From Candidatus Sulfotelmatobacter sp. (GTDB taxonomy: Bacteria > Acidobacteriota > Terriglobia > Terriglobales > Acidobacteriaceae): DNA of 64,000 nucleotides. The DNA is taken from positions 186,001 through 250,000 of the forward strand of contig DASYBM010000004.1 of assembly GCA_036500765.1 (NCBI GenBank). The letters run 5' to 3'. The translations under genes and the position numbers were made by a program. The notes under the pieces were generated by a model, which was not told the DNA's origin, made no database searches, and saw only the letters and a program-made list of their open reading frames with translations. Shown here in pieces: positions 1-64,000 of the stretch (position 1 is its first letter; each line of letters opens with the position of its first letter).

Positions 1-498
1 CGCGTGCACGTGCTCAAGTCGTATCAGAAGCAACGGTTGACCAGCTTCATTGACCCAGAACTGGACCCGCAAGGCTCGGGGTACCAAGTTGAGCAATCCA
101 AGATTGCGGTCGGTTCCGGAGGCCTGTGGGGCGGGAAAGGCTCGCAAACACACGGCGCTTTCCTTCCAGTGCCGCAAACCGACTTCATTTTTGCCGCCTT
201 TTCCGAAGAACACGGATTCGTAGGCGCGCTCGGGGTTCTGCTGTTATACTTCGTTGTGCTGATGCGTTTGACCCAGAACGCGCAAACCGCCCCGGATCGG
301 GCGGGCACGTTCGTGGTAATGGGTGTGGTGGCTGTGCTTAGCTTCCATATCCTGGTCAATGTCGGCATGGTGGTTGGCTTCATGCCCGTCACCGGAATAC
401 CCCTGCCGCTGATGAGTTATGGTGGGTCTTCTGTACTGTTTATGTTCCTGGCGCTGGGGATGGTCATGAATGTTCGTATGCGCCGTTTCGTGAACTAG
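1..498 (+). CDS. rodA: Rod shape-determining protein RodA, C-terminal part (SEDS family)
   Basis: The reading frame is open from the first base, so only the last ~165 residues are present. RodA is the SEDS-family peptidoglycan glycosyltransferase of the elongasome, acting in the inner membrane with a class B PBP. The visible part has the periplasmic-loop signature (QRLTSF.DPE.DPQGSGYQ, then QSKIAVGSGG and TDFIFAAFSEEHGFVG), then hydrophobic helices and the closing LPLMSYGGSSV motif typical of SEDS proteins. RodA rather than FtsW is preferred because of the QRLTSF/DPQGSGYQ wording and the RNase G/E gene downstream; FtsW cannot be wholly excluded from a fragment. Confidence 0.9.
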   Translation, partial: RVHVLKSYQKQRLTSFIDPELDPQGSGYQVEQSKIAVGSGGLWGGKGSQTHGAFLPVPQTDFIFAAFSEEHGFVGALGVLLLYFVVLMRLTQNAQTAPDRAGTFVVMGVVAVLSFHILVNVGMVVGFMPVTGIPLPLMSYGGSSVLFMFLALGMVMNVRMRRFVN

Positions 499-947
499 CG
501 TGGTAAGCCGTTCAGGCCTAATCAGTTGCAGGAATGGTAAAAGCAGTTTTCGCTGCGTTCGCAGGCGCAGCCCCAAAATATCGAGCGCCCTCGCGTAAAG
601 GGGGCATTTTACCGGTTAGTCGAGCAGTAGAAGGCCGGGCAGGATTGAAGCTGAACAGTCAGCCGGGCAGGGAACGGCCCCCCGACCCAATTCGGGTCTG
701 AGAGTGCGGTCACAAACCCCGGCAGAAGTTAAAGCGATAAGTGCAAAAGATTCCCAAGCTTGTGCAGCGGACTCCGCAGAGAGAGCTAGGATCAGAACTC
801 TCCGTCTCAGTCTGTCCCCACGTCGGGGCAGCATCGCGACTGTCTTTGTTGTTGTCTTTTCAGTTCAATTCAATCCTCCCTCCACTTCCCTGACTCCACC
901 CCGGTGAAGCCCGCCCGGCTTAGTCGGCGCGGGACCGGAGTGTTTCA
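499..947 (+). other. Long intergenic leader upstream of RNase G/E
   Basis: About 450 bases lie between rodA and the RNase gene with no convincing reading frame. The stretch has several possible hairpins, for example GCAGCGGACTCCGC near 765 and TGTCCCC/GGGGCA at 813-830, and a weak GGAG ahead of the ATG at 948. In E. coli the RNase E gene has a long 5' UTR used for autoregulation; a similar role here is only an inference from length and position. No known riboswitch or tRNA was recognised. Confidence 0.4.
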
Positions 948-3941
948 ATGAACAAAGAACTGTTTGTCTCTTCTACTCCCCACGAAACCAAGGTGGGCCT
1001 GGTGGAAGACGATCTGCTCGCGGAAGTTTATTTAGAGCGCGAGAACGAGTACACCTTAGCTGGGTCCATCTACAAAGGCCGCGTCACGCGCGTGCTGCCC
1101 GGCATGCAGTCGGCCTTCGTCGACATCGGGCTGGAACGCGATGCCTTCCTCTACGTTTCCGACTTCATGGAACTGGAAGAGCATGACGACGATTTAACTG
1201 ACGTCGTCCCCGCAACCCGAAGCGTGCCGGATTTGCGCCAACGTACCGAAGTTGCCCCGGCCACCGGTGAATCCACCATTGCGGAGCCTATTTCGCAAAT
1301 CGATACCGAGGAAGGATCGTTCGAGGCCGACACCTTAGCTGAAGATGCGCCGGCGTCGTCGACCGGCGAGATCACCGAGCCTGGGAATGCCGCAGATACC
1401 CCAAGTCGCGATCGTGGAAACTGGCGCGGACGGCGTCGCCGTCGCGGCGGCCGTCGCGACGGACGCGACCGGGCTTCGGATCGAGCGCCGGAGCGAGGAT
1501 CGGAGCGCAGCCCCGATCGCGGAGTGGAGAGAACGCAAGAACGCCCGGCGGAGCGATTCGCCGACCGTGGTCAGGAATCGCGCTACGCGCGCCCCGTAGA
1601 GACCGCGCGGACAGATTCGGGCCGAAACCAGCCCGCTGGCCCGCCGCCGGGATACACGCCGATCATTTTGCCGGGTGAGTCGATTTCGAAATACCAGCGC
1701 TATGCGCAACCCGCGCCCGCGCCGCCCGTTCGAGAGCTATACCTCGAGGCCGCATCAGAAGCTTCGGTTGAACCCGTTTCACCACCGGCGCCCACCTTTC
1801 CTGAAGACGAGCCGATTTTCGCCGCTGCCGATTTAGTCGCGGAACCGCTACACGAGCAGCACGAAGACATCAACTCCGTCCACGAAGAGCAATCGGTCCA
1901 CAAAGAGGAAGAAGAGCGAGGGGAACATCTGGAACCGGTGGAGTCGGCCTCAACTTCCGCGGCGTGGAATCAGGAGTTCCGCGCACCCGAGCCGGCGATT
2001 ATCCCCGCGCTGGGTTGGCCCGGAGAGACTATCGCCGCCGTCGAACAGGAGCCGGTCAAGCCCGGTGAAGTAGAGCAGGAGGTAGAGTCCGACGAACTGC
2101 TCTCCGCGCGCAGCGATGAGACGGAGCATGATCATCTCGAGGATCGTCATCGCCACGATCTTCGTCACGATCATCGTCACGATCTTCGTCACGATCTTCG
2201 TCACGAGGAAATGCATCGCGAGGAACAAACTCCCATCTTCGCCGCTCCCGGCACCATGGAAGAAGAAACGATCGACGAAGAAGAAGCGGATACGGTGCCT
2301 TACGAGTCTTCCTCCGATGAAGGTTATGACGAGTTCGAAGAGGAGACCCAGGCCGCAGGTCAGCCCGCGCACATGCTTGGCGAGGCCCGCGAAGTAGTCT
2401 CCGAAATACACCAAGAGTCGATGGCGCACTCCGGCGAGGCGCATCCCGCGCAATCCGCTCCGGCAGAGCATGAGCACGAGGAAGACAGCGAAGAATTGGA
2501 ACTGGAAGAAGCGCAGGCCGAAGCCGAAGCTATGCTCGACGCCGAAGCCCGCGGCAACGGCACCGTCGATGCGCGTGTGGAAGTTCGGGCTCCGGCCGCA
2601 ACCGCCGGCTACACGCAACGCGGCCAACGCCCGCGTCCCGGCTATGATCGCGACCGCCAGGGCGGTGGTCCGCGTGATCGCCAGCGCCGTGGAGGCGGAG
2701 GAGGCCGCAACCGTTTCCGCCGCCGCGAGAACGCGCCGGTTCCTCTGATCAGCGATCTGCTCAAAGAAGGTCAGGAGATCCTGGTTCAGATTGCGAAGGA
2801 ACCCATCGGTAAAAAGGGCGCGCGCATCACCAGCCACATTGCGCTCCCGGGACGGTTTCTGGTTTACATGCCTACGGTGAATCACACCGGCGTTTCGCGC
2901 AAAATTTCTTCCGAGGAAGAGCGCCAGCGCTTGAAGCGAATTATTCTCAGCGAGCGCGAGAACGGGCACGGAGGTTTCATCGTCCGCACCGCGGCGCAGG
3001 CGGCCAGCGAAGAGGAACTCCGCGCCGACATTCGTTTCCTAAAAGGCTTGTGGCAGGACATCAAAACTCGCGCCGAAAGCTCGAAGCCGCCTGCGCTCAT
3101 CTACCACGATTTGAACGTGGTCGAGCGCGTGCTGCGCGACCAGGTCACCTCCGACTTCAGCGTGATCTGGGTCGACACCGAACCGGAATACGAGCGCGTG
3201 TTGCGCTTCTTCAACCGCTTTCAGCCGCAGATGGTCAAGCGGGTAAAGCTCTATACGAAAGAGACGCCGTTGTTCGAGCAATTCGGCCTGGCCGAAGAGA
3301 TGAATAAAGCGCTCAAGTCGAAAGTGTGGCTGAAGAGCGGCGGCTACATCGTGATCAACCAGACCGAAGCGCTGGTTGCCATCGACATCAACACCGGCAA
3401 GTATGTCGGTAAAACCGCGCGCCTCGAAGACACCATCGTCAAAACCAACGTTGACGCCATCAAAGAGATCGTGCGCCAGATTCGGCTGCGCGATCTGGGC
3501 GGCATCATCATCATCGACTTCATCGACATGGACGAGCGCCGCAACCGCCAGCGTGTGATGCAGGCCCTGGAAGAAGAACTTCGCCACGACCGGGCGCCGT
3601 CAAAAACCTTGCAATTTAATGATTTCGGCCTCGTCGCTATCACCCGCAAACGCGTGAAGCAATCGCTCGAACGCACCATTGGCGCGCCTTGCCCGTATTG
3701 CGAGTCGACCGGATACGTGAAGTCGGTCACCACAGTCTGCAACGAAATCTACGTCGAGATGCGGAAGATCGCGAAGCATCTGGAGCACGAAGACGTCATG
3801 CTGCGCGTGCATCCGGATGTGGCGAAAGAATTGAAATCGAACAACGGCCGCCTGCTGAACGAAATGGAAGAATTAACCAAGCGCACCATCATCGTGAAAA
3901 GCGACCCGGCGGTGCATCAACAGCAGTTCGATATCAACTGA
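948..3941 (+). CDS. rng: Ribonuclease G/E family endoribonuclease with a ~520-residue insertion in the S1 domain
   Basis: Endoribonuclease of rRNA maturation and mRNA decay, cytoplasmic. The N-terminal half of the S1 domain is clear (residues ~20-75, GSIYKGRVTRVLPGMQSAFVDI). It is then interrupted by about 520 low-complexity residues (~76-593): acidic stretches, Arg-rich blocks, an RHDL/RHDH repeat at ~402-420 and a Gly/Arg-rich end. The S1 fold resumes at ~594 with PLISDLLKEGQEILVQI. The catalytic DNase I-like region has the metal-binding aspartates (VAIDIN, ~D813; IIDFIDM, ~D857), and the zinc-link CPYC is at ~915-918. There is no long C-terminal degradosome tail after the catalytic core, so the disordered part sits inside S1 instead. 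Length 997 aa against ~490 for RNase G. A hairpin terminator follows. Confidence 0.95.
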   Translation: MNKELFVSSTPHETKVGLVEDDLLAEVYLERENEYTLAGSIYKGRVTRVLPGMQSAFVDIGLERDAFLYVSDFMELEEHDDDLTDVVPATRSVPDLRQRTEVAPATGESTIAEPISQIDTEEGSFEADTLAEDAPASSTGEITEPGNAADTPSRDRGNWRGRRRRRGGRRDGRDRASDRAPERGSERSPDRGVERTQERPAERFADRGQESRYARPVETARTDSGRNQPAGPPPGYTPIILPGESISKYQRYAQPAPAPPVRELYLEAASEASVEPVSPPAPTFPEDEPIFAAADLVAEPLHEQHEDINSVHEEQSVHKEEEERGEHLEPVESASTSAAWNQEFRAPEPAIIPALGWPGETIAAVEQEPVKPGEVEQEVESDELLSARSDETEHDHLEDRHRHDLRHDHRHDLRHDLRHEEMHREEQTPIFAAPGTMEEETIDEEEADTVPYESSSDEGYDEFEEETQAAGQPAHMLGEAREVVSEIHQESMAHSGEAHPAQSAPAEHEHEEDSEELELEEAQAEAEAMLDAEARGNGTVDARVEVRAPAATAGYTQRGQRPRPGYDRDRQGGGPRDRQRRGGGGGRNRFRRRENAPVPLISDLLKEGQEILVQIAKEPIGKKGARITSHIALPGRFLVYMPTVNHTGVSRKISSEEERQRLKRIILSERENGHGGFIVRTAAQAASEEELRADIRFLKGLWQDIKTRAESSKPPALIYHDLNVVERVLRDQVTSDFSVIWVDTEPEYERVLRFFNRFQPQMVKRVKLYTKETPLFEQFGLAEEMNKALKSKVWLKSGGYIVINQTEALVAIDINTGKYVGKTARLEDTIVKTNVDAIKEIVRQIRLRDLGGIIIIDFIDMDERRNRQRVMQALEEELRHDRAPSKTLQFNDFGLVAITRKRVKQSLERTIGAPCPYCESTGYVKSVTTVCNEIYVEMRKIAKHLEHEDVMLRVHPDVAKELKSNNGRLLNEMEELTKRTIIVKSDPAVHQQQFDIN
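2151..2206 (+). repeat. 12-bp tandem repeat encoding an RHDL/RHDH tract in the RNase insertion
   Basis: Units close to CGTCACGATCTT are repeated about four and a half times in frame. Each unit encodes Arg-His-Asp-Leu or Arg-His-Asp-His, giving a His/Asp/Arg-rich segment in the disordered insertion of the RNase. Such a tract could bind metal or expand and contract by slippage; neither is shown by the sequence. Confidence 0.8.
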
Positions 3942-3966
3942 GCTGTCAGCTTTTAGCTGCTGGCTT

Positions 3967-3996
3967 AAAGGACGGGCAAAATCGCTCGTCCTTTTC
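3967..3996 (+). terminator. Rho-independent terminator after the RNase G/E gene
   Basis: AAAGGACG and CGTCCTTT form an 8-bp stem (3967-3974 with 3987-3994) around a 12-base loop, ending in a short T-rich run. It lies 26 bases after the stop codon. Confidence 0.7.
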
Positions 3997-4084
3997 CATT
4001 GGTCTAAATGCGGGTATGTTTTACTCGGGGAGAGAGCGAACCTGCTAGCGTCTCTCAGAGCTGAAAGGGAGACTTCCCAATCAA

Positions 4085-4417
4085 ATGAAACTACCAATGT
4101 CGCCAGAACATTTCAGTAATCCGTGGAAGGCGGTAGAGGACTTGGGACAGAGAGAAGCAATCGCCATATACAAGGCGGAGGTAGAACCAATATATCGCGA
4201 TGATTTGCGACCGTATCCCAAGGACTGGATTTGGCGCAAGTTCATAAAGTACGCGGAAGCTCGCGGCATTTGTAATTTGTGCAAGAAACACGGACGCTTT
4301 GAGGATATGAATGCGCACCACCTAGACCGCTCGACGCACGCACTCAGCAATTTGGAGGTTTTGCACGAGTGGCCCTGCCATCGCGAAGATCAGCACCCGG
4401 AAAGAAGGAAGCGGTAG
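4085..4417 (+). CDS. Small HNH-type nuclease domain protein
   Basis: A 110-residue protein. The C-terminal half has a CNLC pair near residue 62, an AHHLDRSTHALSNL core and a final CH..DQHP, matching the zinc-supported HNH layout (Cys pair, His-His, Asn-Leu, Cys-His). The N-terminal half has no recognisable domain. HNH proteins act on DNA in restriction, intron homing or phage functions; this one has no methylase or phage gene adjacent, and its role is unknown. The next gene starts about 75 bases later. AAGGGAG at 4063-4070 is a possible but distant ribosome site; ATG at 4100 is an alternative start. Confidence 0.6.
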   Translation: MKLPMSPEHFSNPWKAVEDLGQREAIAIYKAEVEPIYRDDLRPYPKDWIWRKFIKYAEARGICNLCKKHGRFEDMNAHHLDRSTHALSNLEVLHEWPCHREDQHPERRKR

Positions 4418-4491
4418 CCATCAGTTCCTTCCGCGTATTCACCCAGCGCAGTGTAAGATTGATCGGGAGACTGACCGAGAGACAATCCGCG

Positions 4492-4800
4492 ATGAACCGC
4501 CTGATTGAGGAAAAACGTGACGAGATTGAGCGCGTGTGCCGGCGCCATGGCGTCCGCCGCATCGAACTCTTCGGTTCGGCCAACGGACCCGGCTTCGATC
4601 CTGCCCACAGCGATCTGGACTTCCTGGTAACGTTCCGGGAACTCGAGTTCAACCAATATGCCGACGCCTACTTCGGACTGCTGGAGGACTTGCAGGCAGT
4701 ATTCGGCCGTCCCGTGGATTTGGTAGTCACCTCCGCAATTCAGAACCCATACTTCCGGCAGGCGGTAGAATCGAGCCGCACGCTGGTTTATGCGGATTGA
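4492..4800 (+). CDS. mntA: MntA-type nucleotidyltransferase antitoxin
   Basis: A 102-residue minimal nucleotidyltransferase. The active site is visible as FGS at 27-29 followed by DLD at 41-43, the GS-x(11)-DxD pattern of MNT proteins. In characterised MntA/HepT pairs this enzyme transfers AMP to a tyrosine of the HEPN toxin and so inactivates it. The gene overlaps the following HEPN gene by 11 bases, which supports translational coupling and a toxin-antitoxin role. The frame is open further upstream to 4369, but that would overlap the HNH gene; the ATG at 4492 begins the conserved N-terminal helix. Confidence 0.85.
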   Translation: MNRLIEEKRDEIERVCRRHGVRRIELFGSANGPGFDPAHSDLDFLVTFRELEFNQYADAYFGLLEDLQAVFGRPVDLVVTSAIQNPYFRQAVESSRTLVYAD

Positions 4801-5152
4801 ATCGAAGAAGTATCTCTACGATATGAGCCGCGCGTCCGCGCTGGCGTTGGAATTCACTCGAGGCAAGAGCTTCGCCGACTATGAATCCGATGCCATGTTG
4901 CGCTCGGCGGTGGAGCGGCAACTGGAGATCGTTGGCGAGGCCCTGGCACAGTTGGCCCGGATTGATCCTGCCACTGCTTCTCGGGTGAGCGAGTATCGGC
5001 GCATCATCGCCTTCCGAAATATTCTCATCCATGGCTATGCCGAAATCGATCATCGAATTGTCTGGAACGTTTTGGAACTGAAACTGCCGATTGTCTACCG
5101 TGAGGCGGAAGGCTTTCTCCAGGAGGTAGAAGACAAGGGAACGGGAGCATGA
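4790..5152 (+). CDS. hepT: HepT-like HEPN RNase toxin (DUF86)
   Basis: A 120-residue helical HEPN protein. The RNase motif is RNILIHGY at residues 76-83: Arg76, His81 and Tyr83 fit the R-x4-H-x-Y pattern. The tyrosine is the residue modified by MntA in studied pairs. It overlaps mntA by 11 bases and the following HTH gene by 4 bases (ATGA), so the three form one translationally coupled unit. Toxin activity is inferred from family and context. Confidence 0.85.
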   Translation: MRIESKKYLYDMSRASALALEFTRGKSFADYESDAMLRSAVERQLEIVGEALAQLARIDPATASRVSEYRRIIAFRNILIHGYAEIDHRIVWNVLELKLPIVYREAEGFLQEVEDKGTGA

Positions 5153-5430
5153 AAAAAAAGAATATAGGTTCAGCCTTCGACAGTTGGCTCTGCGAAGAAG
5201 GCATCTACGAGAGGGTCACTGCAACGGCGATCAAACGCGTTGTCGCCCGCCAGGTGGAGGCTGCGATGCAGCAGAAGGGCTTGACCAAGGTTGAAATGGC
5301 CCGGGGGATGCGCACCAGTCGTGCCGCTCTCGACCGACTTCTCGATCCTGAGAACGATGCCCTGACCCTGAGCACACTGCAAAAAGCCGCTGCCCTCGTT
5401 GGCCGCCAGGTTCGGGTGGAGTTGGTTTAG
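5149..5430 (+). CDS. XRE-type HTH regulator fused in operon to MntA-HepT
   Basis: A 93-residue protein with an alpha-helical N-terminus and an XRE-like helix-turn-helix (about residues 42-75: GLTKVEMARGMRTSRAALDR, then LSTLQKAAALVG). It resembles the HTH antitoxins usually paired with RelE/HigB-like toxins, but no such toxin is next to it. The start ATG overlaps the hepT stop by 4 bases, with GGGAGC just upstream as ribosome site. It may be a transcriptional autoregulator of the MntA-HepT operon, or an orphan antitoxin picked up by it. Confidence 0.75.
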   Translation: MKKKNIGSAFDSWLCEEGIYERVTATAIKRVVARQVEAAMQQKGLTKVEMARGMRTSRAALDRLLDPENDALTLSTLQKAAALVGRQVRVELV

Positions 5431-5467
5431 CAAAGGAAAATTCAGGCTTTTGGACGAATCGTGCGGC

Positions 5468-6991
5468 CTAGCCGGCCACATTGGCCAGCGTCTTTACCGC
5501 GATATCCGCGTGATTGCGCAGCTTCTGCGCGGATTCGTGGATGGCTCGGGCTGCCGCGCCAGCGCCATTCTGTTCGGCCGTGCGGATGACGCTGCCCGCG
5601 TCCTCGGCGGTGGTGCCGGCCATATCGAGCAGAACGACCACGGCGTCGGCGTGCAGCTTCCATACCGATGACATCTTCTGGCTGCGTTTCAGTTCTTCCA
5701 ACTCGGTGCTGATGCGGCCCGAAATCGAGACCATCCGGATGAGCGTGCGCGCCACGTCCGCGCGCAGACTTTTCTCTTCGAGATACGAAGCGCTGTAAGC
5801 GTCCGCCTCCGCCGTTGTCAGAGTCAAATTAAAGAAGCGCATGGGTACCACTTGACGATACTTTGGATCGGCGACGCGCACGAAGACGCGAATCGACTCC
5901 TCGACCCGGCGAAGTTTACCCTCTTCCGCCGAGATTTGTTGCGCCGTAACCGCCGGTGGCTGGAACACCGCGGCCGCAGGAGTCTTGGCGGCGGTTTTAG
6001 CTACTCTGGCCGCTTTGGCTGCCGCACCCGCACCGCCCGCGGAGTGCGATATTTGTGCGGCCGAAGTCAGCAACGACCGCCGAATCGGCGGACGCCGGTC
6101 CAATTCCTTCTTGAGCTTCGACACGCGGCGAAATTTCTCGAATGTGCTGCCGTAATCGGCTTCCAGCAATTGCTTCTCTTCAATCGCAGCCACGTGATCG
6201 ACCGTCACTTCCACGCCATCGACCGTGGTCAAGATCGTTCCGCCCATTTCTTCGAGGGCCTGTCCGAAGGTTTTGATTTCGGTGAGCGCCTTGGCGAACA
6301 ACTCGTCGAACTGTTTTCCGAAATTGGCGTTGTAGGCGGACACCGTGGCCAATACACCGGGATGATAAAACGACGAATCCAGCCATTGTTTCAGTTCGCG
6401 CACGCGGCCGATAACGCCGGAATCGATAAGGGTATTGAAGTCGCGAAAGCGCGCAATTTCCTCGCGCATCGGATCAAACCGCCGCAGTAATTGCACGTGC
6501 TCTTCCGGCAGCGAAGGTACGTCGGAGTCGGCCAGAATTTCAATCAGCGCAATCTCGAAAGGCGAGAGCGGCAGCGCACCGTCGAGCCCGTAGCCAGTCT
6601 GTTCCCATTGCCCGGGCACGCGCGGATGACGATAAAGAAACGTTGCAATCAGATCGGTTTTGTCGCGGTTCACGTCGCTGGGTTCGCGACGCCGCACAAA
6701 ATATCGCAGCAGAGCCTCGGCTACTTCAGAATCCGTGTCGGGAGTCAGCGCCTGGCGCACCATCGCCGGCGTGATGGCCATATCCAGGAGATGCAGCCAG
6801 CGATACATCCGGGAAAGCGTCGTCGGTAGTTCGCGCTCGGAATGGCGCAGCGCATCCTCGTCGAGGCCGCTCGGAATGGGGACATCCCCGCCGAGCGCGT
6901 CCCGCATGAGCTTCTGATAGAAGCCCTGGACGGTCGCCAGAATGGCTAATTCAAACCGAAGATCTTCGGCCAAACGTGCCCCCGAGAGCAA
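5468..6991 (-). CDS. Conserved protein of unknown function (507 aa)
   Basis: A soluble protein with no signal peptide or membrane segment and no motif I recognise. It appears mostly helical. An Ala/Lys-rich linker (~residues 315-345) separates a larger N-terminal part from a helical C-terminal part. The start is TTG at 6991, chosen because AGAAGG lies seven bases before it and the frame has no convincing upstream ATG. It converges on the XRE gene (38 bases apart) and is divided from purU by about 140 bases, so it is probably monocistronic. Confidence 0.7.
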   Translation of the reverse strand: MLSGARLAEDLRFELAILATVQGFYQKLMRDALGGDVPIPSGLDEDALRHSERELPTTLSRMYRWLHLLDMAITPAMVRQALTPDTDSEVAEALLRYFVRRREPSDVNRDKTDLIATFLYRHPRVPGQWEQTGYGLDGALPLSPFEIALIEILADSDVPSLPEEHVQLLRRFDPMREEIARFRDFNTLIDSGVIGRVRELKQWLDSSFYHPGVLATVSAYNANFGKQFDELFAKALTEIKTFGQALEEMGGTILTTVDGVEVTVDHVAAIEEKQLLEADYGSTFEKFRRVSKLKKELDRRPPIRRSLLTSAAQISHSAGGAGAAAKAARVAKTAAKTPAAAVFQPPAVTAQQISAEEGKLRRVEESIRVFVRVADPKYRQVVPMRFFNLTLTTAEADAYSASYLEEKSLRADVARTLIRMVSISGRISTELEELKRSQKMSSVWKLHADAVVVLLDMAGTTAEDAGSVIRTAEQNGAGAAARAIHESAQKLRNHADIAVKTLANVAG

Positions 6992-7132
6992 GAAGTTACC
7001 TTCTGAAACTTTACTAATGTCTAAGTAAAGACGAAAGGTTACTTTTGGTGCAAGTTACTACTGGAGCGGCACTCTCACGCGGCGAAAGAGGCGCGCAGAA
7101 GTTCATGGACTTCCGCGGCAGAAGCGGTGCAT

Positions 7133-7999
7133 TCAGAAGACAACCGTTTTGTTGCCATAAAGGAGTACGCGATTTTCCACGTGCAAACGCACGGCCCGGG
7201 AGAGTACGACTTTTTCCAAATCGCGGCCTTTGCGGATGAGATCTTGGACGGTATCGCGATGCGATACTCGGACGACATCCTGCTCGATGATCGGCCCGTC
7301 GTCGAGCACTTCGGTGACGTAATGGCTGGTGGCGCCGATTAATTTCACCCCGCGCTCGAATGCCTGATGGTAGGGCCGCGCGCCCACAAACGCCGGCAGG
7401 AAAGAGTGATGAATATTAATAATTCTTTGCGGGTAACCATTCACGAACTCGTTCGAAAGAATTTGCATGTAGCGCGCCAGCACCATGAAGTCCGGCTTCT
7501 GCTCGTCGATGAGAGCCTGAATCCTGGCCTCGGCCTGACTCTTGTTGTCTTTCGTCACCGGAACAACCGCATAGGGAATCTTGTAGAAGTCGGCGATCGC
7601 CTGATTATCGGTGTGATTGGAAATAATTAGAGGAATGTCGCAGGCCAGCTCTCCAGACTTGTGTCGATAGAGCAGATCGACCAGGCAGTGATCGTACTTC
7701 GAAACCAGAATGATCATGCGCTGCCGCTGCGACGACTGCGCCAGCCGCCAATTCATCTGAAACTTTTCAGCGATAGGAGAGAAATGTTTGCCGAAATCGA
7801 CGAGGTCTTTGTCGCTGAGATCAATGTCGAAGTCTTTAGGGTCGAACTCCACCCGCATCAGAAACAGCCCGGATTCTTCGTCGGCGTGCTCGTCCGCGTG
7901 CAGGATGTTGCCGTTGTGCCGGTAGACGAAGTCGGCGATAGTCGCGACCTCGCCCTTGCGGTCAGGGCACGAGATGAGCAGGATGGCGGAGGGTTTCAT
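7133..7999 (-). CDS. purU: Formyltetrahydrofolate deformylase
   Basis: Hydrolyses 10-formyl-THF to formate and THF, balancing the one-carbon pool and, in bacteria, feeding formate to PurT. The N-terminal ACT domain starts at once (ILLISCPDRKGEVATI), followed by the formyltransferase catalytic domain with NIHHSFLPAF, the PYHQAFERGVKLIGAT segment and DDGPIIEQD, which holds the catalytic Asp. The frame is open 37 codons upstream (to 8110), but ATG at 7999 gives the usual 288-residue length with the ACT domain at the N-terminus. No strong ribosome site is seen. It lies divergent from the secreted-protein gene at 8147. Confidence 0.95.
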   Translation of the reverse strand: MKPSAILLISCPDRKGEVATIADFVYRHNGNILHADEHADEESGLFLMRVEFDPKDFDIDLSDKDLVDFGKHFSPIAEKFQMNWRLAQSSQRQRMIILVSKYDHCLVDLLYRHKSGELACDIPLIISNHTDNQAIADFYKIPYAVVPVTKDNKSQAEARIQALIDEQKPDFMVLARYMQILSNEFVNGYPQRIINIHHSFLPAFVGARPYHQAFERGVKLIGATSHYVTEVLDDGPIIEQDVVRVSHRDTVQDLIRKGRDLEKVVLSRAVRLHVENRVLLYGNKTVVF

Positions 8000-8146
8000 A
8001 AAGTAACTAAGGGAGTTTACCAGTGCCCGCTCAGTTCCCGAGTGATGACTATGGTCTTTAGGCTCCGTGACCAGGGTCATCTGGCAAGAAAAAATCGCGC
8101 AAACTACCATCTCACCAAGACCCAGCCGCCCGAGTCGAATTCGCCC

Positions 8147-9286
8147 ATGACCCAGACGTTAAGAGCGTACCTTGTAGGAGTCCTGGTTGCCGCTTTCGGC
8201 GGCGTGAGCTTTGCCCAAGATGTTCACATCGTTCTACGCGCAAAGAGTGACCAGCCCCTGTTTCATCTCGGTGAGCCCATCACTCTGGAGGTGGCGTGCG
8301 TCAATTCGGCCACGGGACGCTATCTCCTGCCTTGCAGTGTCGTTCTCGAAGCCCAAGCTGCCTCTGTGGGTAATCGCTTATCGGCAGACCGCATCAATCA
8401 GATGACATGGGGGGATGCGCAATCCGGGGCATTGCCCCCTCCACCGCGTGGAGTATGCGGCACAATCTCGAACCAACTACCGTCGCAAGAGTCGAACGAG
8501 CCGACTTGGCAAGAGGTTACGCTGGGCGAACCATTTCCGGTCTATGTCGGGCAATACAGGATTAAGGCGAGCTTGGCCGTTGATCAGGAAGTGGCGGAAC
8601 GCTTTGGAGAGGCACCGAAACACTCCTCATCCGACGAGATCGACGTGCACCTGGACGACAACCTCGGCTGGAAGGATCGCCTGATTCATTTCGACAAGTG
8701 CGAATATGAAGCAGCCCTTACCCTCTTGCCGGACGAAGATGCAGTTGCAGCTCTGCGGCGCCATCTAGGTGATTGCGCAGCAGCCGATTGGCCTTCGTCG
8801 ATCGACCAGTTACTCCATCGGATCGTCTGGCTGAAAATGCAAGTGGAACAGCCAGACCTTTTTTCGCGAATGTTGGACCTTGAGCGCGGCCGGCCAGCTC
8901 TACGGGGCGAAGAAGAAGCCGACTTACAAAAGGTGGAGCTTGAGCAGGCCCAGTTGAGCGCGTCAGGCGACGCGAAGAGTATTCGCCAGTGGTTCCGGGA
9001 CCAATATCGGGACCTGTTGTTGCAGACCGCAGAGCAACTTGTGGCGAAGTCCAGGGCTCATCCCGAACTGCGCGACGATCAGGATTTTCAGGAGGATTTG
9101 GCGAACAGTTTTGAGAATTGGCTTGAGGCCACCGCGTCTTTGCCTGGCGGTGCTGATCGCTATGTCACCCGGCAGGAAGCTATCAATTTTCTGAAGCGGG
9201 CGGGTTTTTCTCAGAAATATGTTACAGAGCTTCTAAAGCACCGGCAGCCGGACCCTGAACTCGGGCTCCCGGAATATCAGCGTTAG
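8147..9286 (+). CDS. Secreted protein of unknown function
   Basis: A 379-residue protein with a signal peptide (about residues 1-23, YLVGVLVAAFGGVSFAQ, likely cut after FAQ). After it a beta-rich segment (LRAKSDQPLFHLGEPITLEVAC) resembles the start of an Ig-like domain seen in bacterial secreted proteins; the C-terminal half is helical and charged. The frame extends upstream to 7661 but there overlaps purU on the other strand, so the ATG that begins the signal peptide was taken. Function unknown. Confidence 0.75.
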   Translation: MTQTLRAYLVGVLVAAFGGVSFAQDVHIVLRAKSDQPLFHLGEPITLEVACVNSATGRYLLPCSVVLEAQAASVGNRLSADRINQMTWGDAQSGALPPPPRGVCGTISNQLPSQESNEPTWQEVTLGEPFPVYVGQYRIKASLAVDQEVAERFGEAPKHSSSDEIDVHLDDNLGWKDRLIHFDKCEYEAALTLLPDEDAVAALRRHLGDCAAADWPSSIDQLLHRIVWLKMQVEQPDLFSRMLDLERGRPALRGEEEADLQKVELEQAQLSASGDAKSIRQWFRDQYRDLLLQTAEQLVAKSRAHPELRDDQDFQEDLANSFENWLEATASLPGGADRYVTRQEAINFLKRAGFSQKYVTELLKHRQPDPELGLPEYQR

Positions 9287-9290
9287 CCTA

Positions 9291-10895
9291 CTACTTTCGC
9301 AATTCCTTCAAGATCTCGCGCGCGGCGTTCGCGCCCGATCCGCCGGTCAACCCCGCCCCAGGATGCGTCCCGCTGCCACACAAATATAAATTCTGAATCG
9401 GCGTCTTGTATCGCGCCCAATCCAGCAGCGGACGCATGGTGAAGAATTGATCGAGCGCCAGCTCTCCGTGAAAAATCTGGCCACCCGTCAATCCGTACTT
9501 TTCTTCTAGATCGAGCGGCGTGATGATCTGATGCGTCAGAATCAGTTCAGGGAGGTTCGGCGCATATTGCGCCAAGGTCTGCACCACCGTCTGCCCCAAC
9601 GCTTTGCGCTGGGCATCTCCGTTTCGATCTTCCCATCCGCCCTTTAATTTATACGGCGCGTACTGCATGTAGATCGACATCACATGCTTGCCGTCGGCCG
9701 CGAGCGTGGGGTCAGTCAGAGACGGAATCGTGCAATCGAGATGCGGCTGCCGGGAGAAGTCGCCATACTTCGACTCGTCGAACGCCCGTTCCAGATAGTC
9801 AATCTCGTTGCCGATGTGAATCCGCCCCTTGAGCGCACTGGCATCGCCATCTTTAAGCGCCCTGAATTTCGGCAGGCCCGACAGCGCCAGGTTCACCTTC
9901 GCGACCGTGCCATTCCCGCGATAGTGCTGCAGGCGCTGCACGAAATCGGGCGAAAGATGCGTCGGATCGGTCAGCTTGAGCAGCGTACGCTTCGGGTCGG
10001 CATTGGAGATCACTGTCTTTGCCTGAATTTCTTCTCCCGTCGAAAGCAGCACACCGGTGGCCGCTCCGTTCTGCACCCGAATCTCGATCACCTCTGCGGC
10101 CGTGCGAATTTCCACACCGGCAGCTTTTGCCGCCGATGCCATGGCCTGCGTAACCGCACCCATGCCGCCAGCAGCCAGAGCCGCCGAGCCTGCGGGATGA
10201 GAATCTCCGGCTGCGCGAATCAGCAGTACCAGCGCGCTTCCCGCTGACCACGGACCGAGAAAAGTTCCAAACACCCCGCGCGCCGCAATCACTGCTCGCA
10301 ACAATTCTGTTTCAAAATATTCCGACGCCAGGTCGGCCACGGCCATCGGCCCCCAGCGTAAGAGGCGAAACATGTCGCGCTTTCCTAAATTGCGAATTGC
10401 GCGCCCTGTTTTGAGCATGCTCCACAAATCGCCGCGAGTGGGGCTGTCGATGTCGGGAGGTGTCGTCGCCAGCGCCTCGCCGATCACTTTGGAAATCTTC
10501 GCCAGCGACTGCGCGAACTCCGGATACTTTGCGGCATCCTTCTGCGAGAAGGCTGCAATTTCCTGCGCCGATTTCCTCGGATCCTGATAGAGCGAAAGGG
10601 CGCGGCCATCCGGCGAAAGCGCCGTCACGCAAACGTCGGGCGTGATCCACTTCAGCCCGTGCTTATCGAGTTGCATATCGCGCACAATCCCCGGCAGAAT
10701 CGGCCCAGCCGTGTGCGCCAATGTCGAACAACGAAATCCCGGATGAAATTCATCGGTGATCGCCGCCCCTCCGACCTGCGCGCTGCGCTCGAGCACAAGC
10801 GGTTTATATCCGGCCTTGGCCAGATAGAAAGCGGTGATGAGCCCGTTGTGGCCGCCACCAATAATGACGATGTCGCGCTGGTTGCCAGTCGCCAT
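9291..10895 (-). CDS. FAD-dependent oxidoreductase, phytoene-desaturase-like (second of a tandem pair)
   Basis: Begins with a Rossmann FAD-binding motif (DIVIIGGGHNGL) and ends with the flavin-binding AGLTGGSG segment, preceded by YLCGSGTHPGA. Family COG1233, whose members include phytoene desaturases and the PYROXD2 group; the substrate cannot be read from sequence. It is a paralogue of the gene at 10895-12490, sharing the IVIGGGHNGL and LTDP/YAPYKL segments. The upstream stop and this ATG overlap as TGATG, so the two are translationally coupled. A GTG one codon upstream is an alternative start. Confidence 0.9.
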   Translation of the reverse strand: MATGNQRDIVIIGGGHNGLITAFYLAKAGYKPLVLERSAQVGGAAITDEFHPGFRCSTLAHTAGPILPGIVRDMQLDKHGLKWITPDVCVTALSPDGRALSLYQDPRKSAQEIAAFSQKDAAKYPEFAQSLAKISKVIGEALATTPPDIDSPTRGDLWSMLKTGRAIRNLGKRDMFRLLRWGPMAVADLASEYFETELLRAVIAARGVFGTFLGPWSAGSALVLLIRAAGDSHPAGSAALAAGGMGAVTQAMASAAKAAGVEIRTAAEVIEIRVQNGAATGVLLSTGEEIQAKTVISNADPKRTLLKLTDPTHLSPDFVQRLQHYRGNGTVAKVNLALSGLPKFRALKDGDASALKGRIHIGNEIDYLERAFDESKYGDFSRQPHLDCTIPSLTDPTLAADGKHVMSIYMQYAPYKLKGGWEDRNGDAQRKALGQTVVQTLAQYAPNLPELILTHQIITPLDLEEKYGLTGGQIFHGELALDQFFTMRPLLDWARYKTPIQNLYLCGSGTHPGAGLTGGSGANAAREILKELRK

Positions 10896-12490
10896 CACGC
10901 CGCTCCCTTAATGTCTTTCAGAATCTCCAGCGCCGCGAGCCGCCCATTTGCTCCCATGATGCCGCCGCCGGGATGCGTCGCCGATCCGCACATATATAAA
11001 TTCTTGATCGGCGTCCGGTACTGCGCCCACCCCGGCACGGGACGCAGGAAAAAAAGCTGCTCCAGCGAAAGCTCACCTTGAAAAATGTTGCCCTCGCTCA
11101 ATCCCCACTCGCGTTCGAGGTCGAGCGGGGTGATTACTTGTTTTTGAATAATGATGTCTTTGATGTTCGGCGCGTACTCGGCGATGGTATTGACGACCGT
11201 GTCGCCGAAGGCTTCTTTTTGATCGTCCCAGTTCAGCCCCGGTCGAAGCTTATACGGCGCATACTGCACGAAGCACGACAGCACATGTTTTCCGGGGGGC
11301 GCGACCGAAGGATCGGTCAGCGACGGAATCACCATGTCGATATACGGATGCCGCGAGAAGTTTCCGTACTTCGCATCGTCGTAAGCGCGTTCCATGTATT
11401 CCACCGACGGCGAAATCGAAATCGCGCCGCGCAGGTGCGCTCCTGGTCCGGGCATGCATTTGAAATTGGGCAGTCCGCTCAGCGCCATATTCACTTTGCC
11501 CGAAGAGCCGCGATACTTGAAGCGGTTCACGTCTTCCAGAAAATCTCCCGGCAAATTTCCGGCTTCGATGAACTTGGTGAACGTCAGCCGCGGATCGACG
11601 CTGGACGAGACCACGTCTGCGTAAATCTCGTCGCCATTGGCGAGCACCACGCCCTTGGCCTTGCCATTCTTAATAAGAATCTGCGAGATCGCTGACTTCG
11701 TGCGGATCTCCACGCCGGCCTCGCGTGCGGCATCCGCAATCGCGTTCGAGATCGCGCCCGTCCCGCCGCGCGCGAATCCCCAGGCGCGAAACGCACCGTC
11801 GATCTCTCCCATGTAATGGTGCAGCAACACGTACGCCGTCCCCGGCGAGCGCACGCCGAGAAACGTCCCGATAATTCCCGACGCCGACATCGTCGCCTTG
11901 AGCACGTCGGTCTCGAACCATTGATCGAGAAAATCAATGGCGGACATCGTCATCAGTTGCACTTGATTGTATTTGTCGTAGCTCGACATGCCCTGAAAGC
12001 GGCGTCCGATGAATAACAGCTTCATCAGTTCGCGCGGATCGAGCGTTGTCGGGTCTGGCGGCACCATGCTGAGAATCGGCTTCACGAAGCGGCACATAGC
12101 CTGCATCGCCTTGCCAAATTCGTCGTAAGCTTCGGCGTCCACGCGTGAGTGGCGGGCAATCTCGCGGTGCGTCTTGCCATGATCGTTCACGCGCCACAAA
12201 TAATCGCCGCTGGGCATGGGCGTGAACGTGCCGTCGAGCGGAAGAATTTCCAGCCCGTGCCGGGGCAAATCGAGGTCGCGAATTATCTCCGGCCGCAGCA
12301 GCGACACCACGTAAGAGCAAACCGAGAACTTAAATCCGGGCACAATTTCTTCCGTGCACGCCGCGCCGCCCAGCACGTGGCGGCGTTCCAGCACCAGCAC
12401 TTTCTTGCCGGCCTTCGCCAGGTACGCCGAGTTTACTAGCCCGTTGTGCCCGCCGCCGATCACGATTACGTCGTAGTTAGAACCAGCCAT
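10895..12490 (-). CDS. FAD-dependent oxidoreductase, phytoene-desaturase-like (first of a tandem pair)
   Basis: A 531-residue COG1233-type flavoprotein. The N-terminus has VIVIGGGHNGLV and the LERRHVLGGAA continuation of the FAD fold; the C-terminus has YMCGSATHPGGGIMG. It probably acts as a heteromeric or duplicated partner of the downstream paralogue, since the genes overlap by one base. There are no carotenoid synthesis genes (phytoene synthase) nearby, so carotenoid desaturation is not supported; amine or amino-acid oxidation is suggested only by the neighbouring GcvT-like and amino-acid permease genes. Confidence 0.9.
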   Translation of the reverse strand: MAGSNYDVIVIGGGHNGLVNSAYLAKAGKKVLVLERRHVLGGAACTEEIVPGFKFSVCSYVVSLLRPEIIRDLDLPRHGLEILPLDGTFTPMPSGDYLWRVNDHGKTHREIARHSRVDAEAYDEFGKAMQAMCRFVKPILSMVPPDPTTLDPRELMKLLFIGRRFQGMSSYDKYNQVQLMTMSAIDFLDQWFETDVLKATMSASGIIGTFLGVRSPGTAYVLLHHYMGEIDGAFRAWGFARGGTGAISNAIADAAREAGVEIRTKSAISQILIKNGKAKGVVLANGDEIYADVVSSSVDPRLTFTKFIEAGNLPGDFLEDVNRFKYRGSSGKVNMALSGLPNFKCMPGPGAHLRGAISISPSVEYMERAYDDAKYGNFSRHPYIDMVIPSLTDPSVAPPGKHVLSCFVQYAPYKLRPGLNWDDQKEAFGDTVVNTIAEYAPNIKDIIIQKQVITPLDLEREWGLSEGNIFQGELSLEQLFFLRPVPGWAQYRTPIKNLYMCGSATHPGGGIMGANGRLAALEILKDIKGAA

Positions 12491-12704
12491 GCGCTGTAGC
12501 TCCTAGCCCTTAGCGTTTCGATTCAATTGTCAGGAACGGTAATGATACTCGCGGATGGAAGAATGAGAGGAGTGTATTAGAGTCCGCTGGGAAGGACAGT
12601 CCAGCTGCGGAGCATGCTCAACGAGGATGGTGTGAAGCGTTGCATCGTGAATCAGCATTCTATCGGGAAGCGCCGGTTTTGTCTGTAGTGTTCGCAAACG
12701 AGCC
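12491..12704. other. Intergenic region upstream of the FAD oxidoreductase pair
   Basis: About 210 bases without a supported gene. It should hold the promoter of the minus-strand oxidoreductase pair. I see no clear operator or riboswitch; the repeat-bounded GIY-YIG unit begins at 12705. Confidence 0.4.
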
Positions 12705-12754
12705 GGCGTCATCCTGAAGCCCCGCGTTTTCTTTAGCGGGGCGAGGGATCTCCC
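12705..12754 (+). repeat. Left arm of a 50-bp inverted repeat flanking the GIY-YIG gene
   Basis: Runs from GGCGTCATCCTGAAG to GAGGGATCTCCC. It contains its own hairpin: GCCCCGC at 12719-12725 pairs with GCGGGGC at 12736-12742. Its reverse complement matches the right arm (13144-13193) at 46 of 50 positions, the differences all being A/G changes. Related repeats with the same flanks but other stem sequences occur near 24822 and 36935. Confidence 0.9.
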
Positions 12755-12817
12755 AGCGACCGATCCAATGTTCATCCGTCACAGACTCGGCCCGTACACA
12801 TCTAGTAAAGAAGAAGA

Positions 12818-13144
12818 ATGGCAAAGCTATTCTTCGTTTACATCATGACGAACAGCCCGGATTCCGCCGTCCTCTATGCGGGCATAACGGGCGACCTTGT
12901 ACACCGCGTCTGGCAGCACAAGAACAAGTTGGTTCGCGGCTTCACCAGTCGCTATAACCTGACTCGACTCGTGTACTATGAGCGATTTTGCTATCCCGAC
13001 GCGGCGATGAACCGTGAAAAGGAAATCAAAGGGTGGCGGCGAAGCAAGAAGATCAGACTCATCGACTCCGCGAATCCCCGATGGGAAGACTTGGCCAAAG
13101 ACTGGCAAAACCTGTACAAGCCATGCCCCGAAGCTGATCAGTAG
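12818..13144 (+). CDS. GIY-YIG nuclease superfamily protein (YhbQ-like)
   Basis: A 108-residue single-domain protein. The two GIY-YIG strands read VYIM (7-10) and YAGIT (20-24); the conserved Arg30 (VHRVWQHK) and the catalytic Glu of REKEIKGWRR (Glu67) are present, so the active site looks intact. It resembles the widespread small GIY-YIG proteins of ~90-100 residues. The stop codon overlaps the first base of the right 50-bp repeat, and the left repeat ends 63 bases before the start, so gene plus repeats look like one unit. No other nuclease or restriction gene adjoins. Confidence 0.9.
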   Translation: MAKLFFVYIMTNSPDSAVLYAGITGDLVHRVWQHKNKLVRGFTSRYNLTRLVYYERFCYPDAAMNREKEIKGWRRSKKIRLIDSANPRWEDLAKDWQNLYKPCPEADQ

Positions 13145-13193
13145 GGAGATCCCTCGCCCCGCTGGAGAGAACGCGGGGCTTCGGGATGACGCC
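13144..13193 (-). repeat. Right arm of the inverted repeat flanking the GIY-YIG gene
   Basis: Reads GGGAGATCCCTCGCCCCGC to GGGATGACGCC. It has an internal stem GCCCCGC (13156-13162) with GCGGGGC (13173-13179). It matches the reverse complement of 12705-12754 with four transitions and begins at the last base of the nuclease stop codon. Confidence 0.9.
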
Positions 13194-13219
13194 TTCGACC
13201 TGGATACCGTCCGACACTG

Positions 13220-13249
13220 TTGCCGCGAACATGGGCGCCTGCATATAAT
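13220..13249 (+). promoter_or_regulatory. Possible sigma-70 promoter of the GcvT-like gene
   Basis: TATAAT at 13244-13249 and TTGCCG at 13220-13225 are 18 bases apart, 37 bases ahead of the start codon. No glycine riboswitch is seen in this leader. Confidence 0.4.
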
Positions 13250-13285
13250 CCGACTTCGCGCTAAATATCTGTCGAGGAACCCATC

Positions 13286-14497
13286 TTGCCCATCGGAACC
13301 GCATTTCACGAGCGCACTTTCCCCCTTTGCCATAGCCTGAATTACCGCGAGTGGTCTGGCTACTACACTGTCAGCGTGTATGAAGTTCATCACGAGCACG
13401 AGTACAACGCCATTCGCAACGCCGCTGCGCTAATCGATATTTCCCCGCTGTACAAATATCTCGTCACTGGCAACGACGCCACGCGACTCGTCAACCGCGT
13501 GATCACGCGCGACATTAACAAAGTCAAAGTCGGGCAGGTGATTTATTGCTGCTGGTGCGACGAAGAGGGCAAGGTCATCGACGATGGCACGATCTCGCGC
13601 CTCGAAGAAAATGTCTATCGCTGGACCGCCGCCGACCCCAGCCTGCGCTGGTTTCGCCAGAACGGCCTGAACATGGACGTGCAGGTCGAAGACATTTCCG
13701 AAAAAGTTGCGGCGCTGGCTTTGCAGGGCCCGACATCGGCCAAGCTGCTCAAGACTGTTGCCGAGGCCGACATCTCGGATCTCAAATATTTTCGCGTCAC
13801 GCGCGGCAAAATTGCCGGCGTCCCCGTCGACATTTCCCGCACCGGCTACACCGGCGATCTCGGCTACGAAATCTGGGTACCATGCGCGAATGGAGAAAAG
13901 GACAACGCGATTAAAGTCTGGGACGCGCTGGCCGCGGCCGGCAAAGAATTCGATCTGCACGCTGTTGGCATGCTGGCGCTCGACGTCGCGCGCGTCGAAG
14001 CCGGGCTGCTCCTCATCGAAGTCGATTACACGAGCTCAAAGAAAGCGCTGATTCCGTCGCAAAAGTTTTCACCCTACGAACTGGGCTTCGCCAAGATGGT
14101 CCATCTCGACAAAGAAAACTTCATCGGCAAGCGCGCTCTGGAGCAAGATGCGAAGAACGGTGTACCTCGGCAACTCGTTGGCCTCGAGGTGGACTGGACC
14201 GACATCGAGGCGCTCTATGATCGTTACGGCCTCACTCCAGCCGCGCCCGCGCAGGCTTCGCGCGTCGCAGTCCCGGTGTACGCGGGCGAGAAGCAGGCCG
14301 GCAAGGCGACAACCACGAGTTGGTCGCCGATCCTGAAAAAGTTGGTCGCGCTGGCCAGCATTGAAACGGAATATGCGAAGCCGGGAACGGCGTTGCAGAT
14401 GGAGATCACCATCGAAGCGATGCGGCTAAAAACAAATGTCAAGGTGACGAACTTGCCATTCTTCAACCCGCCGCGAAAGACGGCGACTCCGGTGTGA
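13286..14497 (+). CDS. gcvT: GcvT-like aminomethyltransferase / folate-binding protein
   Basis: Member of the GcvT family, which uses tetrahydrofolate to accept a one-carbon unit from aminomethyl groups (glycine cleavage T-protein) or from dimethylglycine/sarcosine-type substrates. Visible family features: DISPLYKYLVTGNDA near residue 48, LALQGPTSAKLL near 145, SRTGYTGDLGYEIW near 185, and C-terminal SPILKKLVALASIE. No gcvH, gcvP or lipoate genes are near, so glycine cleavage proper is uncertain; the neighbouring flavoproteins suggest an oxidative demethylation role. Start is TTG at 13286, supported by GAGGA eight bases upstream. At 403 residues it is longer than E. coli GcvT (364). Confidence 0.85.
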   Translation: MPIGTAFHERTFPLCHSLNYREWSGYYTVSVYEVHHEHEYNAIRNAAALIDISPLYKYLVTGNDATRLVNRVITRDINKVKVGQVIYCCWCDEEGKVIDDGTISRLEENVYRWTAADPSLRWFRQNGLNMDVQVEDISEKVAALALQGPTSAKLLKTVAEADISDLKYFRVTRGKIAGVPVDISRTGYTGDLGYEIWVPCANGEKDNAIKVWDALAAAGKEFDLHAVGMLALDVARVEAGLLLIEVDYTSSKKALIPSQKFSPYELGFAKMVHLDKENFIGKRALEQDAKNGVPRQLVGLEVDWTDIEALYDRYGLTPAAPAQASRVAVPVYAGEKQAGKATTTSWSPILKKLVALASIETEYAKPGTALQMEITIEAMRLKTNVKVTNLPFFNPPRKTATPV

Positions 14498-14536
14498 GGC
14501 GGTCAACCCAACCGAGGCGGCGGTTATTGTGAGAGG

Positions 14537-15676
14537 TCACCAACAAAACTTGAACAGCCCGTGGTAGAGCAGGTGGTTTCGCGATGCCGCGTGAGTATTG
14601 ATTCCTCCGGGATAAATCGGCAGGAATTTGCTTCCCCATCGGTTCCCAACGTACCAGATGTTTCCGCCCTCCGGGTTGATGTTCCCTTTGGTGGTGCGGT
14701 TTCTGTAGATCGCGCCATTCTTCGGCGTCCAATTCGATCCGCCCGCCTGTCCGTCCAGGTCGAAGATGAAATCGGTCATGGCCGCCGCCCCATTCGCGTT
14801 CTCATTGAATTTCCGATGCGCGACAAAGCCATTGCTGAAGCTGGAAGACACGATTTCATCGAATGTGAAATCGGTGCGCAGAAGATACGGGTCAAATGAA
14901 ATCAGCGCCTCGGTGATGACCGCGGCGACCACTTCTTTCCAGTTGAAATAAAAGTCGCCCAGATTGCTCTGCTGAGAAGTTTTGTAAAAAGGAATGACCA
15001 GAATCTGGCCGACTCCTGAAGCCGCCATTTGCCCGCCGATCACCGACGTGTAATCGGCCCACAACCTTCCCCAACCGCCGAAAGAATCGTAGGTGCCATC
15101 CCGATACCCGCCCTGATCGGGCGTGGGAGTGAAATTAATGTGAGGGATGCTTCCTTGACCCGTACAGGCGCGAGGAATCACGACTCCATACCAGGCGATC
15201 GACGATCCCTCCACTCGAACCAGCTTCCGAACATAATCGGCTCCGACTACCATCGGCTGAATGGTCCGAAAGCCGTCCATCAGATTGACATCGACCACAT
15301 AAATTCCAATCGGACCCTGATCTTCCTTAAAGCCCTCCGGAGCGGGTGCGACTCGGGCGGTCACGGCTCCGGCCGGTGGGTCGGAGGCAACTTCATTCAT
15401 CAGCTTGAGCGTGCCGCCTCCGGGATCGAGCACACCGTCGATGACGGGTCGCGCGTTCGCAGTCTGGAACGTAGTGATCTGCGCCGTTACCTCGTCGATC
15501 AGCGCGTTGCGCTCGGTTGCCCATAGTCCGCCAACCTCAGCCGACCCGCCTTTGGATACGGGAATACGATCGAAGAGTTCCGTAATCGTAGAGAGATCTT
15601 TGGGATTGTTCGGCATCTGAGTCTGGCCGTTGCGAATGCCGACCGGCGCGGCAATACTGCGGATGATCCGGGCCAC
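14537..15676 (-). CDS. Protein of unknown function (379 aa)
   Basis: No signal peptide, membrane helix or recognisable domain. The N-terminal part is helical (LSTITELFDRIPVSKGG); the rest is rich in Gly, aromatic residues and Asn, suggesting a beta-rich fold. An earlier glance at GGQMAASG as a hydrolase elbow is not convincing. Start is GTG at 15676, preceded by AAGGAGAA seven bases away. It converges on the GcvT-like gene (39 bases apart) and shares a strand with the permease upstream, about 105 bases away. Confidence 0.65.
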   Translation of the reverse strand: MARIIRSIAAPVGIRNGQTQMPNNPKDLSTITELFDRIPVSKGGSAEVGGLWATERNALIDEVTAQITTFQTANARPVIDGVLDPGGGTLKLMNEVASDPPAGAVTARVAPAPEGFKEDQGPIGIYVVDVNLMDGFRTIQPMVVGADYVRKLVRVEGSSIAWYGVVIPRACTGQGSIPHINFTPTPDQGGYRDGTYDSFGGWGRLWADYTSVIGGQMAASGVGQILVIPFYKTSQQSNLGDFYFNWKEVVAAVITEALISFDPYLLRTDFTFDEIVSSSFSNGFVAHRKFNENANGAAAMTDFIFDLDGQAGGSNWTPKNGAIYRNRTTKGNINPEGGNIWYVGNRWGSKFLPIYPGGINTHAASRNHLLYHGLFKFCW

Positions 15677-15781
15677 GATTGTTCTCCTTCAGGCGGGGCC
15701 GCATGATGGATGCGCCCATGGAATCGGTTGCGGAGGATATTTCGCTGGCAAGGGTATCACAGGTCGAAAGGTCAAGCCCGC

Positions 15782-17260
15782 TCATGCGGGCGAAACGGTC
15801 CGGGCTCTCCGTTTCCCCGCCCAGTAAATCCAGGCTCCAATCAGGACGAGCGCTCCCGTCCCGCCAATCACCTTGAACAGCGCCAGCGGCTTGTTCGGCT
15901 CGTCGGGCTGCGGAATCAGAGACAGCGCGATCGTCATTGCCGTGGTTAGAAATCCCACGGTCGCCATTAACGTCGCCACGCTCTTCCCACCCGGCACTCG
16001 AATAACATCGGCTCCGGCCGGCTCGCGCTGCAGCTTGATCATCGCCGCAAACAAGTACAGATATGGAATGAAATATGTAATCACGCCCATGCTGACCAAC
16101 ACATCGTAAGCACCCTTCACACTGGTTCCCGCCTGCCCAAGAAGGATGAAGACCACACCAAGGAAGAACTGAGTGAGCAACGCCACCCATGGAGTCTTCC
16201 AGCGCGGATGCAGCGCCCCGAACGCGGGTGGAAGAAAGCGATCAAGTCCGGCGACGAATGGGAGCCGCGCCACCGCCGCCAGATAAGCGCCCGCAGCGCC
16301 AATATTGCTGAGCGCAATCAAAAATGCCGCCAGCGGCAACACGCCGGGATATCCCACGCGCGCCGCCGTCTTCGACACGGCCTGCACCAGCCCTTGCAGG
16401 CTGTTCACTTCACCGGAGGGCAACGCCAGCAGCACGCAAATCGTCCCCAGGATGTAGCAGATCGTCACCACGACTCCGGCAGAGAGCAGAGCAAGAGGAA
16501 TCGTCCGGCGCGCGTTCTTGATTTCTTCTCCCATGAACGACGCCGTCTCGCTGCCTCCGAACGCGAACGTCAGCACCGACCAAAAGATGAGATCGTTGAA
16601 ATGCATGCTGGGAGTCATCGAGTGCAGCGTGAATGAAGTCGCCGATCCGTAGCGATGCCACGCAATCAATCCCATCACAATGACGATCCCTGCCGGAATC
16701 CACATCGCGATCGCGCCGATATTGTGCAACCACTTGCCCACGTCGAGGCCGACGATATTCAGCAACGTGGCCGCCGAGAGCGTGAGCAGCGAGAAGGCGA
16801 TATAGAACGTTGCATTGCCTGAGAGATATTCCCAACTCGCCTGCCGCATGAACAACACATTGCTGGCCGCAAAATAGAGCACGGCAGGGAAGTACGGCAG
16901 GTTGCTGGTCCAGTAAGTCCATGCCGCCATGAAGCCGGAGAAATCGCCGAAGGCGCGTTTGCTCCACACATACAATCCGCCTTCGTTGGGATAGCGCGAA
17001 GAAAGTTCCAGCACAGAAAGCGCCAGCGGAGTGTAGAAGCACAGCCACGCGCCGACCCAGATGACGATGGAACTCGGCCCAGCCGCCGCCGCAGTCGCAA
17101 TCCAGCGCAGGCTGATGCCGGTGATGATGTAAAACAGAAACAGATCGCGAAAGCCCATCACCTGCGGCGGCCGATTGCGGTCTTCAGCGTCGCCGATCGA
17201 AACTCCGGGCGAAAGAAGAGAGGTCTTGTCCGCGCGCTGCTTCGGATTGGATTCGGCCAA
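15782..17260 (-). CDS. APC-family amino-acid permease
   Basis: A 492-residue inner-membrane transporter with about twelve hydrophobic segments. The APC signature is clear: LELSSRYPNEGGLYVWSKRAFGDFSGF near residue 85 and the helix-5/6 stretch FGGSETASFMGEEIKNARRTIP. Such proteins move amino acids or polyamines by proton or exchange coupling; the substrate cannot be assigned. The apparent start is TTG at 17260 with a weak ribosome site; an in-frame ATG at residue 35, just before the first helix, is the alternative. Confidence 0.9.
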   Translation of the reverse strand: MAESNPKQRADKTSLLSPGVSIGDAEDRNRPPQVMGFRDLFLFYIITGISLRWIATAAAAGPSSIVIWVGAWLCFYTPLALSVLELSSRYPNEGGLYVWSKRAFGDFSGFMAAWTYWTSNLPYFPAVLYFAASNVLFMRQASWEYLSGNATFYIAFSLLTLSAATLLNIVGLDVGKWLHNIGAIAMWIPAGIVIVMGLIAWHRYGSATSFTLHSMTPSMHFNDLIFWSVLTFAFGGSETASFMGEEIKNARRTIPLALLSAGVVVTICYILGTICVLLALPSGEVNSLQGLVQAVSKTAARVGYPGVLPLAAFLIALSNIGAAGAYLAAVARLPFVAGLDRFLPPAFGALHPRWKTPWVALLTQFFLGVVFILLGQAGTSVKGAYDVLVSMGVITYFIPYLYLFAAMIKLQREPAGADVIRVPGGKSVATLMATVGFLTTAMTIALSLIPQPDEPNKPLALFKVIGGTGALVLIGAWIYWAGKRRARTVSPA

Positions 17261-17368
17261 TGGCGTGTCCCGGGGTCAGGCTAGCGCGAGCGTGATACTA
17301 GGGAGAACTAAAGAGAAGTAGAGGAATAACACTGACAGACGCGTGGAGCAAGGCGAAAGTGGGGCTAC

Positions 17369-18814
17369 CTATTCCACGTCCGCGGTTGTGCGGTTCCGGC
17401 GCTTCCAATACAAATATCCCGGCACGCCGATCAGCACCACGACCATGCTCCAGAAACTTTCCATCGGCCTGCGGATGGTGGTGTTCAAGATCCAGGCGAC
17501 GCCGATCAGTACATAAATCGCCGGCAGCCACGGATATCCCGTGCAGCGATACGGCCGCGGAATCTCCGGTCGCTTCCAGCGCAGCCAGAACATCGCGATC
17601 ACGGTCAGCGTGTACGACAACACCATGCCATAAATGACGTAAGTGTAAAGCTGATCGTAGCGCCCGCTGATCGTGAGCAACGCCGCCCACACGCCCTGCC
17701 CGATCAAGCTGAACGCCGGAGTTCTCCACTTAGGATGGATCACCGCCATGCGCTTGAAGAAAACGCCATCCTGCGCCATGGCGAGATAGACTCGCGCGCC
17801 GGATAGTGTGCAGGTCGCCGCCGCGCTGAAGCATGAAATCGCAATCATCAGCGACAGCCAAACCGCCGCGCCCGGCGAGAACAAGGCCGCGGCCGCTGCA
17901 TGCGCGATAGTCTCGTGTGCCGCAATTTCCCGCATCGGCAGCGCGTACACATAGGTCATGTTCATCGCGACATAAATCACGCCTACGGCAAGCACGCCCA
18001 AAACCATAGCCAACGGCACGTTCCGCCGTGGATCCTTTACTTCGCCCGCCACCCACGTGATGTACACCCATCCGTCATAAGCCCAGTACACCGCGATCAA
18101 GCCAACTCCAAGCGCGGAGATTAACTGCCCCGGCCCTAATCCCATCATCAGTCCCACGCCGTGGGCTTGAAAATTCGACCAATGGCCCTTGCCGATCGCG
18201 AAACCGAGCACAACGAATGCCGCCATGGCGGTGAACTTTGTCCAGGTCGAGAGGTTCTGGAGCAAAGCGCCCCAGCGCAGTCCGACCACGTTGACCCAGG
18301 TAAGAGCAGCGATCAGTAGCAGCGCGAAAAGATGTGCGCGCGTGATAACGATGCCGCCAAATGCCGCCACAATGTGAGCTTCCGATACAACGGGAAACAC
18401 TTGTCCCGTATAAGCCGCCGACGCCACCGAAAGCGCCGCAATCGATCCCCCGTTCGCCACGCTGAACAGCATCCAGCCATACAGAAAAGCAACCAGATCG
18501 CCGTAAGCCTCGCGCAGATAGATGTATTGCCCGCCGGAATCGGGGAACATCGATCCGAGTTCGGCGAACGCGAAGCAGGCGCAGAGCGAAATCAACGCCC
18601 CCAGCACCCATACCAGAAGAAACATCAGCGGCTGCGGCAGCGGGCCCGCAATGTCTTTCGCCGTCAAAAAAATGGACGACCCGATGATCCCGCTGACCAG
18701 CAGCAGGACGGAATCGAGCAGGCTAAGTCCGCGCACCAGGGAAGGCTTAGACTCCGGTGACGCCGATATCGACTGCGCCGTTTGATTGGCGGGAAGAACC
18801 GGCGTGGTTCCCAT
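17369..18814 (-). CDS. APC-family amino-acid permease
   Basis: A 481-residue transporter of the amino acid-polyamine-organocation family, nearest in look to the LAT-like branch: SIFLTAKDIAGPLPQP in helix 1, ELGSMFPDSGGQYIYLREAYGD before helix 3, and AGEVKDPRRNVPLA after helix 6. Inner-membrane, about twelve hydrophobic helices. Its ATG shares a base with the TAA stop of the small zinc-ribbon gene (TAATG), so the two are translated together. A second APC permease follows about 110 bases downstream on the same strand. Confidence 0.92.
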   Translation of the reverse strand: MGTTPVLPANQTAQSISASPESKPSLVRGLSLLDSVLLLVSGIIGSSIFLTAKDIAGPLPQPLMFLLVWVLGALISLCACFAFAELGSMFPDSGGQYIYLREAYGDLVAFLYGWMLFSVANGGSIAALSVASAAYTGQVFPVVSEAHIVAAFGGIVITRAHLFALLLIAALTWVNVVGLRWGALLQNLSTWTKFTAMAAFVVLGFAIGKGHWSNFQAHGVGLMMGLGPGQLISALGVGLIAVYWAYDGWVYITWVAGEVKDPRRNVPLAMVLGVLAVGVIYVAMNMTYVYALPMREIAAHETIAHAAAAALFSPGAAVWLSLMIAISCFSAAATCTLSGARVYLAMAQDGVFFKRMAVIHPKWRTPAFSLIGQGVWAALLTISGRYDQLYTYVIYGMVLSYTLTVIAMFWLRWKRPEIPRPYRCTGYPWLPAIYVLIGVAWILNTTIRRPMESFWSMVVVLIGVPGYLYWKRRNRTTADVE

Positions 18815-18984
18815 TATCCGATTCCGAGTTCATCGGAGGATTCGAGCGCCGTTCCGCAGCGCCGGCAGATCACCGAAGAGCAATCGCCGCAGGTCAGCGG
18901 ATCGGTTACTTCCTCCGCACAATTCGGGCAGTAGAGCGATCCAGGTTCTAACTCGGGATCGGGATTCTGAGGGCGTGTCGCCAT
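18814..18984 (-). CDS. Small zinc-ribbon protein coupled to an APC permease
   Basis: A 56-residue protein with CPNC, CGDC and CRRC pairs, enough for one or two zinc sites in a rubredoxin/zinc-ribbon style, between acidic termini. Start ATG at 18984 was chosen over an upstream in-frame GTG-less extension because the segment above it is the hairpin region. The stop overlaps the permease start (TAATG). Function unknown; the coupling suggests it accompanies or regulates the transporter. Confidence 0.65.
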   Translation of the reverse strand: MATRPQNPDPELEPGSLYCPNCAEEVTDPLTCGDCSSVICRRCGTALESSDELGIG

Positions 18985-19034
18985 GAAGAAGAAAACTGTA
19001 GCATAGTAGTAGCGCCGCCGTCCCGCCGGAATCG

Positions 19035-19110
19035 CGTGGCCCGGACGCATTCGTCCGGGGTGGAGCGATCACGGATTCAGCGCGGGCGGACGAATGCGTC
19101 CGCCGCCACG
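19035..19110. repeat. Pair of inverted hairpin repeats (REP-like)
   Basis: Two 23-24-bp elements in opposite orientation (19035-19057 and 19087-19110) share CGGACGAATGCGTCCG and a CCACG end. Each also folds on itself: CCGGACG/CGTCCGG at 19041-19058 and GGCGGACG/CGTCCGCC at 19085-19104. The outer base pairs differ but remain complementary in both. The pair lies between divergent genes. Confidence 0.75.
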
Positions 19111-19145
19111 TGCGCTTGATCGGAAGCCGGCGCTACAAAAACACT

Positions 19146-19895
19146 ATGCCCGACCGACCGCAAACTCCCGACGACAAGCTGCAACATGAATTCAACCGCT
19201 GGGCCGCTGCTGGCGAAGGCGCGAAGATGGAACGCCATCATCTCGATATCACCGAAAAGACAATTCGCCGCATGAATTTGCGTCCCGGCGAGCGCGTGCT
19301 CGACCTGGGCTGCGGCTCGGGATGGGCCACGCGCCTGCTCGCGCGCCTCGTTGGCGATGGCCCCGAAGGCTTCGGGCAGGTGGTTGGCCTCGATGTTTCC
19401 GATGAGATGGTTCGCCAGGCCCGCGAATCCTCGAAAGACTTCGAGAACATTCTTTACGTCTGGGGATCGGCGCAACAGATTCCGTGGGAGGAAAATTTCT
19501 TCGACAGGGTGCTGTCGGTGGAATCGTTCTACTACTATCCTGATCAGGACCGCGCGCTGATGGAATTATTCCGCGTGATGGCGCCGCGAGGCCGGCTTTT
19601 CATTCTGATCAATCTGTACAAAGACAACCAGTATTCGCTGCAGTGGGTCGACAAGCTGAAAGTCCCTGTGCACGTGCGATCCTCAGCCGAATACGTCGAA
19701 CTTTTCAAAAAGCACGCCTTCGAAAGCGTTGAAACCGTTCGCATCCCCGACGACACGCCTACGCCCGACGATTACAAAACGAAATCATTCAACAGCCTTG
19801 ACGATCTGCGGGCGTTCAAGCGCGAGGGCGCCCTGCTCCTGATGGCGTCGAAGCCCGACCTTCGCACGCCGCTTCCAGGCTACACGATTTACTAG
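19146..19895 (+). CDS. Class I SAM-dependent methyltransferase
   Basis: A 249-residue soluble enzyme of the UbiE/COQ5-like small-molecule methyltransferase type. Motif I is VLDLGCGSGWATRLL (about residues 45-59), followed by VVGLDVSDEMVRQAR (motif II) and APRGRLFILINLY (post-I region). Substrate unknown. ATG at 19146 is preferred to a GTG at 19110, which lies in the palindromic repeat. It is flanked by hairpins on both sides and appears monocistronic. Confidence 0.88.
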   Translation: MPDRPQTPDDKLQHEFNRWAAAGEGAKMERHHLDITEKTIRRMNLRPGERVLDLGCGSGWATRLLARLVGDGPEGFGQVVGLDVSDEMVRQARESSKDFENILYVWGSAQQIPWEENFFDRVLSVESFYYYPDQDRALMELFRVMAPRGRLFILINLYKDNQYSLQWVDKLKVPVHVRSSAEYVELFKKHAFESVETVRIPDDTPTPDDYKTKSFNSLDDLRAFKREGALLLMASKPDLRTPLPGYTIY

Positions 19896-19960
19896 TAGCG
19901 CCGATTTACGATTAGCGCCGGCGCCTCGCCGGCTGTCCCTTCGGCAGGCTCAGGGCGGGC

Positions 19961-19983
19961 AGTGGCGGCGTCCCGCCGCCACT
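19961..19983 (+). terminator. Strong hairpin after the methyltransferase gene
   Basis: AGTGGCGGCG and CGCCGCCACT form a perfect 10-bp stem with a TCC loop. No T-run follows, so it may be a repeat element or a factor-dependent terminator between convergent genes. Confidence 0.5.
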
Positions 19984-20050
19984 GTGTGCGCGAACCAATC
20001 ACCGCCAGGAATTTCGCTGTCGACCTGTCGCAAGTCCCGATCGGCGGCCA

Positions 20051-20920
20051 TCAAATCTCGTCATCGCCTTTGTCGCCATGGCTCAAGTCCTTCACGGGAC
20101 TCAAAGCCCGTCCATCCTGTGCGTGGTGAACCTCAACCCTGCCATTCACGTTCGACAGCCGGATGTGCGCCCCACCGCTGCCCAGCTCTCCACGCAGGTC
20201 GTGGCCGACGAAGCGGTGATGATTCACACGCAGCCCGAAATCGTTGTCGATCCCGCCGGAGACCGTGGTCGCTTCGACCTCCGCATTCGAATCCGAAGGA
20301 ATCGTCAGATCGACCGATCCATTGACGGAATTCAACTCGACCGAATTTCCGGCGAGCTGGTCAAAACGTGCCTCCAGCCTGCCATTGACCGTCGACAAGT
20401 GAGCCCGTCCCGCCAGATTCTGCGCCTCGAGCCGCCCATTGATGCACGAAGCGTTCACTTCGCCAGTCACGCCGGTAATGTCGAGCGAGCCGTTGATCAA
20501 CTTGATCTCATCCAGCCGCGCCGTACGCGGCACGGTCAGCGTGTACTCAACGCTTGCCGGATTGTTGTGCGATCCCCAATTCCAATTTTCGTTGTGCTCC
20601 GGGTACTTGGTTCGAATTTCCAGATATTCCTTGCCGGAGTTGATCTCGATCTTGGCTTCGTCCAGGCGTTCTTTGGTATCGGCATACTTTATGGCATCGA
20701 CTTTCACGGAGTTCTGGTCCCAGCTGCTGATGTGAACCGGGCCGTTGATGTTATCGAGTTCAACCCGGCCATCGGCGGTGAGGGCGTAGGTCTGGTGAAA
20801 CTCTTCGGTCAGAGCGCCACGATGATCGGACGCGTGCGCCGATAAGGTAAGAATCAGCAAGGCACACAGGGTTCCCAGGACAGCTCCCAGCCAGGTGGCG
20901 GATTGGCGTTGGCGGTTCAT
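20051..20920 (-). CDS. Secreted DUF4097-type beta-helix protein
   Basis: A 289-residue exported protein: signal peptide LGAVLGTLCALLILTLSAHA, then a repetitive beta-strand body in which phrases such as LDNINGPVHI, INGSLDI, INGRLEA, VNGRLEA and VNGSVDL recur about every 20 residues. This is the DUF4097 pattern, thought to form a beta-helix adhesin-like fold at the cell envelope; its biological role is unknown. ATG at 20920 was chosen for the GGAGGGAACA immediately upstream. Monocistronic between convergent and same-strand neighbours. Confidence 0.85.
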   Translation of the reverse strand: MNRQRQSATWLGAVLGTLCALLILTLSAHASDHRGALTEEFHQTYALTADGRVELDNINGPVHISSWDQNSVKVDAIKYADTKERLDEAKIEINSGKEYLEIRTKYPEHNENWNWGSHNNPASVEYTLTVPRTARLDEIKLINGSLDITGVTGEVNASCINGRLEAQNLAGRAHLSTVNGRLEARFDQLAGNSVELNSVNGSVDLTIPSDSNAEVEATTVSGGIDNDFGLRVNHHRFVGHDLRGELGSGGAHIRLSNVNGRVEVHHAQDGRALSPVKDLSHGDKGDDEI

Positions 20921-20989
20921 TGTTCCCTCCGTATTCACTGAGTTAGACGAGGCTGCGTGAAATTGGTGAGAATCGGGTTTTTAAGAAAC

Positions 20990-22315
20990 TCATTCTCTAC
21001 GTGTTGGCGATTGATCGGGCGTCGCGGTCTTCTTTCCGGCCTCGGTCAGCAGAAAAATTGCCAGAATCGTCATCTCCGGCTCGATCGGGTGCCGGTAGCG
21101 CGGGATGGCATAGACGAAGTAGTACATTGCGGGATAGAGCAGCACCAGCCAGAACAATAGCCACGCGCCCGGCCTACGCAGACGCAGGGCGCGGCCCAGT
21201 CCCCATAACATCAGAGCCGATGCGGCGAGGAAGAGTGAGTTCTTCGCCTCCCCCATCCACCAGGGCTGCGTGTCTTTCGGCGGGCCGGCCCAGAAATAGA
21301 CGTATCGACGCACGCAGAGTTTTGCGAATCGCGCGTAGTCAGCTCGGATGTAGGCTACCGCTTGTTGCCTTCGCATAGCGATATAGGGCAATTCGCCCAT
21401 CGCCTGAAACTGGCGCATAGCGTAAACGTCGTGAGTTGCATCCAGATAGAGCATCAAAGTTCCGTCGGCGCCAGGGCCGTTGCCCAGGCGAAGCTCGGCG
21501 CCGAAATTATCGCGAATGAAAATGAACTTGCCGAACGTCTGATAGTTCCGGACCAACCAGGGCGTGATGCAGGCAAAAAAAACGGCGGATGCCAGCAGCA
21601 CGCCCGCCAAGGATCGCTTGCCGCGCCGAGCGCGCCGATACCAGGCCCACAATCCCGCCGCTGGCAAAAAGGACAGCAGGGAAGTGCTGCTCAGGGCGGT
21701 GATGCCCCAAAGCAATCCAAATTGAAGCCAGGGTGCCCAGCCATCGCGGTCTTCCAAGGTCAGGGACAGCCAGATGATTGCACTCAGCAGCAGCGCCGCC
21801 AGACTGGTTTCCCACACCGCCCGCGTGCACCAGAAAATGATGTTGGGAAGCAGAGCCCAGGCCCATGCGGAGCCGACGGCAACCTTCTCCCAAAACATCC
21901 GCCGCGCGATCAGAAAAATCGGGAGGCAGGTCAGTACCGAGAAAGCGCTATTCAGCGCCAGCAGCACGAAAGCGGACGATCTGGAATAGATTCCGAAAAC
22001 CCGAAACACGCCCGCGATCAGATAGGGGTACAGCGGAGGCTCCCAGGCGGTCGGTCCGGTCGGAGGCCCAAAAGGGCTGCTGAAGCCATGTCCGGAAGCC
22101 AGCGACGCCCCGATGCGTCCCATTTCCCAGCCGAAGCTGAAATTGTCGTCGGTGCTTTTGAACTTGTAGGTGTGGCCGATCACAATCCAGGCGATGCGGA
22201 TGAGCAGGGCTATAGCGACGATCCAGAGCGGCGAATTTCGGATGTGCGCCCAGCGGTCGCGGAACGGACCGGACTTGGACGCCGGAATCTCCGCAGACGC
22301 GGATGTGGATTTCAT
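20990..22315 (-). CDS. Glycosyltransferase family 39-like membrane protein (ArnT/PMT type)
   Basis: A 440-residue polytopic inner-membrane protein. The first periplasmic loop carries the acidic DDNFSFGWEMGRI region and GFSSPFGPPTGPTAWEPPLYPYLI, the substrate-loop pattern of the PMT_2/GT39 superfamily that moves sugars from polyprenyl-phosphate donors to lipids or proteins. Acceptor unknown. The start ATG at 22315 lies just before a cytoplasmic stretch and the first helix; the frame continues to 22396 but that part is low quality. It is divergent from the GT2 gene. Confidence 0.85.
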   Translation of the reverse strand: MKSTSASAEIPASKSGPFRDRWAHIRNSPLWIVAIALLIRIAWIVIGHTYKFKSTDDNFSFGWEMGRIGASLASGHGFSSPFGPPTGPTAWEPPLYPYLIAGVFRVFGIYSRSSAFVLLALNSAFSVLTCLPIFLIARRMFWEKVAVGSAWAWALLPNIIFWCTRAVWETSLAALLLSAIIWLSLTLEDRDGWAPWLQFGLLWGITALSSTSLLSFLPAAGLWAWYRRARRGKRSLAGVLLASAVFFACITPWLVRNYQTFGKFIFIRDNFGAELRLGNGPGADGTLMLYLDATHDVYAMRQFQAMGELPYIAMRRQQAVAYIRADYARFAKLCVRRYVYFWAGPPKDTQPWWMGEAKNSLFLAASALMLWGLGRALRLRRPGAWLLFWLVLLYPAMYYFVYAIPRYRHPIEPEMTILAIFLLTEAGKKTATPDQSPTRRE

Positions 22316-22419
22316 GAGTGACCACAGTATATCGAGCGGGGAGAGATCGTTTCTTTCGCCCGAATCGCAAACGCCGATGACTACAATGACCATCATGACC
22401 TCTTAAGGGAGAGATCGCT

Positions 22420-22500
22420 ATGGGTGCGCCGAATTGGACCGTCGCCGAAGCGAAAGCCAAGTTCAGTGAAATTATTGACAGGGCTCACCCGCAACGCGAG
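22420..22500 (+). pseudogene. Remnant of a Phd/YefM-type antitoxin gene
   Basis: The first ~25 codons read MGAPNWTVAEAKAKFSEIIDRA, the DNA-binding N-terminus of Phd/YefM antitoxins, with a good GGGAGA ribosome site upstream. The frame then loses all similarity, and the usual toxin partner is absent. The remaining codons run into the start of the next gene and look non-coding. Probably a truncated antitoxin left by a deletion. Confidence 0.55.
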
Positions 22501-22589
22501 TCACTTCCGACTGCTGAAGACGGTTCTGAACCCCCGGACGACCTGAGGCGCCGCCATTCCGGTAAAATAAAAACTTTGACCGGGACGCC

Positions 22590-24233
22590 TTGTTCAATTC
22601 TGATCTCATCTCACTGCCAGAATTCACTGCGAAGCTGGCGGTATTGTCGGCCCCCAAAGGTCTTGGGCCTTACATCCGCCAGCACTTTCTCGATACCACA
22701 TTCCGCGGGCTATACCACGCTAATGCCTTCGATGTAGCATTGCTCATTCCGTATTTCATTGTGCTCATTTTGCTCGCCGGTTACGGAGCGCATCGCTACG
22801 TGCTGGTGTATCTGTATTACAAGCACAAGGAAAAACGCACAACCGAGCCTGCCGCTTATTTCGACGACTTGCCGCGCGTGACCGTGCAACTGCCAATTTT
22901 TAATGAACAGTATGTGGTGGAGCGATTGCTGGAGTCGATCTGCAAGCTGAAGTATCCAGTGCAGAAACTGGACATCCAAGTGCTCGACGACTCGACCGAC
23001 GAAACCGTCGACGTAGCACGCGGACTGGTGGAACGTTACGCGGCGCTGGGCCATCCAGTCAGCTACCATCACCGCACGAATCGCCAGGGCTACAAGGCGG
23101 GAGCGCTCGCCGAAGGCCTTAGGACGGCGAAGGGCGAGTTTGTGGCGATTTTTGACGCCGACTTTACGCCCCCGGAAGATTTTCTGCTGCGCGTCATCCA
23201 TCACTTCACCGATCCAAAGATCGGCATGGTGCAAACGCGCTGGACCCACCTCAATCGGCATTATTCTTTTCTGACTGAGGTGGAGGCGATTCTGCTGGAT
23301 GGGCACTTCGTGCTTGAACACTCGGGGCGGGCGCGCACGGGATTATTTTTCAACTTCAACGGGACCGCGGGCATGTGGCGGCGAGCCGCAATCGATGAAG
23401 CCGGTGGCTGGCAACATGACACGTTGACAGAGGACACGGATCTCTCGTATCGCGCGCAGCTTAAGGGTTGGAAATTCATTTACTTGCAGGACGTGGAATG
23501 CCTTGCGGAGTTACCAGTGGAGATGACGGCGTTCAAGACGCAACAAGCCCGCTGGGCCAAGGGATTGATTCAGACCGGAAAAAAAATCCTGCCGCGAGTG
23601 CTGCGCAGCAACGCGCCGCGGCACACGAAAATCGAAGCCTGGTATCACCTGACGGCGAATCTCAGCTATCCGCTCATGATTATGCTTTCGGTCCTGCTGC
23701 TGCCGGCGATGATTATCCGGTTTTATCAGGGCTGGTTTCAGATGCTATATATCGACCTGCCGCTATTTATGGCGTCCACTTTTTCGATTTCGAGTTTCTA
23801 CCTGGTCTCGCAACGCGAACTGTTTCCGCGAACCTGGCCTCGGGCCTTGTTGTATCTCCCATTTCTGATGGCGCTGGGCATCGGGCTGACCATTACCAAT
23901 ACCAAAGCGGTGCTTGAGGCGCTGGTGGGAAAAGAGAGTGCGTTCGCGCGTACGCCGAAATACAGCGTGGTCGCGAAAGGCGACAGGATCGGCGCTACCA
24001 AATACCGCAAGCGCCTGGGATGGGTGCCCTGGCTGGAATTGCTGATCGGGAGTTATTTCGCCGCGACGGTTTACTACGCCATCGACAACGAGAACTATAT
24101 TACGGTTCCGTTTCTGATGCTTTTCGTCGTGGGGTACTGGTACACCGGTTTGATGTCTCTGCTGCAAGGACGCTTCGGGCGCGGGTCGCGCAAGGCGACG
24201 ACGCACACCAAGCCCTTTCCGGTTGGGGTGTAG
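22590..24233 (+). CDS. Cellulose-synthase-like family 2 glycosyltransferase
   Basis: A 547-residue membrane glycosyltransferase of the CslA/BcsA-like group. The processive GT2 motifs are present: VLDDSTDET (D), FDADF (DxD), EDTDLSYRAQ (TED) and QQARWAKG (Q(Q/R)xRW). One hydrophobic segment lies near residues 48-70 and about four follow the catalytic domain. It probably makes a beta-linked polysaccharide such as a glucomannan-like chain; product unknown. No PilZ domain or BcsB partner is seen. The start is TTG at 22590 with no clear ribosome site, so it could lie slightly elsewhere. Confidence 0.9.
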   Translation: MFNSDLISLPEFTAKLAVLSAPKGLGPYIRQHFLDTTFRGLYHANAFDVALLIPYFIVLILLAGYGAHRYVLVYLYYKHKEKRTTEPAAYFDDLPRVTVQLPIFNEQYVVERLLESICKLKYPVQKLDIQVLDDSTDETVDVARGLVERYAALGHPVSYHHRTNRQGYKAGALAEGLRTAKGEFVAIFDADFTPPEDFLLRVIHHFTDPKIGMVQTRWTHLNRHYSFLTEVEAILLDGHFVLEHSGRARTGLFFNFNGTAGMWRRAAIDEAGGWQHDTLTEDTDLSYRAQLKGWKFIYLQDVECLAELPVEMTAFKTQQARWAKGLIQTGKKILPRVLRSNAPRHTKIEAWYHLTANLSYPLMIMLSVLLLPAMIIRFYQGWFQMLYIDLPLFMASTFSISSFYLVSQRELFPRTWPRALLYLPFLMALGIGLTITNTKAVLEALVGKESAFARTPKYSVVAKGDRIGATKYRKRLGWVPWLELLIGSYFAATVYYAIDNENYITVPFLMLFVVGYWYTGLMSLLQGRFGRGSRKATTHTKPFPVGV

Positions 24234-24318
24234 AATTCTTCTCCGCCTTCATCGCTTGTAACTTATTGCGACCTCAAAGCTCCGATGCAGAGGATCGGAT
24301 TTCCAGACGGAGAGTCCT

Positions 24319-24765
24319 ATGAATCAGTTTGTCATTTCGGCGATGGCGATGTTCCTTTTGGCGGCGACCGCGTTCGCGGGCGAGAATTTGAAACTGAATC
24401 CGAAGCTGGACTACACCAGCGACAGCCAGGATGGGCCGCTCATCAGCGGCGAGCACATGGACGCGGGATTCGTGGCGGGCAGACCGGCCTACGTAATTAT
24501 GTACGGCGAAGGTTGCTATAACTCGAAGCGCCAGGCGCGGCGCACGGTCGGGTTGTACGAAAAATACAAGGAGCGAGTGCAATTCATAATCGTCGACATC
24601 GACCACCGGCTATCCCCCCTGCAGGAGGAATTGAAAAAGAAGTATTTTCGCGGTTATATTCCTCACGTTGTAGTCCTCGACGCTGCGGGCAATGCCTTGT
24701 ACGACAATTCCGGCGAGGTCGATGACCGCGTAATCTCAGACTTGTTGGACAAAGCGGTGCGCTGA
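24319..24765 (+). CDS. Exported thioredoxin-like protein with one active-site cysteine
   Basis: A 148-residue protein with signal peptide (FVISAMAMFLLAATAFAG). The mature part follows the thioredoxin plan: strand AYVIMYGEGCYNSKRQ, helix, strand VQFIIVDID, cis-Pro region GYIPHVVVLDAAG. The redox site holds only one cysteine (GEGCYNS instead of CxxC), so it is unlikely to be a normal disulphide oxidoreductase. GGAG lies six bases before the start. It is separated by 85 bases from the glycosyltransferase gene. Confidence 0.75.
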   Translation: MNQFVISAMAMFLLAATAFAGENLKLNPKLDYTSDSQDGPLISGEHMDAGFVAGRPAYVIMYGEGCYNSKRQARRTVGLYEKYKERVQFIIVDIDHRLSPLQEELKKKYFRGYIPHVVVLDAAGNALYDNSGEVDDRVISDLLDKAVR

Positions 24766-24789
24766 CCGCTCGGAGTTTTCCGGTTCGCG

Positions 24790-24930
24790 AGTGGTGCAGT
24801 TTAGCTTTCTAGACCGCCGTTGTCATCGCGAGCGCCGCCGTTTTTCAGGCGGAGCGAAGAGCTTGCCCGGAGCGGAGTCGGAGGGATCTCACGCTTAACC
24901 GACTCGGTGCATAAGCCAAACTGCACCACT
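24790..24930. repeat. MITE-like element with terminal inverted repeats around a hairpin repeat
   Basis: AGTGGTGCAGTTTAGCTT at 24790-24807 is repeated inverted at 24913-24930 (17 of 18 positions match). The interior has GTCATC at 24822, a GCCGCC/GGCGG stem and GGGATCTC at 24883-24890, the same flanks as the arms beside the GIY-YIG gene. At about 141 bp and without coding capacity it looks like a non-autonomous element. Confidence 0.65.
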
Positions 24931-25056
24931 ACCTTCCGATCCTAATTCTGGTCCTATTCTGGCCTTGGGTTGACCGCTCAGTTACAATCCTGTCGCCGAA
25001 GGTTCTGCTCCCGCTGGCCTCGACACTTGGGTCAAAACTTTCGAAAGGAGGATGCA

Positions 25057-26055
25057 ATGCTCCTCTCACGCAGGGTTCTCCACTCCGTTCCCGTCGCAAT
25101 CTTATTGGTATCTGCCCTCAGTTGTGTTGGCGCCCACGAGTCCGACGAATTCTATGTGTTGGTCTCCGCAAACCTTCAGGTGTCGTATTGGAAAATGGCG
25201 GGGGCGGGATTCTCTAACGCCGCCGGACAGATGAAAGTCCGCTCCGATTTCGTGGGACCGCAAACCTACGATCCCAAGGCCGAGCGCGACGCTCTGGATC
25301 AAGCGGTGCAAAAAAAGGCCACCGGCATTTTACTGGCGGTGACCGACCCCACGCTGCTCAACGACAGTATCGATAAAGCGGTAGCCGCAGGCGTTCCGGT
25401 CATCACCATCGATTCCGACGCGCCCTCCAGCAAGCGCCTTTTTTTCATTGGTACTAATAATTATCAGGCGGGCTTCACTGGCGGCCTGCGACTGGCACAG
25501 GAATTGAGGGGCAAAGGCAGCGTAGTCGTCTTTACCATGCCGGACCAGTCGAATCTTCAGGATCGATTACGCGGCTACAAGGACGCGCTGGCTCGGACGC
25601 CCGACGTGAAGATCACACGCGTGGTGGATATCCAAGGCGATCCCCGCATCGCATTCGATACCACGACGCAGATTGTCGGCAAGGAGCGCGATAAGGTCGA
25701 CGCCTTTGTTTGCCTGGAGGCGCAATCGGGCAAAGAAGTCGGGAGCGTGCTCAACAGCTACCACGTTACCGGCAAAGTCGTGATTGCGATGGACACTGAC
25801 CAGGAGACGCTGGACTGGATCCAGAAGGGCGTGATCGCGGCAACCATCGCCCAGAAGCCGTATACTATGGCGTTCGTGGGCATACAGATGCTCGACAACC
25901 TTTACCACCATAAGCCCCCGGCCTTAGACACGGACTGGTCCAAGGATGCTTATGCGCCAATCCCCAGCTTTGTGGACACGGGCTCGGGCCTTATCGACAA
26001 GGCTAACGTGGAGTCGTTCGTTCAGGCGGGGAAAAATCTGGGGTCGGCGAAGTGA
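25057..26055 (+). CDS. Periplasmic sugar-binding protein of the ribose/galactose class (orphan)
   Basis: A 332-residue type I periplasmic binding protein (Peripla_BP_4): signal peptide (VPVAILLVSALSC), then the two alternating lobes with ITIDSDAPSSKRLFFIGTNNYQAGF, GSVVVFTMPDQSNLQDRLRG and VVIAMDTDQETLDWIQKG. This group feeds sugar ABC importers or chemoreceptors, but no permease or ATPase of that type lies nearby, so it may be an orphan or a sensor. ATG at 25057 sits five bases after GAAAGGAGG. The gene runs toward the mlaF gene, with a long inverted repeat between them. Confidence 0.88.
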   Translation: MLLSRRVLHSVPVAILLVSALSCVGAHESDEFYVLVSANLQVSYWKMAGAGFSNAAGQMKVRSDFVGPQTYDPKAERDALDQAVQKKATGILLAVTDPTLLNDSIDKAVAAGVPVITIDSDAPSSKRLFFIGTNNYQAGFTGGLRLAQELRGKGSVVVFTMPDQSNLQDRLRGYKDALARTPDVKITRVVDIQGDPRIAFDTTTQIVGKERDKVDAFVCLEAQSGKEVGSVLNSYHVTGKVVIAMDTDQETLDWIQKGVIAATIAQKPYTMAFVGIQMLDNLYHHKPPALDTDWSKDAYAPIPSFVDTGSGLIDKANVESFVQAGKNLGSAK

Positions 26056-26060
26056 AGAAG

Positions 26061-26150
26061 AATTGAGTAATTGTGGAATTGAGAAATCGGGTAATTGAAA
26101 ACCGGCGTTGCTTAAATTTCTCAATTACCCAATTGCACAATTACTCAATT
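26061..26150. repeat. AT-rich inverted repeat between convergent genes
   Basis: AATTGAGTAATTGTG at 26061-26075 and its perfect complement CACAATTACTCAATT at 26136-26150 enclose further TCAATTACCC/GGGTAATTGA pairings. The repeated word AATTG recurs about every 10 bases. It may serve as a bidirectional terminator between the sugar-binding gene and mlaF; its AT-rich composition contrasts with the surroundings. Confidence 0.75.
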
Positions 26151-26165
26151 GTCTTTACTCGATTC

Positions 26166-27014
26166 CTACGAAATGTATTCCCGAATGTATTCGTCCTTGC
26201 TGTGAGTCAGTTGGCGGATGTCGCCGTCGAAAATTACTTTGCCATCGCGCAGCAGCAGAAAGCTCATAGGCACCTCGCAATATTGACCCCGCGGCAAGAG
26301 CCGCATTTGACTGGTTTTCGGATCGAACTCATGCGTGGCCATAGTAAAGGCGTCTTGCAGACGATGCGTCACCAGCAGGGAGCTGGTGCGCGACACGTCG
26401 CGCTGCTTCATGATCAGCTCCACAATTGTGTTCGAAGTGACCGGATCCAAGCCGCCGGTCGGCGAATCGTAGAGAAGCAGTTCCGGTTGAGTAATGATGG
26501 CTCTCGCGATAGCGACCCGCCTGCGCATGCCGCCCGATAGCTCCGAAGGGAACAGGTTGAGCGTGTGTTCCAACTCCACAAAGCGCAGGGATTCACGCAC
26601 GCGCGCGTCGATGGCGTCGTCGTACACTCCATGCTCTTCCATGAGCCGATATGCCACATTCTCGGCGACTGTGAGCGAATCGAAGAGTGCGCTTTCCTGA
26701 AAGACCATGCCGAGTTTGCCGCGCATGGGGAAAAGACTTTGCTCGCGCATCTGCGTGACTTCATTGCCCAGAACCGTGATGCGTCCCGAATCGGGTTGCA
26801 GCAGGCCCAGCGCGAGTTTCAAAATCGTACTCTTGCCCGATCCCGCCACTCCAAACAACGCTTTGGTTTCTCCGAAGGGTAGTTGGAATGAAACTCCGCG
26901 CAGAACGTGCTTGTCTTCGAACGACAGATGTACATCTTCAAAGACAATGGCAAAGCCGGCCGGTCGCCCGGTGACAGTGGGGGTGCAGTCGATGGGCAAA
27001 GTCGGCGTCGACAT
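26166..27014 (-). CDS. mlaF: MlaF-like ABC transporter ATPase with an altered Walker B
   Basis: ATPase of the MCE/Mla phospholipid transport family, working at the inner membrane with MlaE. Walker A is GVAGSGKST (about residues 56-64), the signature is LSGGM, and Walker B ends LLLYDSPTGGLDP. The catalytic glutamate after the Asp is a serine (GAT TCG), which in most ABC ATPases would cripple hydrolysis. It lies 27 bases downstream of mlaE. The C-terminal SFLLLRDGKVIFDGD is typical. The MCE-domain partner (MlaD) is not in the window. Confidence 0.88.
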   Translation of the reverse strand: MSTPTLPIDCTPTVTGRPAGFAIVFEDVHLSFEDKHVLRGVSFQLPFGETKALFGVAGSGKSTILKLALGLLQPDSGRITVLGNEVTQMREQSLFPMRGKLGMVFQESALFDSLTVAENVAYRLMEEHGVYDDAIDARVRESLRFVELEHTLNLFPSELSGGMRRRVAIARAIITQPELLLYDSPTGGLDPVTSNTIVELIMKQRDVSRTSSLLVTHRLQDAFTMATHEFDPKTSQMRLLPRGQYCEVPMSFLLLRDGKVIFDGDIRQLTHSKDEYIREYIS

Positions 27015-27041
27015 AAGATCAAATACGCTGCTACTTACAAG

Positions 27042-27824
27042 CTACTTGTAAGACAGAATCGAGATCAGCAGCTTGGTGACAAAGAAGTCCGTAACGAGAA
27101 TAACCACCGACGCAGCGACCACCGCCTGGGTCGTGGCGCGGCCAACACCCTGCGTCCCGCCTCGCGCCGTCATTCCGTAATAACAGCCGATCGTGGAGAT
27201 GATGAAGCCGAACATCACCGGCTTCAGCAATCCCATGAAAACATCCTGGAATACGAGCGTTTGCCAGGCGTTGGCCCAATATTGTCGGGCATCGAGACTG
27301 AGAAACAACTTCGCGACCATGAGCCCGCCGGCGAGTCCGACCAAGTCGGAAATGATGCTGAGGAAGAAAAGCATGAAGACAGTGGCCGTCACACGCGGGG
27401 TCACCAGTTTCTTCATGGGGTCGGTGCCGAGCGCGCGCATGGCGTCGATTTGCTCGGTGACCACCATCGATCCCAGTTCGCTGGCCATGCCGGAGGAGTT
27501 GCGTCCGGCGACCATCAGGCCAGTGAGCACCGGGCCCAATTCGCGCACCATGGAAGTGGAAACCAATTGGCCGATCAAGGTGATGGAACCGAATCGTTGC
27601 AGCGTGTTGGCGGTTTGCAGAGCCAGCACCCCGCCCGTAAAGAAGCCGGTCAGCACGACGATGGGCAGCGAACCCACGCCGATCAGATCGGCCTGCTGCA
27701 CCATGTCGGCCAAATACAGAGGCTTGCGAAACAGGTTGCCGATCGATTGCGCGGCAAGCACGGTGTATTCCTGAACCGCCAGGACTTTCTGCTTGGCGAA
27801 TTCTGTGGGTGAGCTAAAGGCCAT
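27042..27824 (-). CDS. mlaE: MlaE-like permease
   Basis: A 260-residue integral membrane protein of the MlaE/YrbE family: an amphipathic start (GNLFRKPLYLADMVQQADLIGVGSLPIVV), then the family-specific RELGPVLTGLMVAGRNSSGMASELGSM with EQIDAMRALGTDPMKKLV, and four or five helices. It forms the membrane part of a phospholipid transporter between inner and outer membrane. First gene of the mlaE-mlaF unit. No MCE protein gene follows. Confidence 0.93.
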   Translation of the reverse strand: MAFSSPTEFAKQKVLAVQEYTVLAAQSIGNLFRKPLYLADMVQQADLIGVGSLPIVVLTGFFTGGVLALQTANTLQRFGSITLIGQLVSTSMVRELGPVLTGLMVAGRNSSGMASELGSMVVTEQIDAMRALGTDPMKKLVTPRVTATVFMLFFLSIISDLVGLAGGLMVAKLFLSLDARQYWANAWQTLVFQDVFMGLLKPVMFGFIISTIGCYYGMTARGGTQGVGRATTQAVVAASVVILVTDFFVTKLLISILSYK

Positions 27825-28010
27825 GCGGTTCTGAAGGCGCGTCGTTGAGCGACTGCCAGCTTGATCGAACTATAACAGAGAAAGCTGTCAGCTATCAGCA
27901 TTCAGCTGTCAGTCAAAACCAAGATTCCTCGCGTTACTCGGGATAATAGACGGGGTGCTTGGGCAATAACGGCAGGTCGACTGCTAAGAATTAACGCTGA
28001 GAGCGGCCAG

Positions 28011-29453
28011 CTACCCGCGCCCCTTCTTCTTGATCTCGATATTCAGCCGACGGATTTTCTGATTGAGCGTGGAGAGCGGAACGTGAAAGCGTTCGGCGGC
28101 TTCGGTTTGATTCCAGTTGCAGCGTTCCAGCATATCGGTGATAATGCGGCGCTCGACGTCTCCGATAATCTCGAACAAAGAAGCGTCGGTGGGGGCATCG
28201 TGCAGCGTGAGCGAGGAGCCGCGGCCCATCATAGAGTCGGGCAGCAGGTCCATGCTGATTTCGGGTCCGGACGAGAGTACAACGGCGCGCTCGATCACGT
28301 TTTCCAGCTCGCGCACATTGCCCGGCCATGAGTAAGCCATCAGCGGTCGCAGCGCTTCGGGAGTTATGCGCGGCGCGGGCCTGCCATTTTCTTCGGCATA
28401 TTTCTTCAGAAAATATTCCACCAGCAGCGGAATATCTTCCTTGCGCTGGCGCAGCGGCGGAAGTTCGACCGTGATCACGTTGAGGCGATAGAACAAATCC
28501 TCGCGGAACCGGCCCTCGCGCACCATCTGGCGTAAATCGATGTTGGTGGCGGCGATGATGCGCACATCCACCTGGAGTTCCTGAATGCCACCCAGGTGCA
28601 TGAAGCGCCGATCTTGCAGCACGCGTAGAATTTTGGCCTGCGTCTCCAGCCCCATCGTCGCGATTTCGTCAAGGAAGAGGGTGCCTTTGTCCGCGACTTC
28701 GAACAGACCCTTTTTCGAGGCGATCGCGCTGGTGAACGCTCCCTTGACATGCCCGAAGAGCGTGGACTCGAGCAGGTCGGTAGGCATCGACCCGGTGTTC
28801 ACGGGGACAAAAGGTTTGTCGCGGCGCGGAGAGTTGAGATGAATCGCCTTGGCGATAACTTCCTTGCCAGTCCCGCTCTCGCCTTGCAGTAGCACGGTCG
28901 AGCGGCTGTTGGCGACTTGCGCCACCAGGTCAAAAATCTTCAGCATGGGCTCGCTCTTGCCCACGATGTTTTCGAAGTTGTAGCGCTGCTTGAGCGCGCG
29001 CTTCAGTTGAACATTTTCTTCTTCGGCGCGACGCCAGCCCACGGCGGCGCGGACATCGGCTAGAAGTTTTTCGTTATCCCAGGGCTTCTGCACAAAATTC
29101 GCCGCGCCCGATTGCATGGCGCGCACGGCATTCTCCACCGTCCCGTAGGCGGTGATCATGATGACGGGCAGGCGTGAGTCATGGGAGTGAATCTCGGAGA
29201 GAATCTCCATGCCGTTACGGCCGGGCAAAGTCAGATCTAGCAGGATGAGATCGAAGGGGCGATCGGCCATTTGCGCAAGGCCGTCTTCGCCGCTGACCGC
29301 AGTCTCGACCTCGAAGCCTTCCATTTCGAGCAGCGTCTGGAGAGATTCGCGAATCTCCGCCTCATCGTCAATGATCAAGACTGAGCCGGCCAGCGACGGA
29401 CCGCCGCTGCTTCCGTTGATGATTCCGCGCGCGATGACGGCTGCTTCAGACAT
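28011..29453 (-). CDS. NtrC-family sigma-54 response regulator
   Basis: A 480-residue activator: receiver domain with phospho-acceptor Asp73 (LILLDLTLPG), AAA+ central domain with Walker A GESGTGKE (~190-197) and Walker B GTLFLDE, and a C-terminal Fis-type HTH (NWNQTEAAERFHVPLSTL). The sigma-54 contact loop reads GAFTSA (238-243) rather than GAFTGA. The start overlaps the upstream kinase by 8 bases, so it is almost surely its cognate regulator. Target promoters are not identifiable here. Confidence 0.93.
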   Translation of the reverse strand: MSEAAVIARGIINGSSGGPSLAGSVLIIDDEAEIRESLQTLLEMEGFEVETAVSGEDGLAQMADRPFDLILLDLTLPGRNGMEILSEIHSHDSRLPVIMITAYGTVENAVRAMQSGAANFVQKPWDNEKLLADVRAAVGWRRAEEENVQLKRALKQRYNFENIVGKSEPMLKIFDLVAQVANSRSTVLLQGESGTGKEVIAKAIHLNSPRRDKPFVPVNTGSMPTDLLESTLFGHVKGAFTSAIASKKGLFEVADKGTLFLDEIATMGLETQAKILRVLQDRRFMHLGGIQELQVDVRIIAATNIDLRQMVREGRFREDLFYRLNVITVELPPLRQRKEDIPLLVEYFLKKYAEENGRPAPRITPEALRPLMAYSWPGNVRELENVIERAVVLSSGPEISMDLLPDSMMGRGSSLTLHDAPTDASLFEIIGDVERRIITDMLERCNWNQTEAAERFHVPLSTLNQKIRRLNIEIKKKGRG

Positions 29454-32394
29454 GCATTGCCTTCCTGCTCAGAGGGAAATCCAGCGCGAACGTTGTGCCC
29501 GCCCCCGGATCGCTTTCCACACGGATCTTGCCGGCATGCTCTTGAATAATCCCGTAGGTCACGGCGAGTCCCAGGCCAGTTCCGCGGTTCTGCCCCTCTT
29601 TGGGCGTTGTCTTCGTGGTAAAGAACGGATCGTAAATGCGCTGGATATGTTCCGGCGCAATGCCCGATCCGGTGTCGGAAACGCGCACGCTTACCATTTC
29701 GCCGTTGCTGGTTGCGACGTTCAGCGTGCCCCCGCCCGGCATCGCGTCCTTGGCGTTGAGAAACAGGTTCAGGAAAACCTGCTGCAATCTTCCCGGGTTT
29801 CCTTGAATCGCCGAAATTCCAGAGGTCAGATCGGAGCGCACTTGAATCTTGGCGATTTTGAACTGATGCTCCAGCAGCGCCAGCGTGTCGGTAATGACTT
29901 TGTTGACGTCAACGTCGGCGAACTCGGTGCCGCTCGTCCGCGAAAAGTTCAGCAGGTTGTTGACGATCTCCGAAGCACGGAAGGTTTGGCGCGTGATCTT
30001 TTCCAGCAGGCCGGACTTCTGCGCATCGCCCTGTAATTGTTTGGCCAGCATCTGCGTGTAGGAAGAAATCACGGCGAGCGGAGTATTCACTTCATGGGCC
30101 ACGCCGGCTGCCAGCAGCCCGATCGACGAGAGCTTGTCGGCTTGAGAGAGCTGGCTCTCGAGTTCGATCCGTTCCGTAATGTCGTCCATGATGACGAGGC
30201 GCCCGATGACCTGGAACTTTCGCGTCACTAGAGGCGCGATCGCGACGTTCACCGTGCGAGTTTCACCGGCAGGGGTTTGCAGACGGAACTTATACAGATT
30301 GTTGATGCCGGCGTTTTGCCGCACCCGATAAAACTCTTCGACGAATTCCTCGGGGAAAATTCTGCGCACAGGCTGGGTCAGCGTCTGCCAGCGCGGCAGG
30401 GCGTACATCACTTCCATCTGCGCATTCCAGCTCTCGATGCGGTCTTCCATGTCGAGCGCCATGATGCCTACGTTGATGGACTCTACAATATTCTCGTTGA
30501 AGTCTTTCAAGCGCTCGTACTCTGCGACCTTCTGCTGCAACGACGCGTAGAGCCGGCCGTTCTGTATAGCGATGCCGAGATAGCCTCCGAGAGTCTCAAG
30601 CAGTTCAATGTCTTCGCTGGAAAGATAGTCTCCCTTGGCAGTTTTGCCCAGGCCGAGCACCGCCACGGTTTTCTGCTGAGCGCGGCAGGGAATGTAATAA
30701 TTCAGATCGAGACGAGCGATCGCCGCCTGCGATCCCGTGGTCTCGCGCGGCACCTGGTGCGTATTCTCGAAGAACATATGCCCGGCGGGTTCCGGCCGGG
30801 AGGTCCCCAGGAATGTGAGATCAAGCGCACCTAAAGGGCTCATGCCAATCGATTTCGAAATGACGAATGGTTCGGCTTCGTCACCGGCGCGCAAGAAGAT
30901 CGCGATGCGGTCGACGGCGAGAGTCCGCGACAGGCGGTCCAGGACGGAAGCGAGCAGAGCATTCAGATCGGTTTCAGAACCCAGTTCGCGACCAAATTCG
31001 ATCAGGGTGCGGCGATAGTCATAGACCGTACGGTAAAACAGATGGTCGACGCGCTCCTGAATCCACTTGCGTACCGGATCAAACAGCAGGGCTGTAACCA
31101 CCATCGCGATGACAAGCCCAACCGGGCCGCTCCCCGGCTGCCGCATGTGGACAAAAGTCGCAACTCCCGCCACCATGGCGAAGTACAATCCGACGACTGC
31201 CGCTGCGGCCAGCGTGTATACCACGACGCGCTTGGAAATTAAATCTACGTCCATCAGCCGATAGCGGAAGATGACGAAGCCGAAGGTCAGCGGCAACAGC
31301 CCCAGGAACAAGACTGACAGCTTCATCCACGCGTCCGGCAACGATCCCATCAAATACGGAACGACGTAGAACACCGTGTACGGAACGATGGCGAGAATGG
31401 TTCCACGGGTCACCCACTTCAGTTGCTGCCGCAGGATCGTCGTGCTCGCCAGGCGGTAGCTCTGCCATAGCACCGCCGCTGCGACGACGAACAGCAGCGC
31501 GCCATAAGCCATTTCCTGGCGATCCATATCCCAGCGCAGGTGTCCGGTGGCCTGCGCCAGCCGCAGCGCAACGATGTGTCGGCCCAGCAGCACGGCGCCG
31601 GGGAGATATGCCAGGGTCAGCAGCCACGGACGCTGGCGAACGAACTGCCGCTTCTCGGGAAACGTCAAAACAAAGTGCAGGAACAGCGCAGGCTGCAAGA
31701 CCCAGGCAACGATGTTGCTCCAGTAAATCGTCCAGTCAAACTCGTTGAGCTTTCCGGTGTACTTGAAGGAATACGCGATGAACGAGACCAGGCAAAAAAT
31801 ATAAAAGTGAGTGGAGCCCGGCGCCGTCCAGCGCCGCAAGAGAACGTAGATGCCGATCCCCAGATAAATCATGGCGATCAGCCGCAGCCAATTGTTCAGG
31901 GACCGGTCCGCCGGAACCAGGATCACGTTGGAATCGAGGGTGACCGATTGGCGCATTAGAGAGTACGTCGCCTTGGCCCAAACTCCGGTGCGGTACAACT
32001 GGCGAACCAGGTCCGGAGTGCGCTTGATCTCCTGACCGTTGATGGAGAGTAACTGGTCGCCAGCCTTGATTCCAGCTTTCGCACCCGGCCCACTGGGATC
32101 GACCCGGTCGGCCAGCAGGCGGCCGTTATGCTCCACCCACCAGACGCCGTCGTCGGGAACAGCCGAGTCACGTTCCTTCTGGAAATTGAAGCCGGCAAAG
32201 ACTACGGCAGCCACCGTCAGCAGAAACAGCAGGACAGCGACAAAGCGAGCTTGGCTTTCCCGATTCATGGGCTGCGGTGCTGGCCCCGAACCTCTAGGCG
32301 GGTGCGGAGGCGTGGAAGAGACATCCCACTCGTCTTGGATGAGCAACTTCGCTGCCACGCCAATTCCTATTTCCGGACGACTAAGTCCCGTCAA
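29446..32394 (-). CDS. Membrane histidine kinase with PDZ, GAF and PAS domains
   Basis: A 982-residue sensor kinase. Order: one helix (~50-70), a PDZ-like domain (~84-150; GAKAGIKAGDQLLSINGQEI), a bundle of about eight helices (~165-440), a GAF domain (~480-640), a PAS domain (~655-745), HisKA with His767 (GVAHEVNTPLAVIS), and HATPase_c (NLFLNAKDAM, DTGSGI, GTGLGLAV). The PDZ presumably faces the periplasm and may bind C-terminal peptides of misfolded envelope proteins; this is inference. It overlaps the NtrC-type gene by 8 bases. The start is TTG at 32394 with GGAAG upstream; ATG at 32268 is an equal candidate. Confidence 0.9.
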   Translation of the reverse strand: MTGLSRPEIGIGVAAKLLIQDEWDVSSTPPHPPRGSGPAPQPMNRESQARFVAVLLFLLTVAAVVFAGFNFQKERDSAVPDDGVWWVEHNGRLLADRVDPSGPGAKAGIKAGDQLLSINGQEIKRTPDLVRQLYRTGVWAKATYSLMRQSVTLDSNVILVPADRSLNNWLRLIAMIYLGIGIYVLLRRWTAPGSTHFYIFCLVSFIAYSFKYTGKLNEFDWTIYWSNIVAWVLQPALFLHFVLTFPEKRQFVRQRPWLLTLAYLPGAVLLGRHIVALRLAQATGHLRWDMDRQEMAYGALLFVVAAAVLWQSYRLASTTILRQQLKWVTRGTILAIVPYTVFYVVPYLMGSLPDAWMKLSVLFLGLLPLTFGFVIFRYRLMDVDLISKRVVVYTLAAAAVVGLYFAMVAGVATFVHMRQPGSGPVGLVIAMVVTALLFDPVRKWIQERVDHLFYRTVYDYRRTLIEFGRELGSETDLNALLASVLDRLSRTLAVDRIAIFLRAGDEAEPFVISKSIGMSPLGALDLTFLGTSRPEPAGHMFFENTHQVPRETTGSQAAIARLDLNYYIPCRAQQKTVAVLGLGKTAKGDYLSSEDIELLETLGGYLGIAIQNGRLYASLQQKVAEYERLKDFNENIVESINVGIMALDMEDRIESWNAQMEVMYALPRWQTLTQPVRRIFPEEFVEEFYRVRQNAGINNLYKFRLQTPAGETRTVNVAIAPLVTRKFQVIGRLVIMDDITERIELESQLSQADKLSSIGLLAAGVAHEVNTPLAVISSYTQMLAKQLQGDAQKSGLLEKITRQTFRASEIVNNLLNFSRTSGTEFADVDVNKVITDTLALLEHQFKIAKIQVRSDLTSGISAIQGNPGRLQQVFLNLFLNAKDAMPGGGTLNVATSNGEMVSVRVSDTGSGIAPEHIQRIYDPFFTTKTTPKEGQNRGTGLGLAVTYGIIQEHAGKIRVESDPGAGTTFALDFPLSRKAMHV

Positions 32395-32692
32395 TCAAGC
32401 CACTTCCGAAATTATAGATGCATTTTCGAACGCGAAGTATGTCTTTCTGGATCTTTATGTGAAATTCAGTATCCGCTTTTCCTTGAGTTTCTTTAGTTTA
32501 GGAGCAAGTTCTTAGTTTGATGGATTAGTTTGATGGATTCGGATTTCGACGTATATGTGATCGAATGGAGGGGCGGATGCCCTCTTCCGCACCGGTCGAA
32601 GCGCCGTGGGAAGGGGAAGCCCTCCTGGGAACGTATAGTCTGGACCGCGCACCCTGGAGCGGGCGAGTCGTCGCGGCTTGGCAAGCTTAAAG
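32395..32692. other. Intergenic region between the kinase and rmuC genes
   Basis: About 300 bases with no supported gene. It holds a perfect 13-bp tandem duplication (TTAGTTTGATGGA at 32512-32524 and 32525-32537) and otherwise nothing recognised. It should contain the promoter of the kinase operon on the minus strand. Confidence 0.4.
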
Positions 32693-34087
32693 CTACCCGG
32701 CCTTACGGTCACTTTTTTCCGCAGGCTCAGCCATGAGATCCTCGTCGTCCCATTCGAACGACAACGCCCGTGCCGTAGTCTCAATCGGTTCCAGTTGCGG
32801 AATATCCTCAGCAACAGCAGCGCCGAGCTCCGAGAACTTGCGGGCCGAAACGAGCACGCGATTCTCCAGCGACCCCACTGCCTGGTTATAGGCTTCCACG
32901 GCCCGATCGAGATTGGTGCCGACGCCCGTGATGTGGCTCGCGAGTTTGCGCAGTCGGTCATGTAATTCTTTCCCCAGCGCGCTGATCTGTTGCGCGTTGC
33001 GCGCCAGCTTTTCCTGGTTCCATCCGTAGGCCACGGCTTTGAGCAACGCGATCAGCGTGGTCGGCGACGCCGGAATTACACGCTGCATCACGCCTTGTTC
33101 GATCAGCGTAGGATCCTGTTCGAGAGCGGCGCTGAAAAAAGTCTCGCCAGGTAGGAACATCACGACGAACTCGGGGGTAGCCTCGAATTGCTCCCAATAT
33201 TTCTTGCTGCTCAAAGTCTCCATATGATCGCGCACTTGCCGGGCGTGATTGAGCAGGCACTTTTTACGCGCCTCCTCATCGCTGGTTTCGAAGGCCTCCA
33301 GAAAGGCTTGTAGCGGAGTTTTCGCGTCGACGACAACATTTTTCCCGCCGGGCAATTTCACGACGAGATCGGGGCGAAACCGTCCGGCATCGCTCGAAAT
33401 AGTTTCCTGCTCGGCGAAATCGCAGTACGAAAGCATGCCGGCCATCTCGACGACGCGACGAAGCTGAATTTCTCCCCACCGTCCGCGAACGTTCGGCGTG
33501 CGCAAAGCGCGCACCAGGTTTCCCGTCTCCGATTGCAATTCTTTTTGCGTCACGATCAAGGATTGCACCTGAGCCTTGAGATCGCCGTATGCCTCGCCGC
33601 GCGCGATTTCCATCTGCTGAATCTGCGCGTCGACTTTGCTGAGAGACTCGCGCACGGGCATCACCAGGTCGGCGACGGCTTTCTGTCGGGCATCGAGATC
33701 GCCCTTGGCCTCGCTCTGAAACCGCTTCAAGGTTTCCTGGGCGATTTGCAGGAAAGAAGAACTGTTGCTGCGCAGCGCGTCGGCCGCGAGCGCCTTGAAG
33801 GCATTTTGCAGGTCCGCAGCAGCGCGCTCCCCCGCTTTCGTTAATAATTCGATCTTTTCGTTGCTGGTCTTTCGTTCGGATTCCAGAGCGGATTCGAGCC
33901 GCGCCCGGCCCTCAATCAGCGCCCGCTGATCCACTAAAAGCCGCGCCAGATCGGCCTTTTCAGCCGTTAATTCCTTTTCGATCAATGACAAGCGAGTTTG
34001 CAGAGAGGCCGTACGCGAACGCAGCACGAGCCAAGCAAGCAGGCTGCCAAACAACAGGCCAATGACCCCACTGATCCCTAGTTCCAT
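32693..34087 (-). CDS. rmuC: DNA recombination protein RmuC
   Basis: A 464-residue protein with an N-terminal membrane helix ([15 protein letters not shown]), a long coiled coil (~25-190), then the RmuC nuclease-like core: [45 protein letters not shown] and the final [19 protein letters not shown]. RmuC limits inversions at short inverted repeats and is related to PD-(D/E)xK nucleases; the D/DAK residues are present. This is notable in a window rich in short inverted repeats, though no functional link is shown. Appears monocistronic. Confidence 0.95.
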
Positions 34088-34238
34088 AGACGGAGGTAAC
34101 TTCCAGACCGCAACTCCAACCCCTAGCGTAGCACCAGCAACAAAGTTTGCGCCGGAACTCGGTCAGCTTGGAACTGGCTTGGAATTGGCTGCTGGGGGAC
34201 GATCGCTCCCAGGGTCCTTTTGGATGGGCAAGAATTGA

Positions 34239-35162
34239 ATGAATAGAGCCCCCAGACTATTATTCGCGTTCCTGCTGGCAACCGGCCCGGCGACCTTGCC
34301 GTCCGGGGCGCGTTTGATGGCTATCCCGGCGGAACAGCCGACAGCCAAAGGCCAGGTGGATCCGAGAGCCGCTCTGAAGCCCGTCGCCGCAAAGGCGCCG
34401 GACATTCCCTCCGACAGTCCCTCGAATGACTTCGAAATTCAAAGCGAGCAGCAATTGCTGGTTCTGGCGAACCAGGCACGCCGGCAAGCGGGCGAGCCCT
34501 CCCTTACGTTGGATCCCGGACTCACAAGTGCGGCCCGGACTCACGCCCAGGCTATGCTGACAGCGCAGCAGCTTTCCCATCAATTTGACGGCGAGCCCTC
34601 CCTACCCCAACGCTTGGCAGATCGAACTATCCTGCAACTGGATCGCGAAGCGGAGAATGTTGCGCTCGATTATGACGCCCGGCAAGGCCACGAGCATCTC
34701 ATGCTCTCCGCCCCGCATCGCGCCAACCTGCTCAACCCGGTCTACAACGTGGTCGGATTGGGCGTGGTGCGCAGCGGAGATCGCCTGTACATTGTGCAAG
34801 ACTTCGGCCATGCCCTCCCCAACTATTCCCCGGATGAATTGAAGGACCGCATCGTGAAAGCAGTGAATCAGATGCGCCGTCAGGCTCGCCAGCCGGGCCT
34901 TCAGAGGCGCGAACTGCCTGCAGCGGACGATGTGGCTTGCTCCATGGCACAAGCCGACACGCTGGCGACTCCCGCGGCGCAGAATTTTGCGCCAAACTCG
35001 ACCGTCTTTACTTTCACCACCTTGCATCCGGAACAGCTGCCCGCCGAAACCGAACGCGCCATCGCGAGCCGCAACTTGCACAGCGTCACCACCGGCGCCT
35101 GCTACGGTCGCACCGATACCTATCCTACGGGAGCGTATTGGGTGGTGCTGTCGCTGGAGTGA
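34239..35162 (+). CDS. Secreted CAP/SCP-domain protein
   Basis: A 307-residue protein with a signal peptide (LLFAFLLATGPATLPSGA). The CAP domain begins near residue 70: LLVLANQARRQAGEPSL, a first His in THAQAM, HQFDG, GEN-like AENVA, and GHEHLMLSAPHRANLLNPVYNVVGLGV. The C-terminal third has no known domain. CAP proteins in bacteria are exported, with unknown or lytic roles. The start ATG at 34239 precedes the signal peptide. Divergent from rmuC by about 150 bases. Confidence 0.85.
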   Translation: MNRAPRLLFAFLLATGPATLPSGARLMAIPAEQPTAKGQVDPRAALKPVAAKAPDIPSDSPSNDFEIQSEQQLLVLANQARRQAGEPSLTLDPGLTSAARTHAQAMLTAQQLSHQFDGEPSLPQRLADRTILQLDREAENVALDYDARQGHEHLMLSAPHRANLLNPVYNVVGLGVVRSGDRLYIVQDFGHALPNYSPDELKDRIVKAVNQMRRQARQPGLQRRELPAADDVACSMAQADTLATPAAQNFAPNSTVFTFTTLHPEQLPAETERAIASRNLHSVTTGACYGRTDTYPTGAYWVVLSLE

Positions 35163-35453
35163 CCTGTGCCTTGTTTATTGGCCTGCCGATCCAAAGGCAG
35201 AGTCTTCAAAGTCTCCGTCCACCAGAACGGGAATTGAGCGATTTCCCAATCATCTTCCGCCAGTAACGCGATGCGCCCCTTTGCAAAGAACTGTAAAGCC
35301 TCTGGATTTTTTTCGCGGCATCAGCCAAGCTAAAGGCGCGACGCCGGTTTGGTCAGGACGCTGGTTCGGCCCGATTGACGCGCCTATCCTGTTGCTCCTC
35401 CATACTGGGATGTCGCTGCTCTTCCCGCATTAGTTTGCTTTGGAGATTGGGTC

Positions 35454-36860
35454 ATGTTTCGACGAGGGATTTCCTTCCTTGCGATCAACGCTCTGCTTCT
35501 GGCGGCCTCCGGTCTCGCGTTTCCGCCGACGGCGACTGCGCAGCGTCACGGCGGAAATGGCATGCCCGGAAGTGGACTGGCTGGCAGCCGTCCGGACGGC
35601 GTCGAAGTGAAGGACAGCCTGAAGGACTTCCACCAAATCTTAGCGTTACAGGCGACCGCCGAACAGATCACCGAATTCCAGTCTTGGATCAAGAGCACAG
35701 AGGCCGCGCGAACCACACTGGAAGTGTTCCAGGAAACTTTGCGCAATCAAAACGCCGCAGCCGAGCCCGCAGCCCTGAATCCGGCGATCGACAAGGCCAG
35801 GAATGAGAACGGAAAGTTCCAGGAGGGGTTTTCTCCCGCCCAAAAAAGCGGCCTGAAAGAAATCGTCAAGCGATTGAATAAAGCGGACGCCAATCTGGAA
35901 CAGGAACAGAAGGTATTCGGTCAGAGTCTAACTCTCAAACTCACCGGCACCGAGCTTGCAACGCGGGTGGAGACTTTCGACAAAGCACTCGCCGATTACC
36001 ACGACGAACAACTTGCCCTGGGAAGAGCCATGAGTATCGTGCTGGCTAGCGGCCAGGACGTCGCCTTCACTCTTCCACAGCTAACAAATCACGTGACGAT
36101 TCAAGGCCGCACGATTGCTGTTCCGGTTGCGGGAGCGCTCATGCAGACTGCGGCGCTCAACGGCAGGCGCACCTTCAACCTCGGGATGACGGTCGAGTTG
36201 TCCGATCTGCAAGAAAAGTTTCTCGACCTCTTGCGCGCCCAACTCGAAACCAACGAAACCTGCGGCCAACGGATCGCCATCCGCCAGGCGTCGCTCATGC
36301 CCGCGGCTCCGGCGAGTCTGATTGTCGTCCGTTTGCATTTTGAGCGATGGATGTGCACTCGCTACCTGGGCCAGGTAAGCGCGAACGAATTGGCAGAATC
36401 CGACGGAACGGTTGAGATCAAACTCGCCGCGGTCATAGAAAATCACTCGCCAGACGCATCGAAGCCGGACACGCTCAAGCCCGACGCGTTGAAGCTGGTC
36501 GCCACTTTCGGCCGCATCGATGCCACCGGCATGCTCGATGACTCATTGCGCTCCGGCTCGCTCGGCGAGGATTTACGCGATGCAGTAGTTCAGTCGGTTC
36601 GATCCGCAATCTTGGCGGGAGTCGATTCCCAAACCGCGCTTCCGCCTGCGCTCCAGAACTCGGCCGCCATTCAGAAGGCGAAATTCGAGAACACTGGCGT
36701 CGGAGGCTTGAGCGTCGTGCTTGAAGGACAGATTGAAATCTCCAACGAGCAAGCCGACCAGCTGGCCAATCGGCTGAATCAAACCTTATCGGCGCAAGGA
36801 ACGCCAGCGCAAGCCATGCCCGCGAAAGAAACCACACTGAAAACTACTCCTTCACAATAG
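35454..36860 (+). CDS. Exported protein of unknown function (468 aa)
   Basis: Signal peptide (LAINALLLAASGLAF, cut probably after TATAQ), then a helical, charged N-terminal region (~50-190) with possible coiled coil (FHQILALQATAEQITEFQSW) and a beta-rich C-terminal half. No recognised domain. The C-terminal ~30 residues are Ala/Gln/Pro/Thr-rich and low in complexity. About 290 bases without a gene precede it; I see no riboswitch there. Confidence 0.7.
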   Translation: MFRRGISFLAINALLLAASGLAFPPTATAQRHGGNGMPGSGLAGSRPDGVEVKDSLKDFHQILALQATAEQITEFQSWIKSTEAARTTLEVFQETLRNQNAAAEPAALNPAIDKARNENGKFQEGFSPAQKSGLKEIVKRLNKADANLEQEQKVFGQSLTLKLTGTELATRVETFDKALADYHDEQLALGRAMSIVLASGQDVAFTLPQLTNHVTIQGRTIAVPVAGALMQTAALNGRRTFNLGMTVELSDLQEKFLDLLRAQLETNETCGQRIAIRQASLMPAAPASLIVVRLHFERWMCTRYLGQVSANELAESDGTVEIKLAAVIENHSPDASKPDTLKPDALKLVATFGRIDATGMLDDSLRSGSLGEDLRDAVVQSVRSAILAGVDSQTALPPALQNSAAIQKAKFENTGVGGLSVVLEGQIEISNEQADQLANRLNQTLSAQGTPAQAMPAKETTLKTTPSQ

Positions 36861-36917
36861 CCCTCGGGCTGCGGTGCCATCCCTGACGTAGTGTGCTTCA
36901 GGAGCAGCGAGAACCCG

Positions 36918-36952
36918 GCCCGAGCGGAGTAGAAGGGATCTCCCGCTTAACC
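36918..36952 (+). repeat. Dispersed GGGATCTCCC repeat copy
   Basis: GCCCGAGCGGAGTAGAAGGG and following TCTCCCGCTTAACC match 24865-24900 (GCCCGGAGCGGAGTCGGAGGG, then ATCTCACGCTTAACC) with few changes. It shares GGGATCTCCC (36935-36944) with the arms flanking the GIY-YIG gene. Confidence 0.7.
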
Positions 36953-37023
36953 CTCTTGATCTCCGTCTGCGCAAGCGATTCATGTGCTACTCTTGGCCCA
37001 GCCCTCCGTCTGTGATTCCGTCC

Positions 37024-38010
37024 ATGGGATCCTCCGCACAAGTTCGTTCGCCCCGGACTCGTCCGTACGACATCCGCTTCGGTACGGCTGGCTGGTCCTA
37101 CAAGGACTGGGATGGAATCTTCTATCCGCCGGGAATGCGGCACCGCAAGACGCATCCGCTGGATTACCTGGCGCGTTTCTTCGATACCACCGAGATCAAT
37201 ACTTCGTTCTACGGCCCCATCAAAGCGCAACTGGCGAAATTGTGGTGCCGGAGGGTCGCGGAGGTCAGTCCACGCTTTCTGTTTACCGCCAAGCTATATC
37301 GCGCCTTCACCCACTCGCCGATCGCAGTCATGGAGCCAACTTCCGCAGCCACGATTCGCCCTACCGACGATGACGAAGCCCGCACTCGCGAGGGCCTCGA
37401 CGCCCTCGCCAACGAGGGCCGCCTCGGCGCGCTGCTCATCCAGTTTCCCGTCTCGTTCAAAAACACTTCGCTGAACCGCGAGTACCTCGACCGGCTCCTG
37501 CGGCAGTTTATTGAATATCCACGCGTTGTCGAGGTGCGCGATTCCAGTTGGAACAGCCCCGAAACCTTGGCGGCCTTCGCCCAGAAAAACGTCGCCTTTT
37601 GCAATATCGATCAACCCGTTCTCGGCCGCTCGCTCGCGCCCACCGATCATGTCACTGCGCCGATCGCGTATGTGCGGTTGCATGGCCGCAATTATGACCA
37701 GTGGTTTGATTCCGACAACCGCAACGATCGCTACAACTATCTGTACAGCGAGAGGGAATTGGCAGGTTGGAAGGAACGCATTGAAAATGTCGCCGAAAAA
37801 GCCCAGGCAACCTACGTCATCACCAATAATCATTTTGAAAGCAAAGCCGGCGTGAACGCCCTCGAGTTGAAAGCGATGGTGACGGGCAAACGCGTCGCAG
37901 CCCCGCCGACGCTGCTCCAGAAATATCCTGAGCTGCGAAGATTCGCCGATGCGAAGCAGGATGAGGAGGAAGATCAAGATGGAGATGCGCGGCTGCCACT
38001 CCAGGCGTAG
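37024..38010 (+). CDS. DUF72 family protein (YecE-like)
   Basis: A TIM-barrel-like DUF72 protein of about 328 residues. Conserved features: FGTAGWSYKDWDGIFYP at the start, INTSFYG, RFLFTAKLYRAFTH, LGALLIQFPVSF, VEVRDSSW, AYVRLHGRN and ITNNHFESKAGVNAL. Biochemical function is unknown. The frame is open to an ATG at 36982; ATG at 37024 places the conserved core nearer the N-terminus. No neighbour suggests a pathway. Confidence 0.9.
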   Translation: MGSSAQVRSPRTRPYDIRFGTAGWSYKDWDGIFYPPGMRHRKTHPLDYLARFFDTTEINTSFYGPIKAQLAKLWCRRVAEVSPRFLFTAKLYRAFTHSPIAVMEPTSAATIRPTDDDEARTREGLDALANEGRLGALLIQFPVSFKNTSLNREYLDRLLRQFIEYPRVVEVRDSSWNSPETLAAFAQKNVAFCNIDQPVLGRSLAPTDHVTAPIAYVRLHGRNYDQWFDSDNRNDRYNYLYSERELAGWKERIENVAEKAQATYVITNNHFESKAGVNALELKAMVTGKRVAAPPTLLQKYPELRRFADAKQDEEEDQDGDARLPLQA

Positions 38011-38085
38011 TTCCACGGGCATTTGGTCATGCCATCATAGTGCCGCCGTCGTCCTACAGTCTTTTTAAAGTTCGTCAGGAGAATC

Positions 38086-38829
38086 ATGAGTCAAGGCAAC
38101 TTTATTCCAGTTGAAATTAATGCCAGCTCTCGACGCGACCTCGCCGAGCGCGGGTTCAGTCGTCGGCCGCTCAGAATTGATTTGGACGTCGCTCGCACCC
38201 TGGAAGCCTTAGCCCATGCTGCGTGGTCCGTTCCGAGAGACAAGTATTACGAAGGCGGCGACCGGTACCGTTCCTTGAATCGCCTGCGAGCGGAGATTGT
38301 CGAGGGCGGAGTAAACGTGTGGCCGACTGAGGAGAGCACGCCCTACGTACAACTGGAAAAATACAACACGACCCTAGGTGGTCAGCCGCGTGAGTACGCC
38401 GCCCTGTCCCAGGAGATCGCCGGCACCCTGGGAGTTTGCAAGCTGATCGCTTATCACCTTCGTTACCTGCCGCTCTCCGCGGTCGGTACGCGATATCTCG
38501 TCAACCTGCATGTCATCCGATTCACGGCTACGCCGGGACGCCCGTGTGATACCAGTCCGCCGGGATTACATAAAGACGGAGAAAAATATATTGCCACGCA
38601 CCTGCTGGCTTGCTGCGGCGTTCAAGGCGGAGAAGTCGTCATTACCGACAATGACAAACGCGAAACAGATCGCTTCACGCTGCGCGAACACGGGGAGTGT
38701 TACATCTTCGACGACGAACGCATTTGGCATATGTTGACGCCAGTTGTAGCGCGGGAGGGCAATCAATACGCCTACCGTGACACGCTGGCCTTCGACATGC
38801 TGCCCGAAGGCTGGGAGGCCACCAACTGA
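38086..38829 (+). CDS. 2-oxoglutarate/Fe(II) dioxygenase (BsmA/IDO-like)
   Basis: A 247-residue protein resembling the family that includes Bacillus L-isoleucine 4-hydroxylase. The iron triad is visible as HKD (GLHKDGEKYI, about residues 161-165) and a later His in RIWHMLTPV; the Arg for 2-oxoglutarate is likely in YRDTLAFD. Members hydroxylate free amino acids, which would fit the two amino-acid permeases 20 kb away only loosely. AGGAGA lies four bases before the start. Monocistronic. Confidence 0.8.
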   Translation: MSQGNFIPVEINASSRRDLAERGFSRRPLRIDLDVARTLEALAHAAWSVPRDKYYEGGDRYRSLNRLRAEIVEGGVNVWPTEESTPYVQLEKYNTTLGGQPREYAALSQEIAGTLGVCKLIAYHLRYLPLSAVGTRYLVNLHVIRFTATPGRPCDTSPPGLHKDGEKYIATHLLACCGVQGGEVVITDNDKRETDRFTLREHGECYIFDDERIWHMLTPVVAREGNQYAYRDTLAFDMLPEGWEATN

Positions 38830-38958
38830 TCGGTGATAGCACGAGAGGCGAAAAAGTGCAGGTGATGAGCGCCGTGGAAAAAGCGCAAGGATGCGCCCCC
38901 AACGTTTCGGAACGGGAAGGCAGGACCGAAATGGATCGGTGTGCCACCAGCTTGCCCG

Positions 38959-39582
38959 TTAGCCGCAAAAGCGCTCTGAGCCTACCCACAGTTGAGCCAG
39001 GTCTTTGAGATTGTGTTTGTATGTTCGCGTTACCAGGTATTCTTTCCCACCTTTTACCCGCAGCCTGTACTCTCCCGTCGATAAAGGTTGGATCTCCTCG
39101 ACGGCCGAAATATTCACGACGACGGAGCGGTGGATGCGAATAAAACCGTAGGGCTTGAGCTTCTCCGCCATGGACGAGAGGGACTCGTGCAGCAAATAGG
39201 GATTGGGTCGGTGTCGTAATGAAATGTAATTACCTTCGGCTTGCACTGCCACAATCTCGGCTAAATTCAAGAATATGATCCTGCCCTTGGCCTTGAACGC
39301 GATTCGTGGCGCGTGTCGTTTTGCGATCACCTCCAACTGCCGCAAGACTCGGAGGAGGTTTGCGGCATCAAGTCGGGTTAGTGGAAGCAACGATGGATCT
39401 GCGAGTTCGCAGAGCTTGTCGTCCGCTGTCGATTCAAGAGTGTAATCCCGTCTACTCTTAGTGGAGCGAATCGTATCTCGCCGCAGTGGGCCAGCCGAGA
39501 GTTCCGCATTGGCGCTAGCGGCTTGTTGAAGAAACATCTCACGTGCAATAGCCGTCTGATCCCGAATTTCGCTTGCGCTCAT
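38959..39582 (-). CDS. Stand-alone LytTR DNA-binding regulator
   Basis: A 207-residue protein. The last ~110 residues form a LytTR domain (RIIFLNLAEIVAVQAEGNYI, SLSSMAEKL, FIRIHRSVVVNISAVEEIQP, KGGKEYLVTRTY). There is no receiver domain; the N-terminal ~90 residues match nothing I know. It may therefore respond to something other than a histidine kinase. It lies alone, downstream of no sensor gene. Confidence 0.85.
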   Translation of the reverse strand: MSASEIRDQTAIAREMFLQQAASANAELSAGPLRRDTIRSTKSRRDYTLESTADDKLCELADPSLLPLTRLDAANLLRVLRQLEVIAKRHAPRIAFKAKGRIIFLNLAEIVAVQAEGNYISLRHRPNPYLLHESLSSMAEKLKPYGFIRIHRSVVVNISAVEEIQPLSTGEYRLRVKGGKEYLVTRTYKHNLKDLAQLWVGSERFCG

Positions 39583-39688
39583 ATAGAACCGTTGCTCTCT
39601 CGTTTGGACTTCCTGGTACGCGAAGTGAGATTGACGAGTGGGCGGCGTCTCGATGGAATGGCCCCAGGCCTTACCTTCCAGATGAAAG

Positions 39689-40168
39689 TTACTTCTGCCC
39701 AGTGCTCACTGCTGACGGAAAACTGGATTGCTCGCCGAAATAACACTCAATGGATTGCAACTTTCCATTCTTGATTCGGAGATACTCCACGTTCCGGAAC
39801 GATTTACCGTCTTTGGTGTGGCAAAGATACTTCACAAAAGCATCGTCCGCGCCAGTGGTGATTCGCTCCAGGTCAAAGTGTCCAATGAAATCGATCTGTG
39901 TTTCCCAGCATCGTGTTTTGAAAGTGCTCTTACTGATGTGGTCGTCGCCGGCCGCGCTCGAAAAGGTGAAATCATCGGCGAGCAGGCTATCCACGGGACT
40001 CCAGTCTTTCTTCTCCCAGGCTTTGTACCACCTCCGGACGATTTCCTCATTCGTTGAGTTCTGCGCTCCCGCGCTGGCACTTGCCGGGCGCGGCAGGCTT
40101 ACGGCGCCAGCGAGAGCGCAGGCTCCGGTCGCGAGCAGATTCCTGCGCGACACTGCGGCTGTTGTCAT
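39689..40168 (-). CDS. Tat-exported SnoaL/NTF2-like protein
   Basis: A 159-residue protein with a twin-arginine signal (SRRNLLATGACALAGAVS) followed by a cone-shaped NTF2-like domain (IVRRWYKAWEKKDWSPVDSLLADDFTF). Such domains serve as small-molecule enzymes or binding proteins; the activity here is unknown. AAAGGAG lies before the start. The 20-bp palindrome 60 bases upstream and the tetR gene just beyond indicate repression by the TetR protein. Confidence 0.8.
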   Translation of the reverse strand: MTTAAVSRRNLLATGACALAGAVSLPRPASASAGAQNSTNEEIVRRWYKAWEKKDWSPVDSLLADDFTFSSAAGDDHISKSTFKTRCWETQIDFIGHFDLERITTGADDAFVKYLCHTKDGKSFRNVEYLRIKNGKLQSIECYFGEQSSFPSAVSTGQK

Positions 40169-40228
40169 TGTTCATTCTCCTTTTGGTGAGGTAGTGTGAA
40201 GCGCTCCTGCCGATATCGACATTCCTAG

Positions 40229-40248
40229 CATACAAACCGGTTGGTATG
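40229..40248. promoter_or_regulatory. TetR-type operator palindrome
   Basis: CATACAAACCGGTTGGTATG is a 20-bp palindrome with one mismatched pair. It sits in the 109-bp gap between tetR and the SnoaL-like gene, upstream of the latter. A related CATACCAACC half-site occurs at 40970-40979, at the tetR start. Length and symmetry fit TetR dimer operators. Confidence 0.75.
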
Positions 40249-40276
40249 TAAACCTCGCCTACCGCAGCAGATGCGA

Positions 40277-40972
40277 TCAGCCTTTCCTGCGGTTGCCCGG
40301 AACGCGAAGAGAATTCAGCCAGCCCACGATGTTTCTGATTCCCACTTCCCACACCTTCGCATTCTGGGCGTTCTTGGCTAATAAGGTGTAGCCCTCGTAG
40401 GTTGCGATCAGAAAGCCGGCAGTTTCCTCTGGGACCAAGTCGCGGCGGACCGTCCTTTCCGACTGTCCCCTGCGCAAAGCGGTGGCAATGCCTTCTTGCC
40501 AGCCGTTGAAGATCCTCTCCAATCGCTTGCGGAATCGTTCATCCAGGGGAGACATCTCCTGCGCCAAATTGACCAGGGGACAACCGCCCCGTACGTCATT
40601 GGGCCGAACTGAGGTAGCTTGAACAATGTCGATCAACGTATCGACGGGATCCTTACAGTGCTTCAGAGGACCTAACCACTTGTCGCGGGTGAGGGTGGCG
40701 ACGAATTCTTCGACGATGGCGTAGCCTAAGGCTTCCTTGCTTTTGAAGTGGTAGTACAGCGCTCCTTTAGTGACGCCGGTTGAGGCCAGAATTGTGTCCA
40801 GGCTGGCGCTTTGGAAACCGGATATGTAGATTTCGCGGGATGCCGCTTGCAGCAAGCGCTCCCGCGTGCGCTCAGGATCGCGCAACCTGGTCGGTCTATG
40901 TTTCGTCAATCTATGTTTCGTCGCTCTGTGTTTCATAGCTCTAGGTTTCGACTTCTTGCGTGGCGCTAACAT
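40277..40972 (-). CDS. TetR-family transcriptional regulator with a basic repeat tail
   Basis: A ~231-residue repressor. After a basic N-terminal tail the TetR HTH is clear: TRERLLQAASREIYISGF, SLDTILASTGVTKGALYYHF, KSKEALGYAIVEEF. The C-terminal part (GGCPLVNLAQEMSPLDERF) is the TetR_C_16/LmrA-like ligand domain. The tail contains KHRAT, KHRLT, KHRPT repeats made by 15-bp tandem DNA units. ATG at 40972 lies inside a CATAC...GTATG sequence (40970-40985), which suggests autoregulation or that the true start is the ATG at 40936. Confidence 0.9.
   Translation of the reverse strand: MLAPRKKSKPRAMKHRATKHRLTKHRPTRLRDPERTRERLLQAASREIYISGFQSASLDTILASTGVTKGALYYHFKSKEALGYAIVEEFVATLTRDKWLGPLKHCKDPVDTLIDIVQATSVRPNDVRGGCPLVNLAQEMSPLDERFRKRLERIFNGWQEGIATALRRGQSERTVRRDLVPEETAGFLIATYEGYTLLAKNAQNAKVWEVGIRNIVGWLNSLRVPGNRRKG
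40895..40954 (-). repeat. Four 15-bp tandem repeats in the tetR N-terminus
   Basis: Units TCTATGTTTCGTCAA, TCTATGTTTCGTCGC, TCTGTGTTTCATAGC and TCTAGGTTTCGACTT follow one another without gaps. On the minus strand they encode five-residue units KxR-AT type (KHRAT, KHRLT, KHRPT). The copy number could vary by slippage without breaking the frame. Confidence 0.8.
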
Positions 40973-41269
40973 ACCAACCAGTATGGATGCTAACGAACCG
41001 CGAGTCAATCGAATTGTCCCAGCTGCCGCTCCCGTTCTCGAATTTCGTAACATCATCCCTGTTTTTATGGAAAAGTGGAGAACAAGCCCGCTCAGTCATT
41101 TCGAGGTCGTCCCCAGAGATTGTTAGGCCGCCACTCTGCTGCGCCGGTCGACATGTCTGGCCCGTTGGATCACGTAATCGTTGCAAACATGGACCACCAC
41201 ATGCTCCCTCAGTTGCTAGTCAGCAGGCCATCTCGGCATGGCAACTTTCACCAAAGGAAAAGAGGGGAC

Positions 41270-42559
41270 ATGAACACGTTAAGACGTTTGCAGAATTTCT
41301 CGATACCGTGGGTCACGATGATAGTTCTGGCTTGCTTGAGCAATGCGTCCGCGCAAGCGCGCTACAAAGTTCAGGATTTGGGCGCTCAACACCCTGACAA
41401 CCTGGGCATGGCCATGGGCCTCAATAATTCCGGCGCGACGTTGAACATGGATCAACTTCTGGATCATTTCACCCTTTCCACCCTCTACCCGCCCGTGTCA
41501 GGCACCGATCGGATCAACAAAGACGGCGTCAATACTGAACTCGGCACGCTTGGAGGAAAGAACAGTTCGATCAATTGGAACGGAATCAACGACCCCGGGC
41601 AAGCCGTCGGTATGTCCGAAACATCTGTTCCGGATCCGAATGGCGAAGATCTTTGCGGTATGGGCACGCACCTTACCTGTCTTCCGTTTCTTTGGCAAAA
41701 CGGCACCATGAGCGCTCTCCCAACGGTGGGCGGGAATAACGGGCAGGCCAGCGCCATCAATAACAGCGGACAAGTCGCAGGATATGCGGAAAATGGTATC
41801 GCGGACTCCACCTGCCCGCAGGGCACGGTGAATTTTATGGTTGACCTGCCGGTGATGTGGGACAAAGGCATAGCCATGGCTCTGCCTACGATCGATGGCG
41901 AACCAGACGGGGTCGCATACGGCATCAGCAATAAAGGCCAGGCCGTAGGCTACTCAGGAACCTGCACCGCAGCGAATTACGCCGTAGTGTGGGAAAACGG
42001 CACTGCCACCGCGCTTCAGGACCTCGGAACTCCGGGCGCCATAGCGTTCGCCATTAACGGCCACAGCCAAATTGTTGGGCAAGCCATTAACTCTGACGGC
42101 ACCGCTATGGCCGCTCTTTGGCAGAACAATACAGTCACAGGTCTCGGCGTTCTGCCGGGGGATGCTAGCTCCTTTGCCACCAGCATCAACAGCCGGGGCC
42201 AGGTGGTGGGAAGCACCTTTGACTCCAGTGCCAACTGGTCCCACGGCTTCATCTGGCAGAACGGCGTGATGACCGACCTTAACAAACTATTTCCCGCAAG
42301 TTCCAACCTCTTCGTAATCTCGGCTAGCAACATCAATGAGAGCGGACAAATCGCGGGTATGGCGGTGGATATGGCCGACCGGCAGGGGAGACCTATCGTC
42401 CACGCCTTTCTGGCAACCCCGGTAGACGAGGACCTGGGCAGGTCGATGGCAGAGGTCGTACCTACGCATCCGAAAATCACCTTGCCCGCGGCGAATGTTG
42501 GCAAGCTGCTTTCGCCGAGGTCCGCACACTGCTCAATCCACGATAACGGCGCTTTCTGA
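41270..42559 (+). CDS. Secreted HAF-repeat protein
   Basis: A 429-residue exported protein: signal peptide (WVTMIVLACLSNASAQA), then about seven HAF-type repeats, each with an IN..GQ.VG core (INNSGQVAGYA, ISNKGQAVGYS, INSRGQVVGST, INESGQIAGMA) followed by a W.NG..T.L strand. These are thought to form an extracellular beta-propeller-like fold of unknown function, abundant in Acidobacteriota and Planctomycetes. The ATG at 41270 with AGAGGGG just before is preferred to the longer frame from 41075. A hairpin follows the stop. Confidence 0.85.
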   Translation: MNTLRRLQNFSIPWVTMIVLACLSNASAQARYKVQDLGAQHPDNLGMAMGLNNSGATLNMDQLLDHFTLSTLYPPVSGTDRINKDGVNTELGTLGGKNSSINWNGINDPGQAVGMSETSVPDPNGEDLCGMGTHLTCLPFLWQNGTMSALPTVGGNNGQASAINNSGQVAGYAENGIADSTCPQGTVNFMVDLPVMWDKGIAMALPTIDGEPDGVAYGISNKGQAVGYSGTCTAANYAVVWENGTATALQDLGTPGAIAFAINGHSQIVGQAINSDGTAMAALWQNNTVTGLGVLPGDASSFATSINSRGQVVGSTFDSSANWSHGFIWQNGVMTDLNKLFPASSNLFVISASNINESGQIAGMAVDMADRQGRPIVHAFLATPVDEDLGRSMAEVVPTHPKITLPAANVGKLLSPRSAHCSIHDNGAF

Positions 42560-42573
42560 GCTTTCGCACCTTG

Positions 42574-42608
42574 CATTCCGGCCATGCGCGAAGCGCAAGG
42601 CCGGAATG
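42574..42608 (+). terminator. Perfect hairpin after the HAF-repeat gene
   Basis: CATTCCGGCC and GGCCGGAATG pair perfectly, with an inner TGCGC/GCGCA stem and a GAA loop. It starts 15 bases after the stop codon. There is no T-run. Confidence 0.65.
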
Positions 42609-42652
42609 TGGGGTACAACGTCACGCCGACGATTGCCATTGAGGAATCTCTT

Positions 42653-42949
42653 GTGCCGCGTATTCGCCATTGCGTGGAATGCCCGAATTGCCACGTTCTG
42701 TATGTCGTGTCGCTTAGCCCGTATCGCAACGGGTCTTACCTCATACCAACCATGCGTGGTTGTTCGCGCGAGTATGCGTTGTATTGCTCTTGCAGAAGAG
42801 GAAGCGCGGCCAGGGTGTGGAGATGGAGCGAGGTGAAGGCCTGCGAGATATCGAAAGCAGCTTATGATCGTGGCTACGGCACAAGCGACGAAGTTTTCTC
42901 GATCAATGCTCGGCCTCGGAATGTGTGGGGCAACTGGCCCAGCCTTTGA
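42653..42949 (+). CDS. Small Cys-rich protein of unknown function
   Basis: A 98-residue frame: CVECPNCHVLYVV near the start, then SPYRNGSYLIP, LYCSCRR and the end SKAAYDRGYGTSDE. The CPNC/CSC pairs suggest zinc binding. I believe similar small proteins recur in Acidobacteriota, but cannot confirm this here. Start GTG at 42653 with GAGGA nine bases upstream is preferred to an ATG at 42584 that lies within the hairpin. It may be a real but unexplained gene or a decaying copy. Confidence 0.5.
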   Translation: MPRIRHCVECPNCHVLYVVSLSPYRNGSYLIPTMRGCSREYALYCSCRRGSAARVWRWSEVKACEISKAAYDRGYGTSDEVFSINARPRNVWGNWPSL

Positions 42950-43087
42950 GAACGAGGATATTTCATCCCGACAATGGCTGCCCCACTCTTTCGGGTTCGC
43001 TGCGAAAGGGTGGGCACCCGCCGCAGCAACAGAGGTGGGTCCCGAATCCTCGCGTTGTTGCGCTTCCTCTGCAAATAGCCAATGAAT

Positions 43088-43960
43088 CTACGGATTTGCG
43101 GGCGGGCTCAACAACTCACAATGCTCGACGCACTTTACCGTGTTGGCTTCGACAGTGGCTTTCTTGTGGCCGGAAAAATCGATGTCGGGAAGAATCAGCA
43201 GGGTTTGCGTGCCGTTGGCGACGTTGAAAGTGCAGTTGAAGTTCATCGATTGGACGCCACGTTCCTTGCAACCGGTTTGGTCGAGGGCGTCGGCGAGGGA
43301 TATGGTCTTGTCGTAGACCTGATCGGCTAGATGCGATGGCAGCATAGCGACGGTCAGCGGGATCGGCGACTTAATCTTGAGGCTGAGTTCCTGGCCGTCG
43401 TGGTCGGGAGTCATCAGACTGTAGACCTTGGGTACGGAGGTGATCTGGTATTTTTCGTTGAGGATCCGCCGCCAGCAGAACTCAGGCTGAAGGCAATTGA
43501 AGTACTGGATGTGGAGATTGTTGGGAGAAATGAATTGCCGCACTCCAGGTCCGAGGATGGCGCCGATGGTGGAGACGACGGGCTTCTCGGGCCTGCGCTC
43601 ATCGCCGAAGGTGATAATCATCGGGCGTTCGGAGGGAAGATGGCACTCATAAATCGCGCTGGTGACATGCTGCTTCACGCAAAGGAAGCTGAAATGCGCA
43701 GGCGCTGCCGGGTGCTGCATGGCGGCGTTCCATTCGTCGGCCGGAGCCATCGCCACCGTGACCGGGTATCTGGAGTCGATTTGCACATGCATGTCGCCAC
43801 CTCCGACACCGGGATAGTAGATGTGACTGGCGTGGATGCTGGCGGGCTCCAAAGGAATCGTCTCGCTGGTGGTGGCAATCCAGACAGTCGGATTTTGTGC
43901 ATACGCGTTCGCACCGAACGCGTAGACGAGCAGCGCGCCTAGAATTAAAAGCTTTCTCAT
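43088..43960 (-). CDS. Exported protein with an internal duplication, function unknown
   Basis: A 290-residue protein with a signal peptide (LLILGALLVYAFGANAYA). Two related halves are visible: one with YPVTVAMAPADEW ... FLCVKQHVTSAIYECHLP, the other with IPLTVAMLPSHLA ... GCKERGVQSMNFNCTFN. Each half contains a pair of cysteines likely to form a disulphide in the periplasm. No known domain. It stands between two secreted-protein genes. Confidence 0.75.
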   Translation of the reverse strand: MRKLLILGALLVYAFGANAYAQNPTVWIATTSETIPLEPASIHASHIYYPGVGGGDMHVQIDSRYPVTVAMAPADEWNAAMQHPAAPAHFSFLCVKQHVTSAIYECHLPSERPMIITFGDERRPEKPVVSTIGAILGPGVRQFISPNNLHIQYFNCLQPEFCWRRILNEKYQITSVPKVYSLMTPDHDGQELSLKIKSPIPLTVAMLPSHLADQVYDKTISLADALDQTGCKERGVQSMNFNCTFNVANGTQTLLILPDIDFSGHKKATVEANTVKCVEHCELLSPPANP

Positions 43961-44247
43961 ACTAGAAGTATTGGCTGAGTCAGTGCGCGTACCTAGCGAA
44001 TTCGCGAGTAGAGGATTACTTCGGTGCCGGATGGTCGTCGGAAAAAGAGAAAAGCGATGCTGCGAGCGCTGTCGGCTGTAGCTCCACTGAAACCTGATAG
44101 AACACCCACCATCGGAGCGGTCCCCTCAACGAGGGCAACTCTCTCGAACCCGAAAACATCTACCATGCGCACGGCTTCAGATATTTGAATTCGGGCGTTT
44201 GAAATCAGGATGTTTGAATCAGGGTATTTGAATCAGGAGATAACTCT
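43961..44247 (+). other. Intergenic leader of the second HAF-repeat gene
   Basis: About 290 bases between divergent genes, with no supported coding region. It ends in four 14-15-bp tandem repeats (listed separately) that run into the ribosome site. Confidence 0.4.
44180..44236 (+). repeat. 14-15-bp tandem repeats running into the ribosome site
   Basis: GATATTTGAATTCG, GGCGTTTGAAATCAG, GATGTTTGAATCAG and GGTATTTGAATCAG lie in a row. The last unit overlaps the AGGAG that serves the GTG start at 44248. Change in copy number would shift upstream signals relative to the gene. Confidence 0.75.
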
Positions 44248-45153
44248 GTGCGTTCCCGATATGTGCCACTTTTCCTGCTGATGTGCGCAAGTTTGTTCGT
44301 CAATTTGTGCCCTAATGCGTTTGCCAAGACCGCCCTAACCTGCAAGTTCAGTCCACTTCCACTGCCCGGAAATTTCAACACCGCCTCTGGGGTCAACGAT
44401 GCCGGCTTCATTGTGGGCGACATTCTTATCGGTAACAGTCCTGCCCAGGGATTTCTGTTGTCAGCCACCGGGGCGAATTTCTTCAGCATCAGCGGTGCGA
44501 CCCAAACCATTCCCGCCGACATCAACAATGTGGGAGAAATCGTTGGCTCTTATACCGATGCGGAAAGCGTAAATCACGGTTTCCTGCATGATGCCACAGG
44601 TTTTCATACCATCGATTATCCAGGGCAGACGCAGAATCCATCCACCTCAGCTTCTGGCATCAACGATCAAGGCACGATTGTGGGCACGTTCGGTATCTAT
44701 TACGGACCCGGTTCTACTCAAAACTCATACCTGTTGCAAGCAGGGATGTTTACCGAAATCGCTTTCCCGAACGCAGTGATCACCGACGCCGCAGGTATCA
44801 ACAACGAGGGAGAAATTGTCGGCGCCTACGCCACCTTGAATTCCGACAACAGTCCCGTCTTTCACGGTTTTTACTGGAGAGAAGGTCGCTTCACCACCGT
44901 GGACTACCCCGGAGCGAGCAGTACGGGCTTGAATGGCATTAACGATTCCGGAACCGCAACCGGCATCTACGCGGACGCGACCGGCAAGAATCATCCCTTT
45001 GTGTTCAAAGCCGACCGATTTTTCCCGATATCGGTCCCTCCGACTGACACGGTTCAGATCTACGGCGTGAACAACAAGAACGAAATTGTCGGCCTGGATA
45101 TCGCCCCCGACGGCTCCATAAAATCCAATCGAGCTTATTGCCCCAGCCTGTAG
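44248..45153 (+). CDS. Secreted HAF-repeat protein (second copy)
   Basis: A 301-residue exported protein with a signal peptide (YVPLFLLMCASLFVNLCPNAFAK). Six repeats follow: VNDAGFIVGD, INNVGEIVGSY, INDQGTIVGTF, INNEGEIVGAY, INDSGTATGIY, VNNKNEIVGLD, each followed by a short HGF/TIDYPG strand. Function unknown; same family as the gene at 41270. Start GTG at 44248 with AGGAGA seven bases before. Confidence 0.85.
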   Translation: MRSRYVPLFLLMCASLFVNLCPNAFAKTALTCKFSPLPLPGNFNTASGVNDAGFIVGDILIGNSPAQGFLLSATGANFFSISGATQTIPADINNVGEIVGSYTDAESVNHGFLHDATGFHTIDYPGQTQNPSTSASGINDQGTIVGTFGIYYGPGSTQNSYLLQAGMFTEIAFPNAVITDAAGINNEGEIVGAYATLNSDNSPVFHGFYWREGRFTTVDYPGASSTGLNGINDSGTATGIYADATGKNHPFVFKADRFFPISVPPTDTVQIYGVNNKNEIVGLDIAPDGSIKSNRAYCPSL

Positions 45154-45180
45154 CGGAGATGCGCATTCACCACGGGCAGG

Positions 45181-45215
45181 TGGCCCATTCAAGCCGTCTT
45201 TTGGCTTGAGTGGGG
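45181..45215 (+). repeat. CAAGCC palindromic repeat, copy A
   Basis: TGGCCCATTCAAGCC, GTCTTTT loop, GGCTTGAGTGGGG. The 10-bp stem CATTCAAGCC/GGCTTGAGTG has one G-T pair. Nearly identical to copy B at 46816 and, inverted, to copy C at 46984. Lies after the HAF-repeat gene and may also act as its terminator. Confidence 0.85.
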
Positions 45216-45270
45216 CGGCGGCAAGCGTAATCGCCTGCCGCCGGCCCGAGGTGTTTCGTTGACTCAACCG

Positions 45271-46476
45271 CTACGGAGTATGCGTGATGTTTAACTCGCT
45301 CACATACACTTGCGGATCCTCGCTCATGTTCGCGGTGCTGTCTAGTTGCACCATAGAAGCAAAGTAACCCAAGTTGCCCCCGTTTCCGGCAGTTTCCTGC
45401 GTGGGAGTGTAATTCAAGTTGTAAAGTGTGCCGTCGAATTGCAATGAAGTATAGGTCACCGAACCGTTGGTATTTCGCACGAACTTCCAAACAACATGGT
45501 GCCATCCTGTAAACGACGGATCGCCCGAATTTGCCCATGGCGTGGCAAACTGGCTCGTCAGGCAAGGTACTTTCGGTACCCCCGGAGAACCGTCCAAGAA
45601 CGCCCAGTTACTGCCGCCGTCGTAAACCGCCCAATATCCAGGTCCGTTGTTGTAGATGAAAGCGCATTCCGTGGTGAATGTGGTCCACACCCCGTCAGGG
45701 GAAACGTAGTAAATGTCCAGTTCCAAAGCTTGATTGTAAGAAGGATTTGGAAGATACACATATTCGTCCAAGGTCCAGTGCGAATCTGTTGTCGAACCCG
45801 TTGTAGTTGGACTGTACGCACCGAAGATAACATTCGAATATGATTGATCGGGAGTTATCGATAGCTGAAGCGGGGAGTGGCCGTTCAATGTAAGGTTGCC
45901 GGCATCGGGAATCGGAGTACTTACGCTGGGATGCGTAATGCTAACGCCGATACCCGTGTTACCACCCGCCCCACAAGGGTTTCCCACCCATTCATCGAGC
46001 GTGTCCGAGGGATTGCAATTGCTCTCGGGGTTCTGGATGCCAAGTTGATCCATGTCGCATTGAACCGTGCTGGAGTCACTGCAACTCTCGGCCACATTAA
46101 AAGTTACAGTGGCAGAATTTAGAATTCCGCCTGATCCGCCCGCCGCAGTCACCGCCTCCACAGTCAAGCTGTGCGCCCCGTTCGGCAAAACAAAAACCGC
46201 ATTCGGGTTCGAAGTTTTCGGTACAGTGCCAAGTTTGTAAGCCGATTCGCCGCTGTTGGTATCCCAAATCTCGTAATGATCGAAAGAGGAGGGTTCGTTC
46301 GAAGCATAAGCAGTGATTAGAACCGCGCTGGGGCTGGTTGAATTATTCGCCGGACTCGTAATGGTGACGCTGCCAGTTTGGGCCGCGACCGGCAGCCCGA
46401 ACAACAACAGTGAAAGCAGGTAAGTAAAGTTAACTCGTTGAGCTTGGCGCAAAACTAGAGGCCGTACTGAAAGCAT
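45271..46476 (-). CDS. Secreted Ig-like/concanavalin-like protein
   Basis: A 401-residue exported protein with signal peptide (TYLLSLLLFGLPVAAQ). Residues ~35-130 look like a bacterial Ig-like domain (VTITSPANNSTS ... GAHSLTVEAVTAAGGSG). The second part (~200-400) is beta-rich with many aromatic and Asn residues and may be a jelly-roll sugar-binding domain (WHHVVWKFVRNTNGSVTYTS). Two Cys-rich segments lie between. Possibly a carbohydrate-binding surface protein. AGGAGA lies five bases before the ATG. Confidence 0.7.
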   Translation of the reverse strand: MLSVRPLVLRQAQRVNFTYLLSLLLFGLPVAAQTGSVTITSPANNSTSPSAVLITAYASNEPSSFDHYEIWDTNSGESAYKLGTVPKTSNPNAVFVLPNGAHSLTVEAVTAAGGSGGILNSATVTFNVAESCSDSSTVQCDMDQLGIQNPESNCNPSDTLDEWVGNPCGAGGNTGIGVSITHPSVSTPIPDAGNLTLNGHSPLQLSITPDQSYSNVIFGAYSPTTTGSTTDSHWTLDEYVYLPNPSYNQALELDIYYVSPDGVWTTFTTECAFIYNNGPGYWAVYDGGSNWAFLDGSPGVPKVPCLTSQFATPWANSGDPSFTGWHHVVWKFVRNTNGSVTYTSLQFDGTLYNLNYTPTQETAGNGGNLGYFASMVQLDSTANMSEDPQVYVSELNITHTP

Positions 46477-46815
46477 GAATTCTCCTCGTTCGGATAGGCC
46501 TGAATAGGCTCCGTTCGTTGAACATCGCTATGAAGCGTTGAGGACAGTACATGAGACGGACTTACATGCGTGTTCTGCAGTGACTGCGAGGGTAATCAAG
46601 AGGCAGACTCAACAAGAGGCTGACGTACTTAGTGTCACCAAGCAGCGAGTTACAGTGACTGCCCATGTTTCTACTATGCGGACGAGAGGGCGTGTCACAA
46701 CCTATCCCGAAGAAGTTACGGAGACAATAGGCATTACTCGGTAGATAGCTACAGAGACCGCCTTAAGTAACCCTGGGGGAAGCCGAGGACAGGGAAGCGG
46801 GGCCGGTGGGGTGGG

Positions 46816-46850
46816 TGGGCCCGTTCAAGCCGTCTTTTGGCTTGAGTGGG
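46816..46850 (+). repeat. CAAGCC palindromic repeat, copy B
   Basis: TGGGCCCGTTCAAGCC, GTCTTTT loop, GGCTTGAGTGGG. Same sequence plan as copy A, with small changes in the outer flank. It faces copy C, 133 bases away. Confidence 0.85.
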
Positions 46851-46983
46851 GGAGGTGGGCGGGGGCGCAGCCTTTGAGAATTGCGGGGAGCCATCACGAA
46901 GTGGCTGCCCCACACAACGTAGTTTTCGTTGCGGTGGGAAAGGCTTTCTCACTTTTTTCTTGGATCGACTCGATCATTCTCAG

Positions 46984-47018
46984 CCCCACTCAAGCCAAAA
47001 CCGGGCTTGAATGGGCCA
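46984..47018 (-). repeat. CAAGCC palindromic repeat, copy C (inverted)
   Basis: CCCCACTCAAGCC, AAAACCG loop, GGCTTGAATGGGCCA: the reverse complement of copy A apart from the loop. With copy B it forms an inverted pair of REP-like hairpins. Confidence 0.85.
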
Positions 47019-47082
47019 CCCCGCCCCGCGAACAGAAAAGCCGGCATCAAGCACAACCAGGCTGTAGTAGGGAACTGGCCAC

Positions 47083-47117
47083 TGACGACCGATGACCGAC
47101 GACCGATGACCGACGAC
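47083..47117. repeat. Short tandem repeat GACCGATGACCGAC
   Basis: ACGACCGATGACCG recurs twice and a part more, just before the cheX stop codon. Confidence 0.7.
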
Positions 47118-47119
47118 AA

Positions 47120-47617
47120 TTAAGCTCCCACAGCCGCATGGTCAGCCAGCCGCCGCCGATTGTAGCGCAGTGCGACGTTCATGAAGACGATACCGAGGGA
47201 AGTTTCGAAGGAGATCATCAGAGCTTCGGTATCTTCGCTGGTCTTGTCGCCCTCCTGGGCAGTGAGAAGGAGCGGGGGATGCACGCGGAAATGGAAGCCC
47301 TGGTCGTTGAGTGCGGAGATGGCATTGCCCACGACCTGATTCGCGAGTTCGAAGATGGTTTCTTTGATCAGTCCGTCGGACTCGGGCAAATCGGCGCCGG
47401 CATAATGGCTGGCCACTTTGACGGCGGTCTGGGGCTCGAGGTCGAGGATGATCCTGCCCTCGATGTCGCCCGTCAGCGCAATCATGCCCGCCACCCCTTT
47501 GCGGCGATAGGCGTCCTCTTCCATGGTGAGGTTGCCCACCTTGGTCGAGCCCTGCAAACCTTGCGACAACACGGCATCCGCCGCGTTGATGAAAGGCTGG
47601 ATCAGTTCCATCTTCAT
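47120..47617 (-). CDS. cheX: CheX-type CheY-P phosphatase
   Basis: A 165-residue chemotaxis phosphatase. The active-site motif is ELANQVVGNA, where Glu and Asn (E-x2-N) act on phosphorylated CheY; only one such site is visible, as in CheX rather than CheC. The substrate is presumably the CheY-like receiver encoded just upstream. The start ATG at 47617 follows the receiver gene by four bases with GGAGCC as ribosome site; a longer frame to 47689 would overlap it. Last gene of the che operon. Confidence 0.88.
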   Translation of the reverse strand: MKMELIQPFINAADAVLSQGLQGSTKVGNLTMEEDAYRRKGVAGMIALTGDIEGRIILDLEPQTAVKVASHYAGADLPESDGLIKETIFELANQVVGNAISALNDQGFHFRVHPPLLLTAQEGDKTSEDTEALMISFETSLGIVFMNVALRYNRRRLADHAAVGA

Positions 47618-47621
47618 GGAG

Positions 47622-48062
47622 TTAGGCTCCCGCTCCCGCAGCGTTGGCGACCGCGCCGTCTTCGCCCAGAACATACTTGATGACTTCATACAGCACTTCC
47701 GGCTTTACCGGCTTCTGCACGAAGTGGCGTGCGCCCCGTTGCAGCGCGGCGACGATGTTCTCCTGGTAGCCGACCGACGACACCATGACGATCCGAGCTT
47801 CCGGATGCTGTTGAACAATTCGTTCGGCCGCCTCGATCCCTTCCATCTGCGGCATGGTGATATCCATGAGCACGATGTCAGGATGGGTGCGGTCGAACTC
47901 GCTGATGGCAGTCAAGCCGTCCCCGGCTTCAGCCGCCACCTGCCCGCCGAACGTTTCGATCATGCGGGCCAGGTTCTTGCGGGCAAACACGGAGTCGTCC
48001 ACGATCAAGTAGCGGACCGACTGCCCGTCTTTGCTTCGTTTCACAGGTGCAAACTGCTCCAT
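47622..48062 (-). CDS. CheY-like response regulator
   Basis: A 146-residue single receiver with a short N-terminal extension and an Ala-rich tail. The acid pocket (VDD at 21-23) and phospho-acceptor Asp67 (IVLMDITMPQ) are present, as are the Ser/Thr (MVSSVG) and Lys (FVQKP) switch residues. Placed between cheB and cheX, it is the likely motor or output signal of this pathway. About 100 non-coding bases separate it from cheB. Confidence 0.9.
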   Translation of the reverse strand: MEQFAPVKRSKDGQSVRYLIVDDSVFARKNLARMIETFGGQVAAEAGDGLTAISEFDRTHPDIVLMDITMPQMEGIEAAERIVQQHPEARIVMVSSVGYQENIVAALQRGARHFVQKPVKPEVLYEVIKYVLGEDGAVANAAGAGA

Positions 48063-48163
48063 ACGGACCTCCCCTTACATAGTGCATATCATGCCCAGTT
48101 CGTCCCGCACCAGATAACCGTGGTCACGGGTACTCGCCGAGACTGATCTTGCTATGACAAACC

Positions 48164-49267
48164 TCAGTTTCCGGCCCTCACGGCCCGGCCGGCGGACCCC
48201 GCGTCGGACCCAACATGTCCGGCGCCTCGTCCACAAATCGATTGCAGCGTCGAACCCATGATCTCCAAACCGACGACGCGGATAGCATAGCCGCGCTCGA
48301 TTGCCGCTTTGGGCATGCCGTAGACCACGCACGATTCTTCGCTCTGGGCCAAGGTCATCCCGCCTTCTTTCTTGACCACGCCCAGCCCCTCGGCGCCGTC
48401 GTCGCCCATGCCGGTCATGAGTACGCCGACCGCCAGGGTTTTGAATTCTTCGGCAACGCTTCGCAACAGCACATCCGCGCTGGGACGATGCCCGTTTACC
48501 CTGGCCTCGTCGGTGAGCACCACGATGTCTCCCATCGGCAGCCGTTTCACCTTCATGTGGCGGCTTCCGGGACAGATCAGCACACGCCCCGGCAGCAGAA
48601 CATCACCGGATTGGGCTTCTTTCACCCGCAATGGGCAAACTTCGTCGAGACGGCGGGCGAACATGTCGGTAAATCCCTCCGGCATGTGCTGCACCACCGT
48701 GATGACTCCGGGAAAATCTCCCGGCAATTGCGATAACACGTACTCCAATGCCTGCGGCCCTCCGGTGGAGACGCCGATCGCAACGACCTTAGTCGGAGCC
48801 GCGGCCGAAGCCGGAAGTTTCTGCACCTTGGGTGCACTGCCGGAGAGCATACGAGGCTTGATCTTGCACTCCGCCGCCGCCTTCACCTTGGCAATTAACT
48901 CCCGCGCCGTCTCCGCCATGTGAGCCTGGGCGTCTTTCGGCTTGGTCACGAAGTCGAACGCTCCGAGGCCCAGCGCTTTCATGGTGACCGTCGCGCCTTC
49001 CGTGCTGTGCGCGCTGACCACGATCACCGGCGTCGGCTGGCGCCGCATGATTTCTTTCAGAGTATCGATGCCGTTCATGCCGGGCATGTCAAGATCCAGC
49101 GTGATGACGTTAGGCTTCAATTCTTCGATTTTTTTCAGGCAGAAGCTGCCATCCATAGCCGTACCGACTACTTCGATGAATTCATCCGCCGCCAGCATCT
49201 GCGGGATCAGCTTGCGCATGAGCGCCGAATCGTCGACCACCAGCACGCGCACCAGATTTTTCTTCAT
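48164..49267 (-). CDS. cheB: CheB methylesterase/glutamine deamidase
   Basis: A 367-residue protein with receiver (Asp58 in ITLDLDMPG) and methylesterase domain. Catalytic residues are Ser in GVSTGGP, His in VQHMPEGF and Asp in GMGDDGAEG. It removes methyl groups from chemoreceptors and with CheR sets adaptation. The ATG overlaps the cheA stop by four bases (ATGA). The C-terminal ~25 residues (GRGAGHVGSDAGSAGR) are low-complexity and extra to the usual fold. No cheD gene is visible. Confidence 0.95.
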   Translation of the reverse strand: MKKNLVRVLVVDDSALMRKLIPQMLAADEFIEVVGTAMDGSFCLKKIEELKPNVITLDLDMPGMNGIDTLKEIMRRQPTPVIVVSAHSTEGATVTMKALGLGAFDFVTKPKDAQAHMAETARELIAKVKAAAECKIKPRMLSGSAPKVQKLPASAAAPTKVVAIGVSTGGPQALEYVLSQLPGDFPGVITVVQHMPEGFTDMFARRLDEVCPLRVKEAQSGDVLLPGRVLICPGSRHMKVKRLPMGDIVVLTDEARVNGHRPSADVLLRSVAEEFKTLAVGVLMTGMGDDGAEGLGVVKKEGGMTLAQSEESCVVYGMPKAAIERGYAIRVVGLEIMGSTLQSICGRGAGHVGSDAGSAGRAVRAGN

Positions 49268-51438
49268 GCCTGACCTCCGACAGTCGGAGTCAGCGCCAGC
49301 CGCATGCGGTCGGTGTGGTTCAACAACAATCCCGAATTCGATTGCCCCGTTTCCGTAGGCCGGGAGCGGGCTACATGCTCCACGACGGCGGGCAAGTTCA
49401 GAATGAGGACGACGCGTCCGTCACCCAGGATGGATGCACCGGAAACCAAGTCGGTCTGGAATGTATGGTCGTCCAGAGCTTTGATTACTAACTCTTCCTC
49501 GCCTTCCAGCAAATCGACAATCAATCCGTACTTCCTCTCTCCCACAGTAATTACCAGCACAAAAAGCTTGGCCTTGCGATCCTCTGAAACAGGGCGGCCC
49601 AGCCGCAGCAAGGGCAGGACCTGGTTGCGGAGCTGAAGCACCTCGTAGTTATCGACCTGATGTACTTCGGTTTCGAAAGTTCGCGCGATTTCCAGCACCG
49701 CGTTCAGCGGAATGGCATAGAGGCGCCGCTCTACCCAGAACAGCAGGGCCTTGATGATGGCAAGAGTCAGGGGCAGCTTCAGCCGAAAGGTTGTGCCCTG
49801 GCCGAGATGGGTTTCCACGCTGATGGAAGCTTTCAGGCGATGCAGTACGCTCTGCACCACGTCCATGCCCACGCCCCGGCCGGAGACTTCGGTGACTTGC
49901 TCGGCGGTGCTGAAGCCGGGCCGGAAAATGAAGTCCAGGATTTCGGCCTCGGTCAACCGTGCGGCCTCCTCGGGCGTGGTCATTCCTAGTTCGATAGCTT
50001 TAGCGCGAATTTTCTGGGCGTCGATGCCGCGGCCGTCATCGGTGACCTCGACCACCACTTGGTTGCCGTGATGATAGGCATTTAGCCGGATGGTGCCTTC
50101 CGGCTTCTTGCCCAATTGGCGGCGCTCTTCGGGAGCTTCAATGCCGTGGCTGATTGCGTTGCGAACCAGATGAGTGAGGGGCTCGGCGATGGCGTCGAGG
50201 ATTCCTTTATCGAGATCGGTGTCCTGCCCGCTGATGTCGAGTTCCACTTCGCGACTGCATTGCCGCGAAACGTCGCGCACCATGCGAGGAAAGCGGCGGA
50301 ACAACTGCTCGACGGGCACCATGCGGATTTTCATCACAGAGCGCTGGAGATCGTTGAGCACGCGGGCCTGAAACGCCATCGCGTCGGCGAACTTTCCGCG
50401 CAGCAACTCTTTCGGGTAACGTTTGGAAAATTCGTTCAGAGCCTGCTGCAACATCGATTTGCCGATAATCAGCTCGCCGACCAGGTTGAGCACGTTATCG
50501 ATGCGTCCGGCGTCCACGCGCAGGATATGCTCTTGCGGCGTTGCGCTCGGCTCGGCCGATGGGGAAGGCGCTGGCGGAAGGACGACCGGAACGGCCACCA
50601 CCGCTGCGGGAATCTCTTCGGCTGAGTTTTCGGTCGAGAGCGTGGGCGAGTTTAGCGTGGAACTCTTCTCCGCCGCGCTTAAGAGCACCTCAATCGTGAC
50701 TTCGCACGCGATAGTCGGAATCCTGCATTTGGCGGCAATCTGCTCGGCGGTTTGTACGCTGGCGACCACAAACTCGACTTGCTTGGAAGCGGCCGGAGAT
50801 TTGATGCCGGGCCGTATCGCGAGCACCGGGCCCATGACGCCGACGGCATTGTGCACCAATTGGCGTCCTGCAATTGGCATGGCGCAGTGGGGGTCGATCT
50901 TCACCACGACGTGATATACGTCCTGGCCATTGGCCTGGGCCTGTTTCATGGCCAGCTCTTCGGACTCGGTCCAGAGCTCAACGGATGCCGATGTTTTCTT
51001 GGAGGCCCTGCCTGCGGACTTTCTTGTCCGTTTCGCTTTTCCAGGTGCGGGCGCGGCAGTCAGGTCTTCAATCCTTTTGCTGATGCTGCGCGTAGAGGGC
51101 AGCTTGGCGTTGGTGCGATAGGCTGCGATCATTTCAGCAAACACGTCGGCGGCGGCGAAGGCGATTTCCGCTACTGCCGTTTGAGCGGCCGTACCCTCCA
51201 GCGAGAGAGCGTCTTCGAATTGGTGAGCCAGTTCGCTCAACTCGCGGAGCCCGCAGGCTGCCGAGTCGCCTTTCAAGGTGTGGACCGTGCGGCGGATCAC
51301 GCGCACGATCTCCTCGTCGCCGGGCTTTTTCTCAAGCTTCAGCGCTTCGTCGTTGAGCGCTTGCAGCAACTCCTGCGAAGTCTCAAAGAAGAGCTCCCAG
51401 AGTTCTGCGCCGCGCTCGTCATGGGGGGGATTGGTCAT
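49264..51438 (-). CDS. cheA: Chemotaxis histidine kinase CheA
   Basis: A 724-residue kinase. P1: HPt domain with His53 (RRTVHTLKGDSAACGL). A long linker with an Ala/Lys-rich part and a P2-like segment follows. P3/P4: dimerisation and ATPase (LTHLVRNAISHGIEAPEERR, DDGRGID, FRPGFSTAEQVTEVSGRGVGMDVV). P5: CheW-like regulatory domain at the C-terminus. It phosphorylates the CheY-like protein and CheB. Between cheR (4-base gap) and cheB (4-base overlap). Confidence 0.96.
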   Translation of the reverse strand: MTNPPHDERGAELWELFFETSQELLQALNDEALKLEKKPGDEEIVRVIRRTVHTLKGDSAACGLRELSELAHQFEDALSLEGTAAQTAVAEIAFAAADVFAEMIAAYRTNAKLPSTRSISKRIEDLTAAPAPGKAKRTRKSAGRASKKTSASVELWTESEELAMKQAQANGQDVYHVVVKIDPHCAMPIAGRQLVHNAVGVMGPVLAIRPGIKSPAASKQVEFVVASVQTAEQIAAKCRIPTIACEVTIEVLLSAAEKSSTLNSPTLSTENSAEEIPAAVVAVPVVLPPAPSPSAEPSATPQEHILRVDAGRIDNVLNLVGELIIGKSMLQQALNEFSKRYPKELLRGKFADAMAFQARVLNDLQRSVMKIRMVPVEQLFRRFPRMVRDVSRQCSREVELDISGQDTDLDKGILDAIAEPLTHLVRNAISHGIEAPEERRQLGKKPEGTIRLNAYHHGNQVVVEVTDDGRGIDAQKIRAKAIELGMTTPEEAARLTEAEILDFIFRPGFSTAEQVTEVSGRGVGMDVVQSVLHRLKASISVETHLGQGTTFRLKLPLTLAIIKALLFWVERRLYAIPLNAVLEIARTFETEVHQVDNYEVLQLRNQVLPLLRLGRPVSEDRKAKLFVLVITVGERKYGLIVDLLEGEEELVIKALDDHTFQTDLVSGASILGDGRVVLILNLPAVVEHVARSRPTETGQSNSGLLLNHTDRMRLALTPTVGGQA

Positions 51439-51442
51439 GGCG

Positions 51443-52354
51443 TCAGTCTCTTATCTCGATGCGCTGGTATGCGGTACCGCTGTCTTTGTGCAGCATCTGG
51501 AACTTCTTGGTCAGGCCCAGCAGGCTTTCCGCATGGCCCACGAAGAGATAGCCGCCAGCGTTCAGGCAGCGGTAAAACTTTTCGATCAGGCGTTTCTGTT
51601 CGGGCTCGTCGAAGTACATCATCACGTTGCGGCAGAAAATTACGTCGTTGCGTTGGGGCAGGTACTCCGTCTTCAGATTGTGAAAATCGAAGTGGACCAT
51701 CTCCTTGAGCGGCTTTTTGATGGCGTAGCGATCACCCACTTTGTCGAAGTAACGAAGGCGATAGCCATAGTCGACCATCGACATCTGGTTCTCGCTGTAG
51801 CTGCCTTCCTGCCCGTGCCGTAGTACGGAGTACGCGATGTCGCTGGCCAGCACTTCCACTCGCCACGGCGGCGGCACCAGAGGCTTGGGCAGCGGCATGT
51901 CGATGGGCAGCGGGTTGCGCAGGTAGTAGTAGGCCAGCGCGTCGGTGACGAGCATGGCCAGCGTGTAGGCTTCCTGGCCGGTGGAGCAGCCCGCGCTCCA
52001 GATGCGGATCGAATACTCGCGCCGCGCGCTCTTGTGCTTGAACATTTCTTCCAGCACGGTTTTCTGAAATAAATCCAGTTGAGCCTTGTGGCGGAAGAAG
52101 CTGGTCTCGTTGACCGTCAGGTTTTCCAGCAGCTTGGCCAATTCGTCCTTGCCCCCGGCGCTGGTGAGCATCCGGTAGTAGGAATAGAACGAGTCGATCT
52201 TGCACTCCTTCAGCCGGCGCAATAGCCGGTCCTGGAGAAAGTGCGTGCGCCGCTCGTCGAAGTGCATGCCGCACTCCTGGTAGACGAGCGCCTGCAACAG
52301 CTTCAATTCCGCTTCCGTCAATAAGGGAGCAGGTGCCGCTCCGGATGCACTCAT
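51443..52354 (-). CDS. cheR: CheR chemoreceptor methyltransferase
   Basis: A 303-residue SAM-dependent methyltransferase that methylates receptor glutamates. N-terminal helical domain (LLQALVYQECGMHFDERRTHFL) and the SAM-binding motif WSAGCSTGQEAYTLAM, followed by NDVIFCRNVMMYFD and GGYLFVGHAESL. It has no TPR or PAS extension. Four bases separate its stop from cheA; about 160 bases with an inverted repeat separate it from cheW. Confidence 0.95.
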   Translation of the reverse strand: MSASGAAPAPLLTEAELKLLQALVYQECGMHFDERRTHFLQDRLLRRLKECKIDSFYSYYRMLTSAGGKDELAKLLENLTVNETSFFRHKAQLDLFQKTVLEEMFKHKSARREYSIRIWSAGCSTGQEAYTLAMLVTDALAYYYLRNPLPIDMPLPKPLVPPPWRVEVLASDIAYSVLRHGQEGSYSENQMSMVDYGYRLRYFDKVGDRYAIKKPLKEMVHFDFHNLKTEYLPQRNDVIFCRNVMMYFDEPEQKRLIEKFYRCLNAGGYLFVGHAESLLGLTKKFQMLHKDSGTAYQRIEIRD

Positions 52355-52387
52355 GCGTTTTCTCGTTTGCTGCGTGCTGAACTGCGA

Positions 52388-52500
52388 GGTTTCAAAGTTT
52401 CAGAGATCGAAGTTGCTTTCGCTCTTACGAGTGGCGTCTTTGCTTTGAAACCGTGCTGCTTTGACACTTTGCAACCATGCAACCTCGAAACTTTGAAACC
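52388..52500. repeat. Inverted repeat between cheW and cheR
   Basis: GGTTTCAAAGTTTC at 52388-52401 and GAAACTTTGAAACC at 52487-52500 are exact complements about 85 bases apart, with further related TTTGAAACC and TTTGCAACC words between. It may slow or end transcription inside the che operon. Confidence 0.7.
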
Positions 52501-52517
52501 TTGAAATTACTTCCCGA

Positions 52518-53021
52518 CTAGCGCGCCCCCGCGCCCCGTGCCTCGGCCTTGGCCGCAGTCTTCTTTTCAGCAGGCTCGCTCTTGACTTGCAGACTCTCCG
52601 GAGCCAGGAGTTTGCTCATCTCCAGTAGTATGACCAGGCGTCCCGCGACTTTGGCTAATCCAGTCACACAGTTCAAGCCGCCATCCTGAAAAACAGCCGG
52701 AGGCGCTTCCACGGCGTCCGCAGGAATCTTTAGAACTTCTGAGGCGGAGTCGACGATCAGCCCGGCTAGTCGGCCTCCGTGCTCGACCACCAGAATGCGA
52801 TTCTGCCGTTTCAGCGCGGCCTGCTTTTCTCCGAAACGTTTGCGCAGGTCCATGACGGAAACAATTTTGCCGCGCAGATTGATCACGCCCTCGAGGTAAT
52901 CGGGCGCGTCGGGCACCGCGGTAATTTCGGGCACGCGCACAATCTCATGCAGAGACTGGATGGGCACGCCATAAGTCTCGCGTCCGACCTTGAAGCCCAC
53001 GATATGGAGTTCACGACTCAT
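52518..53021 (-). CDS. cheW: CheW coupling protein
   Basis: A 167-residue scaffold linking receptors to CheA. The CheW fold reads VGFKVGRETYGVPIQSLHEIVRV, then PDYLEGVINLRGKIVSVMDLRKRFG, ILVVEHGGRLAGLIVD and VAGRLVILLEMSKLL. A Lys/Ala/Glu-rich tail of ~20 residues ends the protein. The frame is open upstream to 53480, but that part overlaps the mcp gene; ATG at 53021 fits the domain start. It follows mcp by 40 bases. Confidence 0.93.
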   Translation of the reverse strand: MSRELHIVGFKVGRETYGVPIQSLHEIVRVPEITAVPDAPDYLEGVINLRGKIVSVMDLRKRFGEKQAALKRQNRILVVEHGGRLAGLIVDSASEVLKIPADAVEAPPAVFQDGGLNCVTGLAKVAGRLVILLEMSKLLAPESLQVKSEPAEKKTAAKAEARGAGAR

Positions 53022-53061
53022 ATTTTCATGTTTTGGAGCCCCGTTTTCAGGCTCCCAGCGT

Positions 53062-55020
53062 TCAGAACTGCGCTCCCGCGGCAGCGCGCGCTTTGCGACC
53101 GGAGTTATCTCCGCCCATCGACTGGCTGGAAAACGACTGGCTGGAATGCGAAGCCTCGGCCAGCGCAAAGCGGTCGAGGAAGTCGAGCAGGCCACGCGAC
53201 ATTTTCGACATCTGCTCCGACGACGCCGCCAGTTCGGTCGAGCCGGAAGTGGACGATTGCACCAGTTCGCGCATGCGCTCCATGGCCTTGACCACGGCCT
53301 GCGCTCCGGATGCCTGCTCTTCCACCGCCGAGTTGATTTCGTGCGTGATTTCGTTGAGCCGCGTGGTGGCGCGAGCGATTTGCGAGGAGCCGTGCGATTG
53401 TTCGTTAGTGGCGGCGCCGATCTCCTGCGCGAACTTATAAACTTCGGTGACGACGTTGGAAATCTTGCGCAGCGCCGCATTCAGCTCCCCGCCCAACTCC
53501 AGCCCTTCGTTCACGATGTTGGTAGAGCGGTCCATGTTCTCGACCGCCTTGCGCGCTTCCTTCTGAATACTCTGAATCAGTTCGGAGATTTCTTTGGTGG
53601 ACTGCGCGGATTTCTCGGCAAGCTTGCGGACTTCGTCGGCGACAACCGCAAATCCCAGACCGTGTTCTCCGGCGCGGGCCGCTTCAATGGCGGCGTTCAG
53701 AGCCAGCAGGTTGGTCTGCTCGGCGAGGTCGTCGATGACTTCAATGATCTTGCCAATGTCATCGGCCCGCTGCCCCAGAGCGCCGATGATTTCTCCGGAA
53801 GAAGTGATGGTCGTATTGATGCGGTTCAGGCCGTCGGTGGCCTTTTCCATGGTGCCGATGCCGTTGTGGACTTCTTCGCGCGAACGATTGGAGATGTCGA
53901 GCAGCACTTTGGCGGTGTCGGCCACGCGCTGAATCGAAGCCACCATCTGGTCGATGGAAGCGGAAGTCTCGCTGACGCTCGAGGCCTGCACCTGCGTGCT
54001 CTTCACCATGTTCTGCACATTGACGCTCATCTCGTGCATGGTGCTGGTGACTTCGTCGATGGCGGAAGAGGCTTGCAATCCGATCTTGGCGGCATCGTCG
54101 GAAGCACCGGCGACCTGATTCGAAGCGCTGGCGACTTGTGACGATGCGTCGCGTACGCTGCGCACCAGTCCTGCCAAACCTTCCACCATGCGGGAGAAAG
54201 CATTGCCCAAAGTGTCATGAGAGGACCGGGGCTTGACGTCGACGCTCAGGTCGCCCCCGGCGATGGATTCGGATACACCCGCCATCTCCCTGAGATAAGT
54301 AACCATCTTGTGGAAGGTGCGGGCCAGTTCGCCGATCTCGTCGTCGCGGGTGAGGTCGATGTTGTGTTCCAGATCGCCGGTATTACCGATGCCGCGGGCC
54401 ACACTCATCAAGTTGTTGAGCGGCTGGGTGATTGACTTGGCGGTGCGGTAGGCGATGATCACGCCGACACAAACCGCGATCAGAGTGCTCAGCAGCGATA
54501 TGATGAAGGTTCCGTTGGCCGCCGTTTCATCGGATTTGCGACTCTCTACCTCGGCGCCATCCAGCGCGTCGGTGGAGTTCTTCACCCACGAAGAGGCGTC
54601 TTTTTGCAGGTAGTAAATCTGCAATTCGGCGACGGTCGCGTTACCGGAGTCCACATCTTTCCGCTTCTCGATCAGGGGCTGGGCGAATTCCTTGGCCCAG
54701 GATTGCTCCAGTTGCTGCACTTTGGACAGCGCGGTTTTTACCTGGTCGGAGTTCGCCAGGTTTTTTCCTTCATCCAGCTTCCCGTTCAGCGTGCGCAGGC
54801 CGTCGTTCATGCGATCGACTTCGCGCGTATCGCCGCTGAGCAGGTAGTTGCTGAGGTAGAGACGATTCTGCATCATCTGGAAGCGGACGGCGTTGGTGGC
54901 GTCGGCGAGAGCCTTCGCCGCATGCTCGCGCCGCACCGCAGACCAGTTCACGAGGAACAGCACCAACACCATGGTCAGGATGATGCCGAAATTCATGTAT
55001 AACTTTTTGCCGATAGTCAT
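53062..55020 (-). CDS. Methyl-accepting chemotaxis protein
   Basis: A 652-residue receptor. TM1 (~10-28), a periplasmic helical bundle (~30-170, 4HB type), TM2 (~175-195), HAMP ([20 protein letters not shown]), then the cytoplasmic signalling coiled coil with the hairpin tip ([36 protein letters not shown]) and a short C-terminal tail without a CheR-binding pentapeptide. The periplasmic ligand is unknown. GGAGGAGA precedes the ATG. It lies 26 bases after the tonB-like gene and is followed by cheW. Confidence 0.95.
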
Positions 55021-55046
55021 GCGTATCTCCTCCGCGGTCCTGACAA

Positions 55047-55391
55047 CTAGCGCGGCTCAAACTTAAAATCGATGATTCCCGAAGTCTCGGACGCGGCGGG
55101 CTCGAAGCGCCACTTCTTGGCGGCGTCCAGAGCGGCGCCCGCCAGAACCGGATGACCGCCCACGATACGGGCATCTTTCACGGCGCCATTCGGCGCCACT
55201 ACCACTTGAATCTTTACGGTGCCGACCAGGTTCATCTTTCGCGCCAGGTCCGGATAGTCCGGTTGCACCTTGCTTTTGGCGCGGCGGACCATCTCTTCGC
55301 TCTGGGTCTGCTGCCCGGCGGCTCGAATCGGACCCGAAATGGCTGCCAAACTCACAATCGCCAACAGAGCCACCGCGGTTCTTTGAGACAC
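55047..55391 (-). CDS. TonB-like C-terminal domain protein heading the che operon
   Basis: A 114-residue exported protein: signal peptide ([18 protein letters not shown]) and one TonB C-terminal domain ([20 protein letters not shown], then [13 protein letters not shown]). It lacks the membrane anchor plus Pro-rich spacer of energy-transducing TonB, so it is not a normal TonB. Start GTG at 55391 is supported by GAGGAGGAATT directly upstream; the longer frame to 55517 contains no convincing start. Its presence as first gene of a chemotaxis operon is unusual; a sensory or envelope role is only a guess. Confidence 0.8.
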
Positions 55392-55701
55392 AATTCCTCC
55401 TCGCCTGCAAGAAGCTGTCGAGCCTAGGCGTGCAACGGCCGGGCCACCCGAACCTTCTTGGAGAAACCAAAGTAATGAAGTGTATCTCTTGGTAAATAAA
55501 TGGCTTAAGGCCAGCAAGAAGGGCAGTCGTCGGCCTGCTCCGAACTAAGGCCGTCTCATTTCCACGCAATGTCTGGTACCTTCTCAGTGTGAGATGAAAT
55601 CTCACTTGCGTCTCGGGATTTCACAGCAAGGCACCTCCTTCCAGCATTTCCCTTGACTCAAATTGAGATGACAATTAGTTTCCCAATAGATTCAAGCACT
55701 T
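55392..55701. other. Divergent control region between the che operon and the GAF kinase operon
   Basis: About 310 bases that must contain both divergent promoters. It includes a 17-bp perfect palindrome (listed separately) and a smaller CTCAAATTGAG at 55657-55667 next to a TTGACT hexamer at 55653. No gene is supported. Confidence 0.45.
55589..55605. promoter_or_regulatory. Perfect palindrome GTGAGAT-GAA-ATCTCAC
   Basis: Seven-base arms around a GAA centre in the region between two divergent signalling operons. The size suits a dimeric regulator. No cognate protein can be named. Confidence 0.5.
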
Positions 55702-58700
55702 GTGAATCCAGAACCTTATCCTTCGAGCCTCGGTGCAGCGCTCAACATTTCTGGTGGCAGTCCCATCATTCCTCCGGAAAGCGGTTTTGTCCCGGGGTCG
55801 GATGGGGCCTTCCAGAAACTCGTGCTGCGCATGGTCGCAGAGGCGACCGAGCGCTACGACTCCAAGGCGTTGATCCAGTTATTTTGTGAAGCTGCGCGCG
55901 AGTTCTTCCAGGTGTCGGGAGTCTATTTTTGGCGCTGTGAAGTGGGGGACGACCTAATCGGTGAGTATGGCGATGGTAAGCTGGCGGAGCGCTTTGTGAA
56001 CCTTCGACTGCGTCCCGACGAGAGCGCGGTGACCGTTGAAGCGGTACGGCAGCGGCGCACGATCTATAACAATCACCTCGAGTCGGCGGCCTTCCCGGCG
56101 GCAATGCAAGTTGAGGCTCGCTCGCTTCTGGCGGCGCCGGTCATGGTCTTCAATGAAATCGTTGGGGCAGTTACTTTTCTCCACGATTCCAATGACAACT
56201 TCTTTAACGAAGAGATTGCCGCGAAGGCGACGATTCTGGCCGGACAGTTGGGCACGCTGTTGGAAGCAACACGGCTGCGCGAAGTTTCTCGCGAGGAACA
56301 GCGCCGTTCCCATATCCTGGCCGACGTCGCTCATGGTCTGCATGCGAACCCAGATGTGTCAGCCGTGATTGAGGCTCTTGCCGACCGTCTGCGACTTTTG
56401 CTGCGGACTCGGTTGGTTTGCGTCTTGTTGCGACGGGAGGGCCCGTTCGAATTGAAAGCCGTGTCGGCAGAGACTCCACAACTGGCGACTTCCGCGCGCG
56501 CGCGCCATGACCGGCAGACGCTCCGTTTCGCGGCCGATTTGGCGCAACGTGCCGTAGCCGCAGGAGAGCCGGTTACCCTTTCGATCGGTGCGGATGTGCA
56601 CTCGCTGGGAAGTCTGGTTTCTCCCGGCATGTTGATCGCCGCTCCGTTGCGCACCTCGCGGACACAGGGCGCAATCCTTATCTATCCGCGGCAGGAAGGC
56701 GTTTTTACGGCTGAAGAGAAAGCCCTGGTGACCGCAATTGCCGGCTTCGGCGCGGTCGCGGTTGCCCATGCTGAACTCCATGCCACCTCGCATGCCCAGG
56801 CGCAGGAACTTCACCAATTGCTGGACATATCCTCCGAGCTGAATGCCAGCAGCGATCTCGAGCATTTCTTGCAAGCGTTTGTGGTGCGGGCTTCCGATTT
56901 TCTTGGTTTCGGGCGCTGTTTTGTTGCATTGGAAGAGGATGGCCACTTCCAGGTTCGGCACGGCATAGAAAAAGGCCAGTCCCGACGCCTGAACGTGGCC
57001 GCTCCCGAAGGCGTTGCCACTCGAGCCCTGCGCGCCAAAGAAGTTTTCTGGACCGACGAGGCCAGCCGCATACCCGGAATCGATGTTGAGATGGTCAATC
57101 GGTACAAGGTCCGTCAGTTTCTCGCCGTCCCTCTGGTGGAAACTACTGGCCGGGTTCTGGGGATGTTCGGAGTACTGGATCGCCTGGATGGAGCCGGAAT
57201 CTCGCCGGAAGACATTCGTCGCGCCCGGGCGCTGTCGAGTCAGGCCGCCGTCGTGCTCGAAGTGGCCCGCAATCTCGATCTCTCGGAACAGCATCGGCGC
57301 CATGCCCAGGCTCTCATCGATCTGACCCGCGAACTGGATGGCGTCTTGCGCCTGCCCGAGTTTGCCGGCCGCTTGGTCGCTGGTACCGTGGAAGTCACCG
57401 GCTCGCGAGCCGGACTGCTCGCCATCCTGCACGAGAACTGCTGGCAGGTGGCGGGGTTGCAGTCCTCGGGCGACTCACACATCAAGTCACAGATCAAGGG
57501 TGCGGAAGCGCTGATCACTTCGTCGGAATCTGGATCCAACCCTTTACCCTCGCACTCCGAAATGGTCGCGAATTCGCTGACTCCTCGCCTCGATCCCCTA
57601 ACGGATCGAAAGTCGGACCTCGCATCGGAGCGTTCATTCAACATTGCCTTAAGTGATTTTGCGGCGAAGCATCCAGCTACGGTGGTCGCAGTTACCGCGG
57701 AACAGCTATTTGGTTCGGAGGTTGCGGCAAGTCTCGAATGGGCGGATTGCACTGTGGTGCGGCTGGTCAACGGTAACGGAGAATTAGCCGGACTCCTCTG
57801 CCTTTCCGGACGCTCCTCGCCGCTGGATCGCGAAGATCGGCTGTTTCTTGAAACCGTCGCCCGTCACGCCGCGATGGCGCTGGAGAACTCCCGTCTGTTT
57901 ACGGGGATTGAACTTGCGAACCGCCACTGGGTGGAGATTTTTGACGCCATTACCGACTTCATTGTGGTGCACGACCAGCACGACAAAGTCTTGCGGGTGA
58001 ATCGCTCGCTGGCGGCGATGATCGGAATACCGCCGGGGGAATTGATCGGCGTAAATATGCGGGCCTTGATGGCATTGACCAGCGAGACCGCTCCGTATTC
58101 CTGTCCGTTCTGCCGCGCCATGACGGACGATTCGGATGAATTCGCGCATCCCGTGTTCGATCGCACCTACCTTGTCTCCACCTCGCGCGTACATGGTGCA
58201 GCTGACGAAGCGCCGCAAACCATTCACGTATTGAAAGACATTTCCGACCGGCGCGAAGCCGAACGGCGTTATCGCGAACTCTTCGACAATATTCAGGAAG
58301 GCCTGTTCTTCAGTACGCCCGGCGGACGCTTCATTGAAGTGAATGACGCCATGGTACGCATGCTGGGCTACCCCAGTCGCGAAGAGCTGTTGCAGATCGA
58401 CATTCCGGCCGAACTCTATTTTGGTCCGGAGCAGCGCGAGCGTCACACGGAAGTGATGAAGGATAATGGCCATCTGCGTAACTTCGAGGCGACTCTTCGT
58501 CGCAAAGACGGATCGCCGATTCACGTGCTGATTAATGCTTTTGGACTGCATGATAGTCAGGGCAACCTGGTGCAGATTCGCGGGCTAATGCTCGATGTGA
58601 CCGGGCTGCGTACTTATCAGTCGGAACTGCACCGTGAGCGCGATTTTTCCAGCAAGATCCTCAGCAATACGCAGAGCCTGATTCTGGTTGCGGATACTGC

Positions 58701-59727
58701 CGGGCTGATCAGCTATGCCAATCGCCGCTGGTATGACGCAGGATTCCAGCAGTTGGAGCTACTGGGGCGTCCGTTGCTGGAACTGGCTGCGCCTGGCTTC
58801 GTCCGGCCTCTGGCCGATGCGGTTCAGAGTACATTGAACGGCCAGCAAGTCGACAATCTGGAATTGCAGATCGTCCGCGGCAACGGATTGGCGGGAAAAT
58901 TTTCCTCCAACCTCAGTCCCATGCGGAATGAAGAGGGAACTGTAACCAGCATCGTGCTGGTGCTCACCGACATTACGGACTCCGCGGTGCTGCGCGACAA
59001 ACTGGTCCATGCGGAGAAAATGGCGGCGGTGGGGCAATTGGTTTCCGGGGTCGCCCACGAAGTCAACAATCCGCTGACAGCGATCCTCGGCTTCGCCGAC
59101 CTGTTGATGGAAAATCCGGACCTGCCCGAAACCGCCCGCAAAGACATGCGGGTGATTCTCCAGGAAGCGCAGCGCACTAAGCAGATCGTGCAGAATCTGC
59201 TCAGCTTTGCCCGCCAGATGCCGCCGCAGCGCATCTCGGTACAACTGAATGCGATCCTGCGCCGCACCATTCAACTGCGGTCCTACGATTTCAACAGCCA
59301 CGGCGTCGATGTCGTCGAACATCTTGACGAGGAACTACCCGAGGTGATGGGCGATGCGCACCAGTTGCAGCAGGTGTTTCTCAACATTCTGAATAATGCG
59401 TACGACGCGGTGCACGAGGTAGGCCGTCCCGCCCGCATCGAGATCATGTCCACCAAAGCCGGAGACGCCGTCGAAGTTTCCTTCCGCGACAATGGCAACG
59501 GCATCTCCCACCCCGATAAGATCTTCGATCCATTTTTCACCACGAAAGAAATTGGGAAAGGAACCGGCCTCGGCCTCAGCATTTGCTACGGGATTCTGAA
59601 AGAGCATGGGGGCGAGATTCTTTGTCATAACAACATTGGTGGTCAAGGCGCGACATTTATTGTTCGCCTGCCCGCCGCGTCCCACACCGCTTCGCTCGGT
59701 GTGGCGGCAGGAGTTAAACAACCATGA
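55702..59727 (+). CDS. Large GAF/PAS histidine kinase
   Basis: A 1341-residue kinase with no membrane helix, so probably cytoplasmic. It has about four GAF-like domains in the first ~740 residues (e.g. RSLLAAPVMVFNEIVGAVTFL, RQFLAVPLVETTGRVLGMFGVLD, LAGLLCLSGRSSPLDREDRLFLE), three PAS domains (~745-1100; WVEIFDAITDFIVVHD, YRELFDNIQEGLFFST, and SKILSNTQSLILVADTAG), then HisKA with His1119 (GVAHEVNNPLTAIL) and HATPase_c (NILNNAYDAV, DNGNGI, GTGLGLSI). The first PAS has a CPFCR pair that could hold a metal or redox switch. Start GTG at 55702 is weak; first ATG is ~43 codons on. Cognate regulators follow with 4-bp overlaps. Confidence 0.9.
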   Translation: MNPEPYPSSLGAALNISGGSPIIPPESGFVPGSDGAFQKLVLRMVAEATERYDSKALIQLFCEAAREFFQVSGVYFWRCEVGDDLIGEYGDGKLAERFVNLRLRPDESAVTVEAVRQRRTIYNNHLESAAFPAAMQVEARSLLAAPVMVFNEIVGAVTFLHDSNDNFFNEEIAAKATILAGQLGTLLEATRLREVSREEQRRSHILADVAHGLHANPDVSAVIEALADRLRLLLRTRLVCVLLRREGPFELKAVSAETPQLATSARARHDRQTLRFAADLAQRAVAAGEPVTLSIGADVHSLGSLVSPGMLIAAPLRTSRTQGAILIYPRQEGVFTAEEKALVTAIAGFGAVAVAHAELHATSHAQAQELHQLLDISSELNASSDLEHFLQAFVVRASDFLGFGRCFVALEEDGHFQVRHGIEKGQSRRLNVAAPEGVATRALRAKEVFWTDEASRIPGIDVEMVNRYKVRQFLAVPLVETTGRVLGMFGVLDRLDGAGISPEDIRRARALSSQAAVVLEVARNLDLSEQHRRHAQALIDLTRELDGVLRLPEFAGRLVAGTVEVTGSRAGLLAILHENCWQVAGLQSSGDSHIKSQIKGAEALITSSESGSNPLPSHSEMVANSLTPRLDPLTDRKSDLASERSFNIALSDFAAKHPATVVAVTAEQLFGSEVAASLEWADCTVVRLVNGNGELAGLLCLSGRSSPLDREDRLFLETVARHAAMALENSRLFTGIELANRHWVEIFDAITDFIVVHDQHDKVLRVNRSLAAMIGIPPGELIGVNMRALMALTSETAPYSCPFCRAMTDDSDEFAHPVFDRTYLVSTSRVHGAADEAPQTIHVLKDISDRREAERRYRELFDNIQEGLFFSTPGGRFIEVNDAMVRMLGYPSREELLQIDIPAELYFGPEQRERHTEVMKDNGHLRNFEATLRRKDGSPIHVLINAFGLHDSQGNLVQIRGLMLDVTGLRTYQSELHRERDFSSKILSNTQSLILVADTAGLISYANRRWYDAGFQQLELLGRPLLELAAPGFVRPLADAVQSTLNGQQVDNLELQIVRGNGLAGKFSSNLSPMRNEEGTVTSIVLVLTDITDSAVLRDKLVHAEKMAAVGQLVSGVAHEVNNPLTAILGFADLLMENPDLPETARKDMRVILQEAQRTKQIVQNLLSFARQMPPQRISVQLNAILRRTIQLRSYDFNSHGVDVVEHLDEELPEVMGDAHQLQQVFLNILNNAYDAVHEVGRPARIEIMSTKAGDAVEVSFRDNGNGISHPDKIFDPFFTTKEIGKGTGLGLSICYGILKEHGGEILCHNNIGGQGATFIVRLPAASHTASLGVAAGVKQP

Positions 59728-60125
59728 GCCAACCAGCCTTCAAACTTCAGCCTTTGCCTGTGCTGCTCATCGAGGATGAGCCCGCCGTCATGGCCTATGT
59801 GCAAGCCGCTCTCGAGCGCAGCGGATATCCCGTAGTCTGCTGCGAGTCCGGCGTCGACGCCTTGCGCCTGCTCGAAAACGGGGAGTTCCTGGGAGTGGTT
59901 TCCGACATGCGCACCCCCGGCGGCGTCGACGGTGGCCAGGTGCACGCGTGGGTCGCGGTGCACCGCCCTGATCTCGCCGGACGCATCATCTTTATTACCG
60001 GCGACATCGCCAACGAAGAAACCGTCGCTACCCTGCGCGAAACTGGCGCGCCCTGCGTGGAGAAACCTTTCCGCGTGCAGCAATTCATCGACGTAGTCTC
60101 GAAGACTTTTGGGAAGGCCGAGTGA
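59724..60125 (+). CDS. Single-domain response regulator
   Basis: A 133-residue receiver: acid pocket IEDEP (17-21), phospho-acceptor Asp61 (VVSDMRTPGG), Thr in FITGDIA and Lys in VEKPF. It has no output domain, so it may pass phosphate on or compete for the upstream kinase. It overlaps the kinase stop by four bases (ATGA) and the next gene by four (GTGA). Confidence 0.9.
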   Translation: MSQPAFKLQPLPVLLIEDEPAVMAYVQAALERSGYPVVCCESGVDALRLLENGEFLGVVSDMRTPGGVDGGQVHAWVAVHRPDLAGRIIFITGDIANEETVATLRETGAPCVEKPFRVQQFIDVVSKTFGKAE

Positions 60126-61705
60126 ATAATCCAACCAGCAAAGATGATTTTCGTATTCGTCTGCTCATCGTCGATGATGAGCAGAGCATCCGCAAACTGT
60201 GCGTCACAGTTGGCGAGGCTTTGGGCTTTGTGTGTCTCGAAGCGGAGAGCGGCGAGTCGGCGCTGGCGCTGCTCGAAGAGCAGTCGGTGCACATGGTGCT
60301 CAGCGACATGGTCATGCCGCACATGTCGGGGCTGGAATTTCTGGAGAAAGTTAAGAAACTTTTGCCGCGCACCGAGATTGCGCTGATGACCGGGCATGGC
60401 TCGATCGAAACTGCGGTGCAGGCGATGAAGCTTGGCGCGTACGATTACATCACCAAGCCGTTCTCGCCACTCGAAGAGCTGCGGCTGTTTCTGCGGCGCA
60501 TGGCGGAGAAGATTCGGCTGGTCGAGGAAAATGAATTTCTGCGGCAGCGCATGGATTCGGAGACCGCGGTGCACGGCATCATCGGATCGTCGGCCAAGAT
60601 TCAGGACGTTCTGCGCATGGTCGCGCGGCTCAAAGATACGCGCACGCCGGTGCTGATCTACGGCGAAAGCGGCACGGGAAAAGAATTGGTGGCGCGCGCG
60701 ATGCACTTCCGCGGCGCGTTCGCCAACCGTCCGTTCGTGGCCGTCGATTGCGGATCGCTTGTTCCAACGCTGATCGAAAGCGAACTCTTCGGCTACGAAA
60801 AAGGCGCGTTCACCGGCGCGCTGAAATCGAAGCAGGGACTCTTTCAGGCGGCCGATGGCGGCACCATTTTTCTCGACGAAGTCGGCGAGTTGCCTCTTGA
60901 ACTTCAGGCCAAGCTGCTGCGCGTGTTGCAGGAAAAAGAAGTTCGTCCCGTCGGCAGCAATCAGCGGGTTAAGGTGGATGTCCGCGTGATTGCGGCCACC
61001 AACCGCGATCTTGAGGCCGCTTACAAAAATGGCACCTTCCGCAAAGATCTTTATTTTCGGCTCAACGTCGTTACTCTTTATGTGCCTGCGTTGCGCGAGC
61101 GGCGCAGCGATACTCCCATGCTCGTGCACTGGTTCCTCGAACGCTACGCTCCGGGTGCCGAGTTGCACGTGACCAGCGCCGCCATGAAATCGCTGATGCA
61201 ATATGACTGGCCGGGCAACGTCCGCGAGCTGGAAAACTGCGTCGAGCGCGCCGTCGCCCTGGGCAACGGACAGATCATCGACCTCGGCGACCTGCCTCCG
61301 TCGATCGCTGCGGGCAGCATTGCGAGCGCTTCTAGTTCGCCGGTGTCGGGCGCGGCTTTCGGCGCTGCGGCACAACGGCCGACGGTGCTCGATCCCGATC
61401 TGGCTGCGGCGCATGCGCTGCCGCAGGCGGCGCGGGCTCCGCTGTCGTCCTCGGTAAATTCCTCGGTCAGCTCTCCACTTTCCTCTTCAATCTCTTCCTC
61501 ACTCTCTTCGTCACTTTCTACCACCGATCTCGAAGACATCGAGCGGGCGACCATCCAGCGCGTCTTCGAGCAGGTCAACGGCGACAAAGCGCTCGCCGGA
61601 CGCATGCTCGGCATCAGCCGCGCCACGCTGTATCGCAAACTGAAGCGCTACAACATCGGCATTGGAGTGGCGGGGACGGGATCGTCGAGCCATACGCTTC
61701 AGTAG
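60122..61705 (+). CDS. NtrC-family sigma-54 response regulator
   Basis: A 527-residue activator: receiver (Asp62, LSDMVMPH), AAA+ domain with Walker A GESGTGKE, the normal GAFTGA loop (228-233), Walker B GGTIFLDE, and a C-terminal Fis-type HTH (DKALAGRMLGISRATLYRKL). Between AAA+ and HTH a ~120-residue linker is unusually rich in Ala and Ser (SSVNSSVSSPLSSSISSSLS). Start GTG overlaps the preceding gene by four bases. Probably the transcriptional output of the GAF/PAS kinase. Confidence 0.93.
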   Translation: MNNPTSKDDFRIRLLIVDDEQSIRKLCVTVGEALGFVCLEAESGESALALLEEQSVHMVLSDMVMPHMSGLEFLEKVKKLLPRTEIALMTGHGSIETAVQAMKLGAYDYITKPFSPLEELRLFLRRMAEKIRLVEENEFLRQRMDSETAVHGIIGSSAKIQDVLRMVARLKDTRTPVLIYGESGTGKELVARAMHFRGAFANRPFVAVDCGSLVPTLIESELFGYEKGAFTGALKSKQGLFQAADGGTIFLDEVGELPLELQAKLLRVLQEKEVRPVGSNQRVKVDVRVIAATNRDLEAAYKNGTFRKDLYFRLNVVTLYVPALRERRSDTPMLVHWFLERYAPGAELHVTSAAMKSLMQYDWPGNVRELENCVERAVALGNGQIIDLGDLPPSIAAGSIASASSSPVSGAAFGAAAQRPTVLDPDLAAAHALPQAARAPLSSSVNSSVSSPLSSSISSSLSSSLSTTDLEDIERATIQRVFEQVNGDKALAGRMLGISRATLYRKLKRYNIGIGVAGTGSSSHTLQ

Positions 61706-62151
61706 CGGCATGCAGTAGCGGCATATCTCCGAAAAATTAAAAATACTTGTGAGCTAAGATCCTTGTTGGTACGAGGTTGCGGAGAATTGATATGGATAAA
61801 TCTTCGCAAAATATTGAGCGCGAGGGACTTAGATATCAAAATATTGCGGAATAAGGAGTTAGCGGGGAAGTTTTTGGATTGTTCTTGCGTTGTTTGAAGC
61901 CGGGAGTCGTATTGCTTGAGGCTAAGCACTACATACACATTTTAACATCCGTGTGCGGTGTGAGTGGTGGGTTCGGGACTTCTATGTGACTGCGAGAGCA
62001 GGAGTTAATAATATTTCGCGGGGGCTTGACAGGTGGAAAGTAGGGTCCGCCGTTGTTGGGAAAAGGGTCGACGTCGCCCCGTCTTGGTTTCGCAGAAGGG
62101 GAGTATCTGGCCCACAGTTGCGGTCTTTGCATTTACAATGCGTGGCAACAA
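61706..62151. other. AT-richer junction region before the methyltransferase gene
   Basis: About 450 bases without a supported gene. Composition drops in GC relative to what precedes, with AAAATATTG repeated at 61808 and about 30 bases later. Short open frames on both strands look random. It may be the boundary of an acquired segment. Confidence 0.5.
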
Positions 62152-63024
62152 ATGATAACGAGAACCCGGCACATTACCCCAACAAATAGCTGGTCTGGAA
62201 AGAGCTTCCTGGGCCAACGTTGGCATGTTTACGAGGGCGACGCACGCGGCGTTCTCACGCGACTTCCCGAAAAATCCTACAACTGTGCTGTGACCTCTCC
62301 GCCTTATTATTGGCTACGTGACTACGGCGTGGGCGGACAACTTGGGCAAGAGGAGACGGTTCTTCAATATGTTAAGGGGTTGGCCGATACGATGGACGAG
62401 GTATACCGACTTCTCGCTGATGATGGGCTGTTATTTCTGAATCTCGGAGACACCTACTACTCGGGAAAGGGGAAATCACACGGCACAGACCCGAAGAGTA
62501 CCAAACGGCGCTTCGGCCTTCGCGCGGTTGATAAGAGCGGAGGTCTAGGAATCGGCATTCAGCCAAAATCTGTGATTGGCGTTCCTTGGCGTGTGGCCTT
62601 AGAGATGTCCGGACGCAGAAAATGGGTCCTGCGCAGTTCGATAGTATGGCATCGCCCGCGGTCCCTGCCCGAGGCTGTAAAGGACCGCCCACGAAGGAGC
62701 TATGAGTACGTATTCATGTTCGCGAAGCAGCGCAACTACTATTTCAACCGCCCGGCGCTTCGCGATGTGGTTGCGGAAGAGGATGTGTGGACGATTCCGG
62801 CTCGACCAAAATCGACGAACGGGATTGATACGGCTCCCTTTCCAGACGAACTTGTCGAAAGATGTTTGAATCTCGGTTGTCGTGAAGGTGGTTCAGTTTT
62901 GGACCCTTTTGCGGGGAGCGGGACGACACTTCGGGTCGCCGTAAGATCGGGCCGAGATGCGACTGGCATCGATCTCAATCCTGTGTTTTGCCAATACATG
63001 GTCGAAAAACTCAAGGCGATGTAA
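62152..63024 (+). CDS. Site-specific DNA methyltransferase (N4-cytosine/N6-adenine, beta class)
   Basis: A 290-residue amino-methyltransferase. Motif IV is TSPPYYW (48-54) near the N-terminus and motif I is DPFAGSGTT (251-259) near the C-terminus, the beta-class order. TSPPYY fits either N4-cytosine or N6-adenine enzymes; the run WLRDYGVGGQLGQEET is common to N4-cytosine types. The middle part (~100-200) would hold the target-recognition residues. The frame is open 33 codons upstream, but ATG at 62152 starts near the usual SGKSFLGQRWHVYEGD. An ATPase gene follows 12 bases later. Confidence 0.9.
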   Translation: MITRTRHITPTNSWSGKSFLGQRWHVYEGDARGVLTRLPEKSYNCAVTSPPYYWLRDYGVGGQLGQEETVLQYVKGLADTMDEVYRLLADDGLLFLNLGDTYYSGKGKSHGTDPKSTKRRFGLRAVDKSGGLGIGIQPKSVIGVPWRVALEMSGRRKWVLRSSIVWHRPRSLPEAVKDRPRRSYEYVFMFAKQRNYYFNRPALRDVVAEEDVWTIPARPKSTNGIDTAPFPDELVERCLNLGCREGGSVLDPFAGSGTTLRVAVRSGRDATGIDLNPVFCQYMVEKLKAM

Positions 63025-63036
63025 GGCGATAATCGA

Positions 63037-64000
63037 ATGTTCATTTCTTTGGACACAGTGCGTAAGTCTTTGACCGAGCTCGACGCGATCAACGCATTTT
63101 TCGGTATCACGTTTTTGGTATGCAAACGAAAGAAGCTGCCCGTAGGCCGAACAATACACTTCGGGGGAATCAACCGAGCAGAAACCGAATTTCTTCAAAC
63201 GTACTACAAGCCCGATTACACCTCTAAGCACTTCTTCCAACCTTTTAAGACCACGAAAGGAAGGTGGATAAAACCAACCTACGCCTCTTCGGGGCTCCAG
63301 AGCACAAGAACGCGCGGGGACCTGTCACTTGCCTTCATACATGAGAAAAAGACCGATGTTTGGGGTTGGTCAAGAAACTACATAGAGGTGATGCGAGGGA
63401 AGCTTGATCTCGATAAGAGCGGTCGCATTCCCGCCTTCTGGCTCTCCGCTTGGTTGTTCCGCGAACGTGATTGGCCAGAAACCGCTCGCCCAAGCGATGT
63501 TATTGAGGCTTTGCTACGCGAATTTCTTATTACGCGGGAGGAGGTGAGGGAGCTATTCAGTACGACAGAGCCGGACGCGCCGGAGCCTGTATTCACTGAA
63601 GATGTTTACTCTGACGCTGAACTACTGCGCCACATCGAACCTGCCCCTGATAGCAAACCCGAGGAAGGAGGAACCCTCAAATTTCTTGGTCTTGAGGGCT
63701 TGGGGCCGACGAAGAGATTGACATTCAATCCGGGCGAGCGACTTTCTATCATCACGGGCGACAACGGGCTGGGCAAGACGTTCCTCCTAGAGTGTGCGTG
63801 GTGGGCGTTAACGGGCCAGTGGGCGGAACAGCCAGCATTTCCGCGGATGGAAGCGCAACGCACAGACACCTCCATATCATTTGAGATCGCTGGAAAGAGG
63901 ATTGGCCAGAAAAAGACTATCAAGTTTGATTGGGATTCTCAGAATTGGCCTGCCACGAAGGATCGACCAACGATACCCGGCCTAATAATTTACGCGCGCA
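63037..64000 (+). CDS. AAA/SMC-like ATPase next to the DNA methyltransferase, N-terminal part
   Basis: The frame is open to the window end: 321 residues are visible and no stop is reached. The first ~210 residues match nothing I recognise; they are charged and mixed alpha/beta. Walker A is GDNGLGKT (241-248) within LSIITGDNGLGKTFLLECAWWALTG, as in AAA15/OLD/SMC-like ATPases where a nucleotide-binding head starts with a long-insert domain. Walker B would lie beyond the window. Twelve bases after the methyltransferase stop with a weak AAGGCG, so co-transcribed. Probably part of a restriction or phage-defence module. Confidence 0.8.
   Translation, partial: MFISLDTVRKSLTELDAINAFFGITFLVCKRKKLPVGRTIHFGGINRAETEFLQTYYKPDYTSKHFFQPFKTTKGRWIKPTYASSGLQSTRTRGDLSLAFIHEKKTDVWGWSRNYIEVMRGKLDLDKSGRIPAFWLSAWLFRERDWPETARPSDVIEALLREFLITREEVRELFSTTEPDAPEPVFTEDVYSDAELLRHIEPAPDSKPEEGGTLKFLGLEGLGPTKRLTFNPGERLSIITGDNGLGKTFLLECAWWALTGQWAEQPAFPRMEAQRTDTSISFEIAGKRIGQKKTIKFDWDSQNWPATKDRPTIPGLIIYAR

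Follow-up and report, generated by a model that had tools for sequence, protein, structure and literature searches.

A GIY-YIG nuclease gene between inverted CGTC-type REP hairpins: a candidate single-gene mobile element of bacteria

The nuclease gene and its hairpin ends

In the window, i.e., the whole 64-kb stretch of DNA that was analyzed, a short gene encoding a GIY-YIG nuclease is located between two inverted hairpin-forming repeat units, situated between an oxidoreductase-like and an aminomethyltransferase-like gene (Table 1). The repeat search identified an inverted pair of 50-nt arms (12705-12754 and 13144-13193), 92% complementary and spaced by 389 nt, with four mismatches, each of them T/C; the repeat search and the reading of the sequence agree with the first-pass annotation, which had described 50-bp arms matching at 46 of 50 positions and differing by transitions only. 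From the outside in, both arms read CGTC, the hairpin spelled out in Table 1 and CTCCC, and their CGTC ends are directed outward from the nuclease gene. Folded as single-stranded DNA, the left and right arms reach z-scores of about -2. The 7-bp stem noted earlier in each arm was recovered as the upper stem of a longer hairpin, which has an additional 5-bp basal stem, and the reported overlap of gene and repeat was likewise found, with base 13144 shared between the TAG stop codon (13142-13144) and the right arm. A scan of the 64-kb window for units of the same form returned none besides the two flanking the nuclease gene.

Table 1. Features of the element and its surroundings, in window coordinates
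Feature	Position	Strand	Basis
Whole element, outer CGTC tag to outer GACG tag (485 bp)	12707..13191	+	Arm reading and repeat search
Left CGTC tag, unpaired, outward	12707..12710	+	Sequence; tag identical to that of CGTC REPs
Left hairpin, ATCCT-GAA-GCCCCGC-loop-GCGGGGC-GA-GGGAT	12711..12749	+	DNA fold, -10.7 kcal/mol; compensatory change in homologous units
Left unit inner tail, CTCCC	12750..12754	+	Sequence, repeat search
ATGTTCATCCGTCACAGAC between left unit and gene	12768..12786	+	Shared with the second home copy and congeners
GIY-YIG nuclease gene (108 aa)	12818..13144	+	ORF, Pfam, conserved residues, model
Right unit inner tail, 1-base overlap with stop codon	13144..13148	-	Sequence, repeat search
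Right hairpin	13149..13187	-	DNA fold, -12.7 kcal/mol
Right CGTC tag (GACG on +), outward	13188..13191	-	Sequence
Left neighbor, FAD-dependent oxidoreductase-like gene	10895..12490	-	Putative name from sequence appearance; kept beside the site in congeners
Right neighbor, aminomethyltransferase (GcvT)-like gene	13286..14497	+	Putative name from sequence appearance

The gene product matches the Pfam GIY-YIG family (PF01541, E 2.8e-12) and carries the conserved catalytic residues Tyr8, Tyr20, Arg30, His34 and Glu67; these residues are also kept in 83 intact relatives. The AlphaFold2 model (pLDDT 87.9) has UPF0213 proteins and Slx1 as its nearest folds, and a PDB sequence search with the window protein matched UPF0213 proteins only. 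The nearest solved structure by both sequence and fold belongs to these single-domain GIY-YIG proteins (BH0048, PDB 1ZG2), for which we know of no described link to repeats. Slx1 is a structure-selective endonuclease of similar nuclease fold that acts on branched DNA; in contrast to the window enzyme, it is eukaryotic and has a partner, Slx4, and a further domain, and to our knowledge it has no link to repeats. Defence-system and NCBIfam model searches gave no match. The window enzyme is described here, from its model, as a putative Slx1-like GIY-YIG nuclease, for which DNA cleavage is predicted.

The 19-nt segment ATGTTCATCCGTCACAGAC may be a promoter or operator. It is also found upstream of the nuclease gene in loci L002 and L155-L160, and in L006 it is located outside the element. 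A second conserved block, at 12575-12700 (TTAGAGTCCGCTGGGAAGGACAGTCCAGC ... TTCTATCGGGAA ... TTTTGTCTG), lies upstream of the leftward gene and is kept in 17 congeners; an Rfam search with it gave no credible match and its consensus fold is not strong, and it is probably a promoter or operator.

Units and nuclease relatives across genomes

The 5.04-Mb home assembly contains eight genes related to the window nuclease, seven of which are flanked on both sides by outward-facing units built as YGTC + AT..hairpin..AT + CT, while at the eighth (L005) a clear unit pair is seen on just one side. A second copy, on contig C16, is 91% identical to the window copy in protein and 88% in DNA and has the same arms, so the window arrangement goes beyond chance; homology between the two copies starts, at the left boundary, exactly at GTCAT. 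The strict unit pattern has 147 matches in the home genome and none in the reversed control, and 18 units were observed within 300 bp of the eight nuclease genes against 0.21 expected (Poisson 8e-29). Among the 100 units listed, all 11 adjacent pairs less than 200 bp apart face outward, as around the nuclease genes. Unit density and non-coding controls served as the null for the link between nuclease genes and units; an inverted-repeat test against the flanks of other loci is a poor null because these flanks contain the same repeat.

A ninth GIY-YIG gene of the home genome is apparently uvrC, judging from its 704-aa open frame, and the 3.2-kb locus searched around it has no unit core, on which ground a general effect of GIY-YIG genes was rejected. 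The commonest home unit type (GTCATCCTGAGCGNAGCCGTTNTTCAGGCG...) has no matching nuclease at home, and close likenesses of it bracket the nuclease in L010 and L085. Near-perfect CRP-like palindromes (TGTGA-N6-TCACA) are located 50-130 bp upstream of the nuclease gene in L004, L007 and L008; such an operator was rejected as a general part of the element, being present in only three of eight home copies and elsewhere close to the null.

A scan of GTDB genomes yielded 80 relatives of the nuclease from about 20 phyla (judged by record title), or 88 together with the eight home copies. The unit core GTCAYYCHGA is present within 300 bp of the gene in 86 of the 88 and faces outward on both sides in 48. 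Its density is 5.4 per kb near the nuclease gene versus 0.19 per kb at distances above 800 bp; within non-coding DNA only, the values at the same loci are 7.7 and 1.1 per kb, an enrichment of about 7-fold near the gene. The repeats are thus a regular companion of other members of this clade, where their absence had been named by the first-pass annotation as evidence against its proposal.

Across 53 loci, conservation outside the unit ends one base past GTCA, and the base preceding GTCA is T or C in 50 of them, on either side. The inverted repeats at the ends of the window element resemble those of a classical DNA transposon; however, the paired flanking units are mostly unlike in their stems (39 of 53 loci not above the cross-locus 95% level), which is unusual for classical ends, and direct repeats of 4-9 nt outside the tags, as a target-site duplication would leave, show no excess at these 53 loci.

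Within the set of 244 distinct units, the first variable stem position has C-G or T-A pairing in 206 of 215 C/T-by-G/A cells (Fisher 2e-49), and the second is matched in 211 of 225 (Fisher 8e-33). This covariation is not built in, because the search pattern left the tested positions free. The T position of the stem AT is Watson-Crick paired in 91% of the 244 units. The units evolve as hairpins, with strong compensatory change, and the hairpin is under selection. The shortest units, of 26 nt and found in many genomes, have a GCGAAGC tip over a tandem G-A mismatch. GCGAAGC forms an unusually stable DNA mini-hairpin, and such a tip would suit folding as single-stranded DNA.

Nuclease and units also co-occur at the level of whole genomes. 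Among 151 genomes of the class, at least five units were found in 61 of 74 with a nuclease match versus 14 of 77 without one (Fisher 6e-16, a test that treats the genomes as independent of phylogeny). Four families, comprising 53 genomes together, lack strong nuclease matches and are essentially free of units. Some unit-rich genomes are without a close nuclease copy, which counts against spread driven by the nuclease.

Occupied, altered and empty sites

The intergenic site of the window can be aligned within the genus, where it is filled, inverted, scarred or empty. The element is present in the same orientation in one congener (G003) and inverted in five (G001, G011, G012, G023 and G027); a remnant persists in G036 and only a fused palindrome in G021 and G035, and the site has no unit in G022, G034, G015 and others. 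One apparently empty site, L168, may be a decayed remnant (GGATGGCGCC) and is not relied on. The inversion (L155-L159) is the outcome that recombination between the arms would give.

In a tree of the genus copies that is otherwise mostly unresolved, the C16 copy groups as sister to the window copy (support 84/99), and six congeners are free of units at the C16 site; the element has therefore likely moved or been copied recently. Fixation of the unit at a single locus in all relatives, which the first-pass annotation had set against its own proposal, is contradicted by the variable window site and by the six congeners with an empty C16 site. At the L006 site the gene is absent in four congeners, two of which retain a single or partial unit. 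The insertion junctions at the C16 and L006 sites are only approximate because the flanks are 75-87% identical.

A similar pattern was found in Sphingobium plasmids, where the gap between fnrL and a response regulator contains the element in seven records and is free of it in four. Two of the four element-free records carry CGTCACCCCGGGTCAAGCCCGGGGTGACG or a near copy, the expected product of deletion between the stem arms. Fused palindromes with both tags and no gene were also seen in L149, L154, L244 and L245 (Acidobacteria, Sphingobium), and they look like recurrent scars of such deletions. Scars and single units at gene-less sites also fit the loss of an older element or the earlier presence of units. 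The number of nuclease copies per genome ranges from 0 to 8, and truncated and remnant copies are present.

Relation to CGTC-tagged REPs and candidate mechanism

CGTC-tagged REPs, whose stems start with complementary AT, have been reported in Neisseriae (as dRS3), A. lipoferum, N. aromaticivorans and S. meliloti; no tyrosine transposase flanked by a CGTC unit was described, and these REPs 'apparently lack a dedicated transposase' (Di Nocera, De Gregorio and Rocco 2013, PMC3733652). With this superfamily, which includes Neisseria dRS3 and Rickettsia RPE-4/RPE-6, the window units share the YGTC tag at an unpaired end (CGTC, among the CGTC/TGTC/CCTC variants), complementary AT at stem positions 1-2 (ATCCT...GGGAT when folded), a short C-rich tail and, as the matches in the home genome demonstrate, many dispersed copies, mostly in inverted pairs of one polarity. 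They differ in being longer, a stem of 5 + 7 bp interrupted by a G-A internal loop and capped by a loop of 10 nt taking the place of the 8-9 bp stem and 4-5 nt loop that the Neisseria, Azospirillum and Aeromonas units do have, and in their host, since Acidobacteria are not given as a CGTC-positive phylum in PMC3733652.

A tblastn search of PLSDB identified the same protein family in Neisseria gonorrhoeae, Azospirillum lipoferum, Novosphingobium aromaticivorans and Sinorhizobium meliloti, among others, and further in Sphingobium, Aeromonas caviae, Rhizobium, Shinella, Photobacterium and Planktothrix. Nine of the ten loci inspected have outward-facing tagged units on either side of the gene; in Photobacterium units are confined to one side. 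The Neisseria nuclease locus has the outward-facing tagged unit CGTCATTCCCGCGCAGGCGGGAATCC, and inverted repeats of 28-36 nt, perfect or nearly so, were found at the Azospirillum, Novosphingobium, Sphingobium, Rhizobium, Aeromonas and Shinella loci. At the Neisseria, Azospirillum, Sphingobium, Rhizobium, Shinella and Aeromonas loci, the REPs that bracket the nuclease gene are of the canonical CGTC kind. Among open-access PMC papers, none was found that links GIY-YIG to REP, dRS3, REPIN, a palindromic element or RAYT.

The REP-RAYT systems (REPtrons, REPINs; TnpA-REP) have the same layout of one small enzyme gene between inverted hairpins with a fixed 4-nt tag, and likewise many further units, single or in inverted pairs, that lie apart from any enzyme gene. 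Their tag is GTAG and their enzyme an HUH tyrosine transposase, whereas the window system has YGTC (CGTC) and a GIY-YIG protein (PF01541); since tag and enzyme both differ, it stands outside REP-RAYT. Nuclease and units are linked across phyla, co-occur, and differ in position between close relatives. The earlier suggestion of a nuclease-linked system of repeat mobilisation resembling RAYT/REP is supported as an association, from which we infer a nuclease that works on the units and mobilises them; the kinship of the repeats with CGTC-tagged REPs and the reach of the pairing across phyla go beyond that suggestion. Our preferred reading, which we consider probable, is a single-gene REP-type mobile element with an Slx1-like GIY-YIG nuclease in the place of RAYT.

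The ends of the element are the inverted CGTC-type REP units, with the unpaired YGTC outermost and an AT-bounded stem. We hypothesize that the nuclease would recognise the extruded hairpin together with its tag and nick the DNA where tag and stem meet, or close by. The stretch enclosed by two outward tags would then be released or copied and inserted elsewhere without duplication of target bases, and the same enzyme would act in trans on dispersed gene-less outward unit pairs; the palindromic scars of relatives would be the product of later deletions between stem arms. A structure-selective enzyme would presumably tolerate unlike end hairpins, as most loci show. Such a system would work much as REP/RAYT does, with a hydrolytic nuclease replacing the HUH tyrosine transposase. 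GIY-YIG nucleases have no known means of joining DNA by themselves, and the element would have to rely on the host for this step.

The main rival is a homing parasite: the nuclease would cut existing outward unit pairs, its gene would be copied in through unit homology, and the units would spread by other means. Free-standing GIY-YIG genes can home, as phage T4 Seg enzymes do, and these too are single small non-intron genes that may spread themselves; gene-less outward unit pairs resemble empty targets, the single or partial units kept at the L006 site in two congeners would suit such invasion, and flanking units are often unlike. The window gene, unlike the Seg genes, is bounded by dispersed hairpin repeats that also occur without it, at many unrelated sites per genome. 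Against homing, the C16 site is entirely unit-free in six congeners, the arms of the two home copies have diverged about as much as their genes, as if the whole element had moved together, and homing would leave the spread of the units unexplained, with no other enzyme linked to them. We regard homing as unlikely on balance.

That the nuclease is a host maintenance gene, trimming REP cruciforms and placed among REPs by linked selection or regulation, is improbable: its fold is like that of Slx1, a repair nuclease for branched DNA, but a copy number of 0 to 8, truncated and remnant copies, and inverted and missing copies at one site within a genus do not suit such a role, which has no need for the enzyme to sit inside a unit pair at every locus. 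Movement of the units by a RAYT or another tyrosine transposase, with the nuclease as a passenger, is more doubtful still. The home genome does have seven Y1_Tnp genes, but none has a unit within 300 bp, against the 18 units near the eight nuclease genes, and CGTC units were not found flanking tyrosine transposases by Di Nocera et al. (PMC3733652); RAYT-like mobilisation was rejected on the bare Y1_Tnp genes of the home genome. Some intergenic regions of this kind gather several unrelated repeats, but a shared junk-collecting spot is the least credible reading given the consistent outward orientation, and chance was ruled out by the unit counts and the non-coding control.

We give about even chances to a broader proposal, in which the entire CGTC/TGTC REP superfamily, across about 20 phyla, has its dedicated mobilising enzyme in this GIY-YIG clade. 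It would be a transposition-like bacterial system driven by a hydrolytic and structure-selective nuclease of Slx1 type, with no DDE, HUH, serine or tyrosine transposase involved. For one of the two great families of short palindromic repeats in bacteria, the enzyme behind their spread has been missing, and the nuclease is a strong candidate for that role. How CGTC REPs spread was left open by Di Nocera et al. (2013); a candidate gene is now at hand in many genomes, which opens the question to experiments on a protein of 100 residues and a hairpin of 50 nt. If the proposal is true, an enzyme would be assigned to one of the most widespread kinds of bacterial repeat, and a role in moving DNA would be added to those in homing, repair and restriction for which the nuclease fold is known.

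Enzymes beside fully paired CGTC units (L233-L242) tend to read KKW or KRW..WK, and those beside TGTCATYCTGAG units (L001-L088) read KGW..KKI, a possible co-variation of enzyme and repeat that is confounded by descent. In Azospirillum (L234) and Shinella (L240) the nuclease gene lies just after sufB, in an apparent suf operon and with unlike hairpins, and in the annotated Azospirillum record it precedes sufC. The Planktothrix gene (L242) has an MmeI-type restriction enzyme on one side and the DISARM helicase drmA on the other.
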